Translations under genes and position numbers: made by a program
The notes under the pieces: generated by a model
Told to the model about the DNA's origin: nothing
Database searches by the model: none
What the model saw: only the letters and a program-made list of their open reading frames with translations
In this document: positions 1-64,000 of the stretch, piece after piece
Layout of the letters: the number at the start of each line of letters is the position of its first letter
Numbering within the stretch: position 1 is the stretch's first letter
Assembly: GCF_000517125.1 (NCBI RefSeq)
Contig: NZ_KI912155.1
Span: forward strand, 3,598,029 to 3,662,028
Source: Arthrobacter sp. MA-N2
Lineage (GTDB): Bacteria; Actinomycetota; Actinomycetes; Actinomycetales; Micrococcaceae
Length of the DNA: 64,000 nt
Reading direction: 5' to 3'

Positions 1-915
1 AGCACAAAAATCTGCAAGTGCCCCGCCGAAAGTCTCTTGTTCGTGCCCCGCGGTCCGCCAAAGACCTTGAGAGGAATACCAGTGATCCTTCGTCACCAGG
101 GCAAGCTGATGCCTGCTGAATCCGGCAGTTCGCAAAGCCTCGCTGGCACGTTCGTCGTCCCCCAGGAGCCTCGGGGATTCCATACCGAATGCCTCAGCCA
201 CACTTTGCAGGAGGGTGGACACCGGAACGGGCTCCGGATAAGCGGCGTGGAACGCTTGTCCGGATTGCCGAGGCGCCAGGGCAAGCCCGGAAACCAGCCT
301 TCCCAACGCCTCCGCACTAATGATCGAGAGCAACGCCGAGCCGTCACCGGGCCACCCGCCCGCGACCTTGATGATCCTCAGCAAGCCCGGAACGAACCAG
401 CGATCTCCGGCCCCGAAGACGAGGTTTGGACGAACAACTTCACCGCCGTAGCCGAGAATCATGCGTTCGGCCACGGCGCGGCTGGCACTGGTCACGGAAG
501 CAGGGTGATAGTCGGCCTCCGATTCGCGGAGACCACGGTGGGGGCCGGTACCGTAAACACTGCATGTACTGACATAGATCACTCGACGGACACCGGCCTG
601 CTGGCACTGCTCAATGAGGTTTCCGGTGCCCCTCTCATTGACCTCCCGGGCGAGCCCGCGGTCGGAACCTACATAGGATGCGGCGTGGACAACAACATCC
701 ATATTGGCCAGGAAAGGGATCAGGCTCCCCGGGACGGAAATATCGGCGGCCGCAATGATAACGTTATTGTTTCGTCGCCTTGCCACCGGGCTTCGTGAGA
801 GTGCAACAACGTGCGCCCCTCCGGATCCGGAAAGTGAGGCTACAACCCGACTTCCAATAAAGCCTGACGAACCCAGGACGAGAATCCGGGGTGGGCGGTC
901 AACAACCGTTGGCAT
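1..915 (-). CDS. NAD-dependent epimerase/dehydratase (GblE-like), 3' end cut by window
   Basis: Reading the minus strand from ATG at 915 gives 305 open codons that run off the window, so the C-terminus is missing. The start follows a GGTGAGG ribosome site by 4 bases. Residues 10-21 hold a Rossmann motif LVLGSSGFIGSR, and VIYVSTCSVYG follows in the middle, both typical of extended SDR epimerases. The usual YxxxK catalytic pair is not seen: the aligned stretch reads TSASR before AVAE. It is divergent from an ArpA-like regulator and next to an AfsA-like synthase. The same three families are grouped as gblE-gblR-gblA in Rhodococcus jostii, so a role in making or modifying a gamma-butyrolactone signal is inferred. 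Substrate is unknown. Confidence 0.85.
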   Translation of the reverse strand, partial: MPTVVDRPPRILVLGSSGFIGSRVVASLSGSGGAHVVALSRSPVARRRNNNVIIAAADISVPGSLIPFLANMDVVVHAASYVGSDRGLAREVNERGTGNLIEQCQQAGVRRVIYVSTCSVYGTGPHRGLRESEADYHPASVTSASRAVAERMILGYGGEVVRPNLVFGAGDRWFVPGLLRIIKVAGGWPGDGSALLSIISAEALGRLVSGLALAPRQSGQAFHAAYPEPVPVSTLLQSVAEAFGMESPRLLGDDERASEALRTAGFSRHQLALVTKDHWYSSQGLWRTAGHEQETFGGALADFCA

Positions 916-999
916 TGCCCTCACCGATCTTCCGAGTCCGTCAGATTCATGTACCCAAGTATCCCGGACGTAGAAACCGGAGAGGTCACCGCGCTGATC

Positions 1000-1605
1000 A
1001 TGCAACAACGTGCCAAAGCCACCCGAGCTGCAGTGATTGAGGGAGCAGCGTCGATCTTTGAAGAGGTCGGCTACGGGAATGCGAGCCTCAGTGACGTCAC
1101 TGAGCGCGCCTCGGTCACCAAAGGCGCCCTTTACTTCCATTTCAAGTCGAAAGAAAACCTGGCGCTCGCAGTCATCGCCGAACAGCACAATATTGTGCGC
1201 GTTGCGGGAGAGAAGATCGCCGCCGCGGGGCTTCCGGCATTGCAGACCATGATCGCTATGTGCCGCACTTTCGGGCAACAATTGCTCGATGAACCGATTG
1301 TGCGGGCTGGAATCCGGCTGACGTTTGAGGCCTCGGCATTCAATGCGGACGTCAAAGGTCCGTACTCCGATTGGGTCGCCACCATGGAGATGCTGACGCG
1401 CCAAGCCCAACTGGAGGGTGACGTGCGTCCAGACGTCGTGGCCGCGGACTTCGCACGGTACCTGGTTGCGTCCTTCACGGGAGTCCAGATGGTTTCCAAC
1501 GTACTGACTGAACGACGCGATGTCCTCAAAAGGATTGACGACATGTGGCGTTTCATGATGCCCGCCATCGCGCCGGTTCGGCCGCAGGATTCAGGAACTC
1601 CCTGA
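1000..1605 (+). CDS. TetR-family gamma-butyrolactone receptor-like regulator (ArpA/ScbR type)
   Basis: This 201-residue protein starts MQQRAKATRAAVIEGA. A TetR helix-turn-helix follows (residues about 10-55, with ASLSDVTERASVTKGALYFH) and then a ligand-binding C-terminal domain. The sequence style is that of the ArpA/ScbR receptors, which bind small diffusible butyrolactones and release DNA. I chose ATG at 1000 because the domain begins there and GGAGAGG lies upstream, although its 14-base spacing is long; an ATG at 949 in frame would add 17 residues. The gene is divergent from the GblE-like gene (84 bases between starts) and convergent with the AfsA-like gene, whose stop is one base away. 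Autoregulation and control of both neighbours is likely but inferred. Confidence 0.85.
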   Translation: MQQRAKATRAAVIEGAASIFEEVGYGNASLSDVTERASVTKGALYFHFKSKENLALAVIAEQHNIVRVAGEKIAAAGLPALQTMIAMCRTFGQQLLDEPIVRAGIRLTFEASAFNADVKGPYSDWVATMEMLTRQAQLEGDVRPDVVAADFARYLVASFTGVQMVSNVLTERRDVLKRIDDMWRFMMPAIAPVRPQDSGTP

Positions 1606-1606
1606 A

Positions 1607-2494
1607 CTATCGCGGGTCCCTGACCCGGGCCACCAAGGACATCAGAGGCTCGTCCTGGTGCACCAACCGGACCCTGATCATACTTGGCGCGATTTTGGGC
1701 TCAATCTGGGTCACCGAGACATCCACGGGATAGCTGAACTCGACCAACTTCATGAATTCGGCGTCAAACAGGGCAAAATCCGCATCGGGCCGGGAGTATG
1801 CGGCGCGGACAGCCTGCCGTGCGGCCTCAACCAGGAGCATTCCCGGGACGTGGTCAAGGGGATGGTCAAAGAAAATGGGGTGGCTTGGATCGACCCGCAA
1901 CGGCCAGACGAGCGGACGCCGGCTTTGCCCCAGCATCACGTTCCGCTGGGTGGAATGTCCGACGTCGGCACACGCCAGCAGGTCGTCGCGGGTTGCGGTC
2001 GCGCCCGTGGGGACCACGCCACGAAATCGCTCGTATGTCGACGGATTCACAATGCGGGCGGCCGCGACTCCCTCTCCTATGGCGCCCCCGTCAACAAGGA
2101 ACCGCGCAACCACCGTCAGGGCCGATAGTTGACCGGCACTGAGTTTCATATCCTTGACGTCAAGCTCAACCGCAACATGCGCGGGCACCATGGGATCGAG
2201 CGTTGCGGCCTCCACGGAGATGCTCATGTGCGGCATGAGGAACTTGTGCGTCAAAGGCACTCCGCACAGATGTGACAGAAAGATGACCGCCTGTCTCAAT
2301 GTCTCAGCCATGAGCGCCGAATCCGGTGAACCATCGTGCGATCCATAGAAAACATGCCACCGGGGCCATTGTGCCCCCGCAACGAATCGTCGCGAACTTG
2401 ATTGAACAAAATCAGTCAAGAAGACTTCCGAAACCGAGCGCTTATGAACGAGCTCCCGACTGACGGACGCCTCAAAGAGCGCTACCTCATCCAT
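1607..2494 (-). CDS. AfsA-like gamma-butyrolactone biosynthesis protein (GblA-like)
   Basis: The protein has two AfsA-type hotdog repeats. The first has HKRSVSEVFLTDF followed by AGAQWPRWHVFYG, and the second has DHPLDHVPGMLLVEAARQA. These are the hallmark motifs of AfsA/ScbA/BarX. AfsA joins a beta-ketoacyl chain from an acyl carrier to dihydroxyacetone phosphate, the first committed step to A-factor-type signals. The length (295 residues) fits the family. I favour ATG at 2494, which has GGGGGAC just upstream; ATG at 2506 in frame is also possible. It converges with the ArpA-like receptor gene, the usual signal-maker/receptor pairing. The upstream region carries a possible receptor operator (2524-2547). 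Confidence 0.92.
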   Translation of the reverse strand: MDEVALFEASVSRELVHKRSVSEVFLTDFVQSSSRRFVAGAQWPRWHVFYGSHDGSPDSALMAETLRQAVIFLSHLCGVPLTHKFLMPHMSISVEAATLDPMVPAHVAVELDVKDMKLSAGQLSALTVVARFLVDGGAIGEGVAAARIVNPSTYERFRGVVPTGATATRDDLLACADVGHSTQRNVMLGQSRRPLVWPLRVDPSHPIFFDHPLDHVPGMLLVEAARQAVRAAYSRPDADFALFDAEFMKLVEFSYPVDVSVTQIEPKIAPSMIRVRLVHQDEPLMSLVARVRDPR

Positions 2495-2523
2495 TGGGTC
2501 CCCCATTCATCCCAGGATCTGCC

Positions 2524-2547
2524 AGACCGGCCACCGTTGCGGTTTCG
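2524..2547. promoter_or_regulatory. Possible ArpA-type operator upstream of the AfsA-like gene
   Basis: An imperfect inverted repeat has ACCG (2526-2529) and CGGT (2540-2543) arms 10 bases apart, about 30 bases upstream of the AfsA-like start. On the minus strand GGCCGGTCTGG matches the known ArpA half-site pattern GG(T/C)CGGT(A/T)(T/C)G(T/G) at 10 of 11 positions. The opposite half matches only 7 of 11, and the halves are further apart than in the canonical site. This is a weak assignment. Confidence 0.3.
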
Positions 2548-2670
2548 TCACTATTGAAGTGCCCAAATCTTATCGGCAAGAAGGCCGCTCAGTTATCGGA
2601 GCGGGGTGGACGGCTGGCGGGTTTAGAGCTATAACGTTCGGTCCAGCACGAATGGTTCCCGGCTCCCCGT

Positions 2671-3312
2671 TCAGGACTGCGGGCGACTGCCCGGTACCAG
2701 GGAACCGCGGACTGCGCCCACCATGCCTTCCACTGCGCGGGCCAGGTGCGTACCGCGGCCGCTGACACCGTCCCAGCGCACCAGGGCCTGGGCATTCAGT
2801 CCATCCACCATGCCGAGGATCTGCCACGCGACGGATGGAGCGTCGTAGCTCTCAAACTCGCCTGCCGCGATACCGGCTTCGACGACGCGCTCCACGACAG
2901 CCTGCCACGCGTCCATCTGTTCCCGGACGCAGGCTGCGAGCGCCTCGTTCCGGCGGCCCAGCGTCCATGCCTCCACCCAGATAGCCGTGACGTCGAGACG
3001 ACTGTCATCCAAGAGGGTCTCCAAGAGGGCACCAAGCCGCTCCAAGGGCGTCGGCAGCCGATCCAGCAGGCCCGAAACCTCCTCGGTTTCCGCGGCGACG
3101 ATGCTCGTGAAGATACCCGCCACCAGGGCCTCCACATTGGGCTGGTAATGCGCAACGAGGCCCGAGGCTACTCCCACCCGCGCTGCCACGTTGCGCAGCG
3201 TGATGGCGGAAAGCCCCTGCTCAAGGGCTATTTCCTTGGCGGCCTCGGTGATTTCGGCCGCACGTTCCGACGGCGTCTTCCGCGCAGCGCGCTTCTGTAA
3301 GGTGCTTGACAT
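2671..3312 (-). CDS. TetR/AcrR-family regulator of the agmatine deiminase operon
   Basis: The 213-residue protein has a TetR DNA-binding domain at residues about 12-60 (ITEAAKEIALEQG, then TLRNVAARVGVASGLVAHY) and a BetI-like C-terminal domain. I use ATG at 3312; GTG at 3315 is directly adjacent and also possible. The gene is divergent from the agmatine deiminase gene. A perfect 22-bp palindrome (3342-3363) sits between the two starts, which strongly suggests that it represses itself and the catabolic pair. The inducer is not known; agmatine or a downstream amine would make sense. Confidence 0.85.
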   Translation of the reverse strand: MSSTLQKRAARKTPSERAAEITEAAKEIALEQGLSAITLRNVAARVGVASGLVAHYQPNVEALVAGIFTSIVAAETEEVSGLLDRLPTPLERLGALLETLLDDSRLDVTAIWVEAWTLGRRNEALAACVREQMDAWQAVVERVVEAGIAAGEFESYDAPSVAWQILGMVDGLNAQALVRWDGVSGRGTHLARAVEGMVGAVRGSLVPGSRPQS

Positions 3313-3341
3313 CACACCCCAGTCTAAAGTAGCTTTCCAGT

Positions 3342-3363
3342 TTATTGATCATCTGATCAATAA
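3342..3363. promoter_or_regulatory. Perfect palindromic operator, TetR/agmatine deiminase intergenic
   Basis: The arms TTATTGATCA (3342-3351) and TGATCAATAA (3354-3363) are exact reverse complements with a 2-base spacer. The site lies between the divergent TetR gene (start 3312) and the agmatine deiminase gene (start 3450). It is AT-rich against a GC-rich background. Size and symmetry fit a TetR dimer-pair operator. Confidence 0.75.
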
Positions 3364-3449
3364 GTACTCACAGATACTTTCCCTGCATGCCTGGGCAAGG
3401 ACGCCCAGGGCCTTTGCGGCTACCGCCTCAAAACACGGAGGAGACTTCC

Positions 3450-4496
3450 ATGGCCTGGAGAATGCCAGCCGAAACAGCACCACACGAGCGCACCTGGATG
3501 GCGTTCCCCCGCACGGGCCTGACCCTTGGGGACGACGCCGCCTCGGCGGAAGAAGCCTACGCAACCTGGACCGCCGTCGCCCACGCCGTCGCCGAATTCG
3601 AACCCGTCACCATGGTGGTGGACCCTAGCGAACGCGACCGGGCCCGCCATATGCTCGGCGCCGGAATCGAACAGCTGGAGGCATCGCTCGACGAATTCTG
3701 GATGCGCGACGTCGGGCCCACCTTCGTCGTCGACGATGAACGTCACGGCGTGCTCGGCGCAGTGGACTGGATCTTCAACGGTTGGGGCGCCCCCGCCTGG
3801 TCCGAATGGGAGAAGAGCGCCGGCATGGCCCGCTTTGTCGCGGAAAGGGCCGGTGCCCAACTGATCGACTCGCTGTTGGTCAACGAAGGCGGAGCCATCC
3901 ATGTCGATGGCGAAGGCACCGTACTCGTCACCGAAACCGTCCAGCTGGATCCGCGCCGAAACCCCTTCGCGGACAAGGCACGCGTCGAAGCAGAACTGGC
4001 CCGCGCTCTGGGCACCACCCACACCGTGTGGGTACCGCGCGGGCTCACCCGCGACTACGAGGATTTCGGCACCCGCGGCCACATCGACATGGTGGCCGCC
4101 CTGCCCTCCCCCGGCCGGATCCTGCTGCACTCACAGAGCAACCCGGAGCATCCAGATTTCGAGGTCAGCCGCACCCTGCAAAGGTTCTTCGAAACCCAGG
4201 AGGACGCGTCGGGCAAGCCATTCGAAATCACCCTGCTTCCTGCCCCTGAGTCCCTGCGGGACGAAGAAGGATTCCTCGATTGGAGCTACGTCAACCACCT
4301 CGTGGTCAATGGCGGCGTGATCGCCTGCGGCTATGGCGAAGAGCGGGCCGATGCGCTGGCAGCAGAGATCCTGGCGGAGGCCTACCCGGGCAGGCGCATC
4401 GTCACCGTGGACGCCCGGCCAATCCTTGCCCGTGGCGGAGGAATCCACTGCATCACCCAGCAGCAGCCCAAACTCAACGGCCAGGTGGCACGATGA
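3450..4496 (+). CDS. aguA: Agmatine deiminase family protein
   Basis: This 348-residue protein belongs to the agmatine deiminase (guanidinium-modifying) family, which converts agmatine to N-carbamoylputrescine and ammonia. Visible family motifs are MRDVGPTFV near residue 88 and GGGIHCITQQQP near the C-terminus; the Cys in the latter is the expected nucleophile. The ATG at 3450 is chosen because GGAGGAG lies 6 bases upstream and the family N-terminus WRMPAETAPHERTWMAFP starts there. Its stop overlaps the start of the following amidase gene (ATGA), so the two are translationally coupled. A divergent TetR gene and a palindromic operator suggest substrate induction. Peptidyl-arginine deiminase-like activity is a less likely alternative. 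Confidence 0.88.
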   Translation: MAWRMPAETAPHERTWMAFPRTGLTLGDDAASAEEAYATWTAVAHAVAEFEPVTMVVDPSERDRARHMLGAGIEQLEASLDEFWMRDVGPTFVVDDERHGVLGAVDWIFNGWGAPAWSEWEKSAGMARFVAERAGAQLIDSLLVNEGGAIHVDGEGTVLVTETVQLDPRRNPFADKARVEAELARALGTTHTVWVPRGLTRDYEDFGTRGHIDMVAALPSPGRILLHSQSNPEHPDFEVSRTLQRFFETQEDASGKPFEITLLPAPESLRDEEGFLDWSYVNHLVVNGGVIACGYGEERADALAAEILAEAYPGRRIVTVDARPILARGGGIHCITQQQPKLNGQVAR

Positions 4497-6214
4497 GCCG
4501 CTTCGACGTCGTCGAGGCCTCGATTGCACAACTGCGCGTCGCGCTCGAAGCAGGCCAGACGAGCAGCGAGGAGCTCACGCGGGCCTACCTGGACCGCATC
4601 GAAGCCTACGACCGCAACGGCATCACGCTGAACTCGGTAGTAGTGATGAACCCTGAGGCACTCGCAGATGCCCGGGCCTCGGACGAACGCCGGGCAAGCG
4701 GCGCCACCCTCGGACCCCTTGACGGCATTCCGTACACCGCCAAGGACAGCTACCTGGCCAAAGGGCTCACGGCCGCCGCCGGCTCCCCCGCCTTCGAACA
4801 CCTCGTCGCGCAACGCGATGCCTTCACCATCGAACGCCTCCGCGCAGCGGGCGCCGTGCTCATCGGCTTGACCAACATGCCGCCCATGGCCAACGGCGGC
4901 ATGCAGCGCGGCGCCTATGGGCGCGCCGAGAGCCCGTACAACGAGAACTTCCTCACCGCCGCCTTCGGTTCCGGTTCCTCCAACGGCTCGGGAACCGCGA
5001 CGGCGTCAAGCTTCGCTGCGTTCGGGCTCGGCGAGGAAACCTGGTCAAGTGGCCGCGCACCGGCGTCGAACAATGCTTTGTGCGCCTACACGCCCTCGCG
5101 TGGGGTCATTTCGGTGCGGGGCAACTGGCCGCTCGTGCCCACCATGGACGTCGTGGTGCCCCATACCCGGTCCATGGCCGACCTTTTGGAGTTGCTGGAT
5201 GTGATCGTCGCCGACGACGCAGACAACCGCGGCGATTTCTGGCGCACGCAGCCATGGGTTGAAATCCCGCCCGCCTCGGAGGTCCGTCCGGCCTCTTATT
5301 CCGCACTGGCACCTACCGACAACGACGGCGCCCGCTTGGCCTTGAAGGACAAGCGCTTCGGGGTGCCGCGTATGTACGTCAATGCAGACCCCGATGCGGG
5401 GACCAGCGCGGCCCCGGGTATCGGCGGCCCCACTGGTCGGCGTATCCAGACACGCGGCTCCGTGATCGAACTGTGGGAGGCCGCGCGGCGGGACCTTGAA
5501 GCGGCAGGGGCCGAGGTGGTGTTGGTGGACTTCCCGGCCGTCTCCAACTACGAAGGCGACCGTCCCGGCGCACCCACCATAGCCACCCGCGGACTGGTGA
5601 GCCCGGAATACCTCGAACGGGAAATCGTGGACCTTTCGGCCTGGGCATGGGATGACTTCCTCGCGGCAAACGGGGATCCGGCACTCAGCAGCCTGGCCGA
5701 CGTCGACGGTTCAAGGATCTTCCCCCACCCCGAAGGCGCGCTTCGGGATCGCTATGACGGTTTCGACGACGATATTGCCGACTATCCGGGGCACATCCGC
5801 GCGCACCGCGTCCCGTCCGTCACCGAAATTCCGCATCTCGCAGAAGGCATCCGAGGGCTCGAAGAAACCCGACGAGTGGACCTCGAACAATGGATGGACC
5901 GCCTCGGGCTGGACGCTGTCGTCTTCCCTGCCGTCGCCGACGTCGGACCTGCCGATATGGACGTCAACGAAGCCTCGGCCGATCTGGGCTGGCGCAACGG
6001 CGTCTGGGTGGCCAACGGCAACCTCGTGCCGCGGCACTTGGGCATCCCGACCGTCACGGTACCAATGGGAACGATGACCGATATCGGCATGCCCGTTGGA
6101 CTCACGTTCGCCGGACGCGCCTATGACGACACCCGGCTCCTGACGCTAGCCGCGGCGTTCGAGGCAACAGGCGAGCGTCGTACCGCTCCCCCGCGCACAC
6201 CGCGCCTCGACTGA
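4493..6214 (+). CDS. Amidase-signature family hydrolase
   Basis: The 573-residue protein has the amidase-signature Ser-Ser-Lys layout. Lys84 lies in YTAKDSY, the cis-Ser region is GSSNGS (161-166), and the nucleophile region is EETWSSGRAPAS (181-192), which replaces the more usual GTDTGGS-type string. The start overlaps the stop of the agmatine deiminase gene by four bases. In classical agmatine catabolism the next step, hydrolysis of N-carbamoylputrescine, is done by a nitrilase-family AguB; no aguB is visible nearby. This amidase could fill that role, which is inference. It might equally act on a different amide. The TetR and operator upstream probably control both genes. Confidence 0.85.
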   Translation: MSRFDVVEASIAQLRVALEAGQTSSEELTRAYLDRIEAYDRNGITLNSVVVMNPEALADARASDERRASGATLGPLDGIPYTAKDSYLAKGLTAAAGSPAFEHLVAQRDAFTIERLRAAGAVLIGLTNMPPMANGGMQRGAYGRAESPYNENFLTAAFGSGSSNGSGTATASSFAAFGLGEETWSSGRAPASNNALCAYTPSRGVISVRGNWPLVPTMDVVVPHTRSMADLLELLDVIVADDADNRGDFWRTQPWVEIPPASEVRPASYSALAPTDNDGARLALKDKRFGVPRMYVNADPDAGTSAAPGIGGPTGRRIQTRGSVIELWEAARRDLEAAGAEVVLVDFPAVSNYEGDRPGAPTIATRGLVSPEYLEREIVDLSAWAWDDFLAANGDPALSSLADVDGSRIFPHPEGALRDRYDGFDDDIADYPGHIRAHRVPSVTEIPHLAEGIRGLEETRRVDLEQWMDRLGLDAVVFPAVADVGPADMDVNEASADLGWRNGVWVANGNLVPRHLGIPTVTVPMGTMTDIGMPVGLTFAGRAYDDTRLLTLAAAFEATGERRTAPPRTPRLD

Positions 6215-6218
6215 CTGA

Positions 6219-6590
6219 TCAAGTGGACTCGTCGTCGAAAGGGGCCTGCTGCCCGGCAGCCAACCGCACCGCCGGCCGGGCAGGAGGCGACGCCGGCGGC
6301 GGCGTTTGGACGGGAGTGACAGGCTTCGGGAAGGGCTCCTCGTCCAGGAGGGCTTCCCGGATGATCCGGCGCGGATCGTATTGGCGTGGATCCATCTTGC
6401 GCCAATCAATGTCTTCGAATTCGGGGCCGAGCTCCTGGCGCAGCTTCTCCTGCGCGCCGGAGGCCATTCGCCGCAATTCGCGGATGATTCGCCCCAGCTT
6501 CCGCGCATACTCGGGAAGCTTGGTTGGTCCAAGGACTAAAACCGCGATGATCAGGAGAAGCGCGACCTTCTCGACCGAAATATCGATCAT
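6219..6590 (-). CDS. TatA/TatB-family twin-arginine translocase subunit
   Basis: The 123-residue protein has one N-terminal membrane helix (VALLLIIAVLVLGPTKLP). An amphipathic helix YARKLGRIIRELRRM and a longer polar, proline-rich tail follow. The LGPTKLPEYARKLG signature and the tail length favour TatB over TatA. Such proteins recruit folded Tat substrates to TatC. No tatA or tatC lies beside it, so it is an isolated copy, as is common in Actinobacteria. It converges with the amidase gene (4 bases between stops). Confidence 0.8.
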   Translation of the reverse strand: MIDISVEKVALLLIIAVLVLGPTKLPEYARKLGRIIRELRRMASGAQEKLRQELGPEFEDIDWRKMDPRQYDPRRIIREALLDEEPFPKPVTPVQTPPPASPPARPAVRLAAGQQAPFDDEST

Positions 6591-6661
6591 GGCTCCATTC
6601 TAAAGCCCCCGCCGGGCCGTTCCCGGTGGTCAGTAAGACAAGCCTTCATCCTCAGTCCGTC

Positions 6662-7216
6662 CTAGGAGATTGCATAGAACGCAATCGCGAGTCCGGCAGC
6701 CATCAGGGCCTCGCGGACCCCCTTCAAGCGGGGAACGGCGTGCGATTTGCTCTCTGCCGGCATGGCAAACGTGCCCAGCAGCCACCCCGTGGCCGCGAAC
6801 AGCATGAGCAGCCCACCCAAGATGTCAGCAAGGATGACGGCCAGTTGGTGCGCCGGGTGATCCGACGGCGATCCAGTCCCCCTTGCCGCGGACAGCACCA
6901 CCCATCCCGAAAGGGCCGCCGTCGCTGCGCCATAGATCGCCGGCCATCGCCCGGCCTGGCCCAGCCGTGTCCCTTGGTACACGATTCTCACAACGAACCA
7001 AAGGAAGACGACACCGATCACTGCCCCAAACAGGACTACTGAGTACGGCGCCCAACCGAGCCCTACCGCCACCATGACCGCAGCCAATAGACCGGCGGCG
7101 GCGGCGTCCACCCGGGCAGCCACACTTTTGGCCCGGAACATGGCAACGACACCCAGCACAGCCGCCGCCCCGAAAAGCAGCACCAGGGCGCCCACCACAA
7201 ACCAACTTCGGAACAT
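6662..7216 (-). CDS. Membrane protein, DUF5134-like
   Basis: This 184-residue protein is mostly hydrophobic, with about five membrane segments and small charged loops. The pattern resembles the actinobacterial DUF5134 membrane proteins, whose function is unknown; the family name is from memory of the pattern and not certain. The start at 7216 has GGAGG 11 bases upstream. It lies directly downstream of a truncated cadmium-transporter remnant, so its present upstream region may have been formed by a deletion. Confidence 0.6.
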   Translation of the reverse strand: MFRSWFVVGALVLLFGAAAVLGVVAMFRAKSVAARVDAAAAGLLAAVMVAVGLGWAPYSVVLFGAVIGVVFLWFVVRIVYQGTRLGQAGRWPAIYGAATAALSGWVVLSAARGTGSPSDHPAHQLAVILADILGGLLMLFAATGWLLGTFAMPAESKSHAVPRLKGVREALMAAGLAIAFYAIS

Positions 7217-7239
7217 ACCCTGTCAATCCTCCTGCGTGC

Positions 7240-7499
7240 CGGTTGAATTCCATCCGTAGTCCTATCACTTCCGAATGGGAGAACCCTGCATGCCGCGCAT
7301 CAGCGCTGGAACAGCACACGGTCAGTATTCCGATGCCGATGTACTGGCCAACCCGGATTCTCCAGAGTCTTGGCACCGTCCGCGTCCTGCCTGGCAAGAA
7401 AAGAACGGACAAGACCAGGAGGTCATCGAGGTTTGTCGCCGCAAAGGCTCCGGCCGCTGTCAGTACGGTGCCGCCCAGATCTTCCATTGCTGCTGACAT
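7240..7499 (-). pseudogene. Truncated CadD-like cadmium resistance transporter remnant
   Basis: From ATG at 7499 the minus strand encodes about 55 residues that look like the N-terminus of a CadD/LysE-type transporter (AGAFAATNLDDLLVLSVLF, then RVGQYIGIGILTV). After that the reading frame loses all resemblance and runs on through the neighbouring DUF5134-like gene in a wrong frame. A full CadD is about 200 residues with several membrane helices. This is a 5' fragment left by a deletion; it is probably non-functional. Confidence 0.6.
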
Positions 7500-7574
7500 T
7501 ACCGCTTGGAGCGGGTGCTCTTGCCCGGACCGCCCCGGCTGGCACCATCGGCACAGCCGTGGCAGCATCAGAAG

Positions 7575-8420
7575 ATGACTAGCGATGCCCGTCCGTATGT
7601 CGGGTGCGGCCAGCCGGAACCTGCCGTTCCGCTGCTTGGCGGGGACGTGACGGAGGGGCTCGTCCGGGTGGGCGATACAGTGCGGCGCCCTGTAAGCGAC
7701 TCTTCGCCGCGGGTCCGCCGCGTCCTGGATTTCCTCCAATCGGCCGGATTCCAGGGAGCGCCCCGCTTCCTGGGCATCGACGAAAGCGGCAGGGACACCC
7801 TGAGCTTCGTTCCCGGTGACACCGCCGGCCGCCCTTGGCCAAGCTGGATCGCCGACGAATCGAGCGCCGTCAGCGTGGCGCGTTTGGTGCGGGCTTACGA
7901 TGACGCTGTGCAGCCGCTTGGCGTACCGGACTGGGCACATGCTGGCGACGGCGCCGATCCCCCGGGGTGCCCGCCCTCGATTGCGGGGCCGGCAACTTTG
8001 CTCGCCCACATGGACATCACCCCGGAGAATGTCGTCTTCCGGGACGGTGCCGCTGTCGCGCTGATCGACTTCGATCTGGCGCGCCCCGCAACTCGTACGG
8101 AAGAAGCCGCGAACCTACTCCTTTGGTGGGGCGCATGGATGCCCGTCGCCGACCGTGAGCCGGTGATGCGCAAGGTAGACGCCGCCTTCAGGGGCGCCGT
8201 GCTGCTCGACGCCTATGGCCTGGCTCCAGTTGACCGCGCCAAGATAGTTGACGTGGCCCGAAACTCCGCGGACCGCTCCTGGCATTTGATGCGGAGCAGG
8301 GCGCTCACCAAGGGGGGAGGCTGGAAAAGGATGTGGGACGAAGGAATCGGAGACAAGATTCTTCGCCGCCAAGCGTGGCTGGCCGAAAACGCCACAGCTC
8401 TCCACACCGCAATAACGTGA
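7575..8420 (+). CDS. Aminoglycoside phosphotransferase (APH)-family kinase-like protein
   Basis: The 281-residue protein has the APH catalytic loop HMDITPEN followed by a DFD metal-binding motif in ALIDFDLA. That is the order found in antibiotic phosphotransferases and related small-molecule kinases. The N-lobe is short (RVGDTVRRP, then FLQSAGFQGAPRFLG). I start at ATG 7575 (MTSDARPY); an in-frame upstream start would add a low-complexity leader with no ribosome site. The true substrate is unknown; most environmental members are not resistance enzymes. Confidence 0.8.
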   Translation: MTSDARPYVGCGQPEPAVPLLGGDVTEGLVRVGDTVRRPVSDSSPRVRRVLDFLQSAGFQGAPRFLGIDESGRDTLSFVPGDTAGRPWPSWIADESSAVSVARLVRAYDDAVQPLGVPDWAHAGDGADPPGCPPSIAGPATLLAHMDITPENVVFRDGAAVALIDFDLARPATRTEEAANLLLWWGAWMPVADREPVMRKVDAAFRGAVLLDAYGLAPVDRAKIVDVARNSADRSWHLMRSRALTKGGGWKRMWDEGIGDKILRRQAWLAENATALHTAIT

Positions 8421-8448
8421 CGGAGGCAGCGGCAGCGTGAAGCGGCGC

Positions 8449-8487
8449 TAATGCGCATTAATGCGAATGAGTATTGATAGCATTATC
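8449..8487. promoter_or_regulatory. AT-rich control region with overlapping palindromes before the ABC operon
   Basis: Two overlapping perfect 12-bp palindromes, TAATGCGCATTA (8449-8460) and CGCATTAATGCG (8454-8465), are followed by TGATAGCATTATC (8475-8487). The last resembles Fur-family boxes (TGATAAT-N-ATTATCA) but lacks the central spacer and has mismatches. It precedes the first ABC gene by 34 bases. A metalloregulator site is possible; it could also be part of the core promoter. Confidence 0.35.
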
Positions 8488-8521
8488 CAATTCACGCTCT
8501 CACGCCGATCCGAAGGTTCCC

Positions 8522-9346
8522 ATGCGCCCCGCACTCCTGGTTCAAGACTTGAGGGTGTCCCTCCGGGGACGCGCCCTGATTGACGGCGTCAGCTTCGCAC
8601 TTGACCCAGGTCAAAGATTGGCCCTCCTCGGAGCCTCGGGTTCAGGTAAGTCCCTCACCGCGGCTGCTCTGCTGGGACAGCTTCCGGCCGCAATGAGCGC
8701 TTCCGGGCGGTTGCAGATCAACGGCATGGACGTGCCGTTGTCCAGCACGGGAACCAAGCGCGACGGGATTGCCGCGATCCATCAGGACCCGATGTCGGCA
8801 CTTAACCCGTTGGTTCGTCTGGGCAAACAGCTTGAGATCCCGCTACGGCGTGCCGGCCTTTCGGCTTCCATGGCACGGCAACGGGCACTTGAGCTGATCT
8901 CGTCGGTGGGGATAGCGGAAGCCGAACGGACCCTGGAAAGCTTCAGCGGCGAATTGTCCGGCGGTCAGCTGCAACGGGTCTGCATCGCATTCGCGCTTGC
9001 TTGCCGTAGCGCCGTCTTGGTGGCGGATGAACCCACCACCGCGCTGGATATGGTCAGCCAGGCCAAGGTCCTCGACGCGTTGTCCTTGTACTCCACATCC
9101 GCGGATTCCACTGCCGCGGATTCCACTGCCGCGGATTCCACTGCCGCAGGCGTATTGGTGATTACGCATGACCTCGCTGTCGCTGCGGCTTTTTGCCATC
9201 GAGCCCTTGTCTTGGTTTCCGGCCGGCTCGTCGAAGAAGGATCGATGGAGTCGTTGGTGGAGCGGCCCAGCCACCGTTACACGAAGCAGCTCGTGGAAGC
9301 TGCCCATCTCGGTTTTGATTCCCTTCCCCGGGAAGCCACTGTATGA
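8522..9346 (+). CDS. Peptide/nickel-type ABC transporter ATP-binding protein 1
   Basis: This is a 274-residue ABC ATPase of the OppD/NikD group. Walker A is GASGSGKS (residues 37-44), the signature is LSGGQLQR, Walker B is VLVADEPT and the H-switch is ITHD. The start ATG at 8522 has GAAGG at good spacing. Three exact copies of a 15-base unit (9101-9145) encode repeated Ala-Asp-Ser-Thr-Ala just before the H-switch strand. Its stop overlaps the start of ATPase 2 by four bases. With the following three genes it forms a complete importer. Confidence 0.88.
   Translation: MRPALLVQDLRVSLRGRALIDGVSFALDPGQRLALLGASGSGKSLTAAALLGQLPAAMSASGRLQINGMDVPLSSTGTKRDGIAAIHQDPMSALNPLVRLGKQLEIPLRRAGLSASMARQRALELISSVGIAEAERTLESFSGELSGGQLQRVCIAFALACRSAVLVADEPTTALDMVSQAKVLDALSLYSTSADSTAADSTAADSTAAGVLVITHDLAVAAAFCHRALVLVSGRLVEEGSMESLVERPSHRYTKQLVEAAHLGFDSLPREATV
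9101..9145 (+). repeat. Three tandem copies of a 15-bp unit inside the ABC ATPase gene
   Basis: The unit GCGGATTCCACTGCC occurs exactly three times in a row at 9101, 9116 and 9131. It keeps the reading frame and adds Ala-Asp-Ser-Thr-Ala repeats to a surface loop of the ATPase. Slippage could change copy number between strains. Confidence 0.95.
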
Positions 9347-10149
9347 ACGCACGATTGTGCGCCGACAATCTGGGCCTCAGTTACCCACAACGGGGGCTCC
9401 TCAAGCGACGCGCAGCCTGGCCCGCAGTGCAGGATGTCTCCCTCAGTATTTCCGGCGGAGACAGCATCGGCCTGGTGGGCGGATCGGGCGCCGGAAAATC
9501 GACGCTCCTGAGGATCCTGCTTGCTGTGGAGAAGCCGAATGCCGGAACCGTGACGTTCAATGACAATCCGGTTCTGCCCGGTCCTGCCTCGTCCTTGAGG
9601 TGGTACCGCCGCGCGGTGCAATACATTCCACAAAATCCGGCGGCAGCCCTTGACCCGGGCATGAACGTGGAGCGCCTCCTCCTGGAACCCCTGAGGCAGC
9701 TGCGCGTCAGCGGAGACCACCACGGGATGATCCTGAACGCCCTGCACCGGGTCGAGCTCGATCCCGGCCTGCTTTCGCGTCGGCCCCGAGAACTGTCCGG
9801 CGGGCAGAACCAGCGCGTGGCGATTGCCCGGGCCTTGGTCCCCTCGCCGCACATCCTTCTCGCGGACGAACCGGTCAGCGGGCTCGATCTTCCCCTCAGG
9901 AACACGGTCTTGGCCCTCATGGAACGCCTGGTACATCGGGACGGGCTTGGACTCCTGTTCGTCTCCCATGATCTGGCGGCCGTCGCCCGGCTGTGTTCCC
10001 GGACGTTGGTCCTCTCGGGGGGACGCATCGTGGAACAAGGACCCACCGCGGCGGTGTACACCAAGCCACAGACCCGGGAAACCAGGGAGCTCGTAGCCTC
10101 CCTCCCCCGGCTGCACAGAGACAAGGAGCTGGACAAAGACAAGCCGTGA
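9343..10149 (+). CDS. Peptide/nickel-type ABC transporter ATP-binding protein 2
   Basis: This 268-residue ABC ATPase is of the OppF/NikE group. Walker A is GGSGAGKS, the Q-loop is IPQNPAAALDP, the signature is LSGGQNQR, Walker B is ILLADEPV and the H-switch is VSHDL. It overlaps the end of ATPase 1 (ATGA). The C-terminus is a charged Lys/Asp tail instead of the usual oligopeptide-binding extension. Together with ATPase 1 it would energise the fused permease encoded two genes downstream. Confidence 0.88.
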   Translation: MNARLCADNLGLSYPQRGLLKRRAAWPAVQDVSLSISGGDSIGLVGGSGAGKSTLLRILLAVEKPNAGTVTFNDNPVLPGPASSLRWYRRAVQYIPQNPAAALDPGMNVERLLLEPLRQLRVSGDHHGMILNALHRVELDPGLLSRRPRELSGGQNQRVAIARALVPSPHILLADEPVSGLDLPLRNTVLALMERLVHRDGLGLLFVSHDLAAVARLCSRTLVLSGGRIVEQGPTAAVYTKPQTRETRELVASLPRLHRDKELDKDKP

Positions 10150-10235
10150 AGACTGTGAACCCCCGCACGGAGCCACACTCGCAAGACTCCACCCCGACTC
10201 ATCCACTCACACCCACGAAAGACAGGTACCCATCC

Positions 10236-11765
10236 GTGGCTATTCCACGCCCAAAAGCAGTTGCCGCCATATTCCTTAGCTCCGCGATGGCCGCAAGCCT
10301 CAGCGGTTGCTTCGCTCCAGGCAACACTCCAGCGGCCGGCAGCAGCGCTGACTCCCGAATCAAAGTGGCAATGTTGCAGCCACCCCGATCCGGACTGAAC
10401 CCCTTAAGCGACGACGCGTTCAAGCTCTCACGCTGGAAGACCGCCGAGACACTGGTTGTCCTCGATGCCCTCGGCGATGCCCAGCCATCGCTGTCAACGG
10501 CCTGGAAGCAACTGGACGGCAAGACCTGGCGCTTCGAACTCCGTACAGGCGTGAAATTCCATGACGGAACGCCACTGACCGCGGAGCAAGTTGCGTCGTC
10601 GTTGACGGCGGCGGCGAGCGCAAAACCCCGGCCCAGAATTCTCGACGGCGTGCAGCTGAGCGTCCGCACGGACGGTGGGGACGCCGTCGTCGTTAGCACC
10701 CAAACGGACGATCCACTGGTTCCGCAGCGGCTGTCGAGCCCCCAGCTTTCCATCCTTGCCGCGTCCGCTTACAAACCCGGAGGTGTGGTCAGCCCCATCA
10801 GCGCAGGTACCGGACCTTTTGTCCTTGCGTCTGCGGAAGGCACCACATCAGCGACCCTCAACCGCTTTGCAGACTACTGGGGCGAGAAAGCGGCGAGCAG
10901 CGGCGTCGACGTCCAATACGTTCCCGACGGCACGGCGCGCGCAGCCGCGCTGAGGACCGGAACCGCCGACGTCGTCGAGGCTATTCCCGTAGGCCAAGTC
11001 GCCCAGATCAAAGCCGACTTGATTCACGAAGTCCCCATGCCCCGGACCAACACCCTCTACCTGAACACCAAAACGGGCGCCTTTGCGGATCCGTCAGTTC
11101 GGGCAGCGGCAAGGACATCGATTGATCGGGCCGCCATTGTTGAACAGGCCTACGAAGGACGTGCGGACGTTGCAGAAGGCCTCCTGGGTCCTGCACTTCA
11201 CTGGGCGGCCCAGGAAAGGCAAAACGCCACATACATTGAATCCCTGAAGAAACGGGCACAAGCAGCACCGGCCGGCGGTCGCCGCATCAAACTTGGCACG
11301 TTCACGGATCGGGCCGAGCTGCCCGAGGTCGCCGTGCAGCTTGAGCAGCAGCTCGAGGCCGCCGGTTTCATCGTGGAGCAGGTGGTCCGGGAGTACCAGC
11401 ACATCGAGTCAGACGCACTGGCCGGCAAGTTCGATGCCTTCATCCTTTCCCGTGCCACGGTCTTGGACTCAGGGGACCCTGTGGCCTACATGTTCAGTGA
11501 TTTCTCCTGCAAAGGCTCCTTCAACATCTCCCAGTTCTGCGATGCCGAAGTGGACGCAGCGCTGGGCCGGGCAGCCGCCATTCCTCCAGGCCCGGAGCGC
11601 CGGTCGGCAATTGCCGCGGCCGAGGCGCTCATCCTCTCGAAGGATGCGGCCGTGCCGCTGCTGCATGAACGCGTTATCCAAGGCGAATCGACCGGGATAC
11701 GCCACGTGGAACGCGATCCCCGCGAGCGCGCGTTGATCACCAGCAAAACAGGAATTGTTGGCTGA
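10236..11765 (+). CDS. ABC transporter substrate-binding lipoprotein (family 5, peptide/nickel type)
   Basis: The 509-residue protein begins with a lipoprotein signal peptide ending LSGC, so Cys25 would be lipidated. The SBP family 5 fold follows, with WRFELRTGVKFHDGTPLTAEQV being diagnostic in part (RTGVKFHDGTPLTAEQV). GTG at 10236 is taken as start because the signal peptide begins there. This group binds di- and oligopeptides, nickel or metallophores. The sequence does not settle which one, although a Fur-like motif before the operon hints at metal. Its stop overlaps the permease start by one base. Confidence 0.85.
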   Translation: MAIPRPKAVAAIFLSSAMAASLSGCFAPGNTPAAGSSADSRIKVAMLQPPRSGLNPLSDDAFKLSRWKTAETLVVLDALGDAQPSLSTAWKQLDGKTWRFELRTGVKFHDGTPLTAEQVASSLTAAASAKPRPRILDGVQLSVRTDGGDAVVVSTQTDDPLVPQRLSSPQLSILAASAYKPGGVVSPISAGTGPFVLASAEGTTSATLNRFADYWGEKAASSGVDVQYVPDGTARAAALRTGTADVVEAIPVGQVAQIKADLIHEVPMPRTNTLYLNTKTGAFADPSVRAAARTSIDRAAIVEQAYEGRADVAEGLLGPALHWAAQERQNATYIESLKKRAQAAPAGGRRIKLGTFTDRAELPEVAVQLEQQLEAAGFIVEQVVREYQHIESDALAGKFDAFILSRATVLDSGDPVAYMFSDFSCKGSFNISQFCDAEVDAALGRAAAIPPGPERRSAIAAAEALILSKDAAVPLLHERVIQGESTGIRHVERDPRERALITSKTGIVG

Positions 11766-13483
11766 TGCGGGGCAGGGCGTTCATCAAAACTACGGCCTCC
11801 AGAGCCGTGGCACTCTTCTCGATAGTTGTCCTGATCGGGCTCCTGCCATGGTTTTCGGGACAACGCCCGGAGTACACCGTCCTGCGGGCCCGGTATGCCG
11901 ATCGGGAAGCGACTGATGAAACGCTGAGCATGATCCGCGCGGAACTCGGGCTCGATCGAGGGCCAGTGCACATCTTCCTCGAATGGGCCGGTGGCCTTTT
12001 GCGCGGGGACACGGGAAATTCCTGGATTACCAACACGCCCGTTGGCCCCGGCATTGTGGAAGCCCTGGGAGTGTCCGTCACCCTAATGGCCTGCGCCATG
12101 GTCGTTGCAAGCTTGGTGGCTACCGCACTCTGCGTTCCTTGCGTGCTACGCGGGCTGGCCGGGAACCCGGGGCGAGGCTCCGGGATCGTAGCCGCGGCTA
12201 CGACGGCCCTCCCCGAGTTCCTCCTGGCGGCCATGCTGCTTGTCATCGGTGCCGTATGGCTAGGCTGTTTCCCACCCTATGGCTGGCAGGGAGTGGGCCA
12301 CGCGGTGTTGCCGGCGCTTTCCCTTGGCATGCCTGCCGGTGGCCTGATCGGGCGGCTGCTTTCGGACGCCATCAGCCTGGCGTTCGCCGAGAAATGGGTG
12401 GGTACTTGGGCCATGGCCGGGGCGAGCCGCGCCAGGCTCACCGCGGCGGTGCTCCGCCGTGCCCTGCCATCGGTGATGAGTCAGATCGGGCTTGTCCTCA
12501 TTGGCCTCACCGGCGGGGCGGTTGTCGTGGAAAAGGTCTTCGCGATTCCCGGTTTGGGCCGTGCAGTCCTGGTCGCGGCGAGCGCGCAAGACATCCCTGC
12601 GCTGCAGGCAGGAGTACTGGCCCTTCTCGTGCTGGCCGTCGGGGCGGGTTCCCTCAGCGCGGCGGCCCGGTATCTCTTGTTGGGTGCGGCATTGCGTTCC
12701 GGGACAGTTCCCGTTCCGGAACCGCCGGGAAGATCACGACGGCGGGATTCCGCCGTCCCGCTCGTCGCTGCGGGAGCGTTGATTCTCGTCGTCGTCGCGG
12801 GATTGCTTCGCGACCCGTTCACTTCGAGCCATGCGCGGCTTGCCAGCCCGGGCTTCGGACTGCCTTTCGGGGCCGATGCCAGCGGACGGGACCTCCTCGC
12901 CCGGGTTGGACACGGTGCCGTCTCCACCTTGGGAACGGCTTTGCTTGTGGTGCTGGCTTGCCTTGTGATCGGGATGGTCGTCGGGCTCTTCCCCCTCGCG
13001 GCGACCGGTCCGCTTGAAGTAGCCAACGCCGCTCCGCCTATCCTCGCCGGCCTGATCGTGGCAGTGATGACAGGTCCCTCGGCTGAAGGGGCGGCGATAG
13101 CCGTCACCTTGGTCAGTTGGGCACCTCTGGCTGCGCACACGGCGGCCTTGGCGCAGGAGGCCAGGGCGCAGCCCCACGTGAGAATCCTTCCGGTCCTGGG
13201 CGTAGGACGGCTCCGCGTCCTGTGGCGCTACCTCCTCCCGGCCATCCTTGGGCCGGTGTTCCGGCATTCGATGCTCCGGATACCGGGAATCGCACTCGCC
13301 CTGGCTGCCTTGGGATTTCTCGGCCTCGGCCCCCAACAGCCGTCGCCGGAATGGGGCCTCATCCTCGCTGAAGGAATCAACTATGTGGAGCGTGCCCCCT
13401 GGACCGTCGCCGCTCCGGCGTCGGCGTTGATCTTCGCCTCGATTCTGGCAGTTTCACTGTCTAGCGTGAGGTGGCGAAGGTAA
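11765..13483 (+). CDS. Fused double permease of a peptide/nickel-type ABC transporter (DppB-DppC fusion)
   Basis: The 572-residue protein contains two complete permease halves that are normally separate genes. The N-half (residues about 10-310) has the DppB layout and an EAA loop EKWVGTWAMAGASRARL. The C-half (about 330-572) has FGADASGRDLLARV, typical of DppC, and a second EAA loop ending LRVLWRYLLP. A single chain would therefore form the whole membrane pore. A proline/arginine-rich linker joins the halves. It is the last gene of the operon, starting on the stop of the binding-protein gene. Confidence 0.88.
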   Translation: MRGRAFIKTTASRAVALFSIVVLIGLLPWFSGQRPEYTVLRARYADREATDETLSMIRAELGLDRGPVHIFLEWAGGLLRGDTGNSWITNTPVGPGIVEALGVSVTLMACAMVVASLVATALCVPCVLRGLAGNPGRGSGIVAAATTALPEFLLAAMLLVIGAVWLGCFPPYGWQGVGHAVLPALSLGMPAGGLIGRLLSDAISLAFAEKWVGTWAMAGASRARLTAAVLRRALPSVMSQIGLVLIGLTGGAVVVEKVFAIPGLGRAVLVAASAQDIPALQAGVLALLVLAVGAGSLSAAARYLLLGAALRSGTVPVPEPPGRSRRRDSAVPLVAAGALILVVVAGLLRDPFTSSHARLASPGFGLPFGADASGRDLLARVGHGAVSTLGTALLVVLACLVIGMVVGLFPLAATGPLEVANAAPPILAGLIVAVMTGPSAEGAAIAVTLVSWAPLAAHTAALAQEARAQPHVRILPVLGVGRLRVLWRYLLPAILGPVFRHSMLRIPGIALALAALGFLGLGPQQPSPEWGLILAEGINYVERAPWTVAAPASALIFASILAVSLSSVRWRR

Positions 13484-13513
13484 ACGAGGCGAGTTGGGGC
13501 AGAGTAGCCCCAA

Positions 13514-13548
13514 TTGACTCATTCGAATATATGTTCGAAAATTGAATT
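13514..13548 (+). promoter_or_regulatory. SOS promoter with LexA box for imuA'-imuB-dnaE2
   Basis: A near-consensus actinobacterial LexA box TCGAATATATGTTCGA lies at 13523-13538 (consensus TCGAAC-N4-GTTCGA, one mismatch). It sits in the 17-base spacer between a TTGACT -35 (13514-13519) and a GAAAAT -10 (13537-13542). The expected transcription start then falls at or next to the ATG at 13549. No ribosome site precedes that ATG, so the mRNA may be leaderless. LexA binding here would cover the core promoter. Confidence 0.88.
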
Positions 13549-14205
13549 ATGCCTTCCCGCCTGACTTCCGCCTCGCCAGCTTCGCTGCGCGATGACTTAC
13601 AGGCGAGAATCCACCTCATGCAGGGCAAACGCAGCAGCGAACGCTCGCTGCCCGTGCTCCCCTCGCTCAGCAGGCTCTTGCCGGGCGGGCTGCGCCCGGG
13701 TGCGGCGTATTCCATACAGGGGTCCATGTCACTGGCCATGGCTTTGTTGGCCGGCCCCTCACGCGATGGCTCCTGGTGTGGAGTGGCAGGGCTTCCTGAC
13801 TTCGGAGTCGAGGCGGCAGCAGGTTTCGGCATTGCACTTGATCGACTGGTCCTGGTACCTGACCCCGGTATTAGTTGGACTGCGGTAATCGCCGCCATGG
13901 CGGACGTGCTCTCGGTAGTGCTTGCATGCGCTCCGGAAAGAGTCGCACCCGCCGAGGCCGCCCGTCTGGGAGCCAGGCTCCGGGAGCGTAGTTCCGTCCT
14001 CCTTGTCTTGGGACCGTGGCCGCAGAGCGAAGCCGTTTTGCAAGTGAATGGATATGAGTGGGCCGGGCTTGGGCAGGGCCACGGACATTTCAATAGGCAG
14101 GAACTTGAGCTCGAAGTCGCCCTGCGGGGCAGTTCCCGCCGGGCTTCCGTGGATCTTGCGGACAGCGGTCCGGTAGATCTGTCCCGCCATCGGATGGGAG
14201 CATGA
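13549..14205 (+). CDS. imuA': ImuA'-like SOS mutagenesis protein
   Basis: This is a 218-residue RecA-fold-like protein without an intact Walker A. The stretch LPVLPSLSRLLPGGLRPGAAYSI is the typical ImuA'/SulA-like N-terminus (LLPGGLRPG). The gene directly follows a LexA box and overlaps imuB by four bases. In mycobacteria ImuA' binds ImuB and RecA and is needed for DnaE2-dependent translesion synthesis. The identification rests strongly on context, since the family is very divergent. Confidence 0.85.
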   Translation: MPSRLTSASPASLRDDLQARIHLMQGKRSSERSLPVLPSLSRLLPGGLRPGAAYSIQGSMSLAMALLAGPSRDGSWCGVAGLPDFGVEAAAGFGIALDRLVLVPDPGISWTAVIAAMADVLSVVLACAPERVAPAEAARLGARLRERSSVLLVLGPWPQSEAVLQVNGYEWAGLGQGHGHFNRQELELEVALRGSSRRASVDLADSGPVDLSRHRMGA

Positions 14206-15803
14206 TGCTGTTTCAGCTTGAGACCCCGGTGCGCGCGTTGGTGGCCTGGTTCCCGGATTGGCCGCTGGTCGCCGCACGTTTGGCAGATGCACTGCCGCCC
14301 GATGTACCCGCGGCGGTCATCGGCCAAGGTGTCATTGCTGCTTGCTCTGCGGAGGCACGGGCAGAGGGAGTCGTCCGGGGCTTGCGGCTAAGGGAAGCGC
14401 AGACCCGTTGTCCCGAGCTGGTGGTATGCGCCGTTGATCCTTTGCGGGACGCGCGGGAATTCGAACCTGTGATTTCCTCGCTTGAAGAACGAACTCCCGG
14501 GGTGGAAGTACTTCGCCCGGGCCTATGCGCACTCCGGGCCAGGGGGGCTGCCCGATATTACGGCGGCGAGGAAGAGGCCGCAGGTGCTGTGCTTGAATCG
14601 GCCGACCGCCTCGGCATGGAGGCCAGGGTAGGGATCGCAGACTCCGTGTTTGCGGCTGAACAGGCAGCCCGGAGCACCAGCGAACTTACTGCCCTTCTTG
14701 TGCTGCCGCCGGGTTCTTCCCGGGATTTCCTGAGTCCATTTCCGGTGGAAGTATTGGGACAAGCGAAGCTTGCCTCCTTACTCAAGCGCCTTGGAATTCT
14801 CACCTTGGGGAATTTCGCCAATCTCCCGGCCGCAGATGTGCGTGCCCGTTTCGGAGCTGTCGGAATCAGCGCACATGCCTTGGCAAGCGGCCAGGATCCT
14901 CGCCGGATCATCCCCCGTACGCCCCCGCGGAAATTGAATCAGCAGGCGGAGTTCGAACCGGGCCTGGACCGGGTTGACCAACTCGCTTTCCAGCTCCGTG
15001 CAACGGCTGACACCTTCGTGACCGGGCTGCAGACGGAAGGCTTGGTCTGCACGGAGCTCAGGGTTCTGATCACCGACGAAGCGGGCAACCGCTCCGAGCG
15101 GACGTGGGGCCACCCCCGCCACTTCACAGCCAGCGACGCCGTGGACAGGGTGCGTTGGCAGCTTCAGTCGCAAGCCCCTGCCGACGGCGGAATGCGCGAC
15201 GGCGGATCGGCTCGCGGCGGGCCCTCCTCACCGGTCATCCGGGTAGAGTTCGTTCCCGTCCGGGTGGACTCCATCGCCCATCATGGGAGCGCGCTCTTTG
15301 GAGATGGAGCAGAGGAACAGATCCATCATGGACTGAGCCGGATCCAAAGCATGCTGGGACATGAAGCCGTAGTAGTGCCTGCCATCTCCGGAGGACGGTT
15401 GCTGGCCGAGCGGCGCCGTTTGGTGCCCTGGGGAGATGCCTTGCCTTCAGGAACGGCCGCCTTGGCGTCCAGGCCCTGGCCCGGCAGGATTCCAGACCCA
15501 CAACCGGCCACGGTATTCGCTTCCCTCATCCCGGTCCTGTTGCTCGACGCGAATAAGGAAAAAGTCCGTACAGATCATCGTGGCGGATTGATTGCCCCGC
15601 CGATGTGGTTCTGTCCCACCGGAGATCCCGTACGACGGCGGCTGGTCGCTCAGTGGGCCGGCCCCTGGCCGCTGAGACAGAGATGGTGGGACGCCGACCA
15701 TGGTCTTGAAGCGGATCGGTTCCAGCTTGTGGACGGAAACGGAGAGGCCTGGCTCCTTCTCCTGGACGAGCAGAACTGGTGGGCAGAGGCCCGCTACGAC
15801 TGA
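14202..15803 (+). CDS. imuB: ImuB, catalytically inactive Y-family polymerase homologue
   Basis: The 533-residue protein has the DinB-like layout (N-terminal LVAWFPDWPLVAAR, thumb and little-finger regions) but lacks the acidic catalytic residues. Where active enzymes have a D-x-D near the N-terminus it has FPDWP, and the usual DE pair is replaced by LRARGA. The C-terminal part contains RRLVPWGD, a motif recurring in actinobacterial ImuB. In mycobacteria ImuB is the hub that recruits DnaE2 and ImuA' to the beta clamp. It overlaps imuA' by four bases, and dnaE2 starts 40 bases downstream of its stop. Confidence 0.9.
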   Translation: MMLFQLETPVRALVAWFPDWPLVAARLADALPPDVPAAVIGQGVIAACSAEARAEGVVRGLRLREAQTRCPELVVCAVDPLRDAREFEPVISSLEERTPGVEVLRPGLCALRARGAARYYGGEEEAAGAVLESADRLGMEARVGIADSVFAAEQAARSTSELTALLVLPPGSSRDFLSPFPVEVLGQAKLASLLKRLGILTLGNFANLPAADVRARFGAVGISAHALASGQDPRRIIPRTPPRKLNQQAEFEPGLDRVDQLAFQLRATADTFVTGLQTEGLVCTELRVLITDEAGNRSERTWGHPRHFTASDAVDRVRWQLQSQAPADGGMRDGGSARGGPSSPVIRVEFVPVRVDSIAHHGSALFGDGAEEQIHHGLSRIQSMLGHEAVVVPAISGGRLLAERRRLVPWGDALPSGTAALASRPWPGRIPDPQPATVFASLIPVLLLDANKEKVRTDHRGGLIAPPMWFCPTGDPVRRRLVAQWAGPWPLRQRWWDADHGLEADRFQLVDGNGEAWLLLLDEQNWWAEARYD

Positions 15804-15843
15804 ACAGCCAGAAGGAGCACTGATCTTTAGGCAGGAAGACAAT

Positions 15844-18800
15844 ATGGCTTGGAACAACCCGTCAATCCCATGGTCGGAGTTCGAACGCACGCTGTCAGAC
15901 CGGCGCGGCCCGGACTCCGGGAAGAGCGTAGGGGACGGCGGTGACAGCCCCGCCTGGTCAAGGAAACGCGGACCATACCGTCCGGTCCCCCTCGATCCCG
16001 CAAGGGTCGCATCGCGGGCGGGTGCCGCCGTCGTGCCTTATGCAGAGCTGCACGCCCACTCGCACTACAGCTTCCTGGACGGTGCCTCCTCGCCCGAGAA
16101 ATTGGTGGAGGAAGCTGTCCGGCTGGGCCTGCATGCCCTTGCGCTGACCGATCACGACGGCTTCTACGGGATCGTGCGCATGGCGGAGGCGGCCGAAGCC
16201 TATGAGCTCAAGACGGTGTTCGGCGCCGAGCTTTCGCTCGGACTCAGTAAACCCCAGCAAGGCGAAGCTGATCCTGAAGGCGATCACTTGCTGGTCCTCG
16301 CCCGCAAGGAAGAGGGATACCACCGGCTGGCAGGGGCGATGACGTCTGCGCATCTGGCGGCTGACGCCGAAAAGGGCCATCCCATCTACGACCTCGATGC
16401 GCTGGCGCACTCTCTCAGGGACCATTGCGTAGTACTGACCGGGTGTCGCAAAAGCTCAGTCCGGAGAGCCCTCCTGGGCGAGGGCGAGCAAGCCGCTGCA
16501 CGGGAAGTGGATGCCCTGATCGAGCGATTCGGGCGGGGCAATGTGGTGGTGGAACTCTTCGATCACGGGAATCCCCTCGACAGCAGCCACAACGATGCCC
16601 TGGTCCGTATTGCCGACCGTGCGGGCATACCTTTCATCGCCAGCAACGCCGTACATTACGCCACTCCGGAGGGTTATCCGCTGGCCACTGCAATGGCGGC
16701 TGTCCGGGCTCGCCGCAGCCTGGAGGAACTGGACGGCTGGCTGCCCGCAAGCAGCGGCGCACATCTACGGAGCGGTTCCGAGATGGCAGTGCGGTTCGCC
16801 CGCTACCCCGGCGCGGTCGAACGGACAGTCGAGATCGCCGACGAGCTTGCGTTCCAGTTGCGGGCTGCCCGCCCGAAGCTCCCGAAGCTCGATGTTCCTG
16901 CAGGGCACACCCTTATCACCTGGCTCCGGCAGCTCGTCGGCCAAGGTGTCAGGGACAAGTACCCCGACGCCGGCGAACGGGTCCATCGCCGGATCGAGCA
17001 GGAACTCGCAGTGATCGAGGCGAAGAATTTCCCGGGCTATTTCCTGATTGTGCACGACATCGTGCAATTTGCCCGTTCCCGCGGGATCCTCTGCCAAGGC
17101 AGGGGTTCAGCGGCGAACTCGGCTGTCTGCTATGCGCTGGGGATCACCGCCGTCGACAGTATTTTCTACAACCTTCCGTTTGAGCGTTTCCTCTCCAGCC
17201 TCCGGGAGGAAGAACCGGACATCGACGTCGATTTCGATTCGGACCGGCGGGAAGAGGTCATCCAATACGTCTACCGCAAGTACGGACGGTTCAACGCGGC
17301 CCAGGTAGCGAATGTCATCAGTTACCGTCCCAAGAACGCTGTCCGCGACATCGCCAAGGCGCTCGGCTATAGCCAGGGCCAGCAGGACGCCTGGTCTAAG
17401 CGGCTGGATCATTGGGGCGGTCTCAGCGAAGGCAAGACCAACAACATCCCCGCCCCTGTCCTGGACCTTGCTGATCAGATCCTGGGTTTCCCCCGGCACC
17501 TTGGCATCCATTCAGGCGGAATGGTCCTCACGGAACGGCCTGTCGGCGAGGTGGTCCCCATCGAGCGTGCCCGGATGGAAAACCGCACGGTCTTGCAATG
17601 GGACAAGGACGATTGCGAATGGATGGGCCTGGTCAAGTTCGATCTACTCGGCCTGGGCATGCTCGCCGCCCTGCAGTATTCCTTTGATTTGATCGATCAG
17701 CATTTCGGTGAACGTTGGACAATCGAGACCATCCCGCGGGAGGAACCGGCGGTCTATGACATGCTTTGCCGGGCCGACTCGATCGGAGTGTTCCAGGTGG
17801 AATCACGGGCCCAGATCAGCACGCTGCCACGGCTGAAGCCCAGGAAGTTCTACGATCTGGTAGTCGAAATCGCGCTGATCCGCCCAGGCCCCGTCCAAGG
17901 CGGCGCAGTCCACCCGTACATCCGGCGCCGTGCAGGCACGGAAAAAATCACGTATCTTCATCCGCTCCTGGAGCCGGTCCTTGAGCGGACACTGGGCGTG
18001 CCCCTGTTCCAGGAGCAGCTCATGCAGATGGCGGTTGCCGTGGGTGGGTGTACTGCCGAGGATGCGGACCTGCTCCGCCGTGCCATGGGTTCCAAGAGGG
18101 GCCGGGAGAAGATCGAGACACTTGAGGCCAAACTCTATGCGGGAATGGCAGCAAACGGGATCAGCAAGGACGACGCCGACGCCATCTACGCCAAGATCCA
18201 AGCCTTCGCGAACTTCGGCTTCGCCGAATCCCACTCCCTGAGCTTCGCGGTCTTGGTCTATGCCAGCTCGTGGCTGAAGCTGCACTACCCGGGCGCATTC
18301 CTCGCAGCCCTGCTTCGGGCACAACCCATGGGTTTCTACTCCCCGCAAACCCTCGTCGCGGATGCCCGCAGGCACGGAGTCCAGGTGTTGCGCCCGGATG
18401 TTCTCCGTTCCCTTGCCGAAGCAACCTTGGAAGTGCTCGATGAACCTACGGGGGCCGGCGTGGGCCCGGTGGGCGGCATGGATTCCTGCCTGGCCTTCCA
18501 CCAGCCGGAGATCGGGCTCTTCCGGCAGGATCTTCCGCGAGAGGACCACCTGCACCGCCGGGATGGCTCACACGCCGTGCGGTTGGGGCTCGACGGCGTC
18601 ACCTCCATCGGGACCGAAGTGGCGAAACGCATCGTGGCTGAACGGGAGGAACACGGCCCGTACCGGGAGTTGGCGGATCTGTCCCGCCGCGCGAATCTCA
18701 GCGCTGACCAGCTGGAGGCACTCGCGTCAGCCGGCGCGCTCGATTCGCTCGGGATGAACCGCCGCGAAGCACTGTGGCAGGCCGGAGATGCCGCGCTGGA

Positions 18801-19275
18801 GCGGGAAGGACAATTGCCGGGGACGCACGTGGCTGTCCAACCGCCGTTGCTGCCGGAGCTCTCCCCACTGGAAAATGTTGCCTACGATATGTGGGCGACC
18901 GGCATCAGCACAGATGACCACCCGATGCGGCACGCACGCGGCAGTCTGGATTCCAGAGGGGTGCTGCAGGTGGAACGGCTCTCCCACGTCGAGTCCGGCA
19001 CCCGTGTTGAAGTGGCCGGCGTCGTGACCCATCGCCAACGGCCCCAGACCGCTCAAGGAATTACCTTCGTCAACCTGGAAGACGAGAGCGGCATCCTCAA
19101 CGTCATCTGCAGCGTTGGCCTCTGGAAGAGGTATCGCCGGGTAGCCCGCGAATCATCCGCGTTGATCGTCCGCGGTTTCCTCGAACGCACGCCGGAAGGC
19201 GTCACTAACCTCGTGGCAGACAAGCTGGAACCCTTGGTCCTGGTAGCGAAGTCCAGCTCCCGCGACTTCAGGTAG
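15844..19275 (+). CDS. dnaE2: Error-prone DNA polymerase III alpha subunit DnaE2
   Basis: The 1143-residue C-family polymerase has an N-terminal PHP domain (LHAHSHYSFLDGASSPEKL near residue 67, then TDHDGFYG), the catalytic PDIDVDFDSDRRE near residue 458, and a C-terminal OB-fold region. ATG at 15844 is preceded by CAGGAAG. Length and position after imuB identify DnaE2 over the replicative DnaE1. With ImuA' and ImuB it forms the damage-induced mutasome that copies past lesions with low fidelity. The LexA box upstream of imuA' would induce all three genes. Confidence 0.93.
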   Translation: MAWNNPSIPWSEFERTLSDRRGPDSGKSVGDGGDSPAWSRKRGPYRPVPLDPARVASRAGAAVVPYAELHAHSHYSFLDGASSPEKLVEEAVRLGLHALALTDHDGFYGIVRMAEAAEAYELKTVFGAELSLGLSKPQQGEADPEGDHLLVLARKEEGYHRLAGAMTSAHLAADAEKGHPIYDLDALAHSLRDHCVVLTGCRKSSVRRALLGEGEQAAAREVDALIERFGRGNVVVELFDHGNPLDSSHNDALVRIADRAGIPFIASNAVHYATPEGYPLATAMAAVRARRSLEELDGWLPASSGAHLRSGSEMAVRFARYPGAVERTVEIADELAFQLRAARPKLPKLDVPAGHTLITWLRQLVGQGVRDKYPDAGERVHRRIEQELAVIEAKNFPGYFLIVHDIVQFARSRGILCQGRGSAANSAVCYALGITAVDSIFYNLPFERFLSSLREEEPDIDVDFDSDRREEVIQYVYRKYGRFNAAQVANVISYRPKNAVRDIAKALGYSQGQQDAWSKRLDHWGGLSEGKTNNIPAPVLDLADQILGFPRHLGIHSGGMVLTERPVGEVVPIERARMENRTVLQWDKDDCEWMGLVKFDLLGLGMLAALQYSFDLIDQHFGERWTIETIPREEPAVYDMLCRADSIGVFQVESRAQISTLPRLKPRKFYDLVVEIALIRPGPVQGGAVHPYIRRRAGTEKITYLHPLLEPVLERTLGVPLFQEQLMQMAVAVGGCTAEDADLLRRAMGSKRGREKIETLEAKLYAGMAANGISKDDADAIYAKIQAFANFGFAESHSLSFAVLVYASSWLKLHYPGAFLAALLRAQPMGFYSPQTLVADARRHGVQVLRPDVLRSLAEATLEVLDEPTGAGVGPVGGMDSCLAFHQPEIGLFRQDLPREDHLHRRDGSHAVRLGLDGVTSIGTEVAKRIVAEREEHGPYRELADLSRRANLSADQLEALASAGALDSLGMNRREALWQAGDAALEREGQLPGTHVAVQPPLLPELSPLENVAYDMWATGISTDDHPMRHARGSLDSRGVLQVERLSHVESGTRVEVAGVVTHRQRPQTAQGITFVNLEDESGILNVICSVGLWKRYRRVARESSALIVRGFLERTPEGVTNLVADKLEPLVLVAKSSSRDFR

Positions 19276-19285
19276 CCAAGATCTC

Positions 19286-19342
19286 AAAAAAATGAGGCCC
19301 TACCCGGAACGTGAACTTGGTCCACGTTCCGGGTAAGGCCTC
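19286..19342 (-). terminator. Strong hairpin with minus-strand T-run, probable displaced tRNA-Ala terminator
   Basis: The arms TACCCGGAACGTG (19301-19313) and CACGTTCCGGGTA (19323-19335) are perfect, with a 9-base loop. They extend through one mismatch into GAGGCC/GGCCTC. On the minus strand the hairpin is followed by seven T (19286-19292). It therefore terminates minus-strand transcription, yet no conserved minus-strand gene ends here. It appears to be the original tRNA-Ala terminator, now separated from the tRNA by the island. It may also stop dnaE2 transcripts inefficiently. Confidence 0.8.
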
Positions 19343-19352
19343 CATGGTGGAG
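19334..19352. repeat. Left 19-bp direct repeat of the island (attL candidate)
   Basis: TAAGGCCTCCATGGTGGAG matches the copy at 26192-26210 at 18 of 19 positions (T versus G at position 12). It overlaps the right arm of the stranded terminator hairpin and contains the ATG of the HTH gene. Confidence 0.7.
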
Positions 19353-19778
19353 GTCTTACATACCTATTCGAAACAAAGTAGCGATTCCGTCAAACTTGGT
19401 TCCCTAATACGCAAGATCAAGGCTCGGCCAGCAGTGACGCGTGCCGCACCGCCTATCCCCCGCCGCTGCACCCAGCTTAGTGCTGAGCAGAGCCAGGAAG
19501 TGGTAGCTGACTACCAGACAGGTGCGCGAGTCAAGGAACTGGCTGTGAAGTATCGGATCAGCCGAGAGACCGTGAGTAAGCACCTACGCCGGCATGAGGT
19601 TACTCCGCGCAAGGTCGGTTTGGATGAACGGCAGATCAAGGAAGCTATCAGACTCTACGAACAAGGCGACTCACTGGCGACGATTGGTAAGCGGATGGGC
19701 GTGACCGCCCATACGGTGCGGTCACGGTTGGTTGAGGTTGGAGTGAGGATGCGGAGTTCGTACGAGCACTTGCTCTAG
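19344..19778 (+). CDS. Tandem helix-turn-helix protein at island left end
   Basis: The 144-residue protein has two successive HTH segments. The first is VADYQTGARVKELAVKYRIS with RETVSKHLRRH, and the second is KEAIRLYEQGDSLATIGKRM with TAHTVRSRLVE. They resemble the HTH regions of resolvase/invertase recombinases and transposase-associated proteins. ATG at 19344 lies inside the left direct repeat; a GTG at 19311 in frame would put the N-terminus inside the terminator hairpin and is unlikely. It converges with the ATPase gene with no gap. It could regulate or direct the island's recombination. Function unknown. Confidence 0.7.
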   Translation: MVEVLHTYSKQSSDSVKLGSLIRKIKARPAVTRAAPPIPRRCTQLSAEQSQEVVADYQTGARVKELAVKYRISRETVSKHLRRHEVTPRKVGLDERQIKEAIRLYEQGDSLATIGKRMGVTAHTVRSRLVEVGVRMRSSYEHLL

Positions 19779-22372
19779 CTACGAGCTAGTCTTCGACGCA
19801 TAGGCCTTGACGCGCTTGAGCCAGGCCTTAGCTCGTTCCAGTTCGGCCTTCATTTCAGCGTGTGTTGGCGCGGTGAAATTGACCTCCTCGCTCTTGTCGT
19901 GCCGTCGAGCCCATTTCGAAACCTGGCTATATCCCGCCTGAAATTCCCTATTATCGTCATCTGTGATCAAGGCAAGCATGCGCACCATTTTTGGCCTAAC
20001 CTCTGTAGTGCCCCGATCGACTACCTTGTTAACAACTTCTCCTCGAATGATTCGCTCCCAAGTCTCAGACAGCTGACCAGCCCAGTCGCTGACCAAGCGT
20101 TCGTAGTCTTCGACCGACTCTTCACCTTGGCGCTTCTTCAATTGGGCGAGGAGGCCGTCCAGGTCGTTTAGGCGCTTGGCGGCATCCTTTGCCTTCCAAG
20201 GGTGAGCCTCCAAGATCTTTCCGGGCACACCAGCGCCTGTTCTCGTGATACACCGCTCCACGAGCTGAACGCCCTCTTCTTCAGCCGCTTTGATCAGGTC
20301 GCCAAGGAAGGTCAGGTCGTGGGTGAATACGATCACCTGGCGATCAGTTGCAAGAGAGGCAATCTGCCTGGCGACGCGCTCACGTCGCCCGTGATCGAGG
20401 GAGGTAATTGGATCATCAAGGACAACTGCTGATTTCGATTCGTCGAGCCGGATTTCTGTGAAAAGGCCAGCAAGGCCGAGCGCGGTCTGCTGGCCTTCGC
20501 TTAGAACGTTTTCAACGGAAGCCCCTGACGCTGTTGCCCCGAGGAGCGCCGGTTTGTGCTTGAGCTTGCCCTTGTTACCGCCTTTGTCGCCAAGAACTAC
20601 TTGTTCCAGACCTAGGCGATCAGTCTCGCGCGTGAAGCGATCGCTGACCGTCGCCGTTACATAGGTCCGTGCGAGATCATTCGACTTTGTTGTCATCGGA
20701 CCCGTAGATAGTGATCTCCGTGCGGCCGAAATCCCAGCATGCCCCCGAAGCCGCTGCACTTCGGCCTTCAAAGCGTCCGCATGGCGATTTAGCTCGATGC
20801 GATCCGCGAGTTCATTCTTCGCATCCGTCGCCGCTTTAAGGCTCGTTCGGAACGCTGCATCGTTGATCTTGTTCGCCCGCTCGCGAATACCGGTCGCCAG
20901 CAATCGAAGCTGGTGCGTATCAACCGGGTTAAGTTCGACTGGCGATTCATTCGACTCACCCCGAAGTCTCTGCCCAATGCGCACCCGTGCGTCCTCGGCC
21001 TTCGCAAGAGCATCACTCAATCGGGTACCCAGTTTGCGGTCTTCGGTTGCAAGAAACGCCAACGCCTCGGTGGTCTTGCTGGTCGTTATGGCAATCTCGG
21101 AAATCTTGGAGGTCTCAGACTTTGCCTCTCGTTCCGCCTTTGCAGCCTTCTGAGCTGTCTTGTCGTGAACAAAGGCATGAAAGCGATGCAGTCGGTCTTG
21201 AGCATCGGAGGTCAATGGCTGATGACATAGAACGCAGTGGTCACTAGCTCCTGCCGCAGGAAAATCACGCTCCGGATACGCCTCCGTGACGGAATAGGAC
21301 TCCGCAGCCTCCCACAGCGCTCTCCACGTTTCAGAGCCAACACCGGGAAGGGGCTGATCCGCAAAGCTAGTCGTTGAAGCGAGTTCCGCCGCTCCTCGAA
21401 GCGTTCGAGCAGTCGAAGCATGGTCTCCACATGCAATGCTTGAGTGGCACTCAGGGTTCCGTCGATGTCGTCGAACCTGTCGGCAATCTGCTCTATCTGA
21501 GTAGCACCGGCCAAGAGACGGGCCTTCTCCTTCGTCGGGTCAGTGCTCTTCAGGCGAGCTTCTTCCTGAATCAGGTCAGCCAGTTGCTCTTCAGCGGTAC
21601 CCGCGATTGAAACACTAGCGTCAATGTCTGCATCGGTCGTCTTCGCAGACAACTTAGCGAGAAAAAGCTGAGCCTCTGTGCCTGGTGTTAGAGCCGGCAG
21701 CTTTACAGCGCGCGCAGCGTTCTCAGACAGCTTGATATCGACAGCTGCTCGCACCTGATCGGTTACGGCAATGAGTCGATCAAATAGATTCAAGGCAGAC
21801 GGTCGATAGGCAAGTTCCGTCTCCGTCGCAAGATAGTCATCGCCGCACGCCTCGTCATAGAAGTGAATCTGACGTAGGTCTAAGTCGGAAAGTGCCGGCC
21901 AGCCGCCCTCTCGCTCGTCGCCGTCAACCTCGTACGACAGCTTCGCCGCTTGGGACTGATTCGGCTTTGAAGAAAAGACGTTCGGCAGCACATCCTGATG
22001 ATGCCGAGCTCCAACAACTTCCTTGATCAGACGTGCGTAGCCCGACTTTCCACTGCCGTTATCACCGTAGATTGCAGTGAGTCCAGCCGCGCCAAAAGTA
22101 AGCATCTCCCCGGCGAGGATAGCGTTCACATTCTCAAGATGGCCGATCGATTTGAGAACAACGCGTGAGCCAGCACTAGAAGAACTCGGCAAATCCTTGA
22201 CAGTAAGTTCCCGCTCTACGTCGGTAACCTCGCCTATGACCACGCTTTCAGCGAAAGAGTCGATCCAACTTTGATCGACATTCTCACCGGCGACAATCTT
22301 GGCCGAAATGGCACGCTGCCACATCGGCCTGTCATTGACCCAATCGATAATTGCTTGTTCGAGTAATACCAT
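19779..22372 (-). pseudogene. AAA-type ATPase (RloC/AAA_13-like), interrupted by a frameshift
   Basis: Two overlapping minus-strand frames together encode one ATPase of about 860 residues. The 5' part has Walker A YGDNGSGKSG near residue 104. The 3' part has a CVLCHQPL zinc-hook-like motif, a long coiled coil, VLSEGQQTALGLA as signature, and Walker B VVLDDPITSLDHG with FTHD. The frames join near 21412-21422; a single-base loss there explains the shift, since the downstream frame is open and family-like from STARTLRGAAELAS onward. Start ATG 22372 has GGGGGAT upstream. It follows the PD-(D/E)XK gene by 67 bases. Sequencing error or programmed frameshifting are alternatives to decay. Confidence 0.75.
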
Positions 22373-22439
22373 CTGGCTACGATCCCCCATTTTTACACTA
22401 TTCTTTTGCTCAAAATATAACTGATTATAGCTTGACGCT

Positions 22440-23930
22440 CTACGCCTTTGAAGCTGATGGCTTATTGTCATTCCGCGCATCGATCACTATCACGGCCTCT
22501 TCCTTGCTCAAGTTCAGCGCCGTCAGTACTCTAGCGACCTTGCTTTGATCTGCCTCGGTGTAGCAGATGATCACCTTGACAGAACTACGTGTGCCGTTAG
22601 CCTTTTCGTAAATTTCGACCTGTTTCTCCAGGTTCCGCTTCAGGCTTGAACTCTTGGCCAGTTTGAACTCTATTAGCGACTTGTCCTTCGCTCCATAACT
22701 AACCTTGAAGTCGACCGGACCGCGCCCGTTGTTCGGCTCACGATTCACGTCAAAATCAGTCGCACACCATATCAGACCGAAGAATAGCTGAACTTCTTTC
22801 TCCTGTGACAGTCTCTGCGTGTCCCCGGACGGATTGATGAGTTGGTAGCCATCTTGGTTTTCGACGTAGTTCTTGAAATCAAGGACACGCGCCCGCGCTT
22901 CGTCATAACTCGACCAAGGCTTGTCGTAAAACTTGGTCTTCTCCGCGAGGTCTGGGATCAGCGTTCGAACTTGTGCGACCAGCGTGTCATAGGTGTTCTG
23001 AGTCTTCTCAGTACTCGTCGCTGCCGCTTCATCGCCGCGATCTTCCTTCTGTCGGATGTAGACATCGATGAGTTCCTTGAACTTTCCGATCGTTGCCTGC
23101 GCAGCTGCTGCACGCTCTTGCGCAGAAGGCTTATCGCCCATGCGTGACATGAAATACGCGTTGATTTGCCCGCGTAGAGAGTCGTCCTCAATGGCGCCCG
23201 GAAGATGGTCGAAAGTGTTGATCATATCCGAGTGATTGATCCAGGTTTCGTCTTTTGTAAGAAGGTCACTTGGCGTCAGCACGACAAATTCATTACCACG
23301 CCTCGGTAGATAGTACTTGATCGTCATCCAAGACTTGGTCTGGTAGTTGAACTTCGCTCGCGTTACAGAGAAGGTGTCACACAGGCTCGGATCGATATGC
23401 TTCCGCGCAAATGCCTGCGTATATTCCAGTAAATAATCCTTTATAAGGTTAGTTGTGAAATCACTAATACTATCCCGACCAACCCCAGGCTTAATAAGCG
23501 ACAGCTTTTCAAGGTGACTACCTTGAGTGATCTTCTCATTGCCGAAATCGTTAAGAATACTCCCCAGTGACGCATGCAAGGCCCGAGCGAAGTCATCACC
23601 AAGAGCGCGACCTCCATTTCCGAAGAGCGTAAACCCTAGCCAGTTCTCCTTCACTTCCTTGAATCTGTACCACGCCTTGATCAATCCCGGATCTAAGTCT
23701 GGCCTCGCGTTGTCCCTCAAAAACACGAGGTACTCGATGATCTGCTCATGAAGCTTTTGATACTCATCTCGCTCACTGTTGAACAGGAGGAACGGGTCAA
23801 TGAACAGTGGAAGGTCAGACACTACCGATATATCGAACGCTCCATAGTCATTTAGAACGTCAGAGGAGACACCGAAATATTCAGAAAAATAGAGGTTGCT
23901 TGCCGTAACGCCAGTATCATCGACTTTCAT
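22440..23930 (-). CDS. PD-(D/E)XK nuclease-like protein of unknown family
   Basis: This 496-residue protein has an uncharacterised N-terminal part (GAFDISVVSDLPLFIDPFLLF, residues about 30-50) and a coiled middle. The C-terminal half has GRGPVDFKVSYG (near 403) followed by SLIEFKLAKSS (near 418), which fits the PD-(D/E)XK nuclease core. Its ATG overlaps the stop of the SinR-like gene, and the ATPase gene follows. A nuclease beside an RloC-like ATPase is a frequent anti-phage arrangement, but I do not recognise this exact trio. Codon use is clearly more AT-rich than in neighbouring core genes, in line with transfer. Confidence 0.7.
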   Translation of the reverse strand: MKVDDTGVTASNLYFSEYFGVSSDVLNDYGAFDISVVSDLPLFIDPFLLFNSERDEYQKLHEQIIEYLVFLRDNARPDLDPGLIKAWYRFKEVKENWLGFTLFGNGGRALGDDFARALHASLGSILNDFGNEKITQGSHLEKLSLIKPGVGRDSISDFTTNLIKDYLLEYTQAFARKHIDPSLCDTFSVTRAKFNYQTKSWMTIKYYLPRRGNEFVVLTPSDLLTKDETWINHSDMINTFDHLPGAIEDDSLRGQINAYFMSRMGDKPSAQERAAAAQATIGKFKELIDVYIRQKEDRGDEAAATSTEKTQNTYDTLVAQVRTLIPDLAEKTKFYDKPWSSYDEARARVLDFKNYVENQDGYQLINPSGDTQRLSQEKEVQLFFGLIWCATDFDVNREPNNGRGPVDFKVSYGAKDKSLIEFKLAKSSSLKRNLEKQVEIYEKANGTRSSVKVIICYTEADQSKVARVLTALNLSKEEAVIVIDARNDNKPSASKA

Positions 23931-24199
23931 AGATTATTCTTGATCCACTTACTGCCACGCTCGGAAAACCCATACCACGCAGCCGCATCACCAGTCACAT
24001 TAATGACCAAGAGCTCGTCATTGCTGTCAATATGACCCTTTAGCTTATTGCGAACGTCTGCCGCAGACTCTTCCGTACGAATAAGCCACGTACTGTCCAG
24101 ATGATGCCAGTACGTACCGTAGCCCTTGGGCGCTGATATAAGCTCGTCGTAGTTCTGACCCGCCTTATTCAGGTCATAGCCAATAAGTATTGTGTTGAT
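23927..24199 (-). CDS. SinR-like small protein with Cas2-type fold, apparent ATC start
   Basis: A 90-codon frame reads INTILIGYDLNKAG, then YGTYWHHLDSTWLIRT, DSNDELLVINVTGDAAAWYG and GSKWIKNNL. This is the pattern of the small SinR family related in fold to Cas2. An in-frame TAG (24209-24211) lies just upstream and no ATG, GTG or TTG is available. The family start Met position is ATC at 24197-24199, with AGGGG six bases upstream. Either ATC initiates weakly or the start was lost by one mutation. The stop overlaps the ATG of the PD-(D/E)XK gene. The link to the Sporulation regulator SinR of Bacillus is in name only. Confidence 0.65.
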   Translation of the reverse strand: MNTILIGYDLNKAGQNYDELISAPKGYGTYWHHLDSTWLIRTEESAADVRNKLKGHIDSNDELLVINVTGDAAAWYGFSERGSKWIKNNL

Positions 24200-24211
24200 A
24201 GCGAACCCCTA

Positions 24212-24440
24212 GTTACGTTTGATTGCAACCCTAGATATAAGGATTGCCCCTCAATAGCTTCACCTCTTCGCTATGAACCTATCTGTCTGAATTATAATTC
24301 AGTACCATCTATTTCTGCAATGGTCTAATTTATTAGTTCGATACATAACACTTATGCTTTAACCTCTTAGTCGCCCAAGATCGCGGAAGCCGTCTTCGCG
24401 CATCATCGTATATCCGGTCCAGCCTAGAGTCTTCGCAATC
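24212..24440. other. AT-rich intergenic region upstream of the three-gene module
   Basis: About 230 bases without a convincing gene, clearly richer in A and T than the rest of the window. It presumably holds the minus-strand promoter of the SinR-nuclease-ATPase module. I see no clear operator, RNA gene or repeat array in it. Confidence 0.5.
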
Positions 24441-24767
24441 TCAGCGTGTCTCGCGCCGACTTCCGCATTCCTCCATCTGGAGGCGATCAGACTTTTCCTT
24501 GGCAAGTCTCACGATCATCTGCCCAGCCGTATCCACAAAAAGATCCATATCCACTTGCGGTTTTACGATGCTCCGGACGGTCAGCACCTTCTGCTTGCGG
24601 CCAGCTGGCGGCGGCTGGATTGGCCGAGCCGCGGAAACAGCGGTAGCCATGTTCCGCACCTGCGCGGCATAAGCTTTGCCAGCATATGCTGCACCCCGCT
24701 CACGGTTCGCCGCCCCGGGCCGATTCGTCCCCGGCCCAGCTCCGGACACATGGTAGAGATAACCCAT
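24441..24767 (-). CDS. Hypothetical protein in island
   Basis: An open frame of 108 residues has a Gly/Ala-rich start and a better-composed second half (VRSIVKPQVDMDLFVDTAG, then VRLAKEKSDRLQMEE). I recognise no family. Its ATG overlaps the ATG of a plus-strand frame by two bases, so at least one of these starts is likely wrong; GTG at 24749 is an alternative here. Low confidence. Confidence 0.35.
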   Translation of the reverse strand: MGYLYHVSGAGPGTNRPGAANRERGAAYAGKAYAAQVRNMATAVSAARPIQPPPAGRKQKVLTVRSIVKPQVDMDLFVDTAGQMIVRLAKEKSDRLQMEECGSRRETR

Positions 24768-25040
24768 GCATCCCGTTTTCCTTACCGAGTTGTCATCGGA
24801 TTTTCCTCCCGGAGCGACGTTCAAGACTCCCAAGCCGTCGGAGATCGATGACGAAGGCTTCGGCAACTTTCGAGACGTCATTGATCTCCGCGGCACGACA
24901 GTCAAGGACGCTCGAACTTACCTAGCAGCACACAGGCGCGTGTTGGAATTCATAGATGCACTGGCGACCGCCCCAGACGCCTTCGATGAATATGCGCAGG
25001 CCTTCGAGGCCGGCAGTGCTGTGGGTGCGGGCTTGTCGGG
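24766..25040 (+). pseudogene. 5' fragment of an unknown gene, fused out of frame to recombinase remnant
   Basis: The first roughly 85 codons look genuine (FRDVIDLRGTTVKDARTYL, VLEFIDALATAPDAFDEYA). After about 25020-25040 the frame continues only as an out-of-frame shadow of recombinase sequence. This suggests a deletion junction that removed the 3' part of this gene and the 5' part of the recombinase gene. Function unknown. Confidence 0.4.
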
Positions 25041-26106
25041 AGGCGCCGCCGACCAAAAATCCGGCGCCCGCTCATCCGGCAAGCCTTTGAGCTCTACGCC
25101 ACCGGCAACTACACGTTCGCAGACCTCTCCGAAGCCATGGAAGACCACGGTCTCACCACCAAACCAAGCGCCAAGCGTCCGGCCAAGGCAATTGCCCCAA
25201 CACACTTCTCGAGGCTGCTGCGCGACCGCTACTACTGCGGAATCATCACCTTGGATGGTGTCGAACATCCCGGACGCCACGGAGCCCTCGTCCCCGACGA
25301 CCTGTTTCACAAAGTCCAGCAGTTACTGGACAGCCGCGGCGTTGCCGGGGAACGACGCCGCATCCACGACCACTACCTCAAGGGCACGCTCTACTGTGAC
25401 AACTGCCATAAACGGGGCATCGTCCACCGCATGGTCATCCAACGCTCGATAGGAAGGAGTGGCAACGAATACTTCTACTTCTTCTGCGCCGGACGAACAG
25501 TCAAGGACTGTTCAACCAGCCACATAAGCACCGCCAGACTCGAAGATGCCATGATCCGTGAATACGGCAAGCTCCGCTTCACACCGGACTTCATCGACCT
25601 CGCTCGAACCCGAATCCGCGAAGCCCTCCGCGAAAAAGAGACCGCCAATCTACTCCTTCAAAAGCAGCTGGCAGCCACACTGCAGGACTGCGACGCAAAA
25701 GAAGAGAACCTGCTCGATCTCGCCGCCGACGGCACGATAACCAAGGACAGGATCCGCACACGACTGACCGACATCGAGCGCCAGCGCACCAGGGTCCGCG
25801 AGCAGCTCGACAGCGTCGAATCCAATCTGGAAGCGGGAGCCCGCCATCTCGAAATCTATCTGGACCTACTGGCGGATCCGGAAGCCCTGTACCGGGCCGC
25901 CAGCGACCAGGAGCGCCGCCAGCTCAACCAAGCATTCTTCGTCAAAGTCTTGGTAGAAGACGAAGAAGTAACAGGGACATTCCTGGCCGAACCGGTTTCG
26001 ACGCTGGCTGCCGCTCACGCAGGCCACCAGGCCCTCCGAGCAGGAGCAAGCCGCCCGGACGCGCTGAGACGCGCACAGGCGCGCCACGCGGTCCACAGCG
26101 ACACAG

Positions 26107-26140
26107 AAAAGGGAACCACCAGATCTGGTGGTTCCCTTTT
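26107..26140. terminator. Perfect 34-bp palindromic bidirectional terminator
   Basis: AAAAGGGAACCACCAGA and its exact reverse complement abut, giving a 17-bp stem flanked by A and T runs. It can stop transcription in both directions: the recombinase remnant from the left and tRNA-Ala from the right. Confidence 0.85.
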
Positions 26141-26191
26141 GGTAACCGTTGAAAACTTACTCGACGGCATCCACGATGTCGATGGTTCGAA

Positions 26192-26210
26192 TAAGGCCTC
26201 CAGGGTGGAG
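26192..26210. repeat. Right 19-bp direct repeat of the island (attR candidate)
   Basis: TAAGGCCTCCAGGGTGGAG matches the left copy at 18 of 19 positions. Its last five bases are the 3' end of the tRNA-Ala gene, a classic integration position. Confidence 0.7.
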
Positions 26211-26278
26211 CTGAGGGGACTCGAACCCCTGACCCCCTGCATGCCATGCAGGTGCGCTACCAGCTGCGCCACAGCCCC
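26206..26278 (-). tRNA. tRNA-Ala (GGC)
   Basis: The 73-base cloverleaf has acceptor stem GGGGCTG/CAGCTCC, D-arm GCGCAGCTGGTAGCGC, anticodon arm CCTGC-ATGGCAT-GCAGG (anticodon GGC, reads GCC) and T-arm with TTCGAGT. The discriminator is A; CCA is not encoded. Its 3' end is the right boundary of the island. Confidence 0.95.
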
Positions 26279-26421
26279 ATATTCTTGCTGCTTCATGAAC
26301 CTCGCAAAGGCTTTGAAACCCAAGCTCGATTTCGGATTCCTCCGAAGCAACTCAAATATCTTAGAACAGCGTTTCTGAAAATTCCAAATCCGGCATATTC
26401 AGTTCTTTTACCGCTGTGAGG

Positions 26422-26820
26422 CTAGGATTCCTCTACGGCAGGAGCCTTCGCCGAAGCGTCGTCGCCGAGGTCCAGATCAACTACCGGGCAGTCTCTCCAT
26501 AGGCGTTCCAACGCGTAGAACACCCTGTCTTCGGAGTGCTGGACGTGCACCACGATGTCGGCATAGTCCAGCAGAACCCAGCGGCCCTCGGAACGCCCTT
26601 CGCGGCGCACGGGGCGCAGATCCTGCTTGAGCAGTTCCTCTTCAATGCCGTCAACAATGGCGTTGACCTGGCGTTCAGTCGGGGCGGAAGCGATCAGGAA
26701 AATGTCGGTCAGGGCCAGGCGTTCGCTGACGTCCAGAGCGATGATGTCCTCGGCCAGCTTGTCCGCTGCCGCGCGGGCGGCATGGCGGGCCAAGAGGACG
26801 GATTGTTCATGTGCAGTCAC
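26422..26820 (-). CDS. rsfS: Ribosomal silencing factor RsfS
   Basis: This 132-residue protein has the RsfS/Iojap core (KLAEDIIALDVSERLALTD, then FLIASAPTERQVNAI and WVLLDYADIVVHVQ). RsfS binds ribosomal protein uL14 and blocks subunit joining when nutrients are short. GTG at 26820 is chosen since AAGGAG lies 7 bases upstream. It is downstream of nadD in the usual actinobacterial order, here with a tail-anchored protein gene inserted between them. Confidence 0.9.
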   Translation of the reverse strand: MTAHEQSVLLARHAARAAADKLAEDIIALDVSERLALTDIFLIASAPTERQVNAIVDGIEEELLKQDLRPVRREGRSEGRWVLLDYADIVVHVQHSEDRVFYALERLWRDCPVVDLDLGDDASAKAPAVEES

Positions 26821-26883
26821 GGGACTCCTTGTATGCGGCTCCGAGAATGGACGAAGCCTGTTGGGTGGCAAAAGCCTTTATGG

Positions 26884-28128
26884 TCAGCGGGACAGTCCGC
26901 TGGTGATCATGATGATGCCCGTAATGAGGGCGATGACTCCGATGCCGACGAGTCCCAGGACCAAGAGGCGGGCACGTTGCGCGCGTCCAAGTCCTGCCGT
27001 CGCGGCGTCGAGCGGTTCAAGTCCGTATGCCGAAGTTGCAGAAACGGGCGGATGTTCGGCCGCTTCAGCGAACGCCTCCCCCTCGGGTGCAGGGCCCGAC
27101 GCCGGGCGGCGACCGGCCGCTTTCGCGGCCGCTTCCGCGCGGGCAAGGACTCCTGCCCTGCCGCGCAAGCTGCGTGGCTTGCCCGACGCCGACTGCCCAG
27201 GCTTCAACTTCGCTCCAGGCGAGGTCACCAGCGGGACAAAGCTGGTGCTGGGCGGCTTCATGACAGGACGGTCAAGTCCCGGAACCTTCACGAATTCCAA
27301 AGGGGTGACCATCGCGAGGTTACTGGCCGCAGAAGGCTCCACCCGGACCGCAGCCGGAGGACGGCTGTTCCGCTCGGCGAGCTTCTGCTTGTCCATGGCC
27401 CTCTTGTTGAGGACCGCCTCGCGTTCAGCCTGGGCGATTTGCTCAGCCAAAGCCTCAGGATCGGCCGGCTCGTCGTCCGAACCGGCGACGTCGCGCCCAG
27501 GTCCCCCAACCTTCTCCACCGCTGATTCCATGGCCGCAATGTGCTCAAGTTTGCTGGATTGATTCCTGGCCTGGGCAGCCAGCAGCTCGCGGGCCATCAA
27601 GGCCTGCTCCACGGTCATATCCGGTGCACCGGGAGGCGGTCCTGCCGTCACCCTGACACTGCCGTCGGGCGATGTGCCAATGGGGGCGTCACCGGCCTGT
27701 TGCTTGCCGGCGGTTTGCGCGGGAACGCTGGAGGTCCTGGACCCGGATGCGGGCGTCGCCACAATCGGGATCGCCGAGGTTCCCGGGGCAACTTCCTCCT
27801 GTAACTGCTGCAGGCGCAGCTGGCGGCGTGTGGGCGGACCGCCGCGCGAAAGCTGCTGCTCTTTGTCCGCGAGCTCTTTGATAGCGCGGAGGGCGGCACG
27901 ATCGCGGGCACGCGCTTGGGAAGAACGTTCCGCGGCGGGCTTCGCGTCCACCGGAGCATCCGCCACCCGGCGCACCCGATTGGCCGAAGCTCCCGCAGGG
28001 GCCTGCTCGGCGTCGTTGGAAGTAACGGCCCCGGCTACTGCCGGGCGTCCGCCAGTGTCTCCCAGGCGGGCGTCCCGGGCTCGCCGAAGCTCGCGCCGGC
28101 TACGGATGGGGGGCTGTTCCTGGCTCAT
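26884..28128 (-). CDS. Tail-anchored, largely disordered protein
   Basis: The 414-residue protein is rich in Ala, Pro, Arg and Glu over almost its whole length, without recognisable enzyme motifs. It opens with a basic SRRELRRARDARLGDTG segment that recurs in actinobacterial divisome- and wall-related proteins. It ends with one membrane helix (LLVLGLVGIGVIALITGII) near the C-terminus, so most of it would face the cytoplasm. It lies between nadD and rsfS and is probably cotranscribed. I do not recognise a function. Confidence 0.75.
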   Translation of the reverse strand: MSQEQPPIRSRRELRRARDARLGDTGGRPAVAGAVTSNDAEQAPAGASANRVRRVADAPVDAKPAAERSSQARARDRAALRAIKELADKEQQLSRGGPPTRRQLRLQQLQEEVAPGTSAIPIVATPASGSRTSSVPAQTAGKQQAGDAPIGTSPDGSVRVTAGPPPGAPDMTVEQALMARELLAAQARNQSSKLEHIAAMESAVEKVGGPGRDVAGSDDEPADPEALAEQIAQAEREAVLNKRAMDKQKLAERNSRPPAAVRVEPSAASNLAMVTPLEFVKVPGLDRPVMKPPSTSFVPLVTSPGAKLKPGQSASGKPRSLRGRAGVLARAEAAAKAAGRRPASGPAPEGEAFAEAAEHPPVSATSAYGLEPLDAATAGLGRAQRARLLVLGLVGIGVIALITGIIMITSGLSR

Positions 28129-28135
28129 TCAAAAC

Positions 28136-28873
28136 TCACTCAGTACGGGCTTGGCGGTCTGATCCGGTCATAGCATGCAGGGGCTCCCCCATGCCGGGTT
28201 TGCCCGAGTACAGCCTGTATTTGGCGATGTACTGCACTACTCCGTCAGGTACGAGGTACCAGACCGGGTTGCCGGCACCCACCCGGGCGCGGCAATCGGT
28301 CGAGGAAATCGCCATGGCGGGCACTTCCAGGAGACTGACGTCCTCCCTGCCCATGCCATCAAGGACGTGACCAGGCCGGGTGACACCCACGAAGTGCGCC
28401 AATGACCAGAGCTCGTCGACATCTTTCCAGGAAAGTATCTGCGCCAGGGCGTCCGCGCCCGTGATGAAGAAAAGGTCTGCATCCGGCCGCTGGTTCCGGA
28501 GGTCACGCAAGGTGTCTATCGTGAACGTGGGGCCGGGACGGTCCACATCCACGCGACTCACCGTGAAATTGGGGTTGGAAGCAGTGGCAATGACGGTCAT
28601 CAAGTACCGGTGCTCCGCTTCGCTGACCTGCTTGTGCGACTTCTGCCATGGCTGTCCGGTGGGCACGAAGACCACTTCGTCCAAGCGGAACTTCGCAGCG
28701 ACCTCGCTGGCAGCAACCAAGTGGCCGTGATGAATGGGATCGAATGTCCCACCCATCACGCCCAAGCGAAGCCGGCGCCCCGTTTCCTCGAAAGGTTTTG
28801 CGGCGGAAATGTTAGTGACCCAGCCCTGGGTGCTTCGCCGGGTGCTGGCGGTGCGGATCCGAGTGCTCTTCAA
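28136..28873 (-). CDS. nadD: Nicotinate-nucleotide adenylyltransferase
   Basis: NadD makes nicotinate adenine dinucleotide from NaMN and ATP in NAD synthesis. The nucleotidyl-transferase motif [12 protein letters not shown], then [14 protein letters not shown], and the late [10 protein letters not shown] (the ISSTxxR motif) are all present. The start is uncertain. ATG at 28873 overlaps the upstream small gene by 62 bases and adds an unlikely leader; GTG at 28759 or ATG at 28756, right before GGTFDP, would shorten it to the compact family form. The rest of the protein is complete. Confidence 0.9.
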
Positions 28874-29051
28874 CGGCGTCGTGGCGGTTGCCGAGATTCG
28901 TGTAGGAAACTGCCACGAACATCAGCACCAGCAAGATGCAGAACATGGAGACACCGAAGACCCAAGGTTCAGCCCACAACGGAGCCGGTGCTTCAGCTCC
29001 GCTCTCGCCCCCTTGGGTGAGAACGGAAATGGCGATCTGCTGAAACTGCAT
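28812..29051 (-). CDS. Small single-pass membrane protein
   Basis: A 79-residue frame has one membrane segment ([20 protein letters not shown]) and a His-rich charged tail ([12 protein letters not shown]). It lies between proA and nadD on the same strand and overlaps the longest version of nadD. Function unknown; similar small proteins occur at this place in related Actinobacteria as far as I recall. Confidence 0.6.
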
Positions 29052-29130
29052 TTTCTCCCCTAGCGGTTCAAAGGATTTCGACGGCGGATCCTCCCACCGT
29101 TCAGGACTTCTGTTCTATGTTACAGCGTTG

Positions 29131-30501
29131 CTAGCTTCGGATCTGGCCTTCACCCTGGACGATCCACTTGGTAGTGGTCAACTCAGTGAGGCCCATCGGA
29201 CCGCGTGCGTGCAGCTTCTGGGTAGAGATGCCCACCTCGGCACCCAAGCCGAGCTCGCCACCATCCGTGAAACGCGTCGAAGCGTTCACGATGACAGCCG
29301 CAGAATCGATATCTGCGATGAACTTCTCGGCGTTCGCCAGATTGTTCGTCAGGATGGCTTCGGTGTGACCCGTCGACCATTTCCGAATGTGGGCGACTGC
29401 CTCGTCGAGGTCGTCAACCATAGCTACGGCGAGGTCAAGATCCATGTATTCGGTGGCCCAATCGACGTCGTCGGCCGGCACCGTCTCCACCGCGCCGGAC
29501 AGCGCCGCCTGGATCCGCGGGTCGACATGCAAGGTGACGCCGGCGGAGCGCAGAGCGGCGGCGACGGCGGGCAGCACGGTGGATTTCGAGTGCACCAAAA
29601 GGGTCTCTACCGTGTTGCAGACGCTGGGGCGCTGGGTCTTGGCGTTGAGCAGGATATTGACAGCCATCTCTTCGCTGGCGGATTCGTCGATGAAGATATG
29701 AACATTTCCTTCGCCGGTCTCGATAACGGGCACAGAAGAGTTGTTCACCACAGTCTGGATCAGATCGCGTCCACCGCGGGGAATCAGCACGTCCACCCTG
29801 CCGCGGGCCCGCATCAGGACAGCAGCGCCCTCGCGGCCGAACTGGTCCACGGTCTGGACAGCGTCGGCAGGCAGCCCCACGGATTCCAGGGCATCACGAA
29901 GGATCGCCACCAAGGCCGCGTTGGTGTGCGCAGCAGCCGAGCCGCCGCGCAGGATCACGGCATTGCCACTCTTCAAGGCAAGTCCCGCGATATCGACAGT
30001 AACGTTGGGGCGGGCCTCGTAGATCGCTGCGACCACTCCCATGGGCACGTTCACCTGGCGCAGGCGCAGCCCATTCGGAAGCGTCTGGCCGCGGACCACA
30101 TTACCCACGGGGTCAGGCAAGCCCGCGAGGTTCTCAAGTGCCGCCACAAGGCCTTCAATACGCGCCGCGGTCAAGGTCAATCGGTCCAGCATGGCGGCGG
30201 AGGTTCCGTTGATGCGGCCTGCCTCGACGTCCTTGGCGTTGGCTGCGAGAACTTCCGCTTCGTGTTCCCGCAGGGCGGAGCCAATGGCACGCAGGGCGCG
30301 GTCCTTCCAGGCACGGTTCGCGTGTCCCATACGGCGCGTGGCGTGTCGCGAGCGGTCGGCAATCGAGTGCACGGCAGCTTCGACCTGCTCGGGGGTGAGT
30401 GGCGCAGTTCCCGGCTCCCGGGTTTCCGGCGCCTGGGCGGCATGGCCGGAAGTCAGGGCGTCGGTCATCACGGGAGCATCGGGGGTAAGAGCCTCAGTCA
30501 T
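29131..30501 (-). CDS. proA: Glutamate-5-semialdehyde dehydrogenase (proline biosynthesis)
   Basis: This 456-residue protein is ProA: it reduces glutamyl-5-phosphate with NADPH to the semialdehyde. Landmarks are NVPMGVVAAIYEARPNVT, GNAVILRGGSAA and the catalytic Cys in QRPSVCNTVETLLVH. The N-terminal 40 residues are a variable Ala/Pro-rich extension. Its start overlaps the proB stop by four bases, so the first two proline enzymes are coupled. Confidence 0.95.
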   Translation of the reverse strand: MTEALTPDAPVMTDALTSGHAAQAPETREPGTAPLTPEQVEAAVHSIADRSRHATRRMGHANRAWKDRALRAIGSALREHEAEVLAANAKDVEAGRINGTSAAMLDRLTLTAARIEGLVAALENLAGLPDPVGNVVRGQTLPNGLRLRQVNVPMGVVAAIYEARPNVTVDIAGLALKSGNAVILRGGSAAAHTNAALVAILRDALESVGLPADAVQTVDQFGREGAAVLMRARGRVDVLIPRGGRDLIQTVVNNSSVPVIETGEGNVHIFIDESASEEMAVNILLNAKTQRPSVCNTVETLLVHSKSTVLPAVAAALRSAGVTLHVDPRIQAALSGAVETVPADDVDWATEYMDLDLAVAMVDDLDEAVAHIRKWSTGHTEAILTNNLANAEKFIADIDSAAVIVNASTRFTDGGELGLGAEVGISTQKLHARGPMGLTELTTTKWIVQGEGQIRS

Positions 30502-31688
30502 TCTCCAAGTTTAGTGGAGCGGGACGACTGGACCAGTACGAGGTCGTCAACATGAACAACTACGCGGTCATATCCCCTGCCAAGGTCCTTGGCGAGCTCC
30601 TTGGTTGAGCGGCCAAGCATGCGGGGAAGCTCCTCCGAGGAATAGTTCACCAGCCCCCGGGCAATGACAGTGCCCTCGTGGGAAAACATCTCCACCGGGT
30701 CGCCGGGCTCAAAGTCCCCCTGCACGGATGAAATCCCGGCGGGCAGCAGCGAAGTGTGGCGGTCGCGCACAGCCTTGACAGCGCCGTCGTCGAGCACCAA
30801 ACGGCCCCGAACCGACGCGAGGTGGGCCAACCAGAGCAGACGGACGGGTTTGCGGTTGCCATTGATGGCGAACCACGTGCCCACGTCTTCGCCCGCGAGG
30901 GCGGCTGCGGCATTCGCCGTCGACGTCACAAGGGCGTGGATGCCGGAGCCCGCGGCGATGGACGCAGCCTCCACCTTGGTGGTCATGCCACCGGTACCGA
31001 CTCCTGCCTTGCCCGCCTTGCCGATGGTCACGCCGACGAGGTCCTGGGGACCGCTAACGAGCGGGATGCGCTTGGCGCCCAACGACGGCGGACCGTCGTA
31101 GAGGGCGTCGACGTCGGAAAGCAGGACCAGCGCGTCCGCACGCACGAGGTGCGCCACCAAGGCGGCCAAGCGGTCATTGTCGCCAAAGCGGATTTCGTGC
31201 GTGGCTACGGTGTCGTTTTCGTTCACGACCGGCACCACGCCGAGGTTCAACAAACGGTCCAACGCCCGGTACGCGTTGCTGTGCTGCGTGCGCCGCATCA
31301 AGTCATCCGCGGTCAGCAGGACCTGGCTGACGGTGACTCCATGCGCGGCAAAAGCCTGCGAGTAACGCGCCATCAACAGCCCCTGCCCCACGCTGGCGGC
31401 AGCCTGCTGTGTGGCGAGATCCTTCGGACGTTTGGCAAGGCCGAGCGGTGCGAGACCTGCCGCGATGGCACCGGAGGAGACCAGAATGATCTCGGTCCCC
31501 GAGTTGCGCTTCTCGGCCAGAGCGTGGACGAGTGCAGTCAGCGCCTTCTCCGAGATGCCACCCTTGATGCTGGTCAGCGAGGACGAACCCACCTTGACCA
31601 CGATCCGCTTGGCGCCGGCCAACGCTTGGCGTTCGGCGGCGTCGTCACCATCAGTGGCTTCAGCGATGCGGGCCGTACTAGTCGTCAT
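30498..31688 (-). CDS. proB: Glutamate 5-kinase
   Basis: The 396-residue ProB has an amino-acid kinase domain ([36 protein letters not shown]) and a C-terminal PUA domain ([18 protein letters not shown]). It phosphorylates glutamate and is normally feedback-inhibited by proline. Its start overlaps the end of obg by 11 bases, giving an obg-proB-proA transcription unit. Confidence 0.95.
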
Positions 31689-33267
31689 TTTCGGCTTCCA
31701 GGCCGCTTTCCTTCAGGGGCCTGGGTAGCCGACGGCCACTCACGGACTCGGTCCAGATGCCCGCCTTGCGCTCGGCTTCCAGCTCGGCGCGCGCGGCGGC
31801 CTTGGCTTCGCGGCGTTCGATCTGCTCGTCGCGCTTCTGCGAACGGGTGGGCCGATCGCCGATGTCGGCAACACGGATGTCGGTGCCTCGCGGCGTTGCC
31901 AGGAGTTCGGCGCCCGCCATCATGGTGGGCTCCCAGTCGAACACGACGCCGTCCTCTTCGCCGATCACCACGGTGTCACCCGGAATCGCGCCCATCTTGA
32001 ACAACTCGTTTTCAATGCCGAGCTTGGCCAGGCGATCTGCCAAGTAGCCGATGGCTTCTTCGTTGGTGAAATCAGTCTGCTTGACCCAGCGGACCGGCTT
32101 CTCCCCCAACACGCGGAAGAGCGGCTCGAGGTTCTTTTCCTCGCGGCGGATCTTGAAGCCGGACTCATTGACCGCGCGCGGGCGGAGCACAGGAGCAACA
32201 ACCTTGGGAGGCGCAGTGGCAACGGCCTTGCGGGCGGCCATGACAATCTCGCCCATGGCGTAGCTCAGTTGGCGCAGGCCTTCATGGCTCGTGGCGGAAA
32301 CTTCGAAGACGCGGTAGCCGCGCTGTTCCAGTTCCGGACGGACAAACTCCGCCATGTCCCGGCCATCCGGCAGGTCCACCTTGTTGAGTACAACAAGCTT
32401 GGGGCGTTCATTCAGGGGGACCACTTCGCCGTCCACGCCGGCGTAGCTCATGTCCACCGCGTACTTGTCCAACTCTTGCTCGATGATCGCAAGGTCAGAG
32501 AGCGGGTCTCTTTCCGCTTCCAAGGTTCCACAGTCCAGCACGTGCACCAGCGCAGCACAACGCTCCACGTGGCGCAGGAAGTTATGGCCGAGGCCCTTTC
32601 CTTCGCTTGCTCCTTCGATCAGCCCGGGAACGTCGGCAATAGTGAATCGGACGTCACCGGCCTGGACCACGCCAAGGTTGGGAATCAGGGTGGTGAACGG
32701 GTAGTCGGCGATTTTGGGCCGAGCCGCTGACATCGCTGCGACGAGGCTGGACTTGCCTGCCGAGGGGAAGCCGACCAGCGCGATGTCGGCAATGGACTTC
32801 AGTTCCAGGACGATGTCGCTGGAATCGCCTTCAATACCGAGGAGCGCGAAACCCGGAGCCCGGCGTTTCTGCGAAGACAAGGAGGAGTTGCCGAGGCCGC
32901 CCTGGCCACCGGCAGCGGCGATGAATTCGGTGCCTTCTCCTACGAGGTCGGCCAGGACAACACCGTCCTTGGTCTTGACCACGGTGCCATCCGGAACCGG
33001 AAGCACCAGGGTTTCACCGTTCTTGCCGCCGCGCCAGTCACCCATGCCCGGGCCGCCGTTGGTTGCGTGGCGGTGCGGTGCGTGGTGGTAATCAAGCAAA
33101 GTGGTGGTCTGGGCATCAACGCGCAGGATGACGTCGCCGCCGTTACCGCCGTTACCGCCGTCGGGTCCGCCGAGCGGCTTGAACTTCTCGCGCTTAACAG
33201 AGACACAGCCGTGGCCGCCTGTTCCGCCGGATACGTGAAGTACTACCCGGTCTACGAAGGTCGCCAC
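31678..33267 (-). CDS. obg: GTPase Obg/CgtA
   Basis: The 529-residue protein has the glycine-rich Obg domain ([25 protein letters not shown]), the G domain ([27 protein letters not shown]) and a C-terminal OCT domain with extra length usual in Actinobacteria. It assists 50S ribosome assembly. GTG at 33267 is the start since GGAG lies upstream and the Obg domain begins there. A hairpin terminator before it (33366-33393) separates it from rpmA, so it should have its own promoter. Confidence 0.95.
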
Positions 33268-33365
33268 GTGTTTCTCCTCTGTGTGGAAAGTACTGCTTGA
33301 AATGCGTGGTGCAAGCTTTGCGCCACCGCGCGCCCTAGTAAATTCTAGTGCGGTTAAAAAGACAA

Positions 33366-33393
33366 GTGGAGCGGGCCATACGGCCCGCTCCAC
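33366..33393 (-). terminator. Terminator of rplU-rpmA
   Basis: Perfect 12-bp stem GTGGAGCGGGCC / GGCCCGCTCCAC with loop ATAC; on the minus strand it is followed by TTGTCTTTTT. It lies 18 bases past the rpmA stop. Confidence 0.85.
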
Positions 33394-33410
33394 CCGTTCA
33401 GAACGTGTTA

Positions 33411-33674
33411 TTACTCTGCAGCTGCAGCAGCAACGATGTTCACTACGCGACGGCCACGGCGAGTACCGAACTCAACCGCACCTGCCTGCAGGGCGAACAG
33501 GGTGTCGTCGCCACCGCGGCCGACGCCGGCGCCCGGGTGGAAGTGGGTACCCCGCTGGCGGACGATGATTTCGCCTGCGGAAACGACCTGGCCACCGAAG
33601 CGCTTTACGCCGAGGTACTGGGCGTTGGAGTCACGACCGTTGCGAGTGGAACTCGCGCCTTTTTTATGTGCCAT
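33411..33674 (-). CDS. rpmA: 50S ribosomal protein L27
   Basis: The 87-residue protein starts [20 protein letters not shown] and has [17 protein letters not shown], diagnostic of bL27. There is no N-terminal extension of the kind cleaved in Firmicutes. It follows rplU by 60 bases and ends before a strong terminator. Confidence 0.96.
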
Positions 33675-33734
33675 TTGAAATGCCTGCCTTTAAATTCTGG
33701 GGAATCTGTTGAAAACCTGAAGAACAACCAGTGG

Positions 33735-34055
33735 TTACTTGATACCGGTGATCTTGATCTTGGTCAGTTCTTGACGGTGACCCTGGCGCTTCTTGTAGCC
33801 GGTCTTGTTCTTGAACTTCTGGATGACGATCTTCGGACCACGGAGGTCTTCGAGGATCTCAGCCGTAACCTTGACCTTGGCCAGATCCGCAGCGGCGGAG
33901 GTGACCTTGTCACCGTCCACCAGGAGCAGTGCGGGCAGCTCAAGGGTGCTGCCGGCTCCACCGGGGACGCGGTTCAGGGTTACGTAGTCTCCAACGGAAA
34001 CCTTTTCTTGGCGGCCGCCTGCGCGGACAATCGCGTACACCACTTGGGCACTCAC
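33735..34055 (-). CDS. rplU: 50S ribosomal protein L21
   Basis: Contains [18 protein letters not shown] at the N-terminus and [20 protein letters not shown] near the C-terminus, diagnostic of bL21. The start is GTG; 34055 has GAGAGAA upstream, while the family start Met-Val-Tyr would correspond to GTG at 34043 or 34040. rplU and rpmA form one unit. Confidence 0.95.
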
Positions 34056-34462
34056 TTCTCTCGACGTTTATTACTAAATTTGCGTGCGGAACCCCGATCC
34101 GAAAACGGACCTGGTTCACGCTGTGCCTCAACGCCGTGGACTCCGGTACGGAATCCATGAGTCATCCCTCGAACAGTTCCGAATGAAAGGCTAGTTTCAC
34201 AGAAAAGTCTCTAGGGGCATAACCCAAGTGTTGGCGTAAGCACCGAAGATCTAGATTACGCTAGTTTCGCCTTCGGCTGCAAATGAGGCCAGGCCCGGAG
34301 GCCGCCATGTGATGGCTGCCACAGACAGGCTATGCCGCCGTCCGCTACCGTGCCCGTCCACCATACCCTGCCGGCCGGGAAAAGCTTGGATCCTCAGTCC
34401 AACACGCTGCAGCGCCCGGCGAAATAGCCCCTCACCGAGTCTTGGGGCGCAACGAACCAGGC
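34056..34462. other. Intergenic region between rplU and thiD-tenA
   Basis: About 400 bases without a supported gene. It must hold the rplU promoter and 5' leader on the minus strand; an AT-rich stretch just before the start (TTTATTACTAAATTTG) is visible. Frames here have poor composition and I see no clear RNA motif. Confidence 0.5.
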
Positions 34463-35983
34463 TCAGCCGTGGAGCCGAGGAGCATCGAAAAACGCGGTTT
34501 CGTAGCGGCAGGACCCGGAAAACGCCTCCATCATCGCCGTGCGCTCCGCCGGGGAAGCGGCCTGCGCGGCCGCATCTGTGATGTCGATCGCCTTGCGGGT
34601 TGCCTCGGCGAATTCCTCGTCTGCGTAGGTTCGCAGCCACTCCGCGTAAGGATGCTCGGCCGAGGCTCCCGCAGCAAGATAGCCGTGATGGAGCTGCTGG
34701 CCCACCTCGGCATACAACCAGTAGCAAGGCAGGATCGCCGCCAGAAGCACCGGGTAGCTGCCCGACGCCGACGCCGCCATCAGGTGGTCCACGTAGGCTT
34801 TGGTGACTGGACCCCGTTCTCCGCTTGCCTGACGTCCGTTGAGCCAGTTCCGGTGCAGCTCCGATTCGACTTCAAGGCACATTTGCGAGCCGCGGGCCCA
34901 GAACAGCTGTTCGGCTTCGCTCGGGGCAAGGGCGCTTGCCCTCGCCAAAACCCGGGAATAGCCATTGAGATAGAGGGCATCCTGGGCCAAGTAGTAGGTG
35001 AACTGCCCTTCGTCGAGCCCGCCGGACTGCAGGCCCTGGATGAAGTCCAGGCCATAAATGGCGGCAAGTTCCGTTTGGGCGGCCTCCCACATCCGGACCG
35101 CAAAATCTCCCGGCCGAAGCGAGTGCTGGTACGCGTGGAAGTGGTGGACCGGCCCGTTGCCCTTCCCCACCTCCAACACCGCCGACTGGGCCAGCGCCTC
35201 CTGAAGCCAAGGCTTGACGACACGCAGGGCGGATTCCCAATCGCCAAGCCGCGCCATGGCCGTGGCCATCGCCGACGACAAAGAACACCCCGTGCCGTGG
35301 CTATTTCGGGTCTCCACCCGCTCGCCGGGAATTTCCACCACGTCCTGGCTCAGGAGCCCCCCGGTGTTGACCAGGGCGTCGGGGCAGCTGGCACCCTGCA
35401 GATGGCCGCCCTTCACCAGAACGGTGTTTCCGCAGGCAGCAGCCAAGCGCTTGCCCTGCTCCAACGCGGTAGCCCAGTCGCTTGCCTCCGGTTCTCCGAG
35501 CAGCATTGCCAGCTCGGGAAGGTTGGGGGTCACCAGATCCGCAAGCGGGAGAAGTTGCCGAAGCGCAGCTTCAGCGGACTCCGCCAGAAGCCGGTCCCCG
35601 CTGGTGGCGATCATCACCGGGTCCAGGACGACGACGGCGGGCCGCACCTCGCCGAGCCAGCGGCGGACCTCGGCGATGACGGTCGCGTCGCCGAGCATGC
35701 CGATTTTGACGGCGTCGACCGTGATGTCATCGCTAATGGCATCCAGCTGCTGGCGCAGGAACTCCACGGGAGGCACATGGACCGCGGTGACTCCCTGAGT
35801 GTTCTGTACCGTGAGCGCCGTGATGGCAGCCATGCCGTAACCGCCGTTGGCCGCAATGCTCTTCAGATCGGCTTGGATGCCGGCGCCGCCCGAAGGATCC
35901 GAGCCGGCAATGCTGAGGACCCTGGGAACGGAACGTTGAATGACCTTGAGCGGGTAAACAGCTGAATGCGCTGAAGAAGTCAT
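34463..35983 (-). CDS. thiD: Fused hydroxymethylpyrimidine kinase (ThiD) and TenA-like thiaminase II
   Basis: The 506-residue protein joins two thiamine enzymes. Residues about 20-275 are ThiD ([43 protein letters not shown]), which phosphorylates HMP and HMP-phosphate. Residues about 285-500 are TenA-like ([35 protein letters not shown]), which salvages pyrimidine from thiamine breakdown products. ATG at 35983 is favoured because GAAGGGA, at the 3' end of the TPP riboswitch, is its ribosome site. No other thi gene is adjacent. Confidence 0.92.
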
Positions 35984-35990
35984 AGGAGAC

Positions 35991-36066
35991 ATCCCTTCGC
36001 CGGTGCTAACCGGACAGGTTCTACGGGTCTGGTCTCAGCCGGCTTGGTGCGCGGCACCCCGTGTCA
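35991..36066 (-). promoter_or_regulatory. TPP riboswitch (THI element)
   Basis: The minus-strand RNA has the conserved order ACGGGGTGCC, GGCTGAGACC, ACCCGTAGAACCTG, then CCGGTTAGCACCGGCGAAGGGA. This is the TPP aptamer just before thiD-tenA. The closing GAAGGGA doubles as the ribosome site of the ATG at 35983, so ligand binding most likely blocks translation directly. Confidence 0.95.
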
Positions 36067-36147
36067 GTCACCCAGCTTAACCCGGATCATGCGATACAGG
36101 CTGAAAAGTCCGGTGAAAAGTCCGGTCAAGAGCCCGGGAACGCCGAA

Positions 36148-36185
36148 GCCCCGGCGGCTACCGCAGGAACGGTAACGGCCGGGGC
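36148..36185 (-). terminator. Hairpin downstream of the RNase E/G gene
   Basis: GCCCCGGC (36148-36155) pairs with GCCGGGGC (36178-36185), and an inner CTACCG/CGGTAA adds to the stem. No good T-run follows, so strength is uncertain. Confidence 0.5.
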
Positions 36186-36203
36186 CTCGGAGAGGGCGTG
36201 CTC

Positions 36204-39200
36204 TTAGAGCTCGGACTTCGGCACGCCGACGCCGAGGATGATCGGCTCTGCTGCCGCCGTCGCTTTGGCCGGAGCCGCTTCGGGCGCCTTGGCCTCGTGC
36301 GCGGCCCCGCCGGAGGCAGCTGCGGCCACCTCGTGGTGCTCCACGTTGGTGGCGTTGGCTGCACCCTGGGCCCGGCTGGCACTACGGTTACGGCGGCTTC
36401 GGCGGCCACGCGATCCTGCATCCGAGGAATCTGCAGTGACACCGGCCACGGAGGTCGCCGGAGGCGCCTCCTGGGCCGTCACCGCAGTCTGGCGGGCTTC
36501 AGTATTGCGGGCTTCGCTATGGGGAGCTTCGGTGTCGGGAGCCTCGCCGAGGCCCGCAAACGCCTGTGCCAAGAGATCCAAGCTCATGGCAGGCGCGGGA
36601 CTCACTGGTTCTTCTTCGTGGTGAACGAAGGGCAACGCCACTTCCTCGCCACCAAAGCGCAACACCGGCTTCGAACGTTCCTCGCTACTGGATGCAGCAG
36701 GTGCCTGGGCGGGAGCCGCCCCGGCCGCAGGGCCCCGGACTTCAGTCCCGCGCCCCTCCGCCGGCGATTCCGCGGCGTGGTGCAGCTCGTCGTCGTGCAG
36801 GTGGGCAGCGTGGGCCGCAGCTGCGATGGTGGCCAGGGCGGCGCGGGTTGCCGCCTGTCGGCTCGGATCCGTCGATTCGGCAGTATGGACCACTGCAGGA
36901 GGGGTCATCGGGAGCTCCGCAGGCCCTGCGCTCCTTCCGCGCCGGCGCTTGCGCTGCTCCGGGCGGGTGGCCGGCTGTGATTCGGTGCGCGGGTGGTGGT
37001 GCTCCGCGGCCACTACGTTGGCCCGACGGTGTTCCACGGGCTCGTCGTGGGTGACAATCCCCCGGCCAGCGCAGGTTTCACACTGTTCTCCAAAGACCTC
37101 AAGCAGGCCGGTCCCCATGCGCTTGCGGGTCATCTGGACCAGGCCCAGCGAGGTCACTTCGGCAACCTGGTGCTTCGTGCGGTCCCGGCCAAGGCACTCG
37201 ACCAAGCGACGCAACACGAGATCGCGGTTGGATTCCAGGACCATGTCGATAAAGTCGATGACGATAATTCCGCCGATGTCGCGCAAGCGCAACTGGCGGA
37301 CCACTTCTTCAGCGGCCTCAAGGTTGTTCTTGGTGACGGTTTCCTCAAGGTTGCCACCGCTGCCGGTGAACTTCCCGGTGTTGACGTCAACAACCGTCAT
37401 GGCCTCGGTGCGGTCGATCACGAGCGAACCACCGGAGGGCAGGAAGACCTTGCGTTCCAAGGCCTTGTGGATCTGCTCGTCCACGCGCCAAGCGGAGAAA
37501 ATATCCTGATCGGAGGTCCATTTTTCAAGGCGGCCCACCAAGTCCGGCGCCACGTAGGTGACGTAGGCCTCGATCGTGTCCCATGCTTCGTCGCCGGAGA
37601 CGATGAGTTTGGAAAAGTCCTCGTTGAAAACGTCGCGGACCACTTTGATGGTCAGGTCCGGTTCGCCGTACAGCAGTTCGGGAGCGAGGATCTTGGTGGA
37701 AGTGGACTGGCTTTCGATGCCTTCCCACTGGGCTCGCAGGCGGTTGATATCGTGAGTCAGCTCTTCCTCGGAAGCACCCTCGGCGGCAGTGCGGACAATA
37801 ACGCCCGCGTTCTCCGGGAGGCGATCCTTGAGAATCTTCTTCAGGCGGTTGCGCTCGACGTCGGGCAGCTTGCGGGAAATGCCTGTCATGGAACCGCCGG
37901 GGACGTATACGAGGTAACGGCCGGGAAGCGAGATCTGGCTCGTCAAGCGTGCGCCCTTGTGACCCACGGGATCCTTGGTGACCTGCACCAGCACTGAATC
38001 ACCGGATTTCAGGGCGTTCTCGATGCGGCGCGGCTTGCCTTCCAAGGTGACCGCATCCCAGTTGACTTCACCGGCGTACAGCACGGCATTGCGTCCGCGT
38101 CCGATGTCGACGAATGCAGCTTCCATGGATGGCAGCACATTCTGGACCTTGCCCAGGTAGACGTTGCCGATCAGGGAATCCTGCTGTGTCTTGGACACGA
38201 AGTGCTCCGCGAGCACGCCATCTTCCAGGACACCGATCTGGATCCTGTCGTCGCGCTGGCGAACGATCATCTGGCGGTCGACGGACTCGCGCCGCGCCAG
38301 GAACTCGGCTTCGGTGATGACCTGGCGGCGGCGGCCGGTTTCGCGGGACTCGCGGCGGCGCTGCTTTTTGGCCTCAAGGCGGGTGGAGCCCTTGACGCTG
38401 GTGACGCGGTCGGAGCTGCTGGTGGACTCCACATGTGCGCGCGGGGCGCGGACCCGGGTCACCGTGTTGGGGGGATCGTCGTCTCCACCGCCTGTCAGCT
38501 CCAGGTCCTGGTCGCCCCGGCGACGGCGCCGACGACGACGCGACGTCACGCCTTCTTCGAGGGTTTCCTCGGTTCCGGTCTCGGTCTCGTCTTCGGATTC
38601 GGATTCGGCGGACGTTTCTTCGCCCGCGGCTTCCTCGCGCTCGTTGCCCCGGCGGCCACGACGGCCACGACGGCCACGACGACGGCGGCTGCCGGCGTCG
38701 TCCAATTCGTTGTCTTCCGCAACGTCCTCGCCGCTATCGGCTTCGGGTGCCTCTTCGGCAACGGCAGGCCTGACCACGGTGCTCAGGTCAGGTGCTTGGA
38801 AGATCATTGACGTGATCGAGCCTGGTTCAAGGAACAGCGAAGCCATCGGGCTTGTAGCTTCCGCCTCAGCGGCCGGTTCTTCTGCTGGTATTTCACTGGC
38901 TACGGTTTCACTGGCCGGTATTTCGGCAGCTTCAGCGGGGGCCGCCGCTTCTTCGGCGGGCGTTTCCTCGGCGGCTTTTGCCCTCGGCGTCCGACGACGG
39001 CGGACCGGCTTTTCGGGAGCAGCTTCGGCCTCTGCTGCTCCTTCAGGTTCGACAACCGCAGCAGCCTCGGCGGCTTCCGCGGAACCTCCCTCCGCGAAAC
39101 CTGGCAACGGCTCCGGAGATTCGACCTTCTTTCGAGTCCGGCTGCGCCGGACAGGGGCCTTGGGTTCTACGGTGTCCGCGGCCGCGGCAAGCGGCTCCGC

Positions 39201-39353
39201 TTCCGCTGCGATAGCTCCGGCGTCGGGAGCTTCCTCTGCGGCGGCCGTCTTCGGCGCCGCCTTGCGGCGGGTGCGGGTGACCTTCTTGGGTGCTTCTGTG
39301 GTCTCGGTGGACGCCGCATCTTCGGCGGCGGCTACAACTTGCTCAATATCCAT
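36204..39353 (-). CDS. rne: Ribonuclease E/G family protein
   Basis: This 1049-residue protein has the RNase E/G catalytic region in the middle: an S1 domain (GNVYLGKVQNVLPSMEAAFV), a DNase-I-like part with VIDRTEAMTVVDVNTG, and the Zn-link CETC. Long low-complexity arms flank it. The N-arm is Ala/Glu/Pro-rich with RRGRRGRRGRRG, and the C-arm is rich in Ala and His. Catalytic core in the centre with two arms is the actinobacterial layout. It processes rRNA and degrades mRNA. ATG at 39353 is chosen for GGAG upstream; GTG at 39365 is in frame. Confidence 0.93.
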   Translation of the reverse strand: MDIEQVVAAAEDAASTETTEAPKKVTRTRRKAAPKTAAAEEAPDAGAIAAEAEPLAAAADTVEPKAPVRRSRTRKKVESPEPLPGFAEGGSAEAAEAAAVVEPEGAAEAEAAPEKPVRRRRTPRAKAAEETPAEEAAAPAEAAEIPASETVASEIPAEEPAAEAEATSPMASLFLEPGSITSMIFQAPDLSTVVRPAVAEEAPEADSGEDVAEDNELDDAGSRRRRGRRGRRGRRGNEREEAAGEETSAESESEDETETGTEETLEEGVTSRRRRRRRRGDQDLELTGGGDDDPPNTVTRVRAPRAHVESTSSSDRVTSVKGSTRLEAKKQRRRESRETGRRRQVITEAEFLARRESVDRQMIVRQRDDRIQIGVLEDGVLAEHFVSKTQQDSLIGNVYLGKVQNVLPSMEAAFVDIGRGRNAVLYAGEVNWDAVTLEGKPRRIENALKSGDSVLVQVTKDPVGHKGARLTSQISLPGRYLVYVPGGSMTGISRKLPDVERNRLKKILKDRLPENAGVIVRTAAEGASEEELTHDINRLRAQWEGIESQSTSTKILAPELLYGEPDLTIKVVRDVFNEDFSKLIVSGDEAWDTIEAYVTYVAPDLVGRLEKWTSDQDIFSAWRVDEQIHKALERKVFLPSGGSLVIDRTEAMTVVDVNTGKFTGSGGNLEETVTKNNLEAAEEVVRQLRLRDIGGIIVIDFIDMVLESNRDLVLRRLVECLGRDRTKHQVAEVTSLGLVQMTRKRMGTGLLEVFGEQCETCAGRGIVTHDEPVEHRRANVVAAEHHHPRTESQPATRPEQRKRRRGRSAGPAELPMTPPAVVHTAESTDPSRQAATRAALATIAAAAHAAHLHDDELHHAAESPAEGRGTEVRGPAAGAAPAQAPAASSSEERSKPVLRFGGEEVALPFVHHEEEPVSPAPAMSLDLLAQAFAGLGEAPDTEAPHSEARNTEARQTAVTAQEAPPATSVAGVTADSSDAGSRGRRSRRNRSASRAQGAANATNVEHHEVAAAASGGAAHEAKAPEAAPAKATAAAEPIILGVGVPKSEL

Positions 39354-39819
39354 ATGTGGCAACACTCCTGCCCTTGCGCAACCGCCACATCCGGCGCCCA
39401 GAGGGGCAATATTGTCAAAACCCGCAGGCGTTGACAGAAGTCAGTAGTGGTCTTTCCGGTTCGCACCAGCATGGGGGGCGGCATCCACGGAAAGCCGGCC
39501 TCGCTCCAAACCCGTTGTTCTATTGCCACAACCAGGTGCCGTCCATTGCCTCTGCGGGCCTACCGGAATCATTGGATCCTGGGCATGCCCTGCTTGTGAC
39601 TGGCGGTCTTGGGAACAAGATACCGGACCGGATTCCGCATGTGGATCGGCTTCCGGCCATTTTTATTCTCTCACACGCCCGGACTGCCGGGAGGAACCAC
39701 GCTGTAAAAGCTTCCGAGCCGCAAGCTTCCCTGGCGGCGTCCCCCAGCCGCCGCGGCTAGAATCCTCCCAAGAGCAGTCCCCGGCCCTGTGCCGCTTTCT
39801 CCAGAAAAGGACACCCATC
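39354..39819. other. Divergent intergenic region, rne and VKOR promoters
   Basis: About 470 bases without a supported gene. It should hold the long 5' leader and promoter of the RNase E/G gene (minus) and the promoter of the VKOR gene (plus). A TAGAAT (39758-39763) could be the -10 of the latter, but no matching -35 is clear. RNase E leaders are often autoregulatory; no specific structure is claimed. Confidence 0.5.
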
Positions 39820-40503
39820 ATGCCGAGCCCCGCCAGCCCGAACCTGGCCAACAACGATGCCCGTCGCGAGGGAAAAACCTCGGCTGGGAGTGACCCATCC
39901 GAGGCGACCGTGCCGCGGATGCTTCGCGACCGGCCCTTTGCGTGGCTCCTGCTCCTCACGGGTGCTGTTGCCTGGCTGGCATCCGGCGCACTTGTCCTGG
40001 AGAAACTGCAGGTTCTTATCGACCCCAACCACGTCACGCTCTGCGACGTCAACCCGTGGGTGTCCTGCGGCAGCGTCATGAAGACTCCACAGAGTTCGGT
40101 CTTCGGTTTTCCCAACATGTTCATCGGTATTGTCGCCTTCGCAGTGATCATCACCACTGCCATGGCGATCTTTGCAGGGGCCAAATTTGCCCGCTGGTAC
40201 TGGATCGGGCTGCAGACCGGCGTGACCCTGGGCTTCATCTTCATCGTCTGGCTTTGGTCCCAGGCCCTGTATGTCATCCACATCCTGTGCCCGTTCTGCA
40301 TGGTGGTGTGGGCCTGCATGATTCCGCTTTTCGTGTTCGTGACCGTCAGGAATGTGGTGCATGGTGTCATTCCGGCGCCCGCCCGCCTGGCGAAGATCCT
40401 GGGCGAATCCGGCTGGATCATTTCCGCGCTGCTCTACGTCGGCGTGATTGCGAGCATTTTCTTCGCCTTCATCAATGTCTTCATCGGAACGTCCGGTTAC
40501 TGA
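39820..40503 (+). CDS. Vitamin K epoxide reductase (VKOR) family protein
   Basis: The 227-residue membrane protein has about five helices, a periplasm-side Cys pair (LCDVNPWVSCGSVM) and the redox CxxC in HILCPFCMVVWA. Bacterial VKOR reoxidises DsbA-type proteins using menaquinone, so it supports disulphide formation outside the membrane. ATG at 39820 follows AAAAGG; the N-terminal 35 residues are a polar leader. No thioredoxin domain is fused. Confidence 0.9.
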   Translation: MPSPASPNLANNDARREGKTSAGSDPSEATVPRMLRDRPFAWLLLLTGAVAWLASGALVLEKLQVLIDPNHVTLCDVNPWVSCGSVMKTPQSSVFGFPNMFIGIVAFAVIITTAMAIFAGAKFARWYWIGLQTGVTLGFIFIVWLWSQALYVIHILCPFCMVVWACMIPLFVFVTVRNVVHGVIPAPARLAKILGESGWIISALLYVGVIASIFFAFINVFIGTSGY

Positions 40504-40514
40504 GCGCTACACAG

Positions 40515-40554
40515 CGGAAGGGGCCCATGTTCGCGTGAACATGGGCCCCTTCCG
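40515..40554. terminator. Bidirectional terminator between VKOR and ndk
   Basis: A perfect 18-bp stem (40515-40532 with 40537-40554) and a GCGT loop lie between convergent gene ends. Confidence 0.8.
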
Positions 40555-40574
40555 GCATTGGTCTTGGCGTGAAA

Positions 40575-40994
40575 CTACGCGCCGAACCAGATCTTGATCT
40601 CACGCTCGGCGGAATCCACCGAGTCGGATCCGTGCACCAGGTTCTGCTGCACGGCCAGACCCCAGTCGCGGCCGAAGTCGCCGCGGATGGTGCCAGGCGC
40701 CGCGGTCGTCGGGTCCGTGATACCGGCGAGCGAACGGAAGCCTTCAATGACGCGGTGACCCTCGAAAATGGCCACGACAACCGGGCCGCTCAGCATGAAT
40801 TCGAGCAGCGGCTCGTAGAACGGCTTGCCGACGTGCTCTTCGTAGTGCTGTTCCAGCAGTTCGCGGGTGGCGGTGACCTTCTTCAATTCGGCCAGGGAGT
40901 ACCCCTTGGACTCGATGCGGGCGAGGATGGTGCCGCTCAGGTTGCGGGCGACGCCGTCGGGCTTGATCAGTACAAGGGTGCGCTCAATGCTCAC
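40575..40994 (-). CDS. ndk: Nucleoside diphosphate kinase
   Basis: A 139-residue NDK with RTLVLIKPDGVARN at the N-terminus and the phosphorylated His in NLVHGSDSVDSAE. It balances NTP pools by phosphate exchange. Length and motifs are complete. Confidence 0.97.
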   Translation of the reverse strand: MSIERTLVLIKPDGVARNLSGTILARIESKGYSLAELKKVTATRELLEQHYEEHVGKPFYEPLLEFMLSGPVVVAIFEGHRVIEGFRSLAGITDPTTAAPGTIRGDFGRDWGLAVQQNLVHGSDSVDSAEREIKIWFGA

Positions 40995-41047
40995 GGTTGC
41001 TCCAATGTTGAGTGTGCGGGTTTCCCAGCTAGTTTACGGGGTTCGGC

Positions 41048-41500
41048 TTAGGCGGACTGCCCGGTGGGGTCTTCCCCGTGCGCGGCGTTCCACTCGGCTT
41101 GCTCGCGATCACGCTGGGCGTTTTCGCGGTCAATCCTCATGCCGGCCCGGATGCCATACCACCAGCACGCCGCGAACAGGACCCCTACGACGAACATCGT
41201 AGGCTCGGCGATTCCCGTGAGAACCAGCACCAGCTGCAATGCCCAGCCGGTGCCGATGCCCCACGGCTTGCTGAGGACAGCACAGGCCAGGACCAGCACG
41301 ACGCTCAAAGCGATGCCGAAGCTCAGGATCAGCGCCGGCGGCACTTCTCCGCGCTTCAGGCCAAAGACCGCCAAGGTGGCGAAGAACGCGACGAACGCTT
41401 CCAGGAGGAGCACGGTCGAAGCGAACATCACCTTGGTGGACCGGCGCTGTTTGGGCATCCCCGGGCGCCATTCCCGCTGCGCTTTGGTGAGTTTAGCCAT
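41048..41500 (-). CDS. DUF4233-family membrane protein
   Basis: The 150-residue protein has four membrane helices and a short charged tail. It lies directly downstream of folC, the position typical of the actinobacterial DUF4233 family, so it is assigned mainly from context. ATG at 41500 follows the overlapping folC stop; GTG at 41506 is also possible. Function unknown. Confidence 0.75.
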   Translation of the reverse strand: MAKLTKAQREWRPGMPKQRRSTKVMFASTVLLLEAFVAFFATLAVFGLKRGEVPPALILSFGIALSVVLVLACAVLSKPWGIGTGWALQLVLVLTGIAEPTMFVVGVLFAACWWYGIRAGMRIDRENAQRDREQAEWNAAHGEDPTGQSA

Positions 41501-41502
41501 GC

Positions 41503-42864
41503 TCACGCACCTGTCTTTCCGAGGAGCATGCGCGCTTCGGCCACCACCGTGATGGAGCCCGTGACGAGCACGCCGCCCGCCAGGTCATCGTTGGCTTCAG
41601 CCCTTTCCACGGCCCATTCGATGGCGTCGTCGAGCTTCTCGGCAATATGCACGTTGTCCGCGCCGAAGCCCAGATCGACGGCGAGATCGGCCAGCTGCGC
41701 GGCGGGGATGGCCCGCGGTGAGTTGGACTGGGTGAAACAGAACTCCTCTGCCAGTCCACCCAGGGACTCCTTGAGCTGCCTCAGGATTTCCTCCGCGTTC
41801 TTCTCCTTCAGGATCCCGATGACCACCACCAGCTTGCTGAAGCTGAAGGCCTCCTCGATCGCCTCGGCGGAGACACGGATGCCATCAGGGTTATGTGCGG
41901 CGTCCACGATGATCGTGGGAGCGGTGCGCACCACTTCAAGACGGCCCGGCGAGGTGACATTGCCGAAAGCCTCGCGGAGCACATCGGCATCCAGCTCCTT
42001 CTCGCCGCCCCCGAGGAACGCTTCCAGGGCGGCGACGGCGACCGCGGCGTTCTCTGCCTGGTGGGCGCCGTGCAAGGGCAGCATGAGGTCCTCGTAGCGG
42101 CCGGCGAGTCCCTGGATGGTCAGGACCTGGCCCCCGACGGCCACGGTGCGGGACTCCACGCCGAATTCGACGCCTTCAAAGCGGAACGGCACACCGACTT
42201 CGCGTGCCTTCTCCAGAAGCACCTGAGCGGCGTCCACCGGTTGGGCGGCGCTGATGAGGAAGCCACCGGGCTTGATGATTCCGGCTTTCTCGTAGGCGAT
42301 ATCCTCCGTGGTGTCCCCTAGGAGATCGGTGTGGTCCAGGGAGATCGGAGTGATCACCGAAACCTGTCCGTCGCCCACGTTGGTGGCATCGGTGATGCCG
42401 CCCAAACCGACCTCCATCACGGCCACATTGACGGGCTGGTCAGCGAAGATCGCAAATCCCAGGATGGTCAGGCACTCGAAGTAAGTGAGCCGGGGCTGGC
42501 CCTCTGCCTCGAGTTCCTTGTCCACGATCCCCAGGTACGGGTGGATCTCGTCCCAGATCCGGACGAAGGTCTCATCCGACACCGGCTCGCCATCGATGCT
42601 GATTCGCTCGGTGACCTTGGTCAAGTGCGGACTGGTGTAACGGCCGGTGCTCAGGCCGTGTGCGCGCAGCCCGGCCTCAATCATGCGGGCGGTCGACGTC
42701 TTGCCGTTGGTACCGGTGATATGGATAATCGGGAACGCCTTGTTGGGCTCCCCCAGCACGTCCATGGCCCTGTACAGGGGTGCCAGCCGCGGTTCCATTT
42801 TGTTTTCCGGGGCGCGGCCCAGGAGTTCGGCGTAGACGCTTTCCACGGAGAATTCGTCGCTCAT
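41503..42864 (-). CDS. folC: Folylpolyglutamate synthase / dihydrofolate synthase
   Basis: The 453-residue Mur-ligase-like enzyme has the P-loop HITGTNGKTSTARMI and then GRYTSPHLTKVTERI. DPHNPDGIR-type residues appear as VDAAHNPDGIRVS. FolC adds glutamate to folates. It follows ileS by three bases on the same strand and shares an operon with it and the DUF4233 gene. Confidence 0.93.
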   Translation of the reverse strand: MSDEFSVESVYAELLGRAPENKMEPRLAPLYRAMDVLGEPNKAFPIIHITGTNGKTSTARMIEAGLRAHGLSTGRYTSPHLTKVTERISIDGEPVSDETFVRIWDEIHPYLGIVDKELEAEGQPRLTYFECLTILGFAIFADQPVNVAVMEVGLGGITDATNVGDGQVSVITPISLDHTDLLGDTTEDIAYEKAGIIKPGGFLISAAQPVDAAQVLLEKAREVGVPFRFEGVEFGVESRTVAVGGQVLTIQGLAGRYEDLMLPLHGAHQAENAAVAVAALEAFLGGGEKELDADVLREAFGNVTSPGRLEVVRTAPTIIVDAAHNPDGIRVSAEAIEEAFSFSKLVVVIGILKEKNAEEILRQLKESLGGLAEEFCFTQSNSPRAIPAAQLADLAVDLGFGADNVHIAEKLDDAIEWAVERAEANDDLAGGVLVTGSITVVAEARMLLGKTGA

Positions 42865-42867
42865 GTA

Positions 42868-45800
42868 CTAGGCCTCGATCTTGGTAACGGTGATCTGCGG
42901 CTCGGCGGCGTCGCCGGAGACGACGGGGTCGAGCTTGAGGGACAAGGTTTCGGTTTTGACCAGGTCTTCATTGGCGCGCAGGGCGTCAACAACGTCATGG
43001 CTGGCCAGAACCGTGGTGTGGATGCGGTCGCTGACATTGAGTCCGGCGTCCTTGCGGGCTTGCTGGATGGCACGGACCATGTCGCGCGCCAAGCCTTCAG
43101 CGGCCAGTTCCGGAGTGACCTCGGTGTTCAGGACCACGAAGCCCCCGTGAGGGAGGACAGCGACAGCGGTCGAGGATCCGTCAGCCGCTTCAGCGACGAC
43201 GGTTTCCAGGGTGTACTCCTGCGGTTCCAGCTCAAGGCCGCCGGAAACAACGACTCCCCCAACGCCGTCGATTGTTTGCACAGACCAGTCGCCGGATTTG
43301 GATCCCTTGATGGCTTGCTGGACGTTCTTGCCCAGGCGGGGGCCCGCCGCACGGGCGTTGACCACGAGTTTCTGCTCGATGCCGAATTCCTCCGGCGAGG
43401 CCGTCGCGGCGTCCAGGAGCCGGACGGAGCGCAAGTTCAGTTCATCCGCGACGACGGCGGCGAAGCCTTCCAGAGCATCCGCGCCGGGTGCCACCACGGT
43501 GAGTTCCTGCAGCGGCAGGCGAACGCGAAGGTTGGCGGCCTTGCGCAGGCTCGAACCGGCAGAGCAGATCTGCTGGACGCGGTCCATGGCCTCGACGAGG
43601 TCCGGGTTCGCAGGGAACTGTGATGCCTCCGGCCAGTCGGCCAGGTGCACAGAACGTCCGCCGGTGAGGCCGCGCCAGATTTCCTCGGAAACCAAAGGCA
43701 ACAGCGATGCCGAGACCCGGCAGACGGCCTCCAGTGCCGTGTAGAGGGCGTCGAAGGCGTCGGTGTTCTCGTCGAAGAAGCGCTGCCGGCTACGGCGCAC
43801 GTACCAGTTGGTGAGCATGTCCAGATAGCTGCGCAGCTCATCGCAAGCGCCGGAAATGTCGTACGCGTCCAGGCTGGAGGTGATGTTGCGAACGAGGTCC
43901 CCGGTGTTCGCCAGCAAGTACTGGTCCAGGGTGTCCGTGTAGCCGTCGTAACGCAGCTTGGCGTCGTAACCGGACGGTTGCCCACCGGCTGCGCCGGAAG
44001 CGTTGGTGTACAGGGTGAAGAAGCTGTACACGTTCCATAGCGGCAGGATGACTTGCCGGACGCCGTCGCGGATTCCCTGCTCGGTGACCACAAGGTTGCC
44101 GCCGCGCAGGATGGGGCTGGACATCAGGAACCAACGCATGGCATCGGAACCGTCACGGTCCAGGACCTCGGAGACGTCCGGGTAGTTGCGCAGGCTCTTG
44201 GACATCTTCTGCCCGTCGGAACCCAGGACGATGCCGTGGCTGATCACGTTGCGGAAAGCCGGGCGGTCGAAGAGGGCCGTGGACAGGATGTGCAGCATGT
44301 AGAACCAGCCGCGGGTCTGCCCGATGTACTCGACGATGAAGTCGGCCGGATTGTGCGTGTCGAACCATTCCTGGTTCTCGAACGGGTAGTGCACCTGGCC
44401 GTAGGGCATGGAACCGGAATCGAACCAGACGTCCAGGACGTCTTCAACGCGGCGCATCGTGGACTGGCCCTCTTCGGGAGAGCGGGGATCGTCCGGGTTG
44501 GGCCGGGTCAGTTCGTCGATGAACGGGCGGTGCAGGTCAACCTGGCCGTCGTTGTTCAGCGGCAGGCGGCCGAAATCGGCCCGCATCTCGGCGAGCGAGC
44601 CGTAAACATCCGTGCGCGGGTACTCCGGGTCATCGGACTGCCACACAGGGATGGGCGAGCCCCAGTAACGGTTGCGGCTGATGGACCAGTCGCGGGCGTT
44701 GGCCAACCATTTGCCGAACTGTCCATCCTTGACGTTGCCGGGGATCCAGTTGATCTCCTGGTTCAGCTCGGACATACGGTCCTTGAACTTGGTGACCTCG
44801 ACGTACCAGGAGGACACGGCACGGTAGATCAAGGGGTTGCGGCAGCGCCAGCAGTGTGGGTAGCTGTGCTCGTAGCTGGCTTGGCGGACCAAGCGTCCGG
44901 CGGAGCGGAGGGCCTGGGTGATCGGCTTGTTGGCATCGAAGACCTGCAATCCGGAGATTTCGGCAAGGGGTCCATGCGCGAACAGGGAGAGGAACTTGGC
45001 GCCTTCGTCGACCGAAAGCACCACGGGGATACCGGCGTCCTCACAGACTCTCTGGTCGTCTTCACCGTAGGCCGGCGCCTGGTGGACGATGCCCGTACCG
45101 TCGGTGGTGGTGACGTAGTCTGCTACGAGGAAGCGCCAGCCGTTCTGCGTGCCGTATTTCTCGGTGTCGGAGAAATAGTCCCAGAGCGGTTCGTACTCCA
45201 GGCCGGCCAACTGGGAGCCCGTGTAGCTGGCGGTGACGGCGGCAGTAGCGGCAGCTACGCCATCGGCACCATCACCGTACCCCAGGTCCTTGGCGTAGGT
45301 GCCGAGGAGATCGGCAGCCAACAGGAAGCTGCCTGTCACCGGAGCCTCCGGAGAGGCGGCCTTGATGCCGTTGGGACCGGCCGGAACCACCGCGTAGGAG
45401 ATGTCAGGCCCGACGGCGAGCGCCAGGTTGGTGGGCAGCGTCCAAGGGGTCGTGGTCCAGGCGAGCGCCTGCACGCCGGCGAGGGACGTGGAAAGTTCCG
45501 ACTCTCCTGCCTTGATGGGGAAGGTCACTGTGACGGTTTGGTCCTGGCGGTTCTGGTAGACATCGTCGTCCATGCGCAGCTCATGGTTGGACAGCGGGGT
45601 CTCGTCTTTCCAGCAGTACGGCAGGACGCGGTAGCCGTTGTAGGTGAGGCCCTTCTCGTGGAGCTGCTTGAAGGCCCAAAGGACAGACTCCATGTAGTCG
45701 ACGTTGAGGGTCTTGTAGTCGTTGTCGAAGTCCACCCAGCGGGCCTGGCGCTTGACGTAGCTCTTCCATTCGTCTGCGTACTTCATGACGGAGGCGCGGC

Positions 45801-46221
45801 AGGCGTCGTTGAACTTGTCGATGCCCATCGCTTCGATTTGGGTCTTGTCCGTCATGCCCAGTTGCTTCATGGCCTCGAGTTCGGCGGGCAGGCCGTGGGT
45901 GTCCCAACCGAAGCGTCGCTCGACGCGCTTGCCGCGCTGGGTCTGGTAGCGGCCTACCAGGTCCTTGGCGTAGCCGGTGAGGAGATGGCCGTAGTGGGGC
46001 AGGCCGTTGGCGAAGGGAGGACCGTCGTAGAAGACGAACTCGTTGCTGCCGGGGTGCCCACCGGGAAGATCGGCGCTGCGTTGGTCGATGCTGGCTTGAA
46101 ACGTGCCGTCCTCATCCCAGTACTTGAGGATGCGCTCTTCGATCTCCGGGAACTTCACGGAGGCGGACACCCCCGCGGAGGTGCCGGACGGCGTTGTGGA
46201 GGCCTTAGGGTAATGCGTCAT
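42868..46221 (-). CDS. ileS: Isoleucine--tRNA ligase (IleS2-like)
   Basis: The 1117-residue class I synthetase has the HIGH-type motif HYGH near residue 73 (in [12 protein letters not shown]) and KMSKS in [13 protein letters not shown] near 672. The GLPHYGH and [13 protein letters not shown] context and the length place it with the eukaryote-like IleS2 group, many of which resist mupirocin; that property is inferred only. ATG at 46221 is chosen with GAAGAG upstream. A T-box leader with an isoleucine specifier controls it. Confidence 0.94.
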
Positions 46222-46254
46222 CTCTTCATCCTGGGTTGAGCCGGTGAACACGAA

Positions 46255-46490
46255 GTTTCATTCAGGATGCGAGGACGGCCCCAGGCTGTTGATTCCAACA
46301 GCGCCGGTACCGCGGTACCACCTCACTTACCGCCGCTGGTGCTGCTCCATGTGAAGGGAGCTGTTCCGGCGACGGCCGCTCATTGCTGCTGTGACGGGCT
46401 TACCCGTCCGGTTCTACTGACCCCGCGGTGCCGGGGGCGTTCTTCCGGAAGCTCACCGGTGATGTCCGGGTCAAAGCTTGTGCCACAAGT
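46255..46490 (-). promoter_or_regulatory. T-box leader of ileS (ultrashort Stem I type)
   Basis: The minus-strand leader contains the T-box sequence GGTGGTACCGCGG (46310-46322), which pairs with the uncharged tRNA end. A specifier ATC (46461-46463) lies in a loop closed by CCGG. The short Stem I and the position before ileS match the actinobacterial translational ileS T-boxes. Uncharged tRNA-Ile would switch on translation. Confidence 0.9.
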
Positions 46491-46549
46491 CTAGCGGCAG
46501 CGGCGCCGCGAGCTCCACTTGGCAGCATGGAGCGTGGGGCGCCGGGAAT

Positions 46550-47308
46550 CTAGCCCTTGCGGATCAGCTTATGGGTGGCGGCCTGCGCCACCGGACGGAT
46601 AATGATCTCGTCCAGGTTGATGTGGTGCGGCAGCGAGACCGCGTACTTGACGACGTCGGCGACGTCCTCCGCGGTGAGTGGCTTCTCGACCCCGGCGTAC
46701 ACCTTGGCGGCCGCATCGGCATCGCCGAGGCGGTTAAGCGCGAATTCCTCGGTACGGACGAGTCCGGGCGCCACCTCGATCACGCGGATGTTGTTCTCGG
46801 CTTCCTCCAAGCGCAGGGCGCCCGTCATTCCGTGCTGGGCAAATTTGGCCGCGTTGTATCCGCCGCCGCCCTCGTAAGCGGTGAATCCCGCCGTCGAGGT
46901 CAGGTTCAGAACGGTTCCCTCGCCGTGGGCCCGAAGCATCGGCAGGAAGGCACGGGTCAGCTTCAGGGTGCCGAGGACGTTGACTTGGTACATCCAGTCC
47001 CAGTCTTCGCTCTGTGCGTTCGCCACGGTGTCTGCGCCACGTGCGCCGCCGGCAATGTTGATGAGGGTGTCGGCTCCCCCGGCCTGGGTGACGGCAGAAA
47101 GCAAGGCGGCCACGTCGTCGTCGTCGGTGATATCTGCTGCGAACGGCACGGCGCCGGTCTCCGCGCCGAGTGCCGCAAGCCGCTCCGCACGGCGGGCGAC
47201 GGCGAATACCTTCCAGCCGTCTGCGGTGAGGGCCCGCACTGTGGCCTCGCCGATTCCCGTGCTGGCGCCGGTCACTACTGCGGTCTTCGTCTGTGCTTCC
47301 TCAGTCAT
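46550..47308 (-). CDS. SDR-family oxidoreductase
   Basis: This 252-residue classical short-chain dehydrogenase has the cofactor motif TGASTGIGEA (residues about 14-23), NIAGG, and the catalytic YNAAK with a Ser upstream (LTSTAG). It resembles the YdfG/serine-3-dehydrogenase group, which reduces or oxidises small hydroxy acids and aldehydes. Substrate unknown. It lies between the ileS leader and a DUF488 gene, with no operon evidence. Confidence 0.88.
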   Translation of the reverse strand: MTEEAQTKTAVVTGASTGIGEATVRALTADGWKVFAVARRAERLAALGAETGAVPFAADITDDDDVAALLSAVTQAGGADTLINIAGGARGADTVANAQSEDWDWMYQVNVLGTLKLTRAFLPMLRAHGEGTVLNLTSTAGFTAYEGGGGYNAAKFAQHGMTGALRLEEAENNIRVIEVAPGLVRTEEFALNRLGDADAAAKVYAGVEKPLTAEDVADVVKYAVSLPHHINLDEIIIRPVAQAATHKLIRKG

Positions 47309-47337
47309 GGCACCACCCTAACGCGGGATGCTGCCGG

Positions 47338-47715
47338 TCATGAGTCTGCCTGGCCCGCGCCCAGCAGGAACTCCAGCAGCACCCGGGCGTGGTTGGTCTC
47401 CGGATCCCTGGCTCCGTAGAGCAGCGTCACGCGCTTCTTGCCCGCCGCCAACTCCAGCAACTCCTCCACCGCGGGATTCTTTTCCAGTTCAGCTTCGTAG
47501 GCCTCGCGGAAGTGCTCGAACCGCTCCTGCATGTGCGCAAATTCCGTCCGCAACGGCGGCGACGGGGCGATGTCCTTGAGCCAGAGATCCAAACGGGCGC
47601 GTTCTTTGGACACTCCCCGCGGCCAGAGCCGGTCCACGAGAACCCGGTAACCGTCGCCGTCGTCCGCCTCGTCGTAGATGCGCTTGATCACCAAAACATC
47701 TTTGAGTTCCGCCAT
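47338..47715 (-). CDS. DUF488-family protein
   Basis: The 125-residue protein has the DUF488 hallmark VDRLWPRGVSKE, followed by WLKDIAPSPPLR and VTLLYGARDPETNHA. Members are of unknown biochemical function. I start at ATG 47715 (MAELKDVLV); ATGs at 47724 and 47754 are in frame. Confidence 0.85.
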   Translation of the reverse strand: MAELKDVLVIKRIYDEADDGDGYRVLVDRLWPRGVSKERARLDLWLKDIAPSPPLRTEFAHMQERFEHFREAYEAELEKNPAVEELLELAAGKKRVTLLYGARDPETNHARVLLEFLLGAGQADS

Positions 47716-47778
47716 GAGCCGCATGCTACTGCATGCCCGCGTGCCGCGGAACAAAGGGGGCCATGAAACAATTGGCGC

Positions 47779-50457
47779 ATGGCTGAATCAACGCAGGGTA
47801 CAGACACGCCCGCCACCGCCCCCATCAACGTTCCCGACAAGCCGGCCCTTGAGGGCCTCGAGGCTGCCCTTACGCAGCGTTGGCTGGACGAAGGAACCTA
47901 CAAGTTCAACCCGGACACCACCCGGGAGCAGGTCTATTCGATCGATACTCCCCCGCCAACCGCATCCGGTTCGCTCCACGTGGGCCACATGTTCTCGTTC
48001 ACGCAGACGGATGTCCAGGCCCGCTACATGCGCATGACCGGCAAGAACGTGTTCTACCCGATGGGCTGGGACGACAACGGCCTGCCCACCGAGCGTCGCG
48101 TCCAGAATTATTACGGCGTCCGCTGCGATCCCGCCATTCCGTACAACTCCGACTACCGCCCGCCGGCACAGCCAGCGAAGAACCAGCGGGATTTCGACGT
48201 CGTCTCCCGCCAGAACTTCATCGAATTGTGCGAGGAACTCGCCGTGGAGGACGAGAAGGTCTTCGAGAACCTGTTCCAGACCCTCGGCCTGTCGGTAGAT
48301 TGGGACCTGAGCTACCGCACCATCGACGACACGTCCCGAGCAGTCTCCCAACGTGCCTTCCTCGCGAACCTGAACGCCGGGGACGCCTACATGGCCGAGG
48401 CTCCCACTCTCTGGGACGTGACCTTCCGGACTGCCGTCGCTCAGGCCGAGCTAGAGGACCGCGAGGTTGCCGGAGCGTACTACCGCTACCCGTTCTTCAC
48501 CGCAGACGGTGAGAAGATCTTTATCGAGACCACGCGTCCGGAACTGCTCGCCGCCTGTGCGGCGCTGGTGGCAAACCCCGACGACGAGCGCTACCTCCCG
48601 CTGTTCGGCAAGACTGTGAAGTCTCCCCTGTTCGACGTCGAGCTCGAGGTCAAAGCCCATCCGCTCGCCAAAGCGGACAAGGGCTCCGGCATCGCCATGG
48701 TCTGCACCTTCGGCGACCTGACCGACGTCACCTGGTGGCGCGAGCTGCAGTTGCCCACCCGCGCCATCATGGGCCGCGACGGCCGCATCATCGCTGAGAC
48801 ACCGGAGTGGATCACCACCGACGCCGGTAAGGAAGCCTACGCCGCGATCGCCGGCAAGACGGCGTTCTCTGCCAAGGAGACCGTGGTGGAGCTCCTTAAC
48901 GCCGCCGGCTTGCTGGATGGCGAGCCAAAGAAGATCACGCACCCGGTGAACTTCTTCGAAAAGGGCGACAAGCCCCTTGAAGTTGTCACATCGCGGCAGT
49001 GGTACATCCGCAATGGCGGACGGGACGAAGACCGCCGCGAACGGTTGATCGCGCGTGGACACGAGATCGAGTTCCACCCGTCGTTCATGCGCTCCCGCTA
49101 CGAGAACTGGATTTCGGGCCTGAACGGCGACTGGCTTGTTTCACGCCAGCGCTTCTTCGGCGTTCCGATCCCCGTCTGGTACCCGCTGGACGCCCAAGGC
49201 AATCCGGACTACGCAAACCCGATCCTGCCGTCCGACGAGTCGCTGCCCGTGGACCCCGCCGCTGACGCGGCGCCGGGCTTCGACGAGTCCCAGCGCGAGC
49301 AACCCAACGGCTTCATTGGCGACGCCGACGTCCTGGATACCTGGGCCACGTCTTCACTGACCCCGCAGATCGTGGGCGGCTGGAGCCGTGACGAGGAATT
49401 GTTCGGCAAGGTCTATCCCTTCGACCTCCGTCCGCAGGGCCACGACATCATCCGTACCTGGCTCTTCTCCTCCGCTGTGCGTGCAGACGCCTTGCAGGAC
49501 AGCGCACCGTGGAAACACGCCGCCATTTCGGGCTGGATCCTGGACCCGGACCGCAAGAAAATGTCCAAATCCAAGGGCAACGTGGTTGTTCCGACCGATG
49601 TCCTGAACGAATTCGGCTCCGATGCGGTCCGTTACTGGGCCGCCTCCGCCAAGCTCGGCGCGGACACTGCCTACGAGATTGCCCAGATGAAGATCGGCCG
49701 CCGACTGGCGATCAAGCTGCTCAACGCCTCGAAGTTCGTGCTGAACCTGGGTGCCACGGAAAACTCCGTTGTCGGCGCGGATCTGTCCGCCCAGACCAAC
49801 CCCTTGGTTGGTCTCCCCCACGCGGAAAAAACGCCCGCGTGGGGACCCCTGACCAACCCCTTGGACCGGGCATTGTTGGCGCAGCTGGCCGACGTCGTGG
49901 CACAATCCACCCAGGCGTTCGAGAACTACGACTACGCCCGCGCACTGCAGATCACGGAATCCTTCTTCTGGCAGTTCACTGACGACTACGTGGAGCTCAT
50001 CAAGGACCGTGCCTATGGTGCTGCCGGCGAAACGGAGCAAGCCTCTGTGCTTGCGGCCCTCGCCACCACATTGGATGCGCTGTTGCGCCTGTTCGCACCG
50101 TTCCTGCCTTTCGCCACAGAAGAGGTCTGGAGCTGGTGGCGTGCCGGTTCCGTCCACCGTTCGGCGTGGCCGGCAGCCGTGGAGATCGTCGACGGCGACA
50201 CCACCCTGCTGGGCACCGTCGGCATCGCCCTCAGCGGCATCCGCAAGGCCAAGTCCGAGGCAAAGGTCAAGCAGCGCACGGAAGTTCTCCGGGCCACGAT
50301 CAGCGCGGGAGAGTCCTTTGTTGCACAGCTGCAAGCCGGCCTGGGCGATCTGAAGGCCGCAGCCAACGCGCAGGAGATCTCACTGGTGGCCGCTGACGGC
50401 GAACTCACGGTGAGCGACGTGGTCCTGGCACCTGCCGAGGAGCCCGCTCAGGCATAG
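47779..50457 (+). CDS. valS: Valine--tRNA ligase
   Basis: The 892-residue class I synthetase has HVGH near residue 69 (TASGSLHVGHMFSF), the long CP1 editing domain and KMSKS in DRKKMSKSKGNVV near 593. It is the form with a shortened C-terminal arm that occurs in some Actinobacteria. It is divergent from the DUF488 gene and followed by a terminator, so it is monocistronic. Confidence 0.95.
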   Translation: MAESTQGTDTPATAPINVPDKPALEGLEAALTQRWLDEGTYKFNPDTTREQVYSIDTPPPTASGSLHVGHMFSFTQTDVQARYMRMTGKNVFYPMGWDDNGLPTERRVQNYYGVRCDPAIPYNSDYRPPAQPAKNQRDFDVVSRQNFIELCEELAVEDEKVFENLFQTLGLSVDWDLSYRTIDDTSRAVSQRAFLANLNAGDAYMAEAPTLWDVTFRTAVAQAELEDREVAGAYYRYPFFTADGEKIFIETTRPELLAACAALVANPDDERYLPLFGKTVKSPLFDVELEVKAHPLAKADKGSGIAMVCTFGDLTDVTWWRELQLPTRAIMGRDGRIIAETPEWITTDAGKEAYAAIAGKTAFSAKETVVELLNAAGLLDGEPKKITHPVNFFEKGDKPLEVVTSRQWYIRNGGRDEDRRERLIARGHEIEFHPSFMRSRYENWISGLNGDWLVSRQRFFGVPIPVWYPLDAQGNPDYANPILPSDESLPVDPAADAAPGFDESQREQPNGFIGDADVLDTWATSSLTPQIVGGWSRDEELFGKVYPFDLRPQGHDIIRTWLFSSAVRADALQDSAPWKHAAISGWILDPDRKKMSKSKGNVVVPTDVLNEFGSDAVRYWAASAKLGADTAYEIAQMKIGRRLAIKLLNASKFVLNLGATENSVVGADLSAQTNPLVGLPHAEKTPAWGPLTNPLDRALLAQLADVVAQSTQAFENYDYARALQITESFFWQFTDDYVELIKDRAYGAAGETEQASVLAALATTLDALLRLFAPFLPFATEEVWSWWRAGSVHRSAWPAAVEIVDGDTTLLGTVGIALSGIRKAKSEAKVKQRTEVLRATISAGESFVAQLQAGLGDLKAAANAQEISLVAADGELTVSDVVLAPAEEPAQA

Positions 50458-50530
50458 TCTCGAAGACCCGGAGTATCCGGGCGGTGCCTGGACGCTTTCG
50501 GGCAGTGCTTGGAAGCTTGCGGGCAAAGGG

Positions 50531-50566
50531 GAAGCCCCATCAGCGTTTAGCCGTTGGTGGGGCTTC
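50531..50566 (+). terminator. valS terminator
   Basis: GAAGCCCCA pairs with TGGGGCTTC around an 18-base loop region, followed by GACTTTTC, about 75 bases past the valS stop. Confidence 0.7.
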
Positions 50567-50870
50567 GACTTTTCGGCTGTCCGGTAACGACTGACAGTCT
50601 GGCGGAATCCTCAGACTTTCAGGTCTTCCTACCTCGTCACTGGTAGCTTGTATCCAGCTTTGCCGAAGGCTGCGTCAGACACATATCACTGAATCTTTGG
50701 TTTCCGCGTCCCTCTTCTTTCGAAGTGGGTAAGTACTATTCTTGACCCGCTCCCCAGCAAGCACAAGCCCTCTTCAGGAACTACTGGCATGTAATTCCGG
50801 CGGTCGAAACGGGCTGTTTGACGGGTCCCAAGGTTCTGGCCATTTGGATGCTTTGTGGCACAGTGTTGCT
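50567..50870. other. Intergenic region before the Fpg/Nei-like gene
   Basis: About 300 bases with no supported gene. It should contain the promoter of the downstream glycosylase gene (CTTGACC near 50740 could be a -35). No repeats or RNA motif seen. Confidence 0.4.
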
Positions 50871-51746
50871 ATGCCAGAACTTCCCGAAGTAGCCGGGCTA
50901 GCTGCCTTCCTGGGCAGGAATCTTCTCGGCGCCGAACTGACGAAGATCCAGATCACCTCCTTCGCCGTGCTCAAGACGGCGGATCCGCCCTACTCGGCCT
51001 TGGAGGGCCGGAAAATCGTCGGGGTGGAGCGTTTCGGAAAGTTCGTCAGTCTCGACGCCGAGGGGATCCAATTCATTTTCCACCTCGCCAAGGCCGGCTG
51101 GTTGCGCTATACAGAGCAACCCTCGCAGACCCATTTGCGGATGGGTGGCAGCAATATCGCGGCGAGGCTCAGCTTCACCAAGGGCGACGGCTCAACGCAC
51201 GTGGGGGTGGACCTGACCGAGGCCGGAACGAAGAAGAGCCTCGCCATCTACGTGGTCCGGAGCCCCCTCGACGTCCCTGGCATCGCGGCGCTCGGCCCGG
51301 ACCCCCTTAGCCCCGAATTCACGGCAGAGACTTTGGCCGGGATCCTTGCCGGCAGCTCGCACCAGATCAAGGGACTGCTTCGGAGCCAAAGCGTCATCGC
51401 GGGTATCGGCAACGCATATAGCGATGAAATCCTCCACGCCGCCAGAATCTCGCCCTTCGCCATCTCCAAGTCCTTGGACAGGGACACAACCCAAGTCCTC
51501 TATGAGTCCATCGAGGGGGTCTTGGGTGCAGCTGTCGCCGCCGCGGTCGGGAAAGCTTCAAACGAGCTCAAAGACGCCAAGCGGAACACCATGCGGGTTC
51601 ATGGCAGAGCGGGCCAGCCCTGCCCCGTATGCGGCACCACCATCCGCGAAGTGTCCTTTGCGGACACCGCTTTGCAGTACTGCCCCGGGTGCCAGACAAA
51701 CGGAAAGATCTTGGCGGACCGCAGAACGTCGCGATTCCTGAAATAG
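50871..51746 (+). CDS. Fpg/Nei-family DNA glycosylase (first of two)
   Basis: This 291-residue protein starts MPELPEV; Pro2 and Glu3 are the catalytic residues of formamidopyrimidine glycosylases. The C-terminus has a zinc finger (CPVCG with YCPGCQT). The fold includes GIGNAYSDEILH, the helix-two-turn-helix. It removes oxidised bases and cuts the strand by beta/delta elimination. The insertion-loop details do not decide between Fpg and Nei. It probably forms a single-gene unit. Confidence 0.88.
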   Translation: MPELPEVAGLAAFLGRNLLGAELTKIQITSFAVLKTADPPYSALEGRKIVGVERFGKFVSLDAEGIQFIFHLAKAGWLRYTEQPSQTHLRMGGSNIAARLSFTKGDGSTHVGVDLTEAGTKKSLAIYVVRSPLDVPGIAALGPDPLSPEFTAETLAGILAGSSHQIKGLLRSQSVIAGIGNAYSDEILHAARISPFAISKSLDRDTTQVLYESIEGVLGAAVAAAVGKASNELKDAKRNTMRVHGRAGQPCPVCGTTIREVSFADTALQYCPGCQTNGKILADRRTSRFLK

Positions 51747-51785
51747 CCGTGCAGTGCGTGGTTCAAACGACTGCAAGGATTCGGG

Positions 51786-52400
51786 CTAGTTGAATTCGGG
51801 GCTCTCCGTGCGGCTGCGCTTGAGCTCGAAGAAGTGCGGGTACCCGGCCAGCGTCACCGCGGCATCCCAGATTCGGCCGGCTTCCTCGCCGCGGGGAATA
51901 CGGGTCAGGACGGGCCCGAAGAAGGCAGTGCCGTTGACAGAAACAACCGGGGTGCCGACGTCCTGGCCTACCAGCGAGATACCCGCTTCGTGGCTGGCTC
52001 GTAGCTGGACATCGTATTCCTCGGAATCGGCAAAGCGGGCCAACTCGGCCGGCAGACCGGTTTCAGCCAGTGCCTTGGAGATGACCTCGGCAAAGTCTTT
52101 GATGCCTTCGTGGTGAATCAGGACACCCATCGCGTCGTAGAGCGGCTTGGTGTATTTGTCTCCGTGCAAGTCTCGGGCCGCAATGATGACGCGGACAGGG
52201 CCCCAACCCAGCTTCATCTTTTCGGCGTACTCAGCGGGCAGCTCCCGGCCCTCGTTGAGGACGGAGAGACTCATGACGTTCCATGTGGTCTCGATGTCAC
52301 GAACGTCTTCCACTTCGCCAATCCAGCGGGACGTCACCCAGGCGAAAGGGCACAATGGATCGAACCAGAAATCAACCTTGTTGGCGGTCTGTGCGGGCAC
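51786..52400 (-). CDS. DsbA-like protein, mycothiol-dependent nitroreductase (Rv2466c) family
   Basis: The 204-residue thioredoxin-fold protein has VDFWFDPLCPFAWVTSRWI at the N-terminus. The motif CPFA keeps only one Cys of the CxxC pair. The pattern and length match the mycobacterial Rv2466c group, which uses mycothiol. GTG at 52400 has AAGGAG six bases upstream and is clearly the start. It is convergent with the glycosylase gene and sits 80 bases beyond the end of clpX. Confidence 0.85.
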   Translation of the reverse strand: MPAQTANKVDFWFDPLCPFAWVTSRWIGEVEDVRDIETTWNVMSLSVLNEGRELPAEYAEKMKLGWGPVRVIIAARDLHGDKYTKPLYDAMGVLIHHEGIKDFAEVISKALAETGLPAELARFADSEEYDVQLRASHEAGISLVGQDVGTPVVSVNGTAFFGPVLTRIPRGEEAGRIWDAAVTLAGYPHFFELKRSRTESPEFN

Positions 52401-52480
52401 AGGGAACTCCTTGGATAGCACGTACGGGGGGCGGTTGACCGGAAGAATCTGGGTCCGGCACCAATCATGCAAACCCCAGG

Positions 52481-53767
52481 CTAGGCGGACTTATTCCGAC
52501 GCTTCGCCACGACCTCGTGCGCGATCATGGTGGGCTGGCCCTTCTTGGTCACGGCGTCTGCAGTGATGACGACGCTGGCGATGTCGTCCCGGCTCGGAAG
52601 ATCGAACATCACCGGCAGGAGCACTTCCTCCATGATGGCCCGCAGACCACGGGCGCCGGTACCGCGTTCAAGGGCTTGGTCGGCGATCGAATCCAGGGCG
52701 TCGTCGTCGAACAGGAGCTCCACGCCGTCCAGCTGGAACATCTTCTGGTACTGCTTGATCAGGGCGTTCTTGGGCTTGGAGAGGATTTGGATGAGTGCCG
52801 ATCGGTCAAGGTTGGAAACCGTGGTGATTACAGGCAGACGTCCGATGAACTCAGGAATCAGCCCAAACTTGAGCAGATCCTCCGGCATCACCTCACCGTA
52901 ACTGTCCACGTTGTCCTTGACCTCATTGAGCGGGGCCCCGAAACCAATGCCCTTGCGGCCTGAGCGCGATCCAATGATGTCCTCCAAACCGGCAAAGGCC
53001 CCGGCAACGATGAACAACACGTTGGTGGTGTCGATCTGGATGAATTCCTGGTGCGGGTGCTTGCGTCCGCCCTGCGGCGGAACCGAGGCTACCGTGCCTT
53101 CCAGGATTTTCAGGAGCGCCTGTTGCACGCCTTCGCCGGACACATCACGCGTGATTGACGGGTTCTCGCTCTTGCGGGAGATCTTATCAATCTCATCGAT
53201 GTAGATGATGCCTTGCTCGGCCTTCTTGACGTCGTAGTCCGCGGCCTGGATGAGCTTCAGCAAGATGTTCTCAACGTCTTCGCCCACGTATCCGGCCTCC
53301 GTCAAGGCTGTGGCGTCAGCGACGGCGAACGGTACGTTCAAGCGGCGCGCCAAGGTCTGGGCCAAGTAGGTCTTGCCGCAGCCAGTGGGGCCGATCAGGA
53401 GGATATTGGATTTGGCGATCTCCACGTCCTCGTGGTGTCCGCCCTCGCCAAGACCGGTCTTTGGTGCGTGGCCTGCCTGGATGCGCTTGTAGTGGTTGTA
53501 GACCGCGACGGCGAGGGAGCGTTTTGCGGGCTCCTGGCCAATGACGTATTCCTGGAGAAAATCGAAGATCTCCCGCGGTTTGGGCAACTCGAAACTACCA
53601 AGATCCGATACTTCCGCGAGTTCCTCTTCGATGATCTCGTTACAGAGTTCGATGCACTCGTCGCAGATGTATACGCCGGGCCCGGCAATCAGCTTCCGAA
53701 CCTGCTTTTGGCTCTTTCCGCAGAAAGAACACTTCAGCAGATCCGTGCTCTCGCCAATCCGAGCCAT
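52481..53767 (-). CDS. clpX: ATP-dependent Clp protease ATP-binding subunit ClpX
   Basis: The 428-residue AAA+ unfoldase starts [19 protein letters not shown] with the zinc-binding domain (CSFC, then CDEC). It continues with Walker [11 protein letters not shown], Walker [11 protein letters not shown] and sensor regions. It feeds substrates to ClpP1P2, encoded just upstream. ATG at 53767 follows AAGGGA. Confidence 0.96.
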
Positions 53768-53951
53768 GTGGGAATCCCTTCGTTTCATGCGGGTGGTGCA
53801 GCCCCGTACCAATCCGCCGAATTGGCGGGATCGCAGCGGGGGCGCCACCATGACAACTTCCACTGTAGGACACAATGGGCTGCTTGGGTTGAACCAGAAC
53901 GCCGATGCGGTCCATATTTCCTGAACCGCACCGGCGTCGAATTCTTACCAG

Positions 53952-54611
53952 TTACCTGGCGATCGCCTGGGGCTTGATCTTGCGGGAATCGAGCACCTGG
54001 TCGATCAATCCATAGTTCATAGCTTCCGCGGCAGTAAGGATCTTGTCGCGCTCGATGTCGTTGTTGACCTGTTCAGGCGTCCGGCCAGAGTGCTTGGCCA
54101 GCGTGTCCTCAAGCCAGGAGCGCATACGCATGACTTCCGCGGCCTGGATCTCAAGATCGGAAGCCTGTCCGCCCTGGCCGCCGGACAGCGACGGTTGGTG
54201 GATCAGAACCCGCGCGTTTGGCAAGGCGAGGCGCTTGCCGGGCGTACCGGCCGCAAGCAGAACAGCGGCCGCACTCGCCGCCTGGCCCAGGCAAACGGTC
54301 TGGATCTCCGGACGAATGTACGTCATGGTGTCGTAGATCGCAGTCATAGCGGTGAACGAGCCACCCGGGGAGTTGATGTACAGAGTGATGTCACGGTCCG
54401 GGTCCGTGGACTCGAGCACCAACAGCTGGGCCATGATGTCGTCAGCGGAAGCGTCGTCAACCTGAACACCGAGGAAGATGATGCGGTCCTCAAAAAGCTT
54501 GGTGTACGGGTCCTGGCGCTTGAAGCCGTAGGGGGTCCGCTCCTCGAACTGCGGGAGGACGTAGCGGCTGGACGGGAGATTACCGGCAGACCATCCAAAG
54601 TTGTAATTCAT
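53952..54611 (-). CDS. clpP2: ATP-dependent Clp protease proteolytic subunit ClpP2
   Basis: A 219-residue serine peptidase with Ser in [10 protein letters not shown], His in LIHQPS and Asp in IERDK. The N-terminus [23 protein letters not shown] is long, as in actinobacterial ClpP2. It pairs with ClpP1, encoded 36 bases upstream, to form a mixed tetradecamer. Confidence 0.94.
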
Positions 54612-54647
54612 TTTATTGCTCCTGATCTGAATGTTTCTTAGTGCCGG

Positions 54648-55295
54648 TTACTTCTCGGAATTCTCGGAATTCGAAGCATTGGCCGTTCCGCCGCCGCCGG
54701 CGACCGATCCCGCGTGTGCGGCGATCTTGTCGAAGAAGCCGTACTCGAGCGCGTCGACCGCTGTGAACCACTTGTCGCGGTCGTTGTCCTTGAGGATGGT
54801 CTCGACGGTCTGGCCGGTCTGTTCGGCGGTCAACTCCGCCATGACCTTCTTCATGTGCAGGATCAACTCGGCCTGAATCTTGATGTCCGACGCCGTGCCA
54901 CCGATACCGCCGGAAGGCTGGTGCATCAGGATGCGGGCGTTGGGCGTGGCGTACCGCTTGCCCTTGGTGCCCGAAGAGAGAAGGAACTGGCCCATGGAGG
55001 CCGCCAGTCCGGTGGCAACGGTTACGACGTCGTTCGGAATGAACTGCATGGTGTCGTAAATAGCCATGCCTGCGGTCACCGAGCCGCCAGGAGAGTTGAT
55101 GTACAGGTAGATGTCCTTCTCCGGGTCTTCAGCCGAGAGGAGGAGGAGCTGGGAGCAGATCGCGTTGGCATTCTCGTCGCGGACTTCGGATCCGAGCCAG
55201 ATGATGCGCTCTTTCAGCAGGCGGTTGTAGATGTAATTGTCTTGGGCCGCTGGATCGACGGTTGCCATCCGGGGAGCCCCTGCTTGCTGTGACAT
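54648..55295 (-). CDS. clpP1: ATP-dependent Clp protease proteolytic subunit ClpP1
   Basis: A 215-residue ClpP with Ser in GLAASMGQF, His in MHQPSGG and Asp in DRDKW; the C-terminal tail is Ser/Asn/Gly-rich. It is the first of the two ClpP genes after tig and is probably cotranscribed with clpP2. Confidence 0.94.
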
Positions 55296-55466
55296 AAGTA
55301 CTTACCTCTCGCTGGTGACAGGGCCATTGCTGAACTTGCCATCCCTGATCTTCACTACTTGGACACTAACCGTTTTCCACGGCGATTTGTTCTCCCAAAT
55401 CGCGCTGTTCGCTGACGGCGCACGATTGCGGAAGGGCGCGCTTTCCATGCTTTCCGGGCTTAAACC

Positions 55467-55502
55467 AAGCCGCCCCCGGATCCTAGGATCCGGGGGCGGC
55501 TT
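55467..55502 (-). terminator. Terminator of tig
   Basis: A perfect 17-bp stem with a two-base loop, just past the tig stop. It suggests that clpP1-clpP2 have their own promoter. Confidence 0.8.
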
Positions 55503-55511
55503 GAGGCAAAA

Positions 55512-56882
55512 CTAGAACTTCACTGCGGCAGGATCGTCGCTCGGAACAACGTCTGCTTCTTCGGCTTCCTCGACAACGGAAGCCTCTTCGCCTGCGGGGC
55601 GCACGAAGTCGCTCAGGTCGACCTTGTTGCCTTCGGAGTCCACAACCTCGGCCTGGCCAAGGACAACCGCGAGAGCCTTGCGGCGGCGAACCTCGGAAAC
55701 CATCATGGGTACCTGGCCGCTCTGATCGATGATCTGGGCGAACTGGTTGGGGTCCATGCCGTACTGGCTTGCCGTGCTGACGATGTAGTCGATCAGCTCG
55801 TTCTGGCTGACGCTCACGTCTTCCTTGTCGGCAATAGCGTCAAGGATGATCTCGTTCTGGAAGGCACGGGCAGCGTTGGCCTTGACCTCGGCGCGGTGCT
55901 CTTCGGTGTCGTGGTCGCCTTCGCCGTGTGCGTTCTCCGGGTTGAAGTGCTGCTCGAGCTGCTCTTCAACAACGGAGTCCGGAACCGGGACCTCGATGAT
56001 TTCCACGAGCTTGTCGAGGACCTTGTCGCGGGCTTCGACGCCCTGGCCGACGACCTTCGACTGAGCAGCCTGCTTGGCTAGGTCTTCACGCAGTTCGGCA
56101 AGGGTGTCGAACTCGGATGCCAACTGGGCGAAGTCGTCGTTGGCCTCAGGAAGCTCGCGCTCCTTGACGGTCTTGACGACGACCTTGACCTGGGCTTCCT
56201 CGCCGGCGTGGTCGCCGCCGACCAGCGTGGTGTTGAAGATTGCTTCCTCGTCGGCGGAAAGGCCGGTGACGGCCTCGTCCAGGCCCTCAAGCATGGTGCC
56301 TGCGCCCACCTGGTAGGAAAGCCCGGTAGCCGAGTCGATTTCGGAGCCGTCGATCGTAGCGGTGATGTCGATCGTCAGGAAGTCGCCATCGGCGGCCGGG
56401 CGGTCAACGGACTTCAGCGTGCCGAAGCGGCCGCGGAGTTCGTCCAGCGCCTTGTCGACGTCGGCGTCGGAGGAGTCCGCTGCGGCAACCTCGACCTTGA
56501 TGCCGGCGTAGTCGGGGAGTTCGACCTCGGGGCGGACGTCGATCTCGACCTGGAACTTCAGCTCACCGTCGGTCGAGGTCGGGTCCGGAACCTCCGTGAT
56601 CTCAACCTCGGGACGGCTCAGCGGGCGAACGCCGGTTTCCTGCACGGCAGCCTGGTACCAGCCGTTTAGGCCATCGTTGATGGCGGTCTCCAAGACATAG
56701 CCACGGCCAACGCGCTGGTCAACCAGCTTCGCGGGAACCTTGCCCTTGCGGAACCCGGGAACCTGGATCTGCGAAGCAACGGTCTTGTAAGCGGCGTCGA
56801 TGCTCGGCTTCAGTTCCTCAAAGGGAACCTCAACGTTGAGCTTGACCCGCGTGGCGGTGAGGTTCTCGACAGCGCTCTTCAC
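55512..56882 (-). CDS. tig: Trigger factor
   Basis: The 456-residue ribosome-bound chaperone has the ribosome-binding signature [18 protein letters not shown], the FKBP-like PPIase domain in the middle and a helical C-terminal arm that ends in an acidic, Val/Glu-rich tail. It assists folding of nascent chains and precedes the clp genes in the usual order. Confidence 0.95.
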
Positions 56883-56950
56883 AGTCTAAGTACTCCTGGT
56901 TTTGTGGGATGGGGTTCTGCCGCGCCCCGGATCGGGACAGGCACACAGAG

Positions 56951-57025
56951 TCGGGGTGACAGGATTTGAACCTGCGACTTCCTGCTCCCAAAGCAGGCGC
57001 TCTAGCCAAGCTGAGCTACACCCCG
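56951..57025 (-). tRNA. tRNA-Pro (TGG)
   Basis: The 75-base cloverleaf has acceptor CGGGGTG/CACCCCG, anticodon arm CCTGC-TTTGGGA-GCAGG (anticodon TGG) and T-arm GGTTCAAATCC. Discriminator A, no encoded CCA. Confidence 0.95.
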
Positions 57026-57177
57026 TGAATGCACAGGACAGTCTACGGGTATCTAGCCGGAGAATGCACATTTGACACTTGGCCCCTGAATTAGGTTTAG
57101 TTATATCCGGCTTCAACAGCCGCCGGAAAGATGCGCGGAACACCCGGAAGTTCATAAAGGTGCATGCAGTCTTGTCC

Positions 57178-57248
57178 GGGGACGTAGCTTAATGGTAAAG
57201 CCTCAGTCTTCCAAACTGATTACGCGGGTTCGATTCCCGTCGTCCCCT
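57178..57248 (+). tRNA. tRNA-Gly (TCC)
   Basis: The 71-base cloverleaf has acceptor GGGGACG/CGTCCCC, anticodon arm CAGT-CTTCCAA-ACTG (anticodon TCC) and T-arm GGGTTCGATTCCC. No encoded CCA. A terminator follows at once. Confidence 0.95.
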
Positions 57249-57256
57249 CCACGGAA

Positions 57257-57284
57257 CGAAGGGCCCCTCACCAGGGGCCCTTCG
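57257..57284. terminator. Terminator after tRNA-Gly, also facing the Nei-like gene
   Basis: Perfect 12-bp stem CGAAGGGCCCCT / AGGGGCCCTTCG with loop CACC, followed on the plus strand by TCGTTT. It may act for both the tRNA and the minus-strand glycosylase gene. Confidence 0.75.
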
Positions 57285-57330
57285 TCGTTTCTGCGTTGTT
57301 TCCTGCGTGTTTGCGGGGCGGGGCCGAACG

Positions 57331-58230
57331 TCAGCTCTGGCAGCCCGGGCACCAGTAGAGCTTGCGCGCACCGATTTCAGCCATCCCCACGGTCTCACCA
57401 CAGCGACGGCAGGGCTGGCCCTGCCGCTTGTAGACAAAGTGGGCTTCGCCGTCGAGCGCTCCGGCGTTTCCGCCGCTCCAAAGCGCCGCAGGGGTCGTAA
57501 CAATCCGCCCGTCCCGGACGCCGTCGGACATGGCGGCCACGGTGTCGTCCCACAGAAGTCCGGCGGTTTCAGCATCCAGGGAACTGCCGGAAGCCCATGG
57601 ATCAATGCGTTGCCGGAAGAGCACTTCCGCGCGGTAGATGTTGCCGATTCCGGCTACCACGGATTGATCCATCAGGAGGAGCCCGACGGCGGTCTTGCGG
57701 CGCCGCACGCGTCGCATGAACTCCTCGCGGTTTCCCGGGAGGTTGTGAAGGGGATCGGTACCCAGACGGGCGAGGACAGCCGCCACCTCCGCCTCGGTGA
57801 TCGCCGCACAGGTAGTGGCTCCCCGCAAGTCCGCCCAGCCGTTCGCCGAGACGAGGCGGACACGCACGGCACCTACCGGCTCGGGCGGCCCCGAGTAGCT
57901 GATTCCTGCGTCCGGCCCGGCATCCGGTGAAAAAGCCTCCCGCTCGCCGATCCGCCGGGGAGCCCCGATACTCGAGGCTCCCCGGAAGGATTCGTCACCG
58001 CCGAAATTCCACGCGCCATAGAGACCCAAATGGACATGCAGAACCACGCCATGGTCAAAGCGGAGGAAGAGCTGCTTGCCGTGCGCCATTGCTTCCAGCA
58101 GCTCATGACCGTCCAAGAGGGACGCACCCGCGGTGAAACGCCCTTGTGGACTGGAAACCCCCAGCGCGTGGCCGGCGAAAACATCCTGGAACTGACGCGC
58201 CAGGCGATGGATGGAATGCCCCTCAGGCAC
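57331..58230 (-). CDS. Fpg/Nei-family DNA glycosylase (second; Nei-like)
   Basis: The 299-residue protein begins MPEGHSIHRLARQF; Pro2 and Glu3 with the GHS context are typical of the actinobacterial endonuclease VIII-like (Nei2) group. It has GIGNIYRAEVLF in the H2TH region and a C-terminal zinc finger (CRRCGE, then WCPGCQ). It excises oxidised pyrimidines. Its start overlaps the rpiB stop by one base, so the two are coupled. Confidence 0.9.
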   Translation of the reverse strand: MPEGHSIHRLARQFQDVFAGHALGVSSPQGRFTAGASLLDGHELLEAMAHGKQLFLRFDHGVVLHVHLGLYGAWNFGGDESFRGASSIGAPRRIGEREAFSPDAGPDAGISYSGPPEPVGAVRVRLVSANGWADLRGATTCAAITEAEVAAVLARLGTDPLHNLPGNREEFMRRVRRRKTAVGLLLMDQSVVAGIGNIYRAEVLFRQRIDPWASGSSLDAETAGLLWDDTVAAMSDGVRDGRIVTTPAALWSGGNAGALDGEAHFVYKRQGQPCRRCGETVGMAEIGARKLYWCPGCQS

Positions 58231-58712
58231 TATGCGACGATTTCGCCGGTGTTTTCATAGGTGGCGATCTTTCCGATGCGGCGAACGTGGCGTTCGTCAT
58301 TGCTGAAAGGTTCCTCCAAGAAGGCCTCGATCAGTTCCGTGGCTTCCTCTACGGTGTGCTGGCGGCCGCCCACGGCAACCACGTTGGCATCGTTGTGTTC
58401 GCGGGCCAGCCTTGCCGTGGACAGGTTCCAGGCAAGTGCGGCGCGAACGCCTTTGACCTTGTTTGCCGCAATTTGCTCACCGTTGCCGGACCCGCCCAGG
58501 ACAATGCCCAATGCATGAACGCCGGCTTTCTGGTCTGCCACCACGGCGGCAGCCGCGTTGATGCAGAACGAAGGGTAGTCATCCAGGGCGTCGTAAACCT
58601 TGGGGCCGTGGTCAACCACATCGTAGCCCTTGGCGGTCAGGTGGCTTACGAGGTGGGCGCTGAGCTCCATGCCAGCGTGATCCGTAGCAATGTGGACGCG
58701 GGGTGTAGTCAC
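58230..58712 (-). CDS. rpiB: Ribose-5-phosphate isomerase B
   Basis: A 160-residue RpiB/LacAB-fold enzyme with VHIATDHAGMELSAHL, DYPSFCINAAAAV and GIVLGGSGNGEQIAANK. In the last motif Ser occupies the position that is Cys in E. coli RpiB, as in mycobacterial enzymes. It interconverts ribose 5-phosphate and ribulose 5-phosphate. Confidence 0.92.
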   Translation of the reverse strand: MTTPRVHIATDHAGMELSAHLVSHLTAKGYDVVDHGPKVYDALDDYPSFCINAAAAVVADQKAGVHALGIVLGGSGNGEQIAANKVKGVRAALAWNLSTARLAREHNDANVVAVGGRQHTVEEATELIEAFLEEPFSNDERHVRRIGKIATYENTGEIVA

Positions 58713-58849
58713 GGAAAGTCCATTCAGTCTGGCGCGCGAACGCGGCGAAGCCGGGCGCGGCGTTGAGGGATGCGGTTCCTAGATTACTAGGACCGGGCCG
58801 TTGCCCACCTCTTAAGACGAAGCCGAAAGGCCCGGCGAACTCCCGGCGC

Positions 58850-59851
58850 TCAGGGGGCAGGTGGCTGCTCGTCGTGCTGGGCCCGTGCCGCGACGCGGTT
58901 CAGAATTCCTGCGAGCCGGTCCGCCGTGGCCGAGGTTCCGGCGCTGAAGGCCACCCTGTGGCCGCTGACTTCGCGGACGACGACGGCGGGTCCGCTGCTC
59001 ACGAGCATGGCCGTAGCTCCTCCGTGGTGCCGAAGCCCCCATCCGCCGAAGTCGGCGGCCCTGACTTCTTGGGCTGCCGCGCCCGCGATGTCTACGGCAG
59101 GCACGGTCAGGACTCGGAGGACGCCGGCGACAAAGACCTGCACCCCTCCCCTGTCGGCGCGCACCCGGACGAAGAGGAAACACGCTGCCATCAGGGCGAC
59201 CACAGCCAGCAACGCGCCGAGCCATGGCAGCGCAATGGCGATCAACGCGGCGGGAAACACGGTGGCCACGCAGATCATGACGAACACCGAACTCCTCGCG
59301 TGGACCCAGAGCAACATGGAATCCTCTGCCAGAGCCGGGTCTTCCGCCAGGCTCCTTTCGGTCTCGAGGGCGGCATCGTCTTCCGGAGTCCAGTGTGGAT
59401 CAGGTTTGAAAGCCATCATCATGACCACGCCAAGGGGCAGGGCCGCTCCGGCGCCCAGCGCGAGGACAGTAGCGTCAACGTGCGAGCTGCGCGCATCGGC
59501 AAGGCCTGTTTGTCCTACGAGTCCGGCGGCCAGCACAGCGGTGATGAAGAGGGTCACCATGAGTCCCATGCCCATCATGACCCGCCGCATGATCACTGGC
59601 CTGGCAAGGGGAACGGCCTGGGCGAACACGAGCCAACCCGCCAGGACCAGGAACCCGCCTCCGCCAAAAACGTAGGCGGCGAACGGCGCGAAGCTGATTC
59701 CGCCGTCGGCGTTCCACGCAATGGCGACCGGATCCGGAAGGTTGTTGCGCAGCATGAGCGCGCACACCGTGAATGCCGCGGCCAGCAGCAGCGGAAATGC
59801 CACCGCAAAGCGGAGTGCCCGGAGGTCCAACGAGTCGCGCATCTTTCCCAT
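58850..59851 (-). CDS. DUF1648-domain membrane protein
   Basis: The 333-residue protein has about seven membrane helices. The N-terminal part (LRNNLPDPVAIAWNADGG) matches the DUF1648 pattern LPDxxPxHWxxxG loosely. A soluble, PH-like C-terminal region (LRVLTVPAVDIAGAAAQEV) follows. ATG at 59851 begins a plausible cytoplasmic leader before the first helix. It is divergent from pepN. Function unknown. Confidence 0.7.
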   Translation of the reverse strand: MGKMRDSLDLRALRFAVAFPLLLAAAFTVCALMLRNNLPDPVAIAWNADGGISFAPFAAYVFGGGGFLVLAGWLVFAQAVPLARPVIMRRVMMGMGLMVTLFITAVLAAGLVGQTGLADARSSHVDATVLALGAGAALPLGVVMMMAFKPDPHWTPEDDAALETERSLAEDPALAEDSMLLWVHARSSVFVMICVATVFPAALIAIALPWLGALLAVVALMAACFLFVRVRADRGGVQVFVAGVLRVLTVPAVDIAGAAAQEVRAADFGGWGLRHHGGATAMLVSSGPAVVVREVSGHRVAFSAGTSATADRLAGILNRVAARAQHDEQPPAP

Positions 59852-59991
59852 GATTCCAACGCTACCCTTGGCCGGCGACACTATGATCCAGCTTCCTTGC
59901 CAAGCCGGCATCGAGTGAAAGAATGACTTCACAGTGCCGGTGCTGGCTGAACCCATCCGGCTTCTTGCAACCCATTCTTGGAGGCACCACT

Positions 59992-62553
59992 TTGCCAGGC
60001 CTGAACCTGACGCGCACCGAAGCCGGACATCGCGCGGAACTGCTCACCGTGACTTCGTATGACGTCGCCCTCGACTTGACGAAGGGTGCCACTGTCTTCG
60101 GCTCCACCACGGTGGTGAAATTCACGGCCGCCGAAGGTTCCTCGAGCTTCATCGACGCGATCACGGAGACGGTGCACAGCGTGACGCTCAACGGCACCGA
60201 ACTTGATCCCGCGGTGGTGTCCGACGGCGTACGCATCCAGCTGCCCGAGCTCGCCGCCGAGAACGAGCTCAGGATCGTCGCCGATGCGCCGTACATGAAC
60301 ACCGGTGAGGGCCTGCACCGTTTCGTGGACCCCGTCGACAACGAGGTCTACCTGTACACCCAATTCGAGGTGCCCGATTCCCGCCGCATGTTCGCTGTGT
60401 TCGAGCAGCCGGACCTGAAAGCGGCATTCACGTTCACGGTCACCGCACCCTCGCACTGGGACTTGATCTCCAACTCCCCCACCCCGGTACCCGTGGAAAC
60501 CACTCCCGGGGACGACGGCGGTGCCCGCTCCGTCTGGCACTTCGCACCCACCCCCCGTATCTCCTCCTATGTCACCGCCCTGATCGCGGGCCCCTACCAA
60601 TCGGTCCGCAGCAAGGTCACCAGCTCCGACGGCCGGGTGATCCCGCTCGGTGTGTTCGCCCGCAAATCCCTCATGCAGTACCTGGACGCCGACAACATCT
60701 TCGAACTGACCCGACAAGGTTTCGAGTTCTTCGAGGCCCAGTTCGGCTTCCCGTATCCCTTCGAGAAGTACGATCAACTGTTCGTTCCCGAGTTCAACGC
60801 CGGCGCCATGGAAAACGCCGGCGCAGTGACAATCCTCGAGGGCTACGTCTTCCGGAGCAAGGTCACCGACGCCCAGATCGAACGCCGCGCCATCACCGTG
60901 CTGCACGAACTGGCCCACATGTGGTTCGGGGACCTCGTGACGATGCGCTGGTGGAACGACCTCTGGCTCAACGAGTCCTTTGCCGAGTACATGTCCCACC
61001 TCGCCGCAGTCGAGAACACCGAATTTGACCGTGCGTGGACCACTTTCGCTTCCGTGGAGAAGTCCTGGGCGTACCGGCAGGACCAGCTGCCCACGACGCA
61101 CCCGATTTTCGCCGAGATCAACGATCTTCAGGATGTCGAGGTGAACTTTGACGGCATCACGTATGCCAAGGGTGCCTCGGTCCTCAGGCAGCTTGTTGCC
61201 TGGGTCGGCCCTGAACAATTCATGGCCGGCGTCCGCGAATACTTCCAGAAACATGCTTGGCAGAACACCGAACTCGCGGACCTCATGAAGGAACTCGAGG
61301 CCGCGAGCGGCCGCGACTTGGACCAGTGGGGCAAGCTCTGGCTCGAGACCGCAGGCGTCAACACGCTCTCCCCCGAGCTCGATGTCGACTCCGACGGCAC
61401 CATTACGTCTTTTGCGATCCGGCAGACAGCCATCGACGAACAGCCCACCCTGCGCCCACACCGCCTCGCCGTGGGCTTCTACAACCTCTCAACCGAAGGC
61501 AAGCTCGAACGCACCCACAGGGAAGAGCTCGACGTCGACGGTCCCCGGACCGATGTCCGTGCCCTTGCCGGGCTGGCGCGTCCGGACCTGGTACTGCTCA
61601 ACGACGACGATCTCGCGTATGCGAAGGTCCGCCTTGACCCGGTGTCGCTGGCGACCGCGAAGGCCCACCTGAAGGACTTCGCCGGCAGCCTCCCGCGAAC
61701 CCTGGTGTGGGGCTCGGCATGGGATGGCGCCCGCGACGGCGAAACCCCCGCCCGCGGCTACGTTGACTTGATCCTGGCCAACATCGCCTCCGAGACCGAT
61801 TCCTCCGTGATCCTGGTCCAGCTGCGGCAGCTCGCCACCACACTCAGCTACTACGTCGCCGCGGAACACAAGGAAGCGGCCACCGTAGCTGCCGCGGACA
61901 AGCTGTGGGAGCTCGCTTCCACCGTGGCCTCCGGATCGGACGCCCAGCTCCAGTTCGTGAAGTCCTTCGCTTTGCTCGCCGCCAGCAGTTCCCAACTGGA
62001 CACCGTCCAGTCGGTCTTGGACGGCGGTACCGTCCTGGACGGCCTCACTGTCGACCAGGACCTGCGTTGGGAACTCCTGACGTCGCTGGTGGTGGGCAGC
62101 CGCGCGGGCCAGGAGCGGATCAACGCCGAACTTGAGCGCGATCACACGGCCAACGGCCAGAATGCTGCCGCCTTGGCAACAGCCGCCCTCCCCACTCCCG
62201 AGGGCAAAGCCGAAGCGTGGAACAAGATTGTTGTGACGGGCGAGCTCTCCAACGCCATCCAAAGCTCCGCCGTCGCGGGCTTCACCCGGGTGCTGGACAC
62301 CTCCCTGCTTGAACCGTACGCCGAAAAGTACTTCGAGGCAGTCCCGGAAATTGTCGCCAACCGCACCCACGCGCTGGCCCAGCAGATCGTCGTCGGACTC
62401 TACCCTGCGCAGCTGACCACCCAGGCCACCGTGGATCGCACGGACAAGTTCCTGGCTGAGCTGCAGGCGGACAGCAACGCTCTGCGGCGCATGATGCTCG
62501 AAAACCGCGACGGCGTCGCCCGCGCCCTCAAGGCCCGCGCGGCAGACGTCTAG
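59992..62553 (+). CDS. pepN: Aminopeptidase N (M1 family)
   Basis: The 853-residue metallopeptidase has GAMENAG near residue 271, the zinc motif HELAHMWFGD near 304 with the second Glu in NESFAEY, and a C-terminal ERAP1-like helical domain. It releases N-terminal amino acids from peptides. TTG at 59992 is chosen because GGAGG lies 7 bases upstream; ATG at 59923 in frame would add an unlike N-terminus. Confidence 0.93.
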   Translation: MPGLNLTRTEAGHRAELLTVTSYDVALDLTKGATVFGSTTVVKFTAAEGSSSFIDAITETVHSVTLNGTELDPAVVSDGVRIQLPELAAENELRIVADAPYMNTGEGLHRFVDPVDNEVYLYTQFEVPDSRRMFAVFEQPDLKAAFTFTVTAPSHWDLISNSPTPVPVETTPGDDGGARSVWHFAPTPRISSYVTALIAGPYQSVRSKVTSSDGRVIPLGVFARKSLMQYLDADNIFELTRQGFEFFEAQFGFPYPFEKYDQLFVPEFNAGAMENAGAVTILEGYVFRSKVTDAQIERRAITVLHELAHMWFGDLVTMRWWNDLWLNESFAEYMSHLAAVENTEFDRAWTTFASVEKSWAYRQDQLPTTHPIFAEINDLQDVEVNFDGITYAKGASVLRQLVAWVGPEQFMAGVREYFQKHAWQNTELADLMKELEAASGRDLDQWGKLWLETAGVNTLSPELDVDSDGTITSFAIRQTAIDEQPTLRPHRLAVGFYNLSTEGKLERTHREELDVDGPRTDVRALAGLARPDLVLLNDDDLAYAKVRLDPVSLATAKAHLKDFAGSLPRTLVWGSAWDGARDGETPARGYVDLILANIASETDSSVILVQLRQLATTLSYYVAAEHKEAATVAAADKLWELASTVASGSDAQLQFVKSFALLAASSSQLDTVQSVLDGGTVLDGLTVDQDLRWELLTSLVVGSRAGQERINAELERDHTANGQNAAALATAALPTPEGKAEAWNKIVVTGELSNAIQSSAVAGFTRVLDTSLLEPYAEKYFEAVPEIVANRTHALAQQIVVGLYPAQLTTQATVDRTDKFLAELQADSNALRRMMLENRDGVARALKARAADV

Positions 62554-62571
62554 CCGCAGCGCACAAAGCAC

Positions 62572-62612
62572 CGCAAGGGCCCGCTTCCGCTCGCCGGAAC
62601 CGGGTCCTTGCG
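62572..62612 (+). terminator. Probable pepN terminator
   Basis: CGCAAGG (62572-62578) pairs with CCTTGCG (62606-62612), with further GC pairing inside. No long T-run. Confidence 0.5.
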
Positions 62613-62649
62613 TATGCGGGGGCGAAAGGACCGCCGCTAGACTTTCCGC

Positions 62650-63129
62650 ATGAGCCTGGACGAACACCGCTACTCCTTGACCGTTCGCTGGACCGGAAAC
62701 CTGGGCAGTGGAACCTCCAGCTACCGTGGTTATGCCCGCGACCACGACATCGAGATCCCCGGCGTGCCCGTCCTCAAGGGCTCCTCTGACCCGGCCTTCC
62801 ACGGGGATAAGAGCCGATACAACCCTGAGCAACTGCTCCTCGCCGCCCTGTCCCAGTGCCATATGTTGTCGTTCCTGCATGTCGCGGTCAAACATGGAGT
62901 GGTGGTGACCGACTACGTCGATCAGGCCGAGGGCATGATGCGGCTCAATCGCGATGGCAGCGGCCAGTTCGAGAGCGTCACCTTGAAGCCGCACGTCACG
63001 GTTGCAGACCCGGCGCATGTCTCCCTCGTGGCCGAGTTGCACCGCGAGGCGAACCGGCTGTGCTTCATCGCCCGGAGCGTCAACTTTCCCGTTCTGCATG
63101 AGCCGAACACGACGGCGGCCGCCAGCTAG
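62650..63129 (+). CDS. OsmC-family protein
   Basis: A 159-residue OsmC/Ohr-fold protein with Cys in AALSQCHMLSF and in NRLCFIARSVNFPV, the pair used for peroxide reduction. The N-terminal YSLTVRWTGN and the length suit the general OsmC-like group; whether it is an organic-hydroperoxide reductase cannot be read from sequence alone. Confidence 0.85.
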   Translation: MSLDEHRYSLTVRWTGNLGSGTSSYRGYARDHDIEIPGVPVLKGSSDPAFHGDKSRYNPEQLLLAALSQCHMLSFLHVAVKHGVVVTDYVDQAEGMMRLNRDGSGQFESVTLKPHVTVADPAHVSLVAELHREANRLCFIARSVNFPVLHEPNTTAAAS

Positions 63130-63255
63130 CCGTACCACTCGCCTGATGCGCTTCCGGCCACGCTACGGGGATAGGGTTGACCGTGGAAAGAGTATTCCGC
63201 GCCCGGCGAAAAGGGCCCGGCGAACAATTGGATCCCGTGAGGAGCATTCCCGCAC

Positions 63256-63984
63256 ATGAACGTCGCCTCGTCGACCGACAACATCGTGGCCGATGCAGCC
63301 AAGATCGATTTCGCGTCAATCTTCGTGACGCTGGGCATTGGCTTGGTGGTCTGGGTGGTAGCCCGGTTCATCATTCTGCGTATTACGCGCCGCGTAGCTG
63401 AGGGCACCAGCTTCTTCAAGAAACCTCATTTCAGGTGGGTCCAGCCGGCTTTCCGGGCACTCGACCATGAACGGCGCGCCCAACGCGCCCACACCATTGG
63501 CTCCCTGCTGACAAGCGTGCTGAGCGTTGTGGTGGTGGTCATCGTCATCATCTACGTCCTCAAATACCTGAATGTAGATATTGCCCCGCTGCTCACAAGC
63601 GTCGGGATTTTGGGTGTGGCCATCGGCTTTGGCGCCCAACAACTCATCCGCGATTTCCTGTCCGGCATCTTCATCACCATCGAGGACCAGTTCGGGATCG
63701 GCGATGTGATCGTGACCACCGAAGTGATTGGCACCGTTGAATCGGTCGGTCTCCGGATCACCCGTCTCAGGGCTGAAGACGGCGCCATCTGGTATCTGCG
63801 CAACGGGGAGATCCTGAGGGTGGGCAACCGCTCGCAGGGAGACTACGTGCCGGAGGAACCAGCCGTCCCGAATGATCTTCCGCCTGCACCCCCGGGTGCT
63901 GCGCCTGCCGAAACGGCTGCATCCGGTGCGCCTCAATCGTCAAAGGAATCCCTCAAGATTCAAGAGCAGAAAGCAGGTGAGTGA
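63256..63984 (+). CDS. MscS-family mechanosensitive ion channel
   Basis: The 242-residue protein has two to three membrane helices and the MscS pore/beta signature (GVAIGFGAQQLIRDFLSGIF, then GDVIVTTEVIGTVESVGLR and ITRLRAEDGAIWYLRNGEI). The C-terminal tail is Pro/Ala-rich. It would open under membrane tension after hypo-osmotic shock. The start of the next gene overlaps its end. Confidence 0.9.
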   Translation: MNVASSTDNIVADAAKIDFASIFVTLGIGLVVWVVARFIILRITRRVAEGTSFFKKPHFRWVQPAFRALDHERRAQRAHTIGSLLTSVLSVVVVVIVIIYVLKYLNVDIAPLLTSVGILGVAIGFGAQQLIRDFLSGIFITIEDQFGIGDVIVTTEVIGTVESVGLRITRLRAEDGAIWYLRNGEILRVGNRSQGDYVPEEPAVPNDLPPAPPGAAPAETAASGAPQSSKESLKIQEQKAGE

Positions 63985-64000
63985 CATTAGTAGCCAGCCG
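63977..64000 (+). CDS. Start of a further gene, cut by window end
   Basis: GTG at 63977, overlapping the mscS stop, opens a frame of eight codons (VSDISSQP) to the window edge. The overlap suggests coupling to mscS. Too short to identify; GTG at 63981 is an alternative. Confidence 0.35.

What the first reader, a model, noticed from the sequence alone, without database searches (positions are those of the whole stretch)
19779..24199. Candidate undescribed three-gene defence-like module: SinR/Cas2-fold protein, PD-(D/E)XK nuclease, AAA ATPase
Three co-directional, tightly spaced genes on a mobile island encode a 90-residue Cas2-fold SinR-like protein, a 496-residue protein with a C-terminal PD-(D/E)XK core and an unknown N-terminal domain, and an RloC/AAA_13-like ATPase with a zinc-hook-like CVLC. 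Nuclease plus SMC-like ATPase is a recurrent anti-phage design, but this trio does not match Septu, Lamassu, Gabija or PARIS as I know them. The defence role is inference from architecture and location.
Basis: partly seen in the sequence, partly recalled or inferred. Interest (0 to 1): 0.75.

Follow-up and report, generated by a model that had tools for sequence, protein, structure and literature searches.

The report
DNA nuclease beside RloC-like ATPase
Three neighbouring genes on a bacterial genomic island are not a new three-part system: each usually occurs without the others, but two of them, a probable DNA-cutting enzyme and a relative of a known tRNA-cutting defence enzyme, recur as direct neighbours, and here two of the three genes look damaged.

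Summary
The three genes are real and co-directional on the minus strand, but not a conserved three-gene system.

(1) SinR-like gene (23927-24199): Cas2/VapD-type fold; no partner shared by more than 3 of 26 loci; here ATC stands where relatives start.

(2) Nuclease 'M' (22440-23930): C-terminal PD-(D/E)XK core behind an N-terminal domain of unassigned fold. Its N-terminal half matches PADLOC candidate PDC-M36A. Widespread (318 relatives in one scan), often beside restriction genes.

(3) ATPase: matches PADLOC candidate PDC-S06. Relatives show RloC's published hallmarks (ABC ATPase, CxxC hook, Arg-x3-Glu-x36-52-His); the window's own clade has Ser for Arg, and the gene is frameshifted.

SinR was found in 0 of 115 other M loci (duplicates included). 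An RloC-like ATPase directly adjoins M in 5 of the 115: three non-duplicate cases besides the window, probably two or three origins, in both gene orders. From the ATPase side, 0 of 16 loci have M.

Best reading: M and the RloC-like gene are separate defence modules that repeatedly pair, perhaps as DNA cleavage backed by translation arrest; the SinR gene is a passenger. The copy here is probably inactive.

The parts
23927..24199 (-). SinR-like gene, 90 aa, Cas2/VapD-type ferredoxin fold; D9 and S36-T37 of DST (35-37) conserved; start position is ATC; its TGA overlaps the ATG of M
22440..23930 (-). Gene M, 496 aa: N-terminal domain of unassigned fold (invariant D39, D45-P46, D153, S156-D157 in 82 sequences) and C-terminal PD-(D/E)XK nuclease core
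22443..22811 (-). PD-(D/E)XK core of M, residues 374-496; E377, D407, E421-x-K423, Q437 invariant in 82 sequences
21212..22480 (-). RloC-like ATPase, first frame (probable start ATG 22372); Walker A GDNGSGKS at 22066-22043
19779..21539 (-). RloC-like ATPase, second frame (change of frame at about 21440-21380): zinc hook CVLC 21236-21225, ABC signature LSEGQ, Walker B, C-terminal motif with Ser in place of Arg (20069-20067), Glu (20057-20055), His (19901-19899)
24990..26378 (+). Probable remnant of a large serine recombinase: weak, sub-cut-off matches to Recombinase (0.0012) and recombinase zinc ribbon (0.001); no resolvase catalytic domain among the matches
26203..26279 (-). tRNA-Ala(ggc) at the right edge of the variable region; its twin lies just left of the window

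Best explanation
This is a piece of a defence-type island in which three separately mobile genes have landed in one co-directional row. The SinR-like gene is a solitary Cas2-fold gene that happens to sit upstream. M is a DNA-cleaving PD-(D/E)XK enzyme with an N-terminal domain that probably senses or binds something. The ATPase is an RloC-like ABC protein whose relatives carry the motif of an anticodon nuclease. M and RloC-like proteins are modules that usually occur without each other but repeatedly become direct neighbours. The most likely working of an intact pair is two-tiered, like PrrC beside its restriction enzyme: M cuts invading DNA, and the RloC-like protein, sensing DNA ends or the failure of M, cuts tRNA and stops translation. 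Shown here: the genes, motifs and predicted folds, recurrence of the neighbour pair, absence of the trio in the loci examined, and damage to the copy in the window. Inferred: DNA cleavage by M, tRNA cleavage by intact relatives, any functional coupling, and the anti-phage role.
For: No trio elsewhere: SinR in 0 of 86 M loci, 0 of 20, 0 of 9 and 0 of 16 ATPase loci; M or ATPase in 0 of 26 SinR loci. SinR without a general partner in plasmids and temperate phages. M beside restriction genes: of 46 co-directional upstream neighbours within 150 nt (from 86 loci), 7 match a PADLOC type III restriction-enzyme profile and 5 a type I specificity profile (Pfam RE_endonuc in 5, Methylase_S in 5). RloC hallmarks: CxxC in 14 of 14 aligned PDC-S06-type sequences and Arg-x3-Glu-x48-52-His in 11 of 14, against the published Arg-x3-Glu-x36-52-His (PMC2610378, passages). 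Recurrent pair: L086/L087 and L091 (M then ATPase), L221 (ATPase then M), same strand, at most 35 nt apart. On a quick M tree the label needs four changes, forced by starred branches. In the 86 loci two ATPase profiles hit only those three loci, each time directly after M. M fold.
Against: Most M loci lack the ATPase (5 of 115 have it, three non-duplicate) and 0 of 16 ATPase loci sampled from the other side have M, so the pairing may be only clustering in defence islands. L086/L087 and L091 share an ATPase subfamily (70% identical) and a supported M clade and may be one pairing, so the separate origins besides the window may be two. The label is only weakly clustered on the tree and losses cannot be told from gains. 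The subfamily of L086/L091 was first seen by scanning direct neighbours only; flanks were then searched with two home-made profiles, which may miss other subfamilies. M's neighbour place also holds other genes, such as a HerA-type ATPase in L090. The window clade has Ser for the Arg that is essential in G. kaustophilus RloC. The two RloC-like subfamilies align by profile only up to the start of the C-terminal region. The M fold has no Foldseek match at E 0.001 or better. No activity was tested.
Confidence: 0.47

Rival explanations
1. Three independent solo genes: M and the RloC-like gene are complete single-gene defences, and their adjacency only reflects crowding of defence genes in islands.
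For: 0 of 16 ATPase-family loci have M; most M loci examined have other neighbours, including type I and III restriction genes, a HerA-type ATPase, and Septu genes in L020; the eight plasmid copies of the ATPase that were fetched have varied neighbours, among them Qat or restriction-modification genes in some (L246 carries no annotation).
Against: In the 86 M loci every hit of the two ATPase profiles was directly next to M, on the same strand and close by, with a further case in reversed order. A rough hand estimate from the gene counts of those loci (9, 17 and 24 genes) puts the chance that the ATPase genes in such loci all fall beside M, co-directional, between about 3e-4 (three independent cases) and 5e-3 (two).
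Confidence: 0.33
2. The ATPase of this clade is no longer a tRNA cutter but a DNA-end sensor or motor that controls M, a nuclease-ATPase design like Septu or SbcCD.
For: Ser replaces the Arg of the anticodon-nuclease motif in the window and its two closest relatives L037 and L067 (3 of 14 sequences); zinc hook and ATPase motifs are kept in 8 relatives.
Against: L221 keeps the full motif and adjoins M; L086 and L091 also have an Arg-x3-Glu-x37-His stretch by pattern. L037 and L067, which share the Ser, show no M next to them (L037 is a 4.3 kb contig).
Confidence: 0.15
3. The three genes form one undescribed three-gene defence system.
For: Co-directional, ATGA overlap between SinR and M, short gap before the ATPase.
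Against: SinR absent from every other M or ATPase locus examined and M and ATPase absent from every SinR locus examined.
Confidence: 0.05

Closest known systems
RloC (ABC ATPase with zinc hook and anticodon nuclease; PMC2610378, abstract and passages seen)
   Same: ABC ATPase split by a CxxC insert; Glu-x48-52-His at the C-terminal end, with Arg-x3 before it in 11 of 14 aligned sequences.
   Different: The window clade has Ser for the catalytic Arg; the window gene is frameshifted; activity unknown; a nuclease such as M as neighbour is not mentioned in the passages seen.
PADLOC candidates PDC-S06 and PDC-M36A
   Same: ATPase frames match PDC-S06 at 1.9e-59 and 6.6e-113; M residues 32-239 match PDC-M36A at 9.5e-18.
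   Different: M matches only about half of the PDC-M36A profile; these are listed as candidates; no paper in the library holds the term PDC-M36.
PrrC with its type Ic restriction enzyme (PMC3710099, passages seen)
   Same: An anticodon-nuclease-type ABC protein encoded next to a DNA-cutting defence enzyme.
   Different: Here the neighbour is a single PD-(D/E)XK protein; guarding of the ATPase by M is only a proposal.
Cas2/VapD-type nucleases, BPSL1038 (7vxr; PMC10491678, abstract and passages)
   Same: Best Foldseek match, E 1.2e-3, TM 0.72 by query length; conserved early Asp.
   Different: Reads D-x25-DST, not D-x20-SST; no believable sequence match to solved structures; no link to CRISPR seen.

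Membership tests
RloC | ABC ATPase motifs split by a CxxC zinc-hook insert | tested here: met
   Walker A in one frame, CVLC, signature and Walker B in the other; CxxC in 14 of 14 aligned sequences
RloC | C-terminal Arg-x3-Glu-x36-52-His | tested here: not met
   Window reads Ser-x3-Glu-x51-His; Arg is present in 11 of 14 aligned sequences. Hence called RloC-like, not filed as RloC
RloC | Intact reading frame | tested here: not met
   Two frames, 22480-21212 and 21539-19779; sequencing or assembly error not excluded
RloC | Anticodon nuclease activity | not testable with these tools
   -
PD-(D/E)XK nuclease superfamily (M) | Fold with E, D, E-x-K signature | tested here: met
   E377, D407, E421-x-K423 invariant in 82 sequences; model pLDDT 88.4; BamHI heads the structural list, Z 6.5 over 139 residues, rmsd 4.7, with other nucleases of this fold below it. 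Z under 8 is middling and Foldseek had nothing at E 0.001, so the sequence motif carries the claim
PADLOC PDC-M36A | Full-length profile match | tested here: not met
   Residues 32-239 only, profile 23-224 of 457, E 9.5e-18
PADLOC PDC-S06 | Profile match along the protein | tested here: met
   The two frames together cover positions 5-854 of 858 of PDLC04891
Cas2/VapD-like nuclease fold (SinR-like) | Ferredoxin-like fold with early catalytic Asp | tested here: met
   Model pLDDT 86.1; Foldseek top rows BPSL1038 and Cas2, probability 1.00, E 1e-3 to 1e-2; D9 invariant in 10 sequences
BPSL1038 subfamily | D-x20-SST motif | tested here: not met
   D9-x25-DST
Septu / Lamassu / Gabija / PARIS | Component profile as best match | tested here: not met
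   PADLOC best matches are PDC-S06 and PDC-M36A; LmuB 3.3e-8, AriA 4.5e-6 and PtuA 0.007 for the ATPase frames are far weaker; no Gabija profile among the listed matches

The most novel reading that the evidence does not exclude
M and RloC-like ATPases form a two-component defence in which a single-protein PD-(D/E)XK nuclease with a new N-terminal sensor domain takes the place of the restriction enzyme that guards PrrC: M cuts DNA first, and its loss or the DNA ends it releases unleash a tRNA-cutting ATPase. The pairing would have arisen more than once in actinobacteria.
Probability: 0.2. Interest if true: 0.65.

Novelty: new variant of a known kind. Interest (0 to 1): 0.4.

Why it matters
It replaces a supposed three-gene system by a sharper, testable statement: a widespread nuclease family (M), for which no paper was found under its PADLOC name, that keeps company with restriction genes and repeatedly adjoins RloC-like ATPases. 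If the pair works together it would show a simple form of the PrrC strategy (DNA attack backed by tRNA cutting). If not, M is still a common untested restriction-island nuclease. The Arg-to-Ser clade of RloC-like proteins is a natural test of whether the ATPase has a role beyond tRNA cutting.

Tried and rejected
Three-gene unit: rejected (see counts). M in viral contigs: one scan with the window protein found none; the alignment found 6. ATPase in viral contigs: none by one scan. M by sequence in solved structures: two weak matches, E 0.07 and 0.12, not believed. N-terminal domain of M: no Foldseek match at E 0.001 for the whole model; VIA-align rows are mostly on the C-terminal core; the domain was not folded alone, so a known fold is not excluded. 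A first search of M loci with the window's ATPase pieces by phmmer found nothing and my notes then said 'no ATPase'; the PADLOC scan and profiles later found three loci, so that note was wrong. Programmed frameshifting: no slippery heptamer seen by eye in the junction region; not tested further. Literature: no paper in the library holds 'PDC-M36'; the listings of searches (no paper) show no title or abstract start on a SinR-M-ATPase trio or an M-RloC pair; most of those papers were not opened, and preprints are not held.

Limits of the counts: of 318 M relatives only the best 80 were kept, plus 6 viral; many loci end at a contig end. A further 20 loci (9 plasmid, 11 whole-genome, L017-L036; L021, L032 and L036 hold only partial or fragmentary M) were searched and 9 regions. 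In one search, 13 of 398 genomes had M: regions of 8 were fetched (G658 twice), G382 and G336 had been fetched before, and G427, G525 and G760 were not fetched; of the 12 class genomes, G163 was not. Known duplicates: L219 is the same contig as L086, L087 has M and ATPase identical to L086, L026 and L089 are the same contig. ATPase loci L037 and L039 are contigs under 4.4 kb with little flank; the weaker ATPase loci L069 and L070 were left out of the 16. Neighbours of the more distant M loci: 66 listed, 47 scanned.
Full report
What is there. On the minus strand lie, in order, a 90-codon SinR-like frame (24199-23927), gene M (23930-22440, 496 aa) and an ATPase gene (about 22372-19779). The first two overlap as ATGA; M's stop and the likely ATPase start are 67 nt apart. 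The SinR-like frame has no standard start: ATC stands where relatives begin. The ATPase is split in two frames that overlap between 21539 and 21212; by alignment, judged by eye, the change of frame falls at about 21440-21380. Whether this is a mutation or an assembly error cannot be told here. The stretch lies between two tRNA-Ala(ggc) genes that are about 26.6 kb apart in this genome and at most about 1.1 kb apart in 9 of 10 other genomes of the genus, the tenth having them on separate contigs (four relatives checked with ARAGORN). So it is a variable region; whether its genes lie elsewhere in the relatives was not tested. A probable serine-recombinase remnant, with weak matches only, lies at 24990-26378.

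SinR-like protein. The AlphaFold2 model (10 sequences, pLDDT 86.1) matches BPSL1038 and many Cas2 structures by fold (probability 1.00, best E 1.2e-3, none at 1e-3 or better); Pfam Cas2 is only E 0.15. BPSL1038 is a reported DNase with a D-x20-SST motif (PMC10491678, abstract and passages); the present family reads D-x25-DST. It occurs in 82 of 72,556 plasmid records, 51 of 50,697 phage records (annotated 'sinR-like' in phiFL1A) and 17 of 394 genomes of the class. In 26 loci with flanks no neighbour family is shared by more than 3 loci, and neither M nor the ATPase occurs. Three of the 394 class genomes, the own one included, have both SinR and M (G000, G134, G159); in G159 the two lie on different contigs and in G134 about 2 Mb apart.

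M. The C-terminal part has invariant E377, D407, E421-x-K423 (82 sequences), and the model (pLDDT 88.4, pTM 0.81) places it among PD-(D/E)XK folds: BamHI Z 6.5, Shedu nuclease domain 5.4, McrBC complex chain 5.4. These Z values are middling and Foldseek gave nothing at E 0.001, so the motif carries the assignment. The N-terminal domain has invariant D39, D45-P46, D153 and S156-D157 and matches PADLOC PDC-M36A (9.5e-18, residues 32-239). M occurs in 12 of 394 class genomes and 13 of 398 genomes of another family of the order; the species-wide collection gave 318 relatives by pattern, the best 80 ranging from actinobacteria to Patescibacteria. Of 46 co-directional upstream neighbours within 150 nt, 7 match a type III restriction-enzyme profile and 5 a type I specificity profile (Pfam). 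Five actinobacterial loci (L086, L088, L090, L091, L220) have M directly after a type III restriction subunit, with a DNA methylase before that in L091 and L220. Other M loci sit beside Septu genes (L020), a type IIG enzyme and others.

ATPase. Both frames match PADLOC PDC-S06 (1.9e-59 and 6.6e-113). In 14 aligned sequences, the window included, all have a CxxC hook and a Glu-x48-52-His pair, and 11 have the Arg four places before the Glu; the window, L037 and L067 have Ser there. RloC is described in print by Arg-x3-Glu-x36-52-His, a CxxC hook and the ABC motifs, and changing any of the three residues to Ala abolished the activity of G. kaustophilus RloC (PMC2610378, passages). So the protein is RloC-like, of a clade that lacks the Arg. 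An intact relative, also with Ser, lies on another contig of the same genome (L067). Strong matches are rare: profile PDLC04891 hits at E 1e-80 or better in 4 of 394 genomes, the own genome included (73 of 394 at 0.001, mostly short stretches), and PDLC04890 at 1e-30 or better in 4 of 394.

Does the trio recur? Not in what was examined. SinR was found in 0 of 86, 0 of 20 and 0 of 9 M loci and in 0 of 16 ATPase loci. The pair M plus RloC-like ATPase does recur: L086 and L087 (identical M and ATPase, so one case), L091, and L221. In the first two cases the ATPase follows M, in L221 it precedes it, always on the same strand and at most 35 nt apart. L086, L087 and L091 carry another PDC-S06 subfamily (PDLC04890), L221 one closer to the window's. 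In total 5 of 115 M loci have it (3 of 86, 0 of 20, 2 of 9), which is three cases after removing duplicates. L086/L087 and L091 lie in one M clade and their ATPases are 70% identical, so the origins besides the window may be two. On the quick M tree the label needs four changes, all forced by starred branches; gains cannot be told from losses and the clustering is weak (34 of 500 shuffles as low). In the 86 loci two ATPase profiles hit nothing else in the flanks, though one was built from these loci and other subfamilies could be missed. Against the pairing, 0 of 16 loci chosen by the ATPase contain M, and in sister type III loci the place after M is taken by a HerA-type ATPase (L090) or by no co-directional gene (L088, L220).

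How it may work. From the motifs, M should cut DNA. RloC is reported as a zinc-responsive tRNA cutter proposed to respond to DNA damage, and PrrC as a tRNA cutter held silent by its restriction enzyme (PMC3710099, passages). RloC is counted among anti-phage systems, as 'not tested' in one recent survey (PMC12322248, passages). An intact M plus RloC-like pair may therefore combine DNA attack with translation arrest. That coupling is inference. The copy in the window has a frameshifted ATPase, a doubtful SinR start and the Ser substitution, and is probably not a working pair.

Verdict. Not a new three-gene system; two candidate or known defence families and a Cas2-fold passenger. The repeated M-ATPase pairing is the part worth following.

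Noticed in passing
window 1-26203: The region between two tRNA-Ala(ggc) genes is about 26.6 kb here and at most about 1.1 kb in 9 of 10 same-genus genomes; by look of the sequence it also holds ABC transporter genes and imuB/dnaE2-type genes.
   Followed up: partly
L067:9861-12515 (own genome, contig 3): Intact second copy of the RloC-like ATPase, also with Ser in place of Arg; 11 kb away on the same contig is a fragment of an M-like N-terminal domain (L036:7504-8214), two genes before a DnaE-type polymerase.
   Followed up: partly
L086, L088, L090, L091, L220: Type III restriction loci with M directly after the restriction subunit, followed by a variable ATPase (RloC-like or HerA-type) or no co-directional gene.
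   Followed up: partly
window 19294-19342: Inverted repeat with 23-nt arms (91% complementary, 3 nt between) just after the dnaE2-like gene, overlapping the start of the HTH gene 19311-19778; could be a terminator or an operator.
   Followed up: no
L081:22-7608 (Roseibium plasmid): RloC-like ATPase directly after genes annotated as DNA repair exonuclease and AAA ATPase, and beside a Qat system.
   Followed up: no
L101:11530-12984: Protein joining a PIN-like domain and an Mrr restriction domain directly after M.
   Followed up: no
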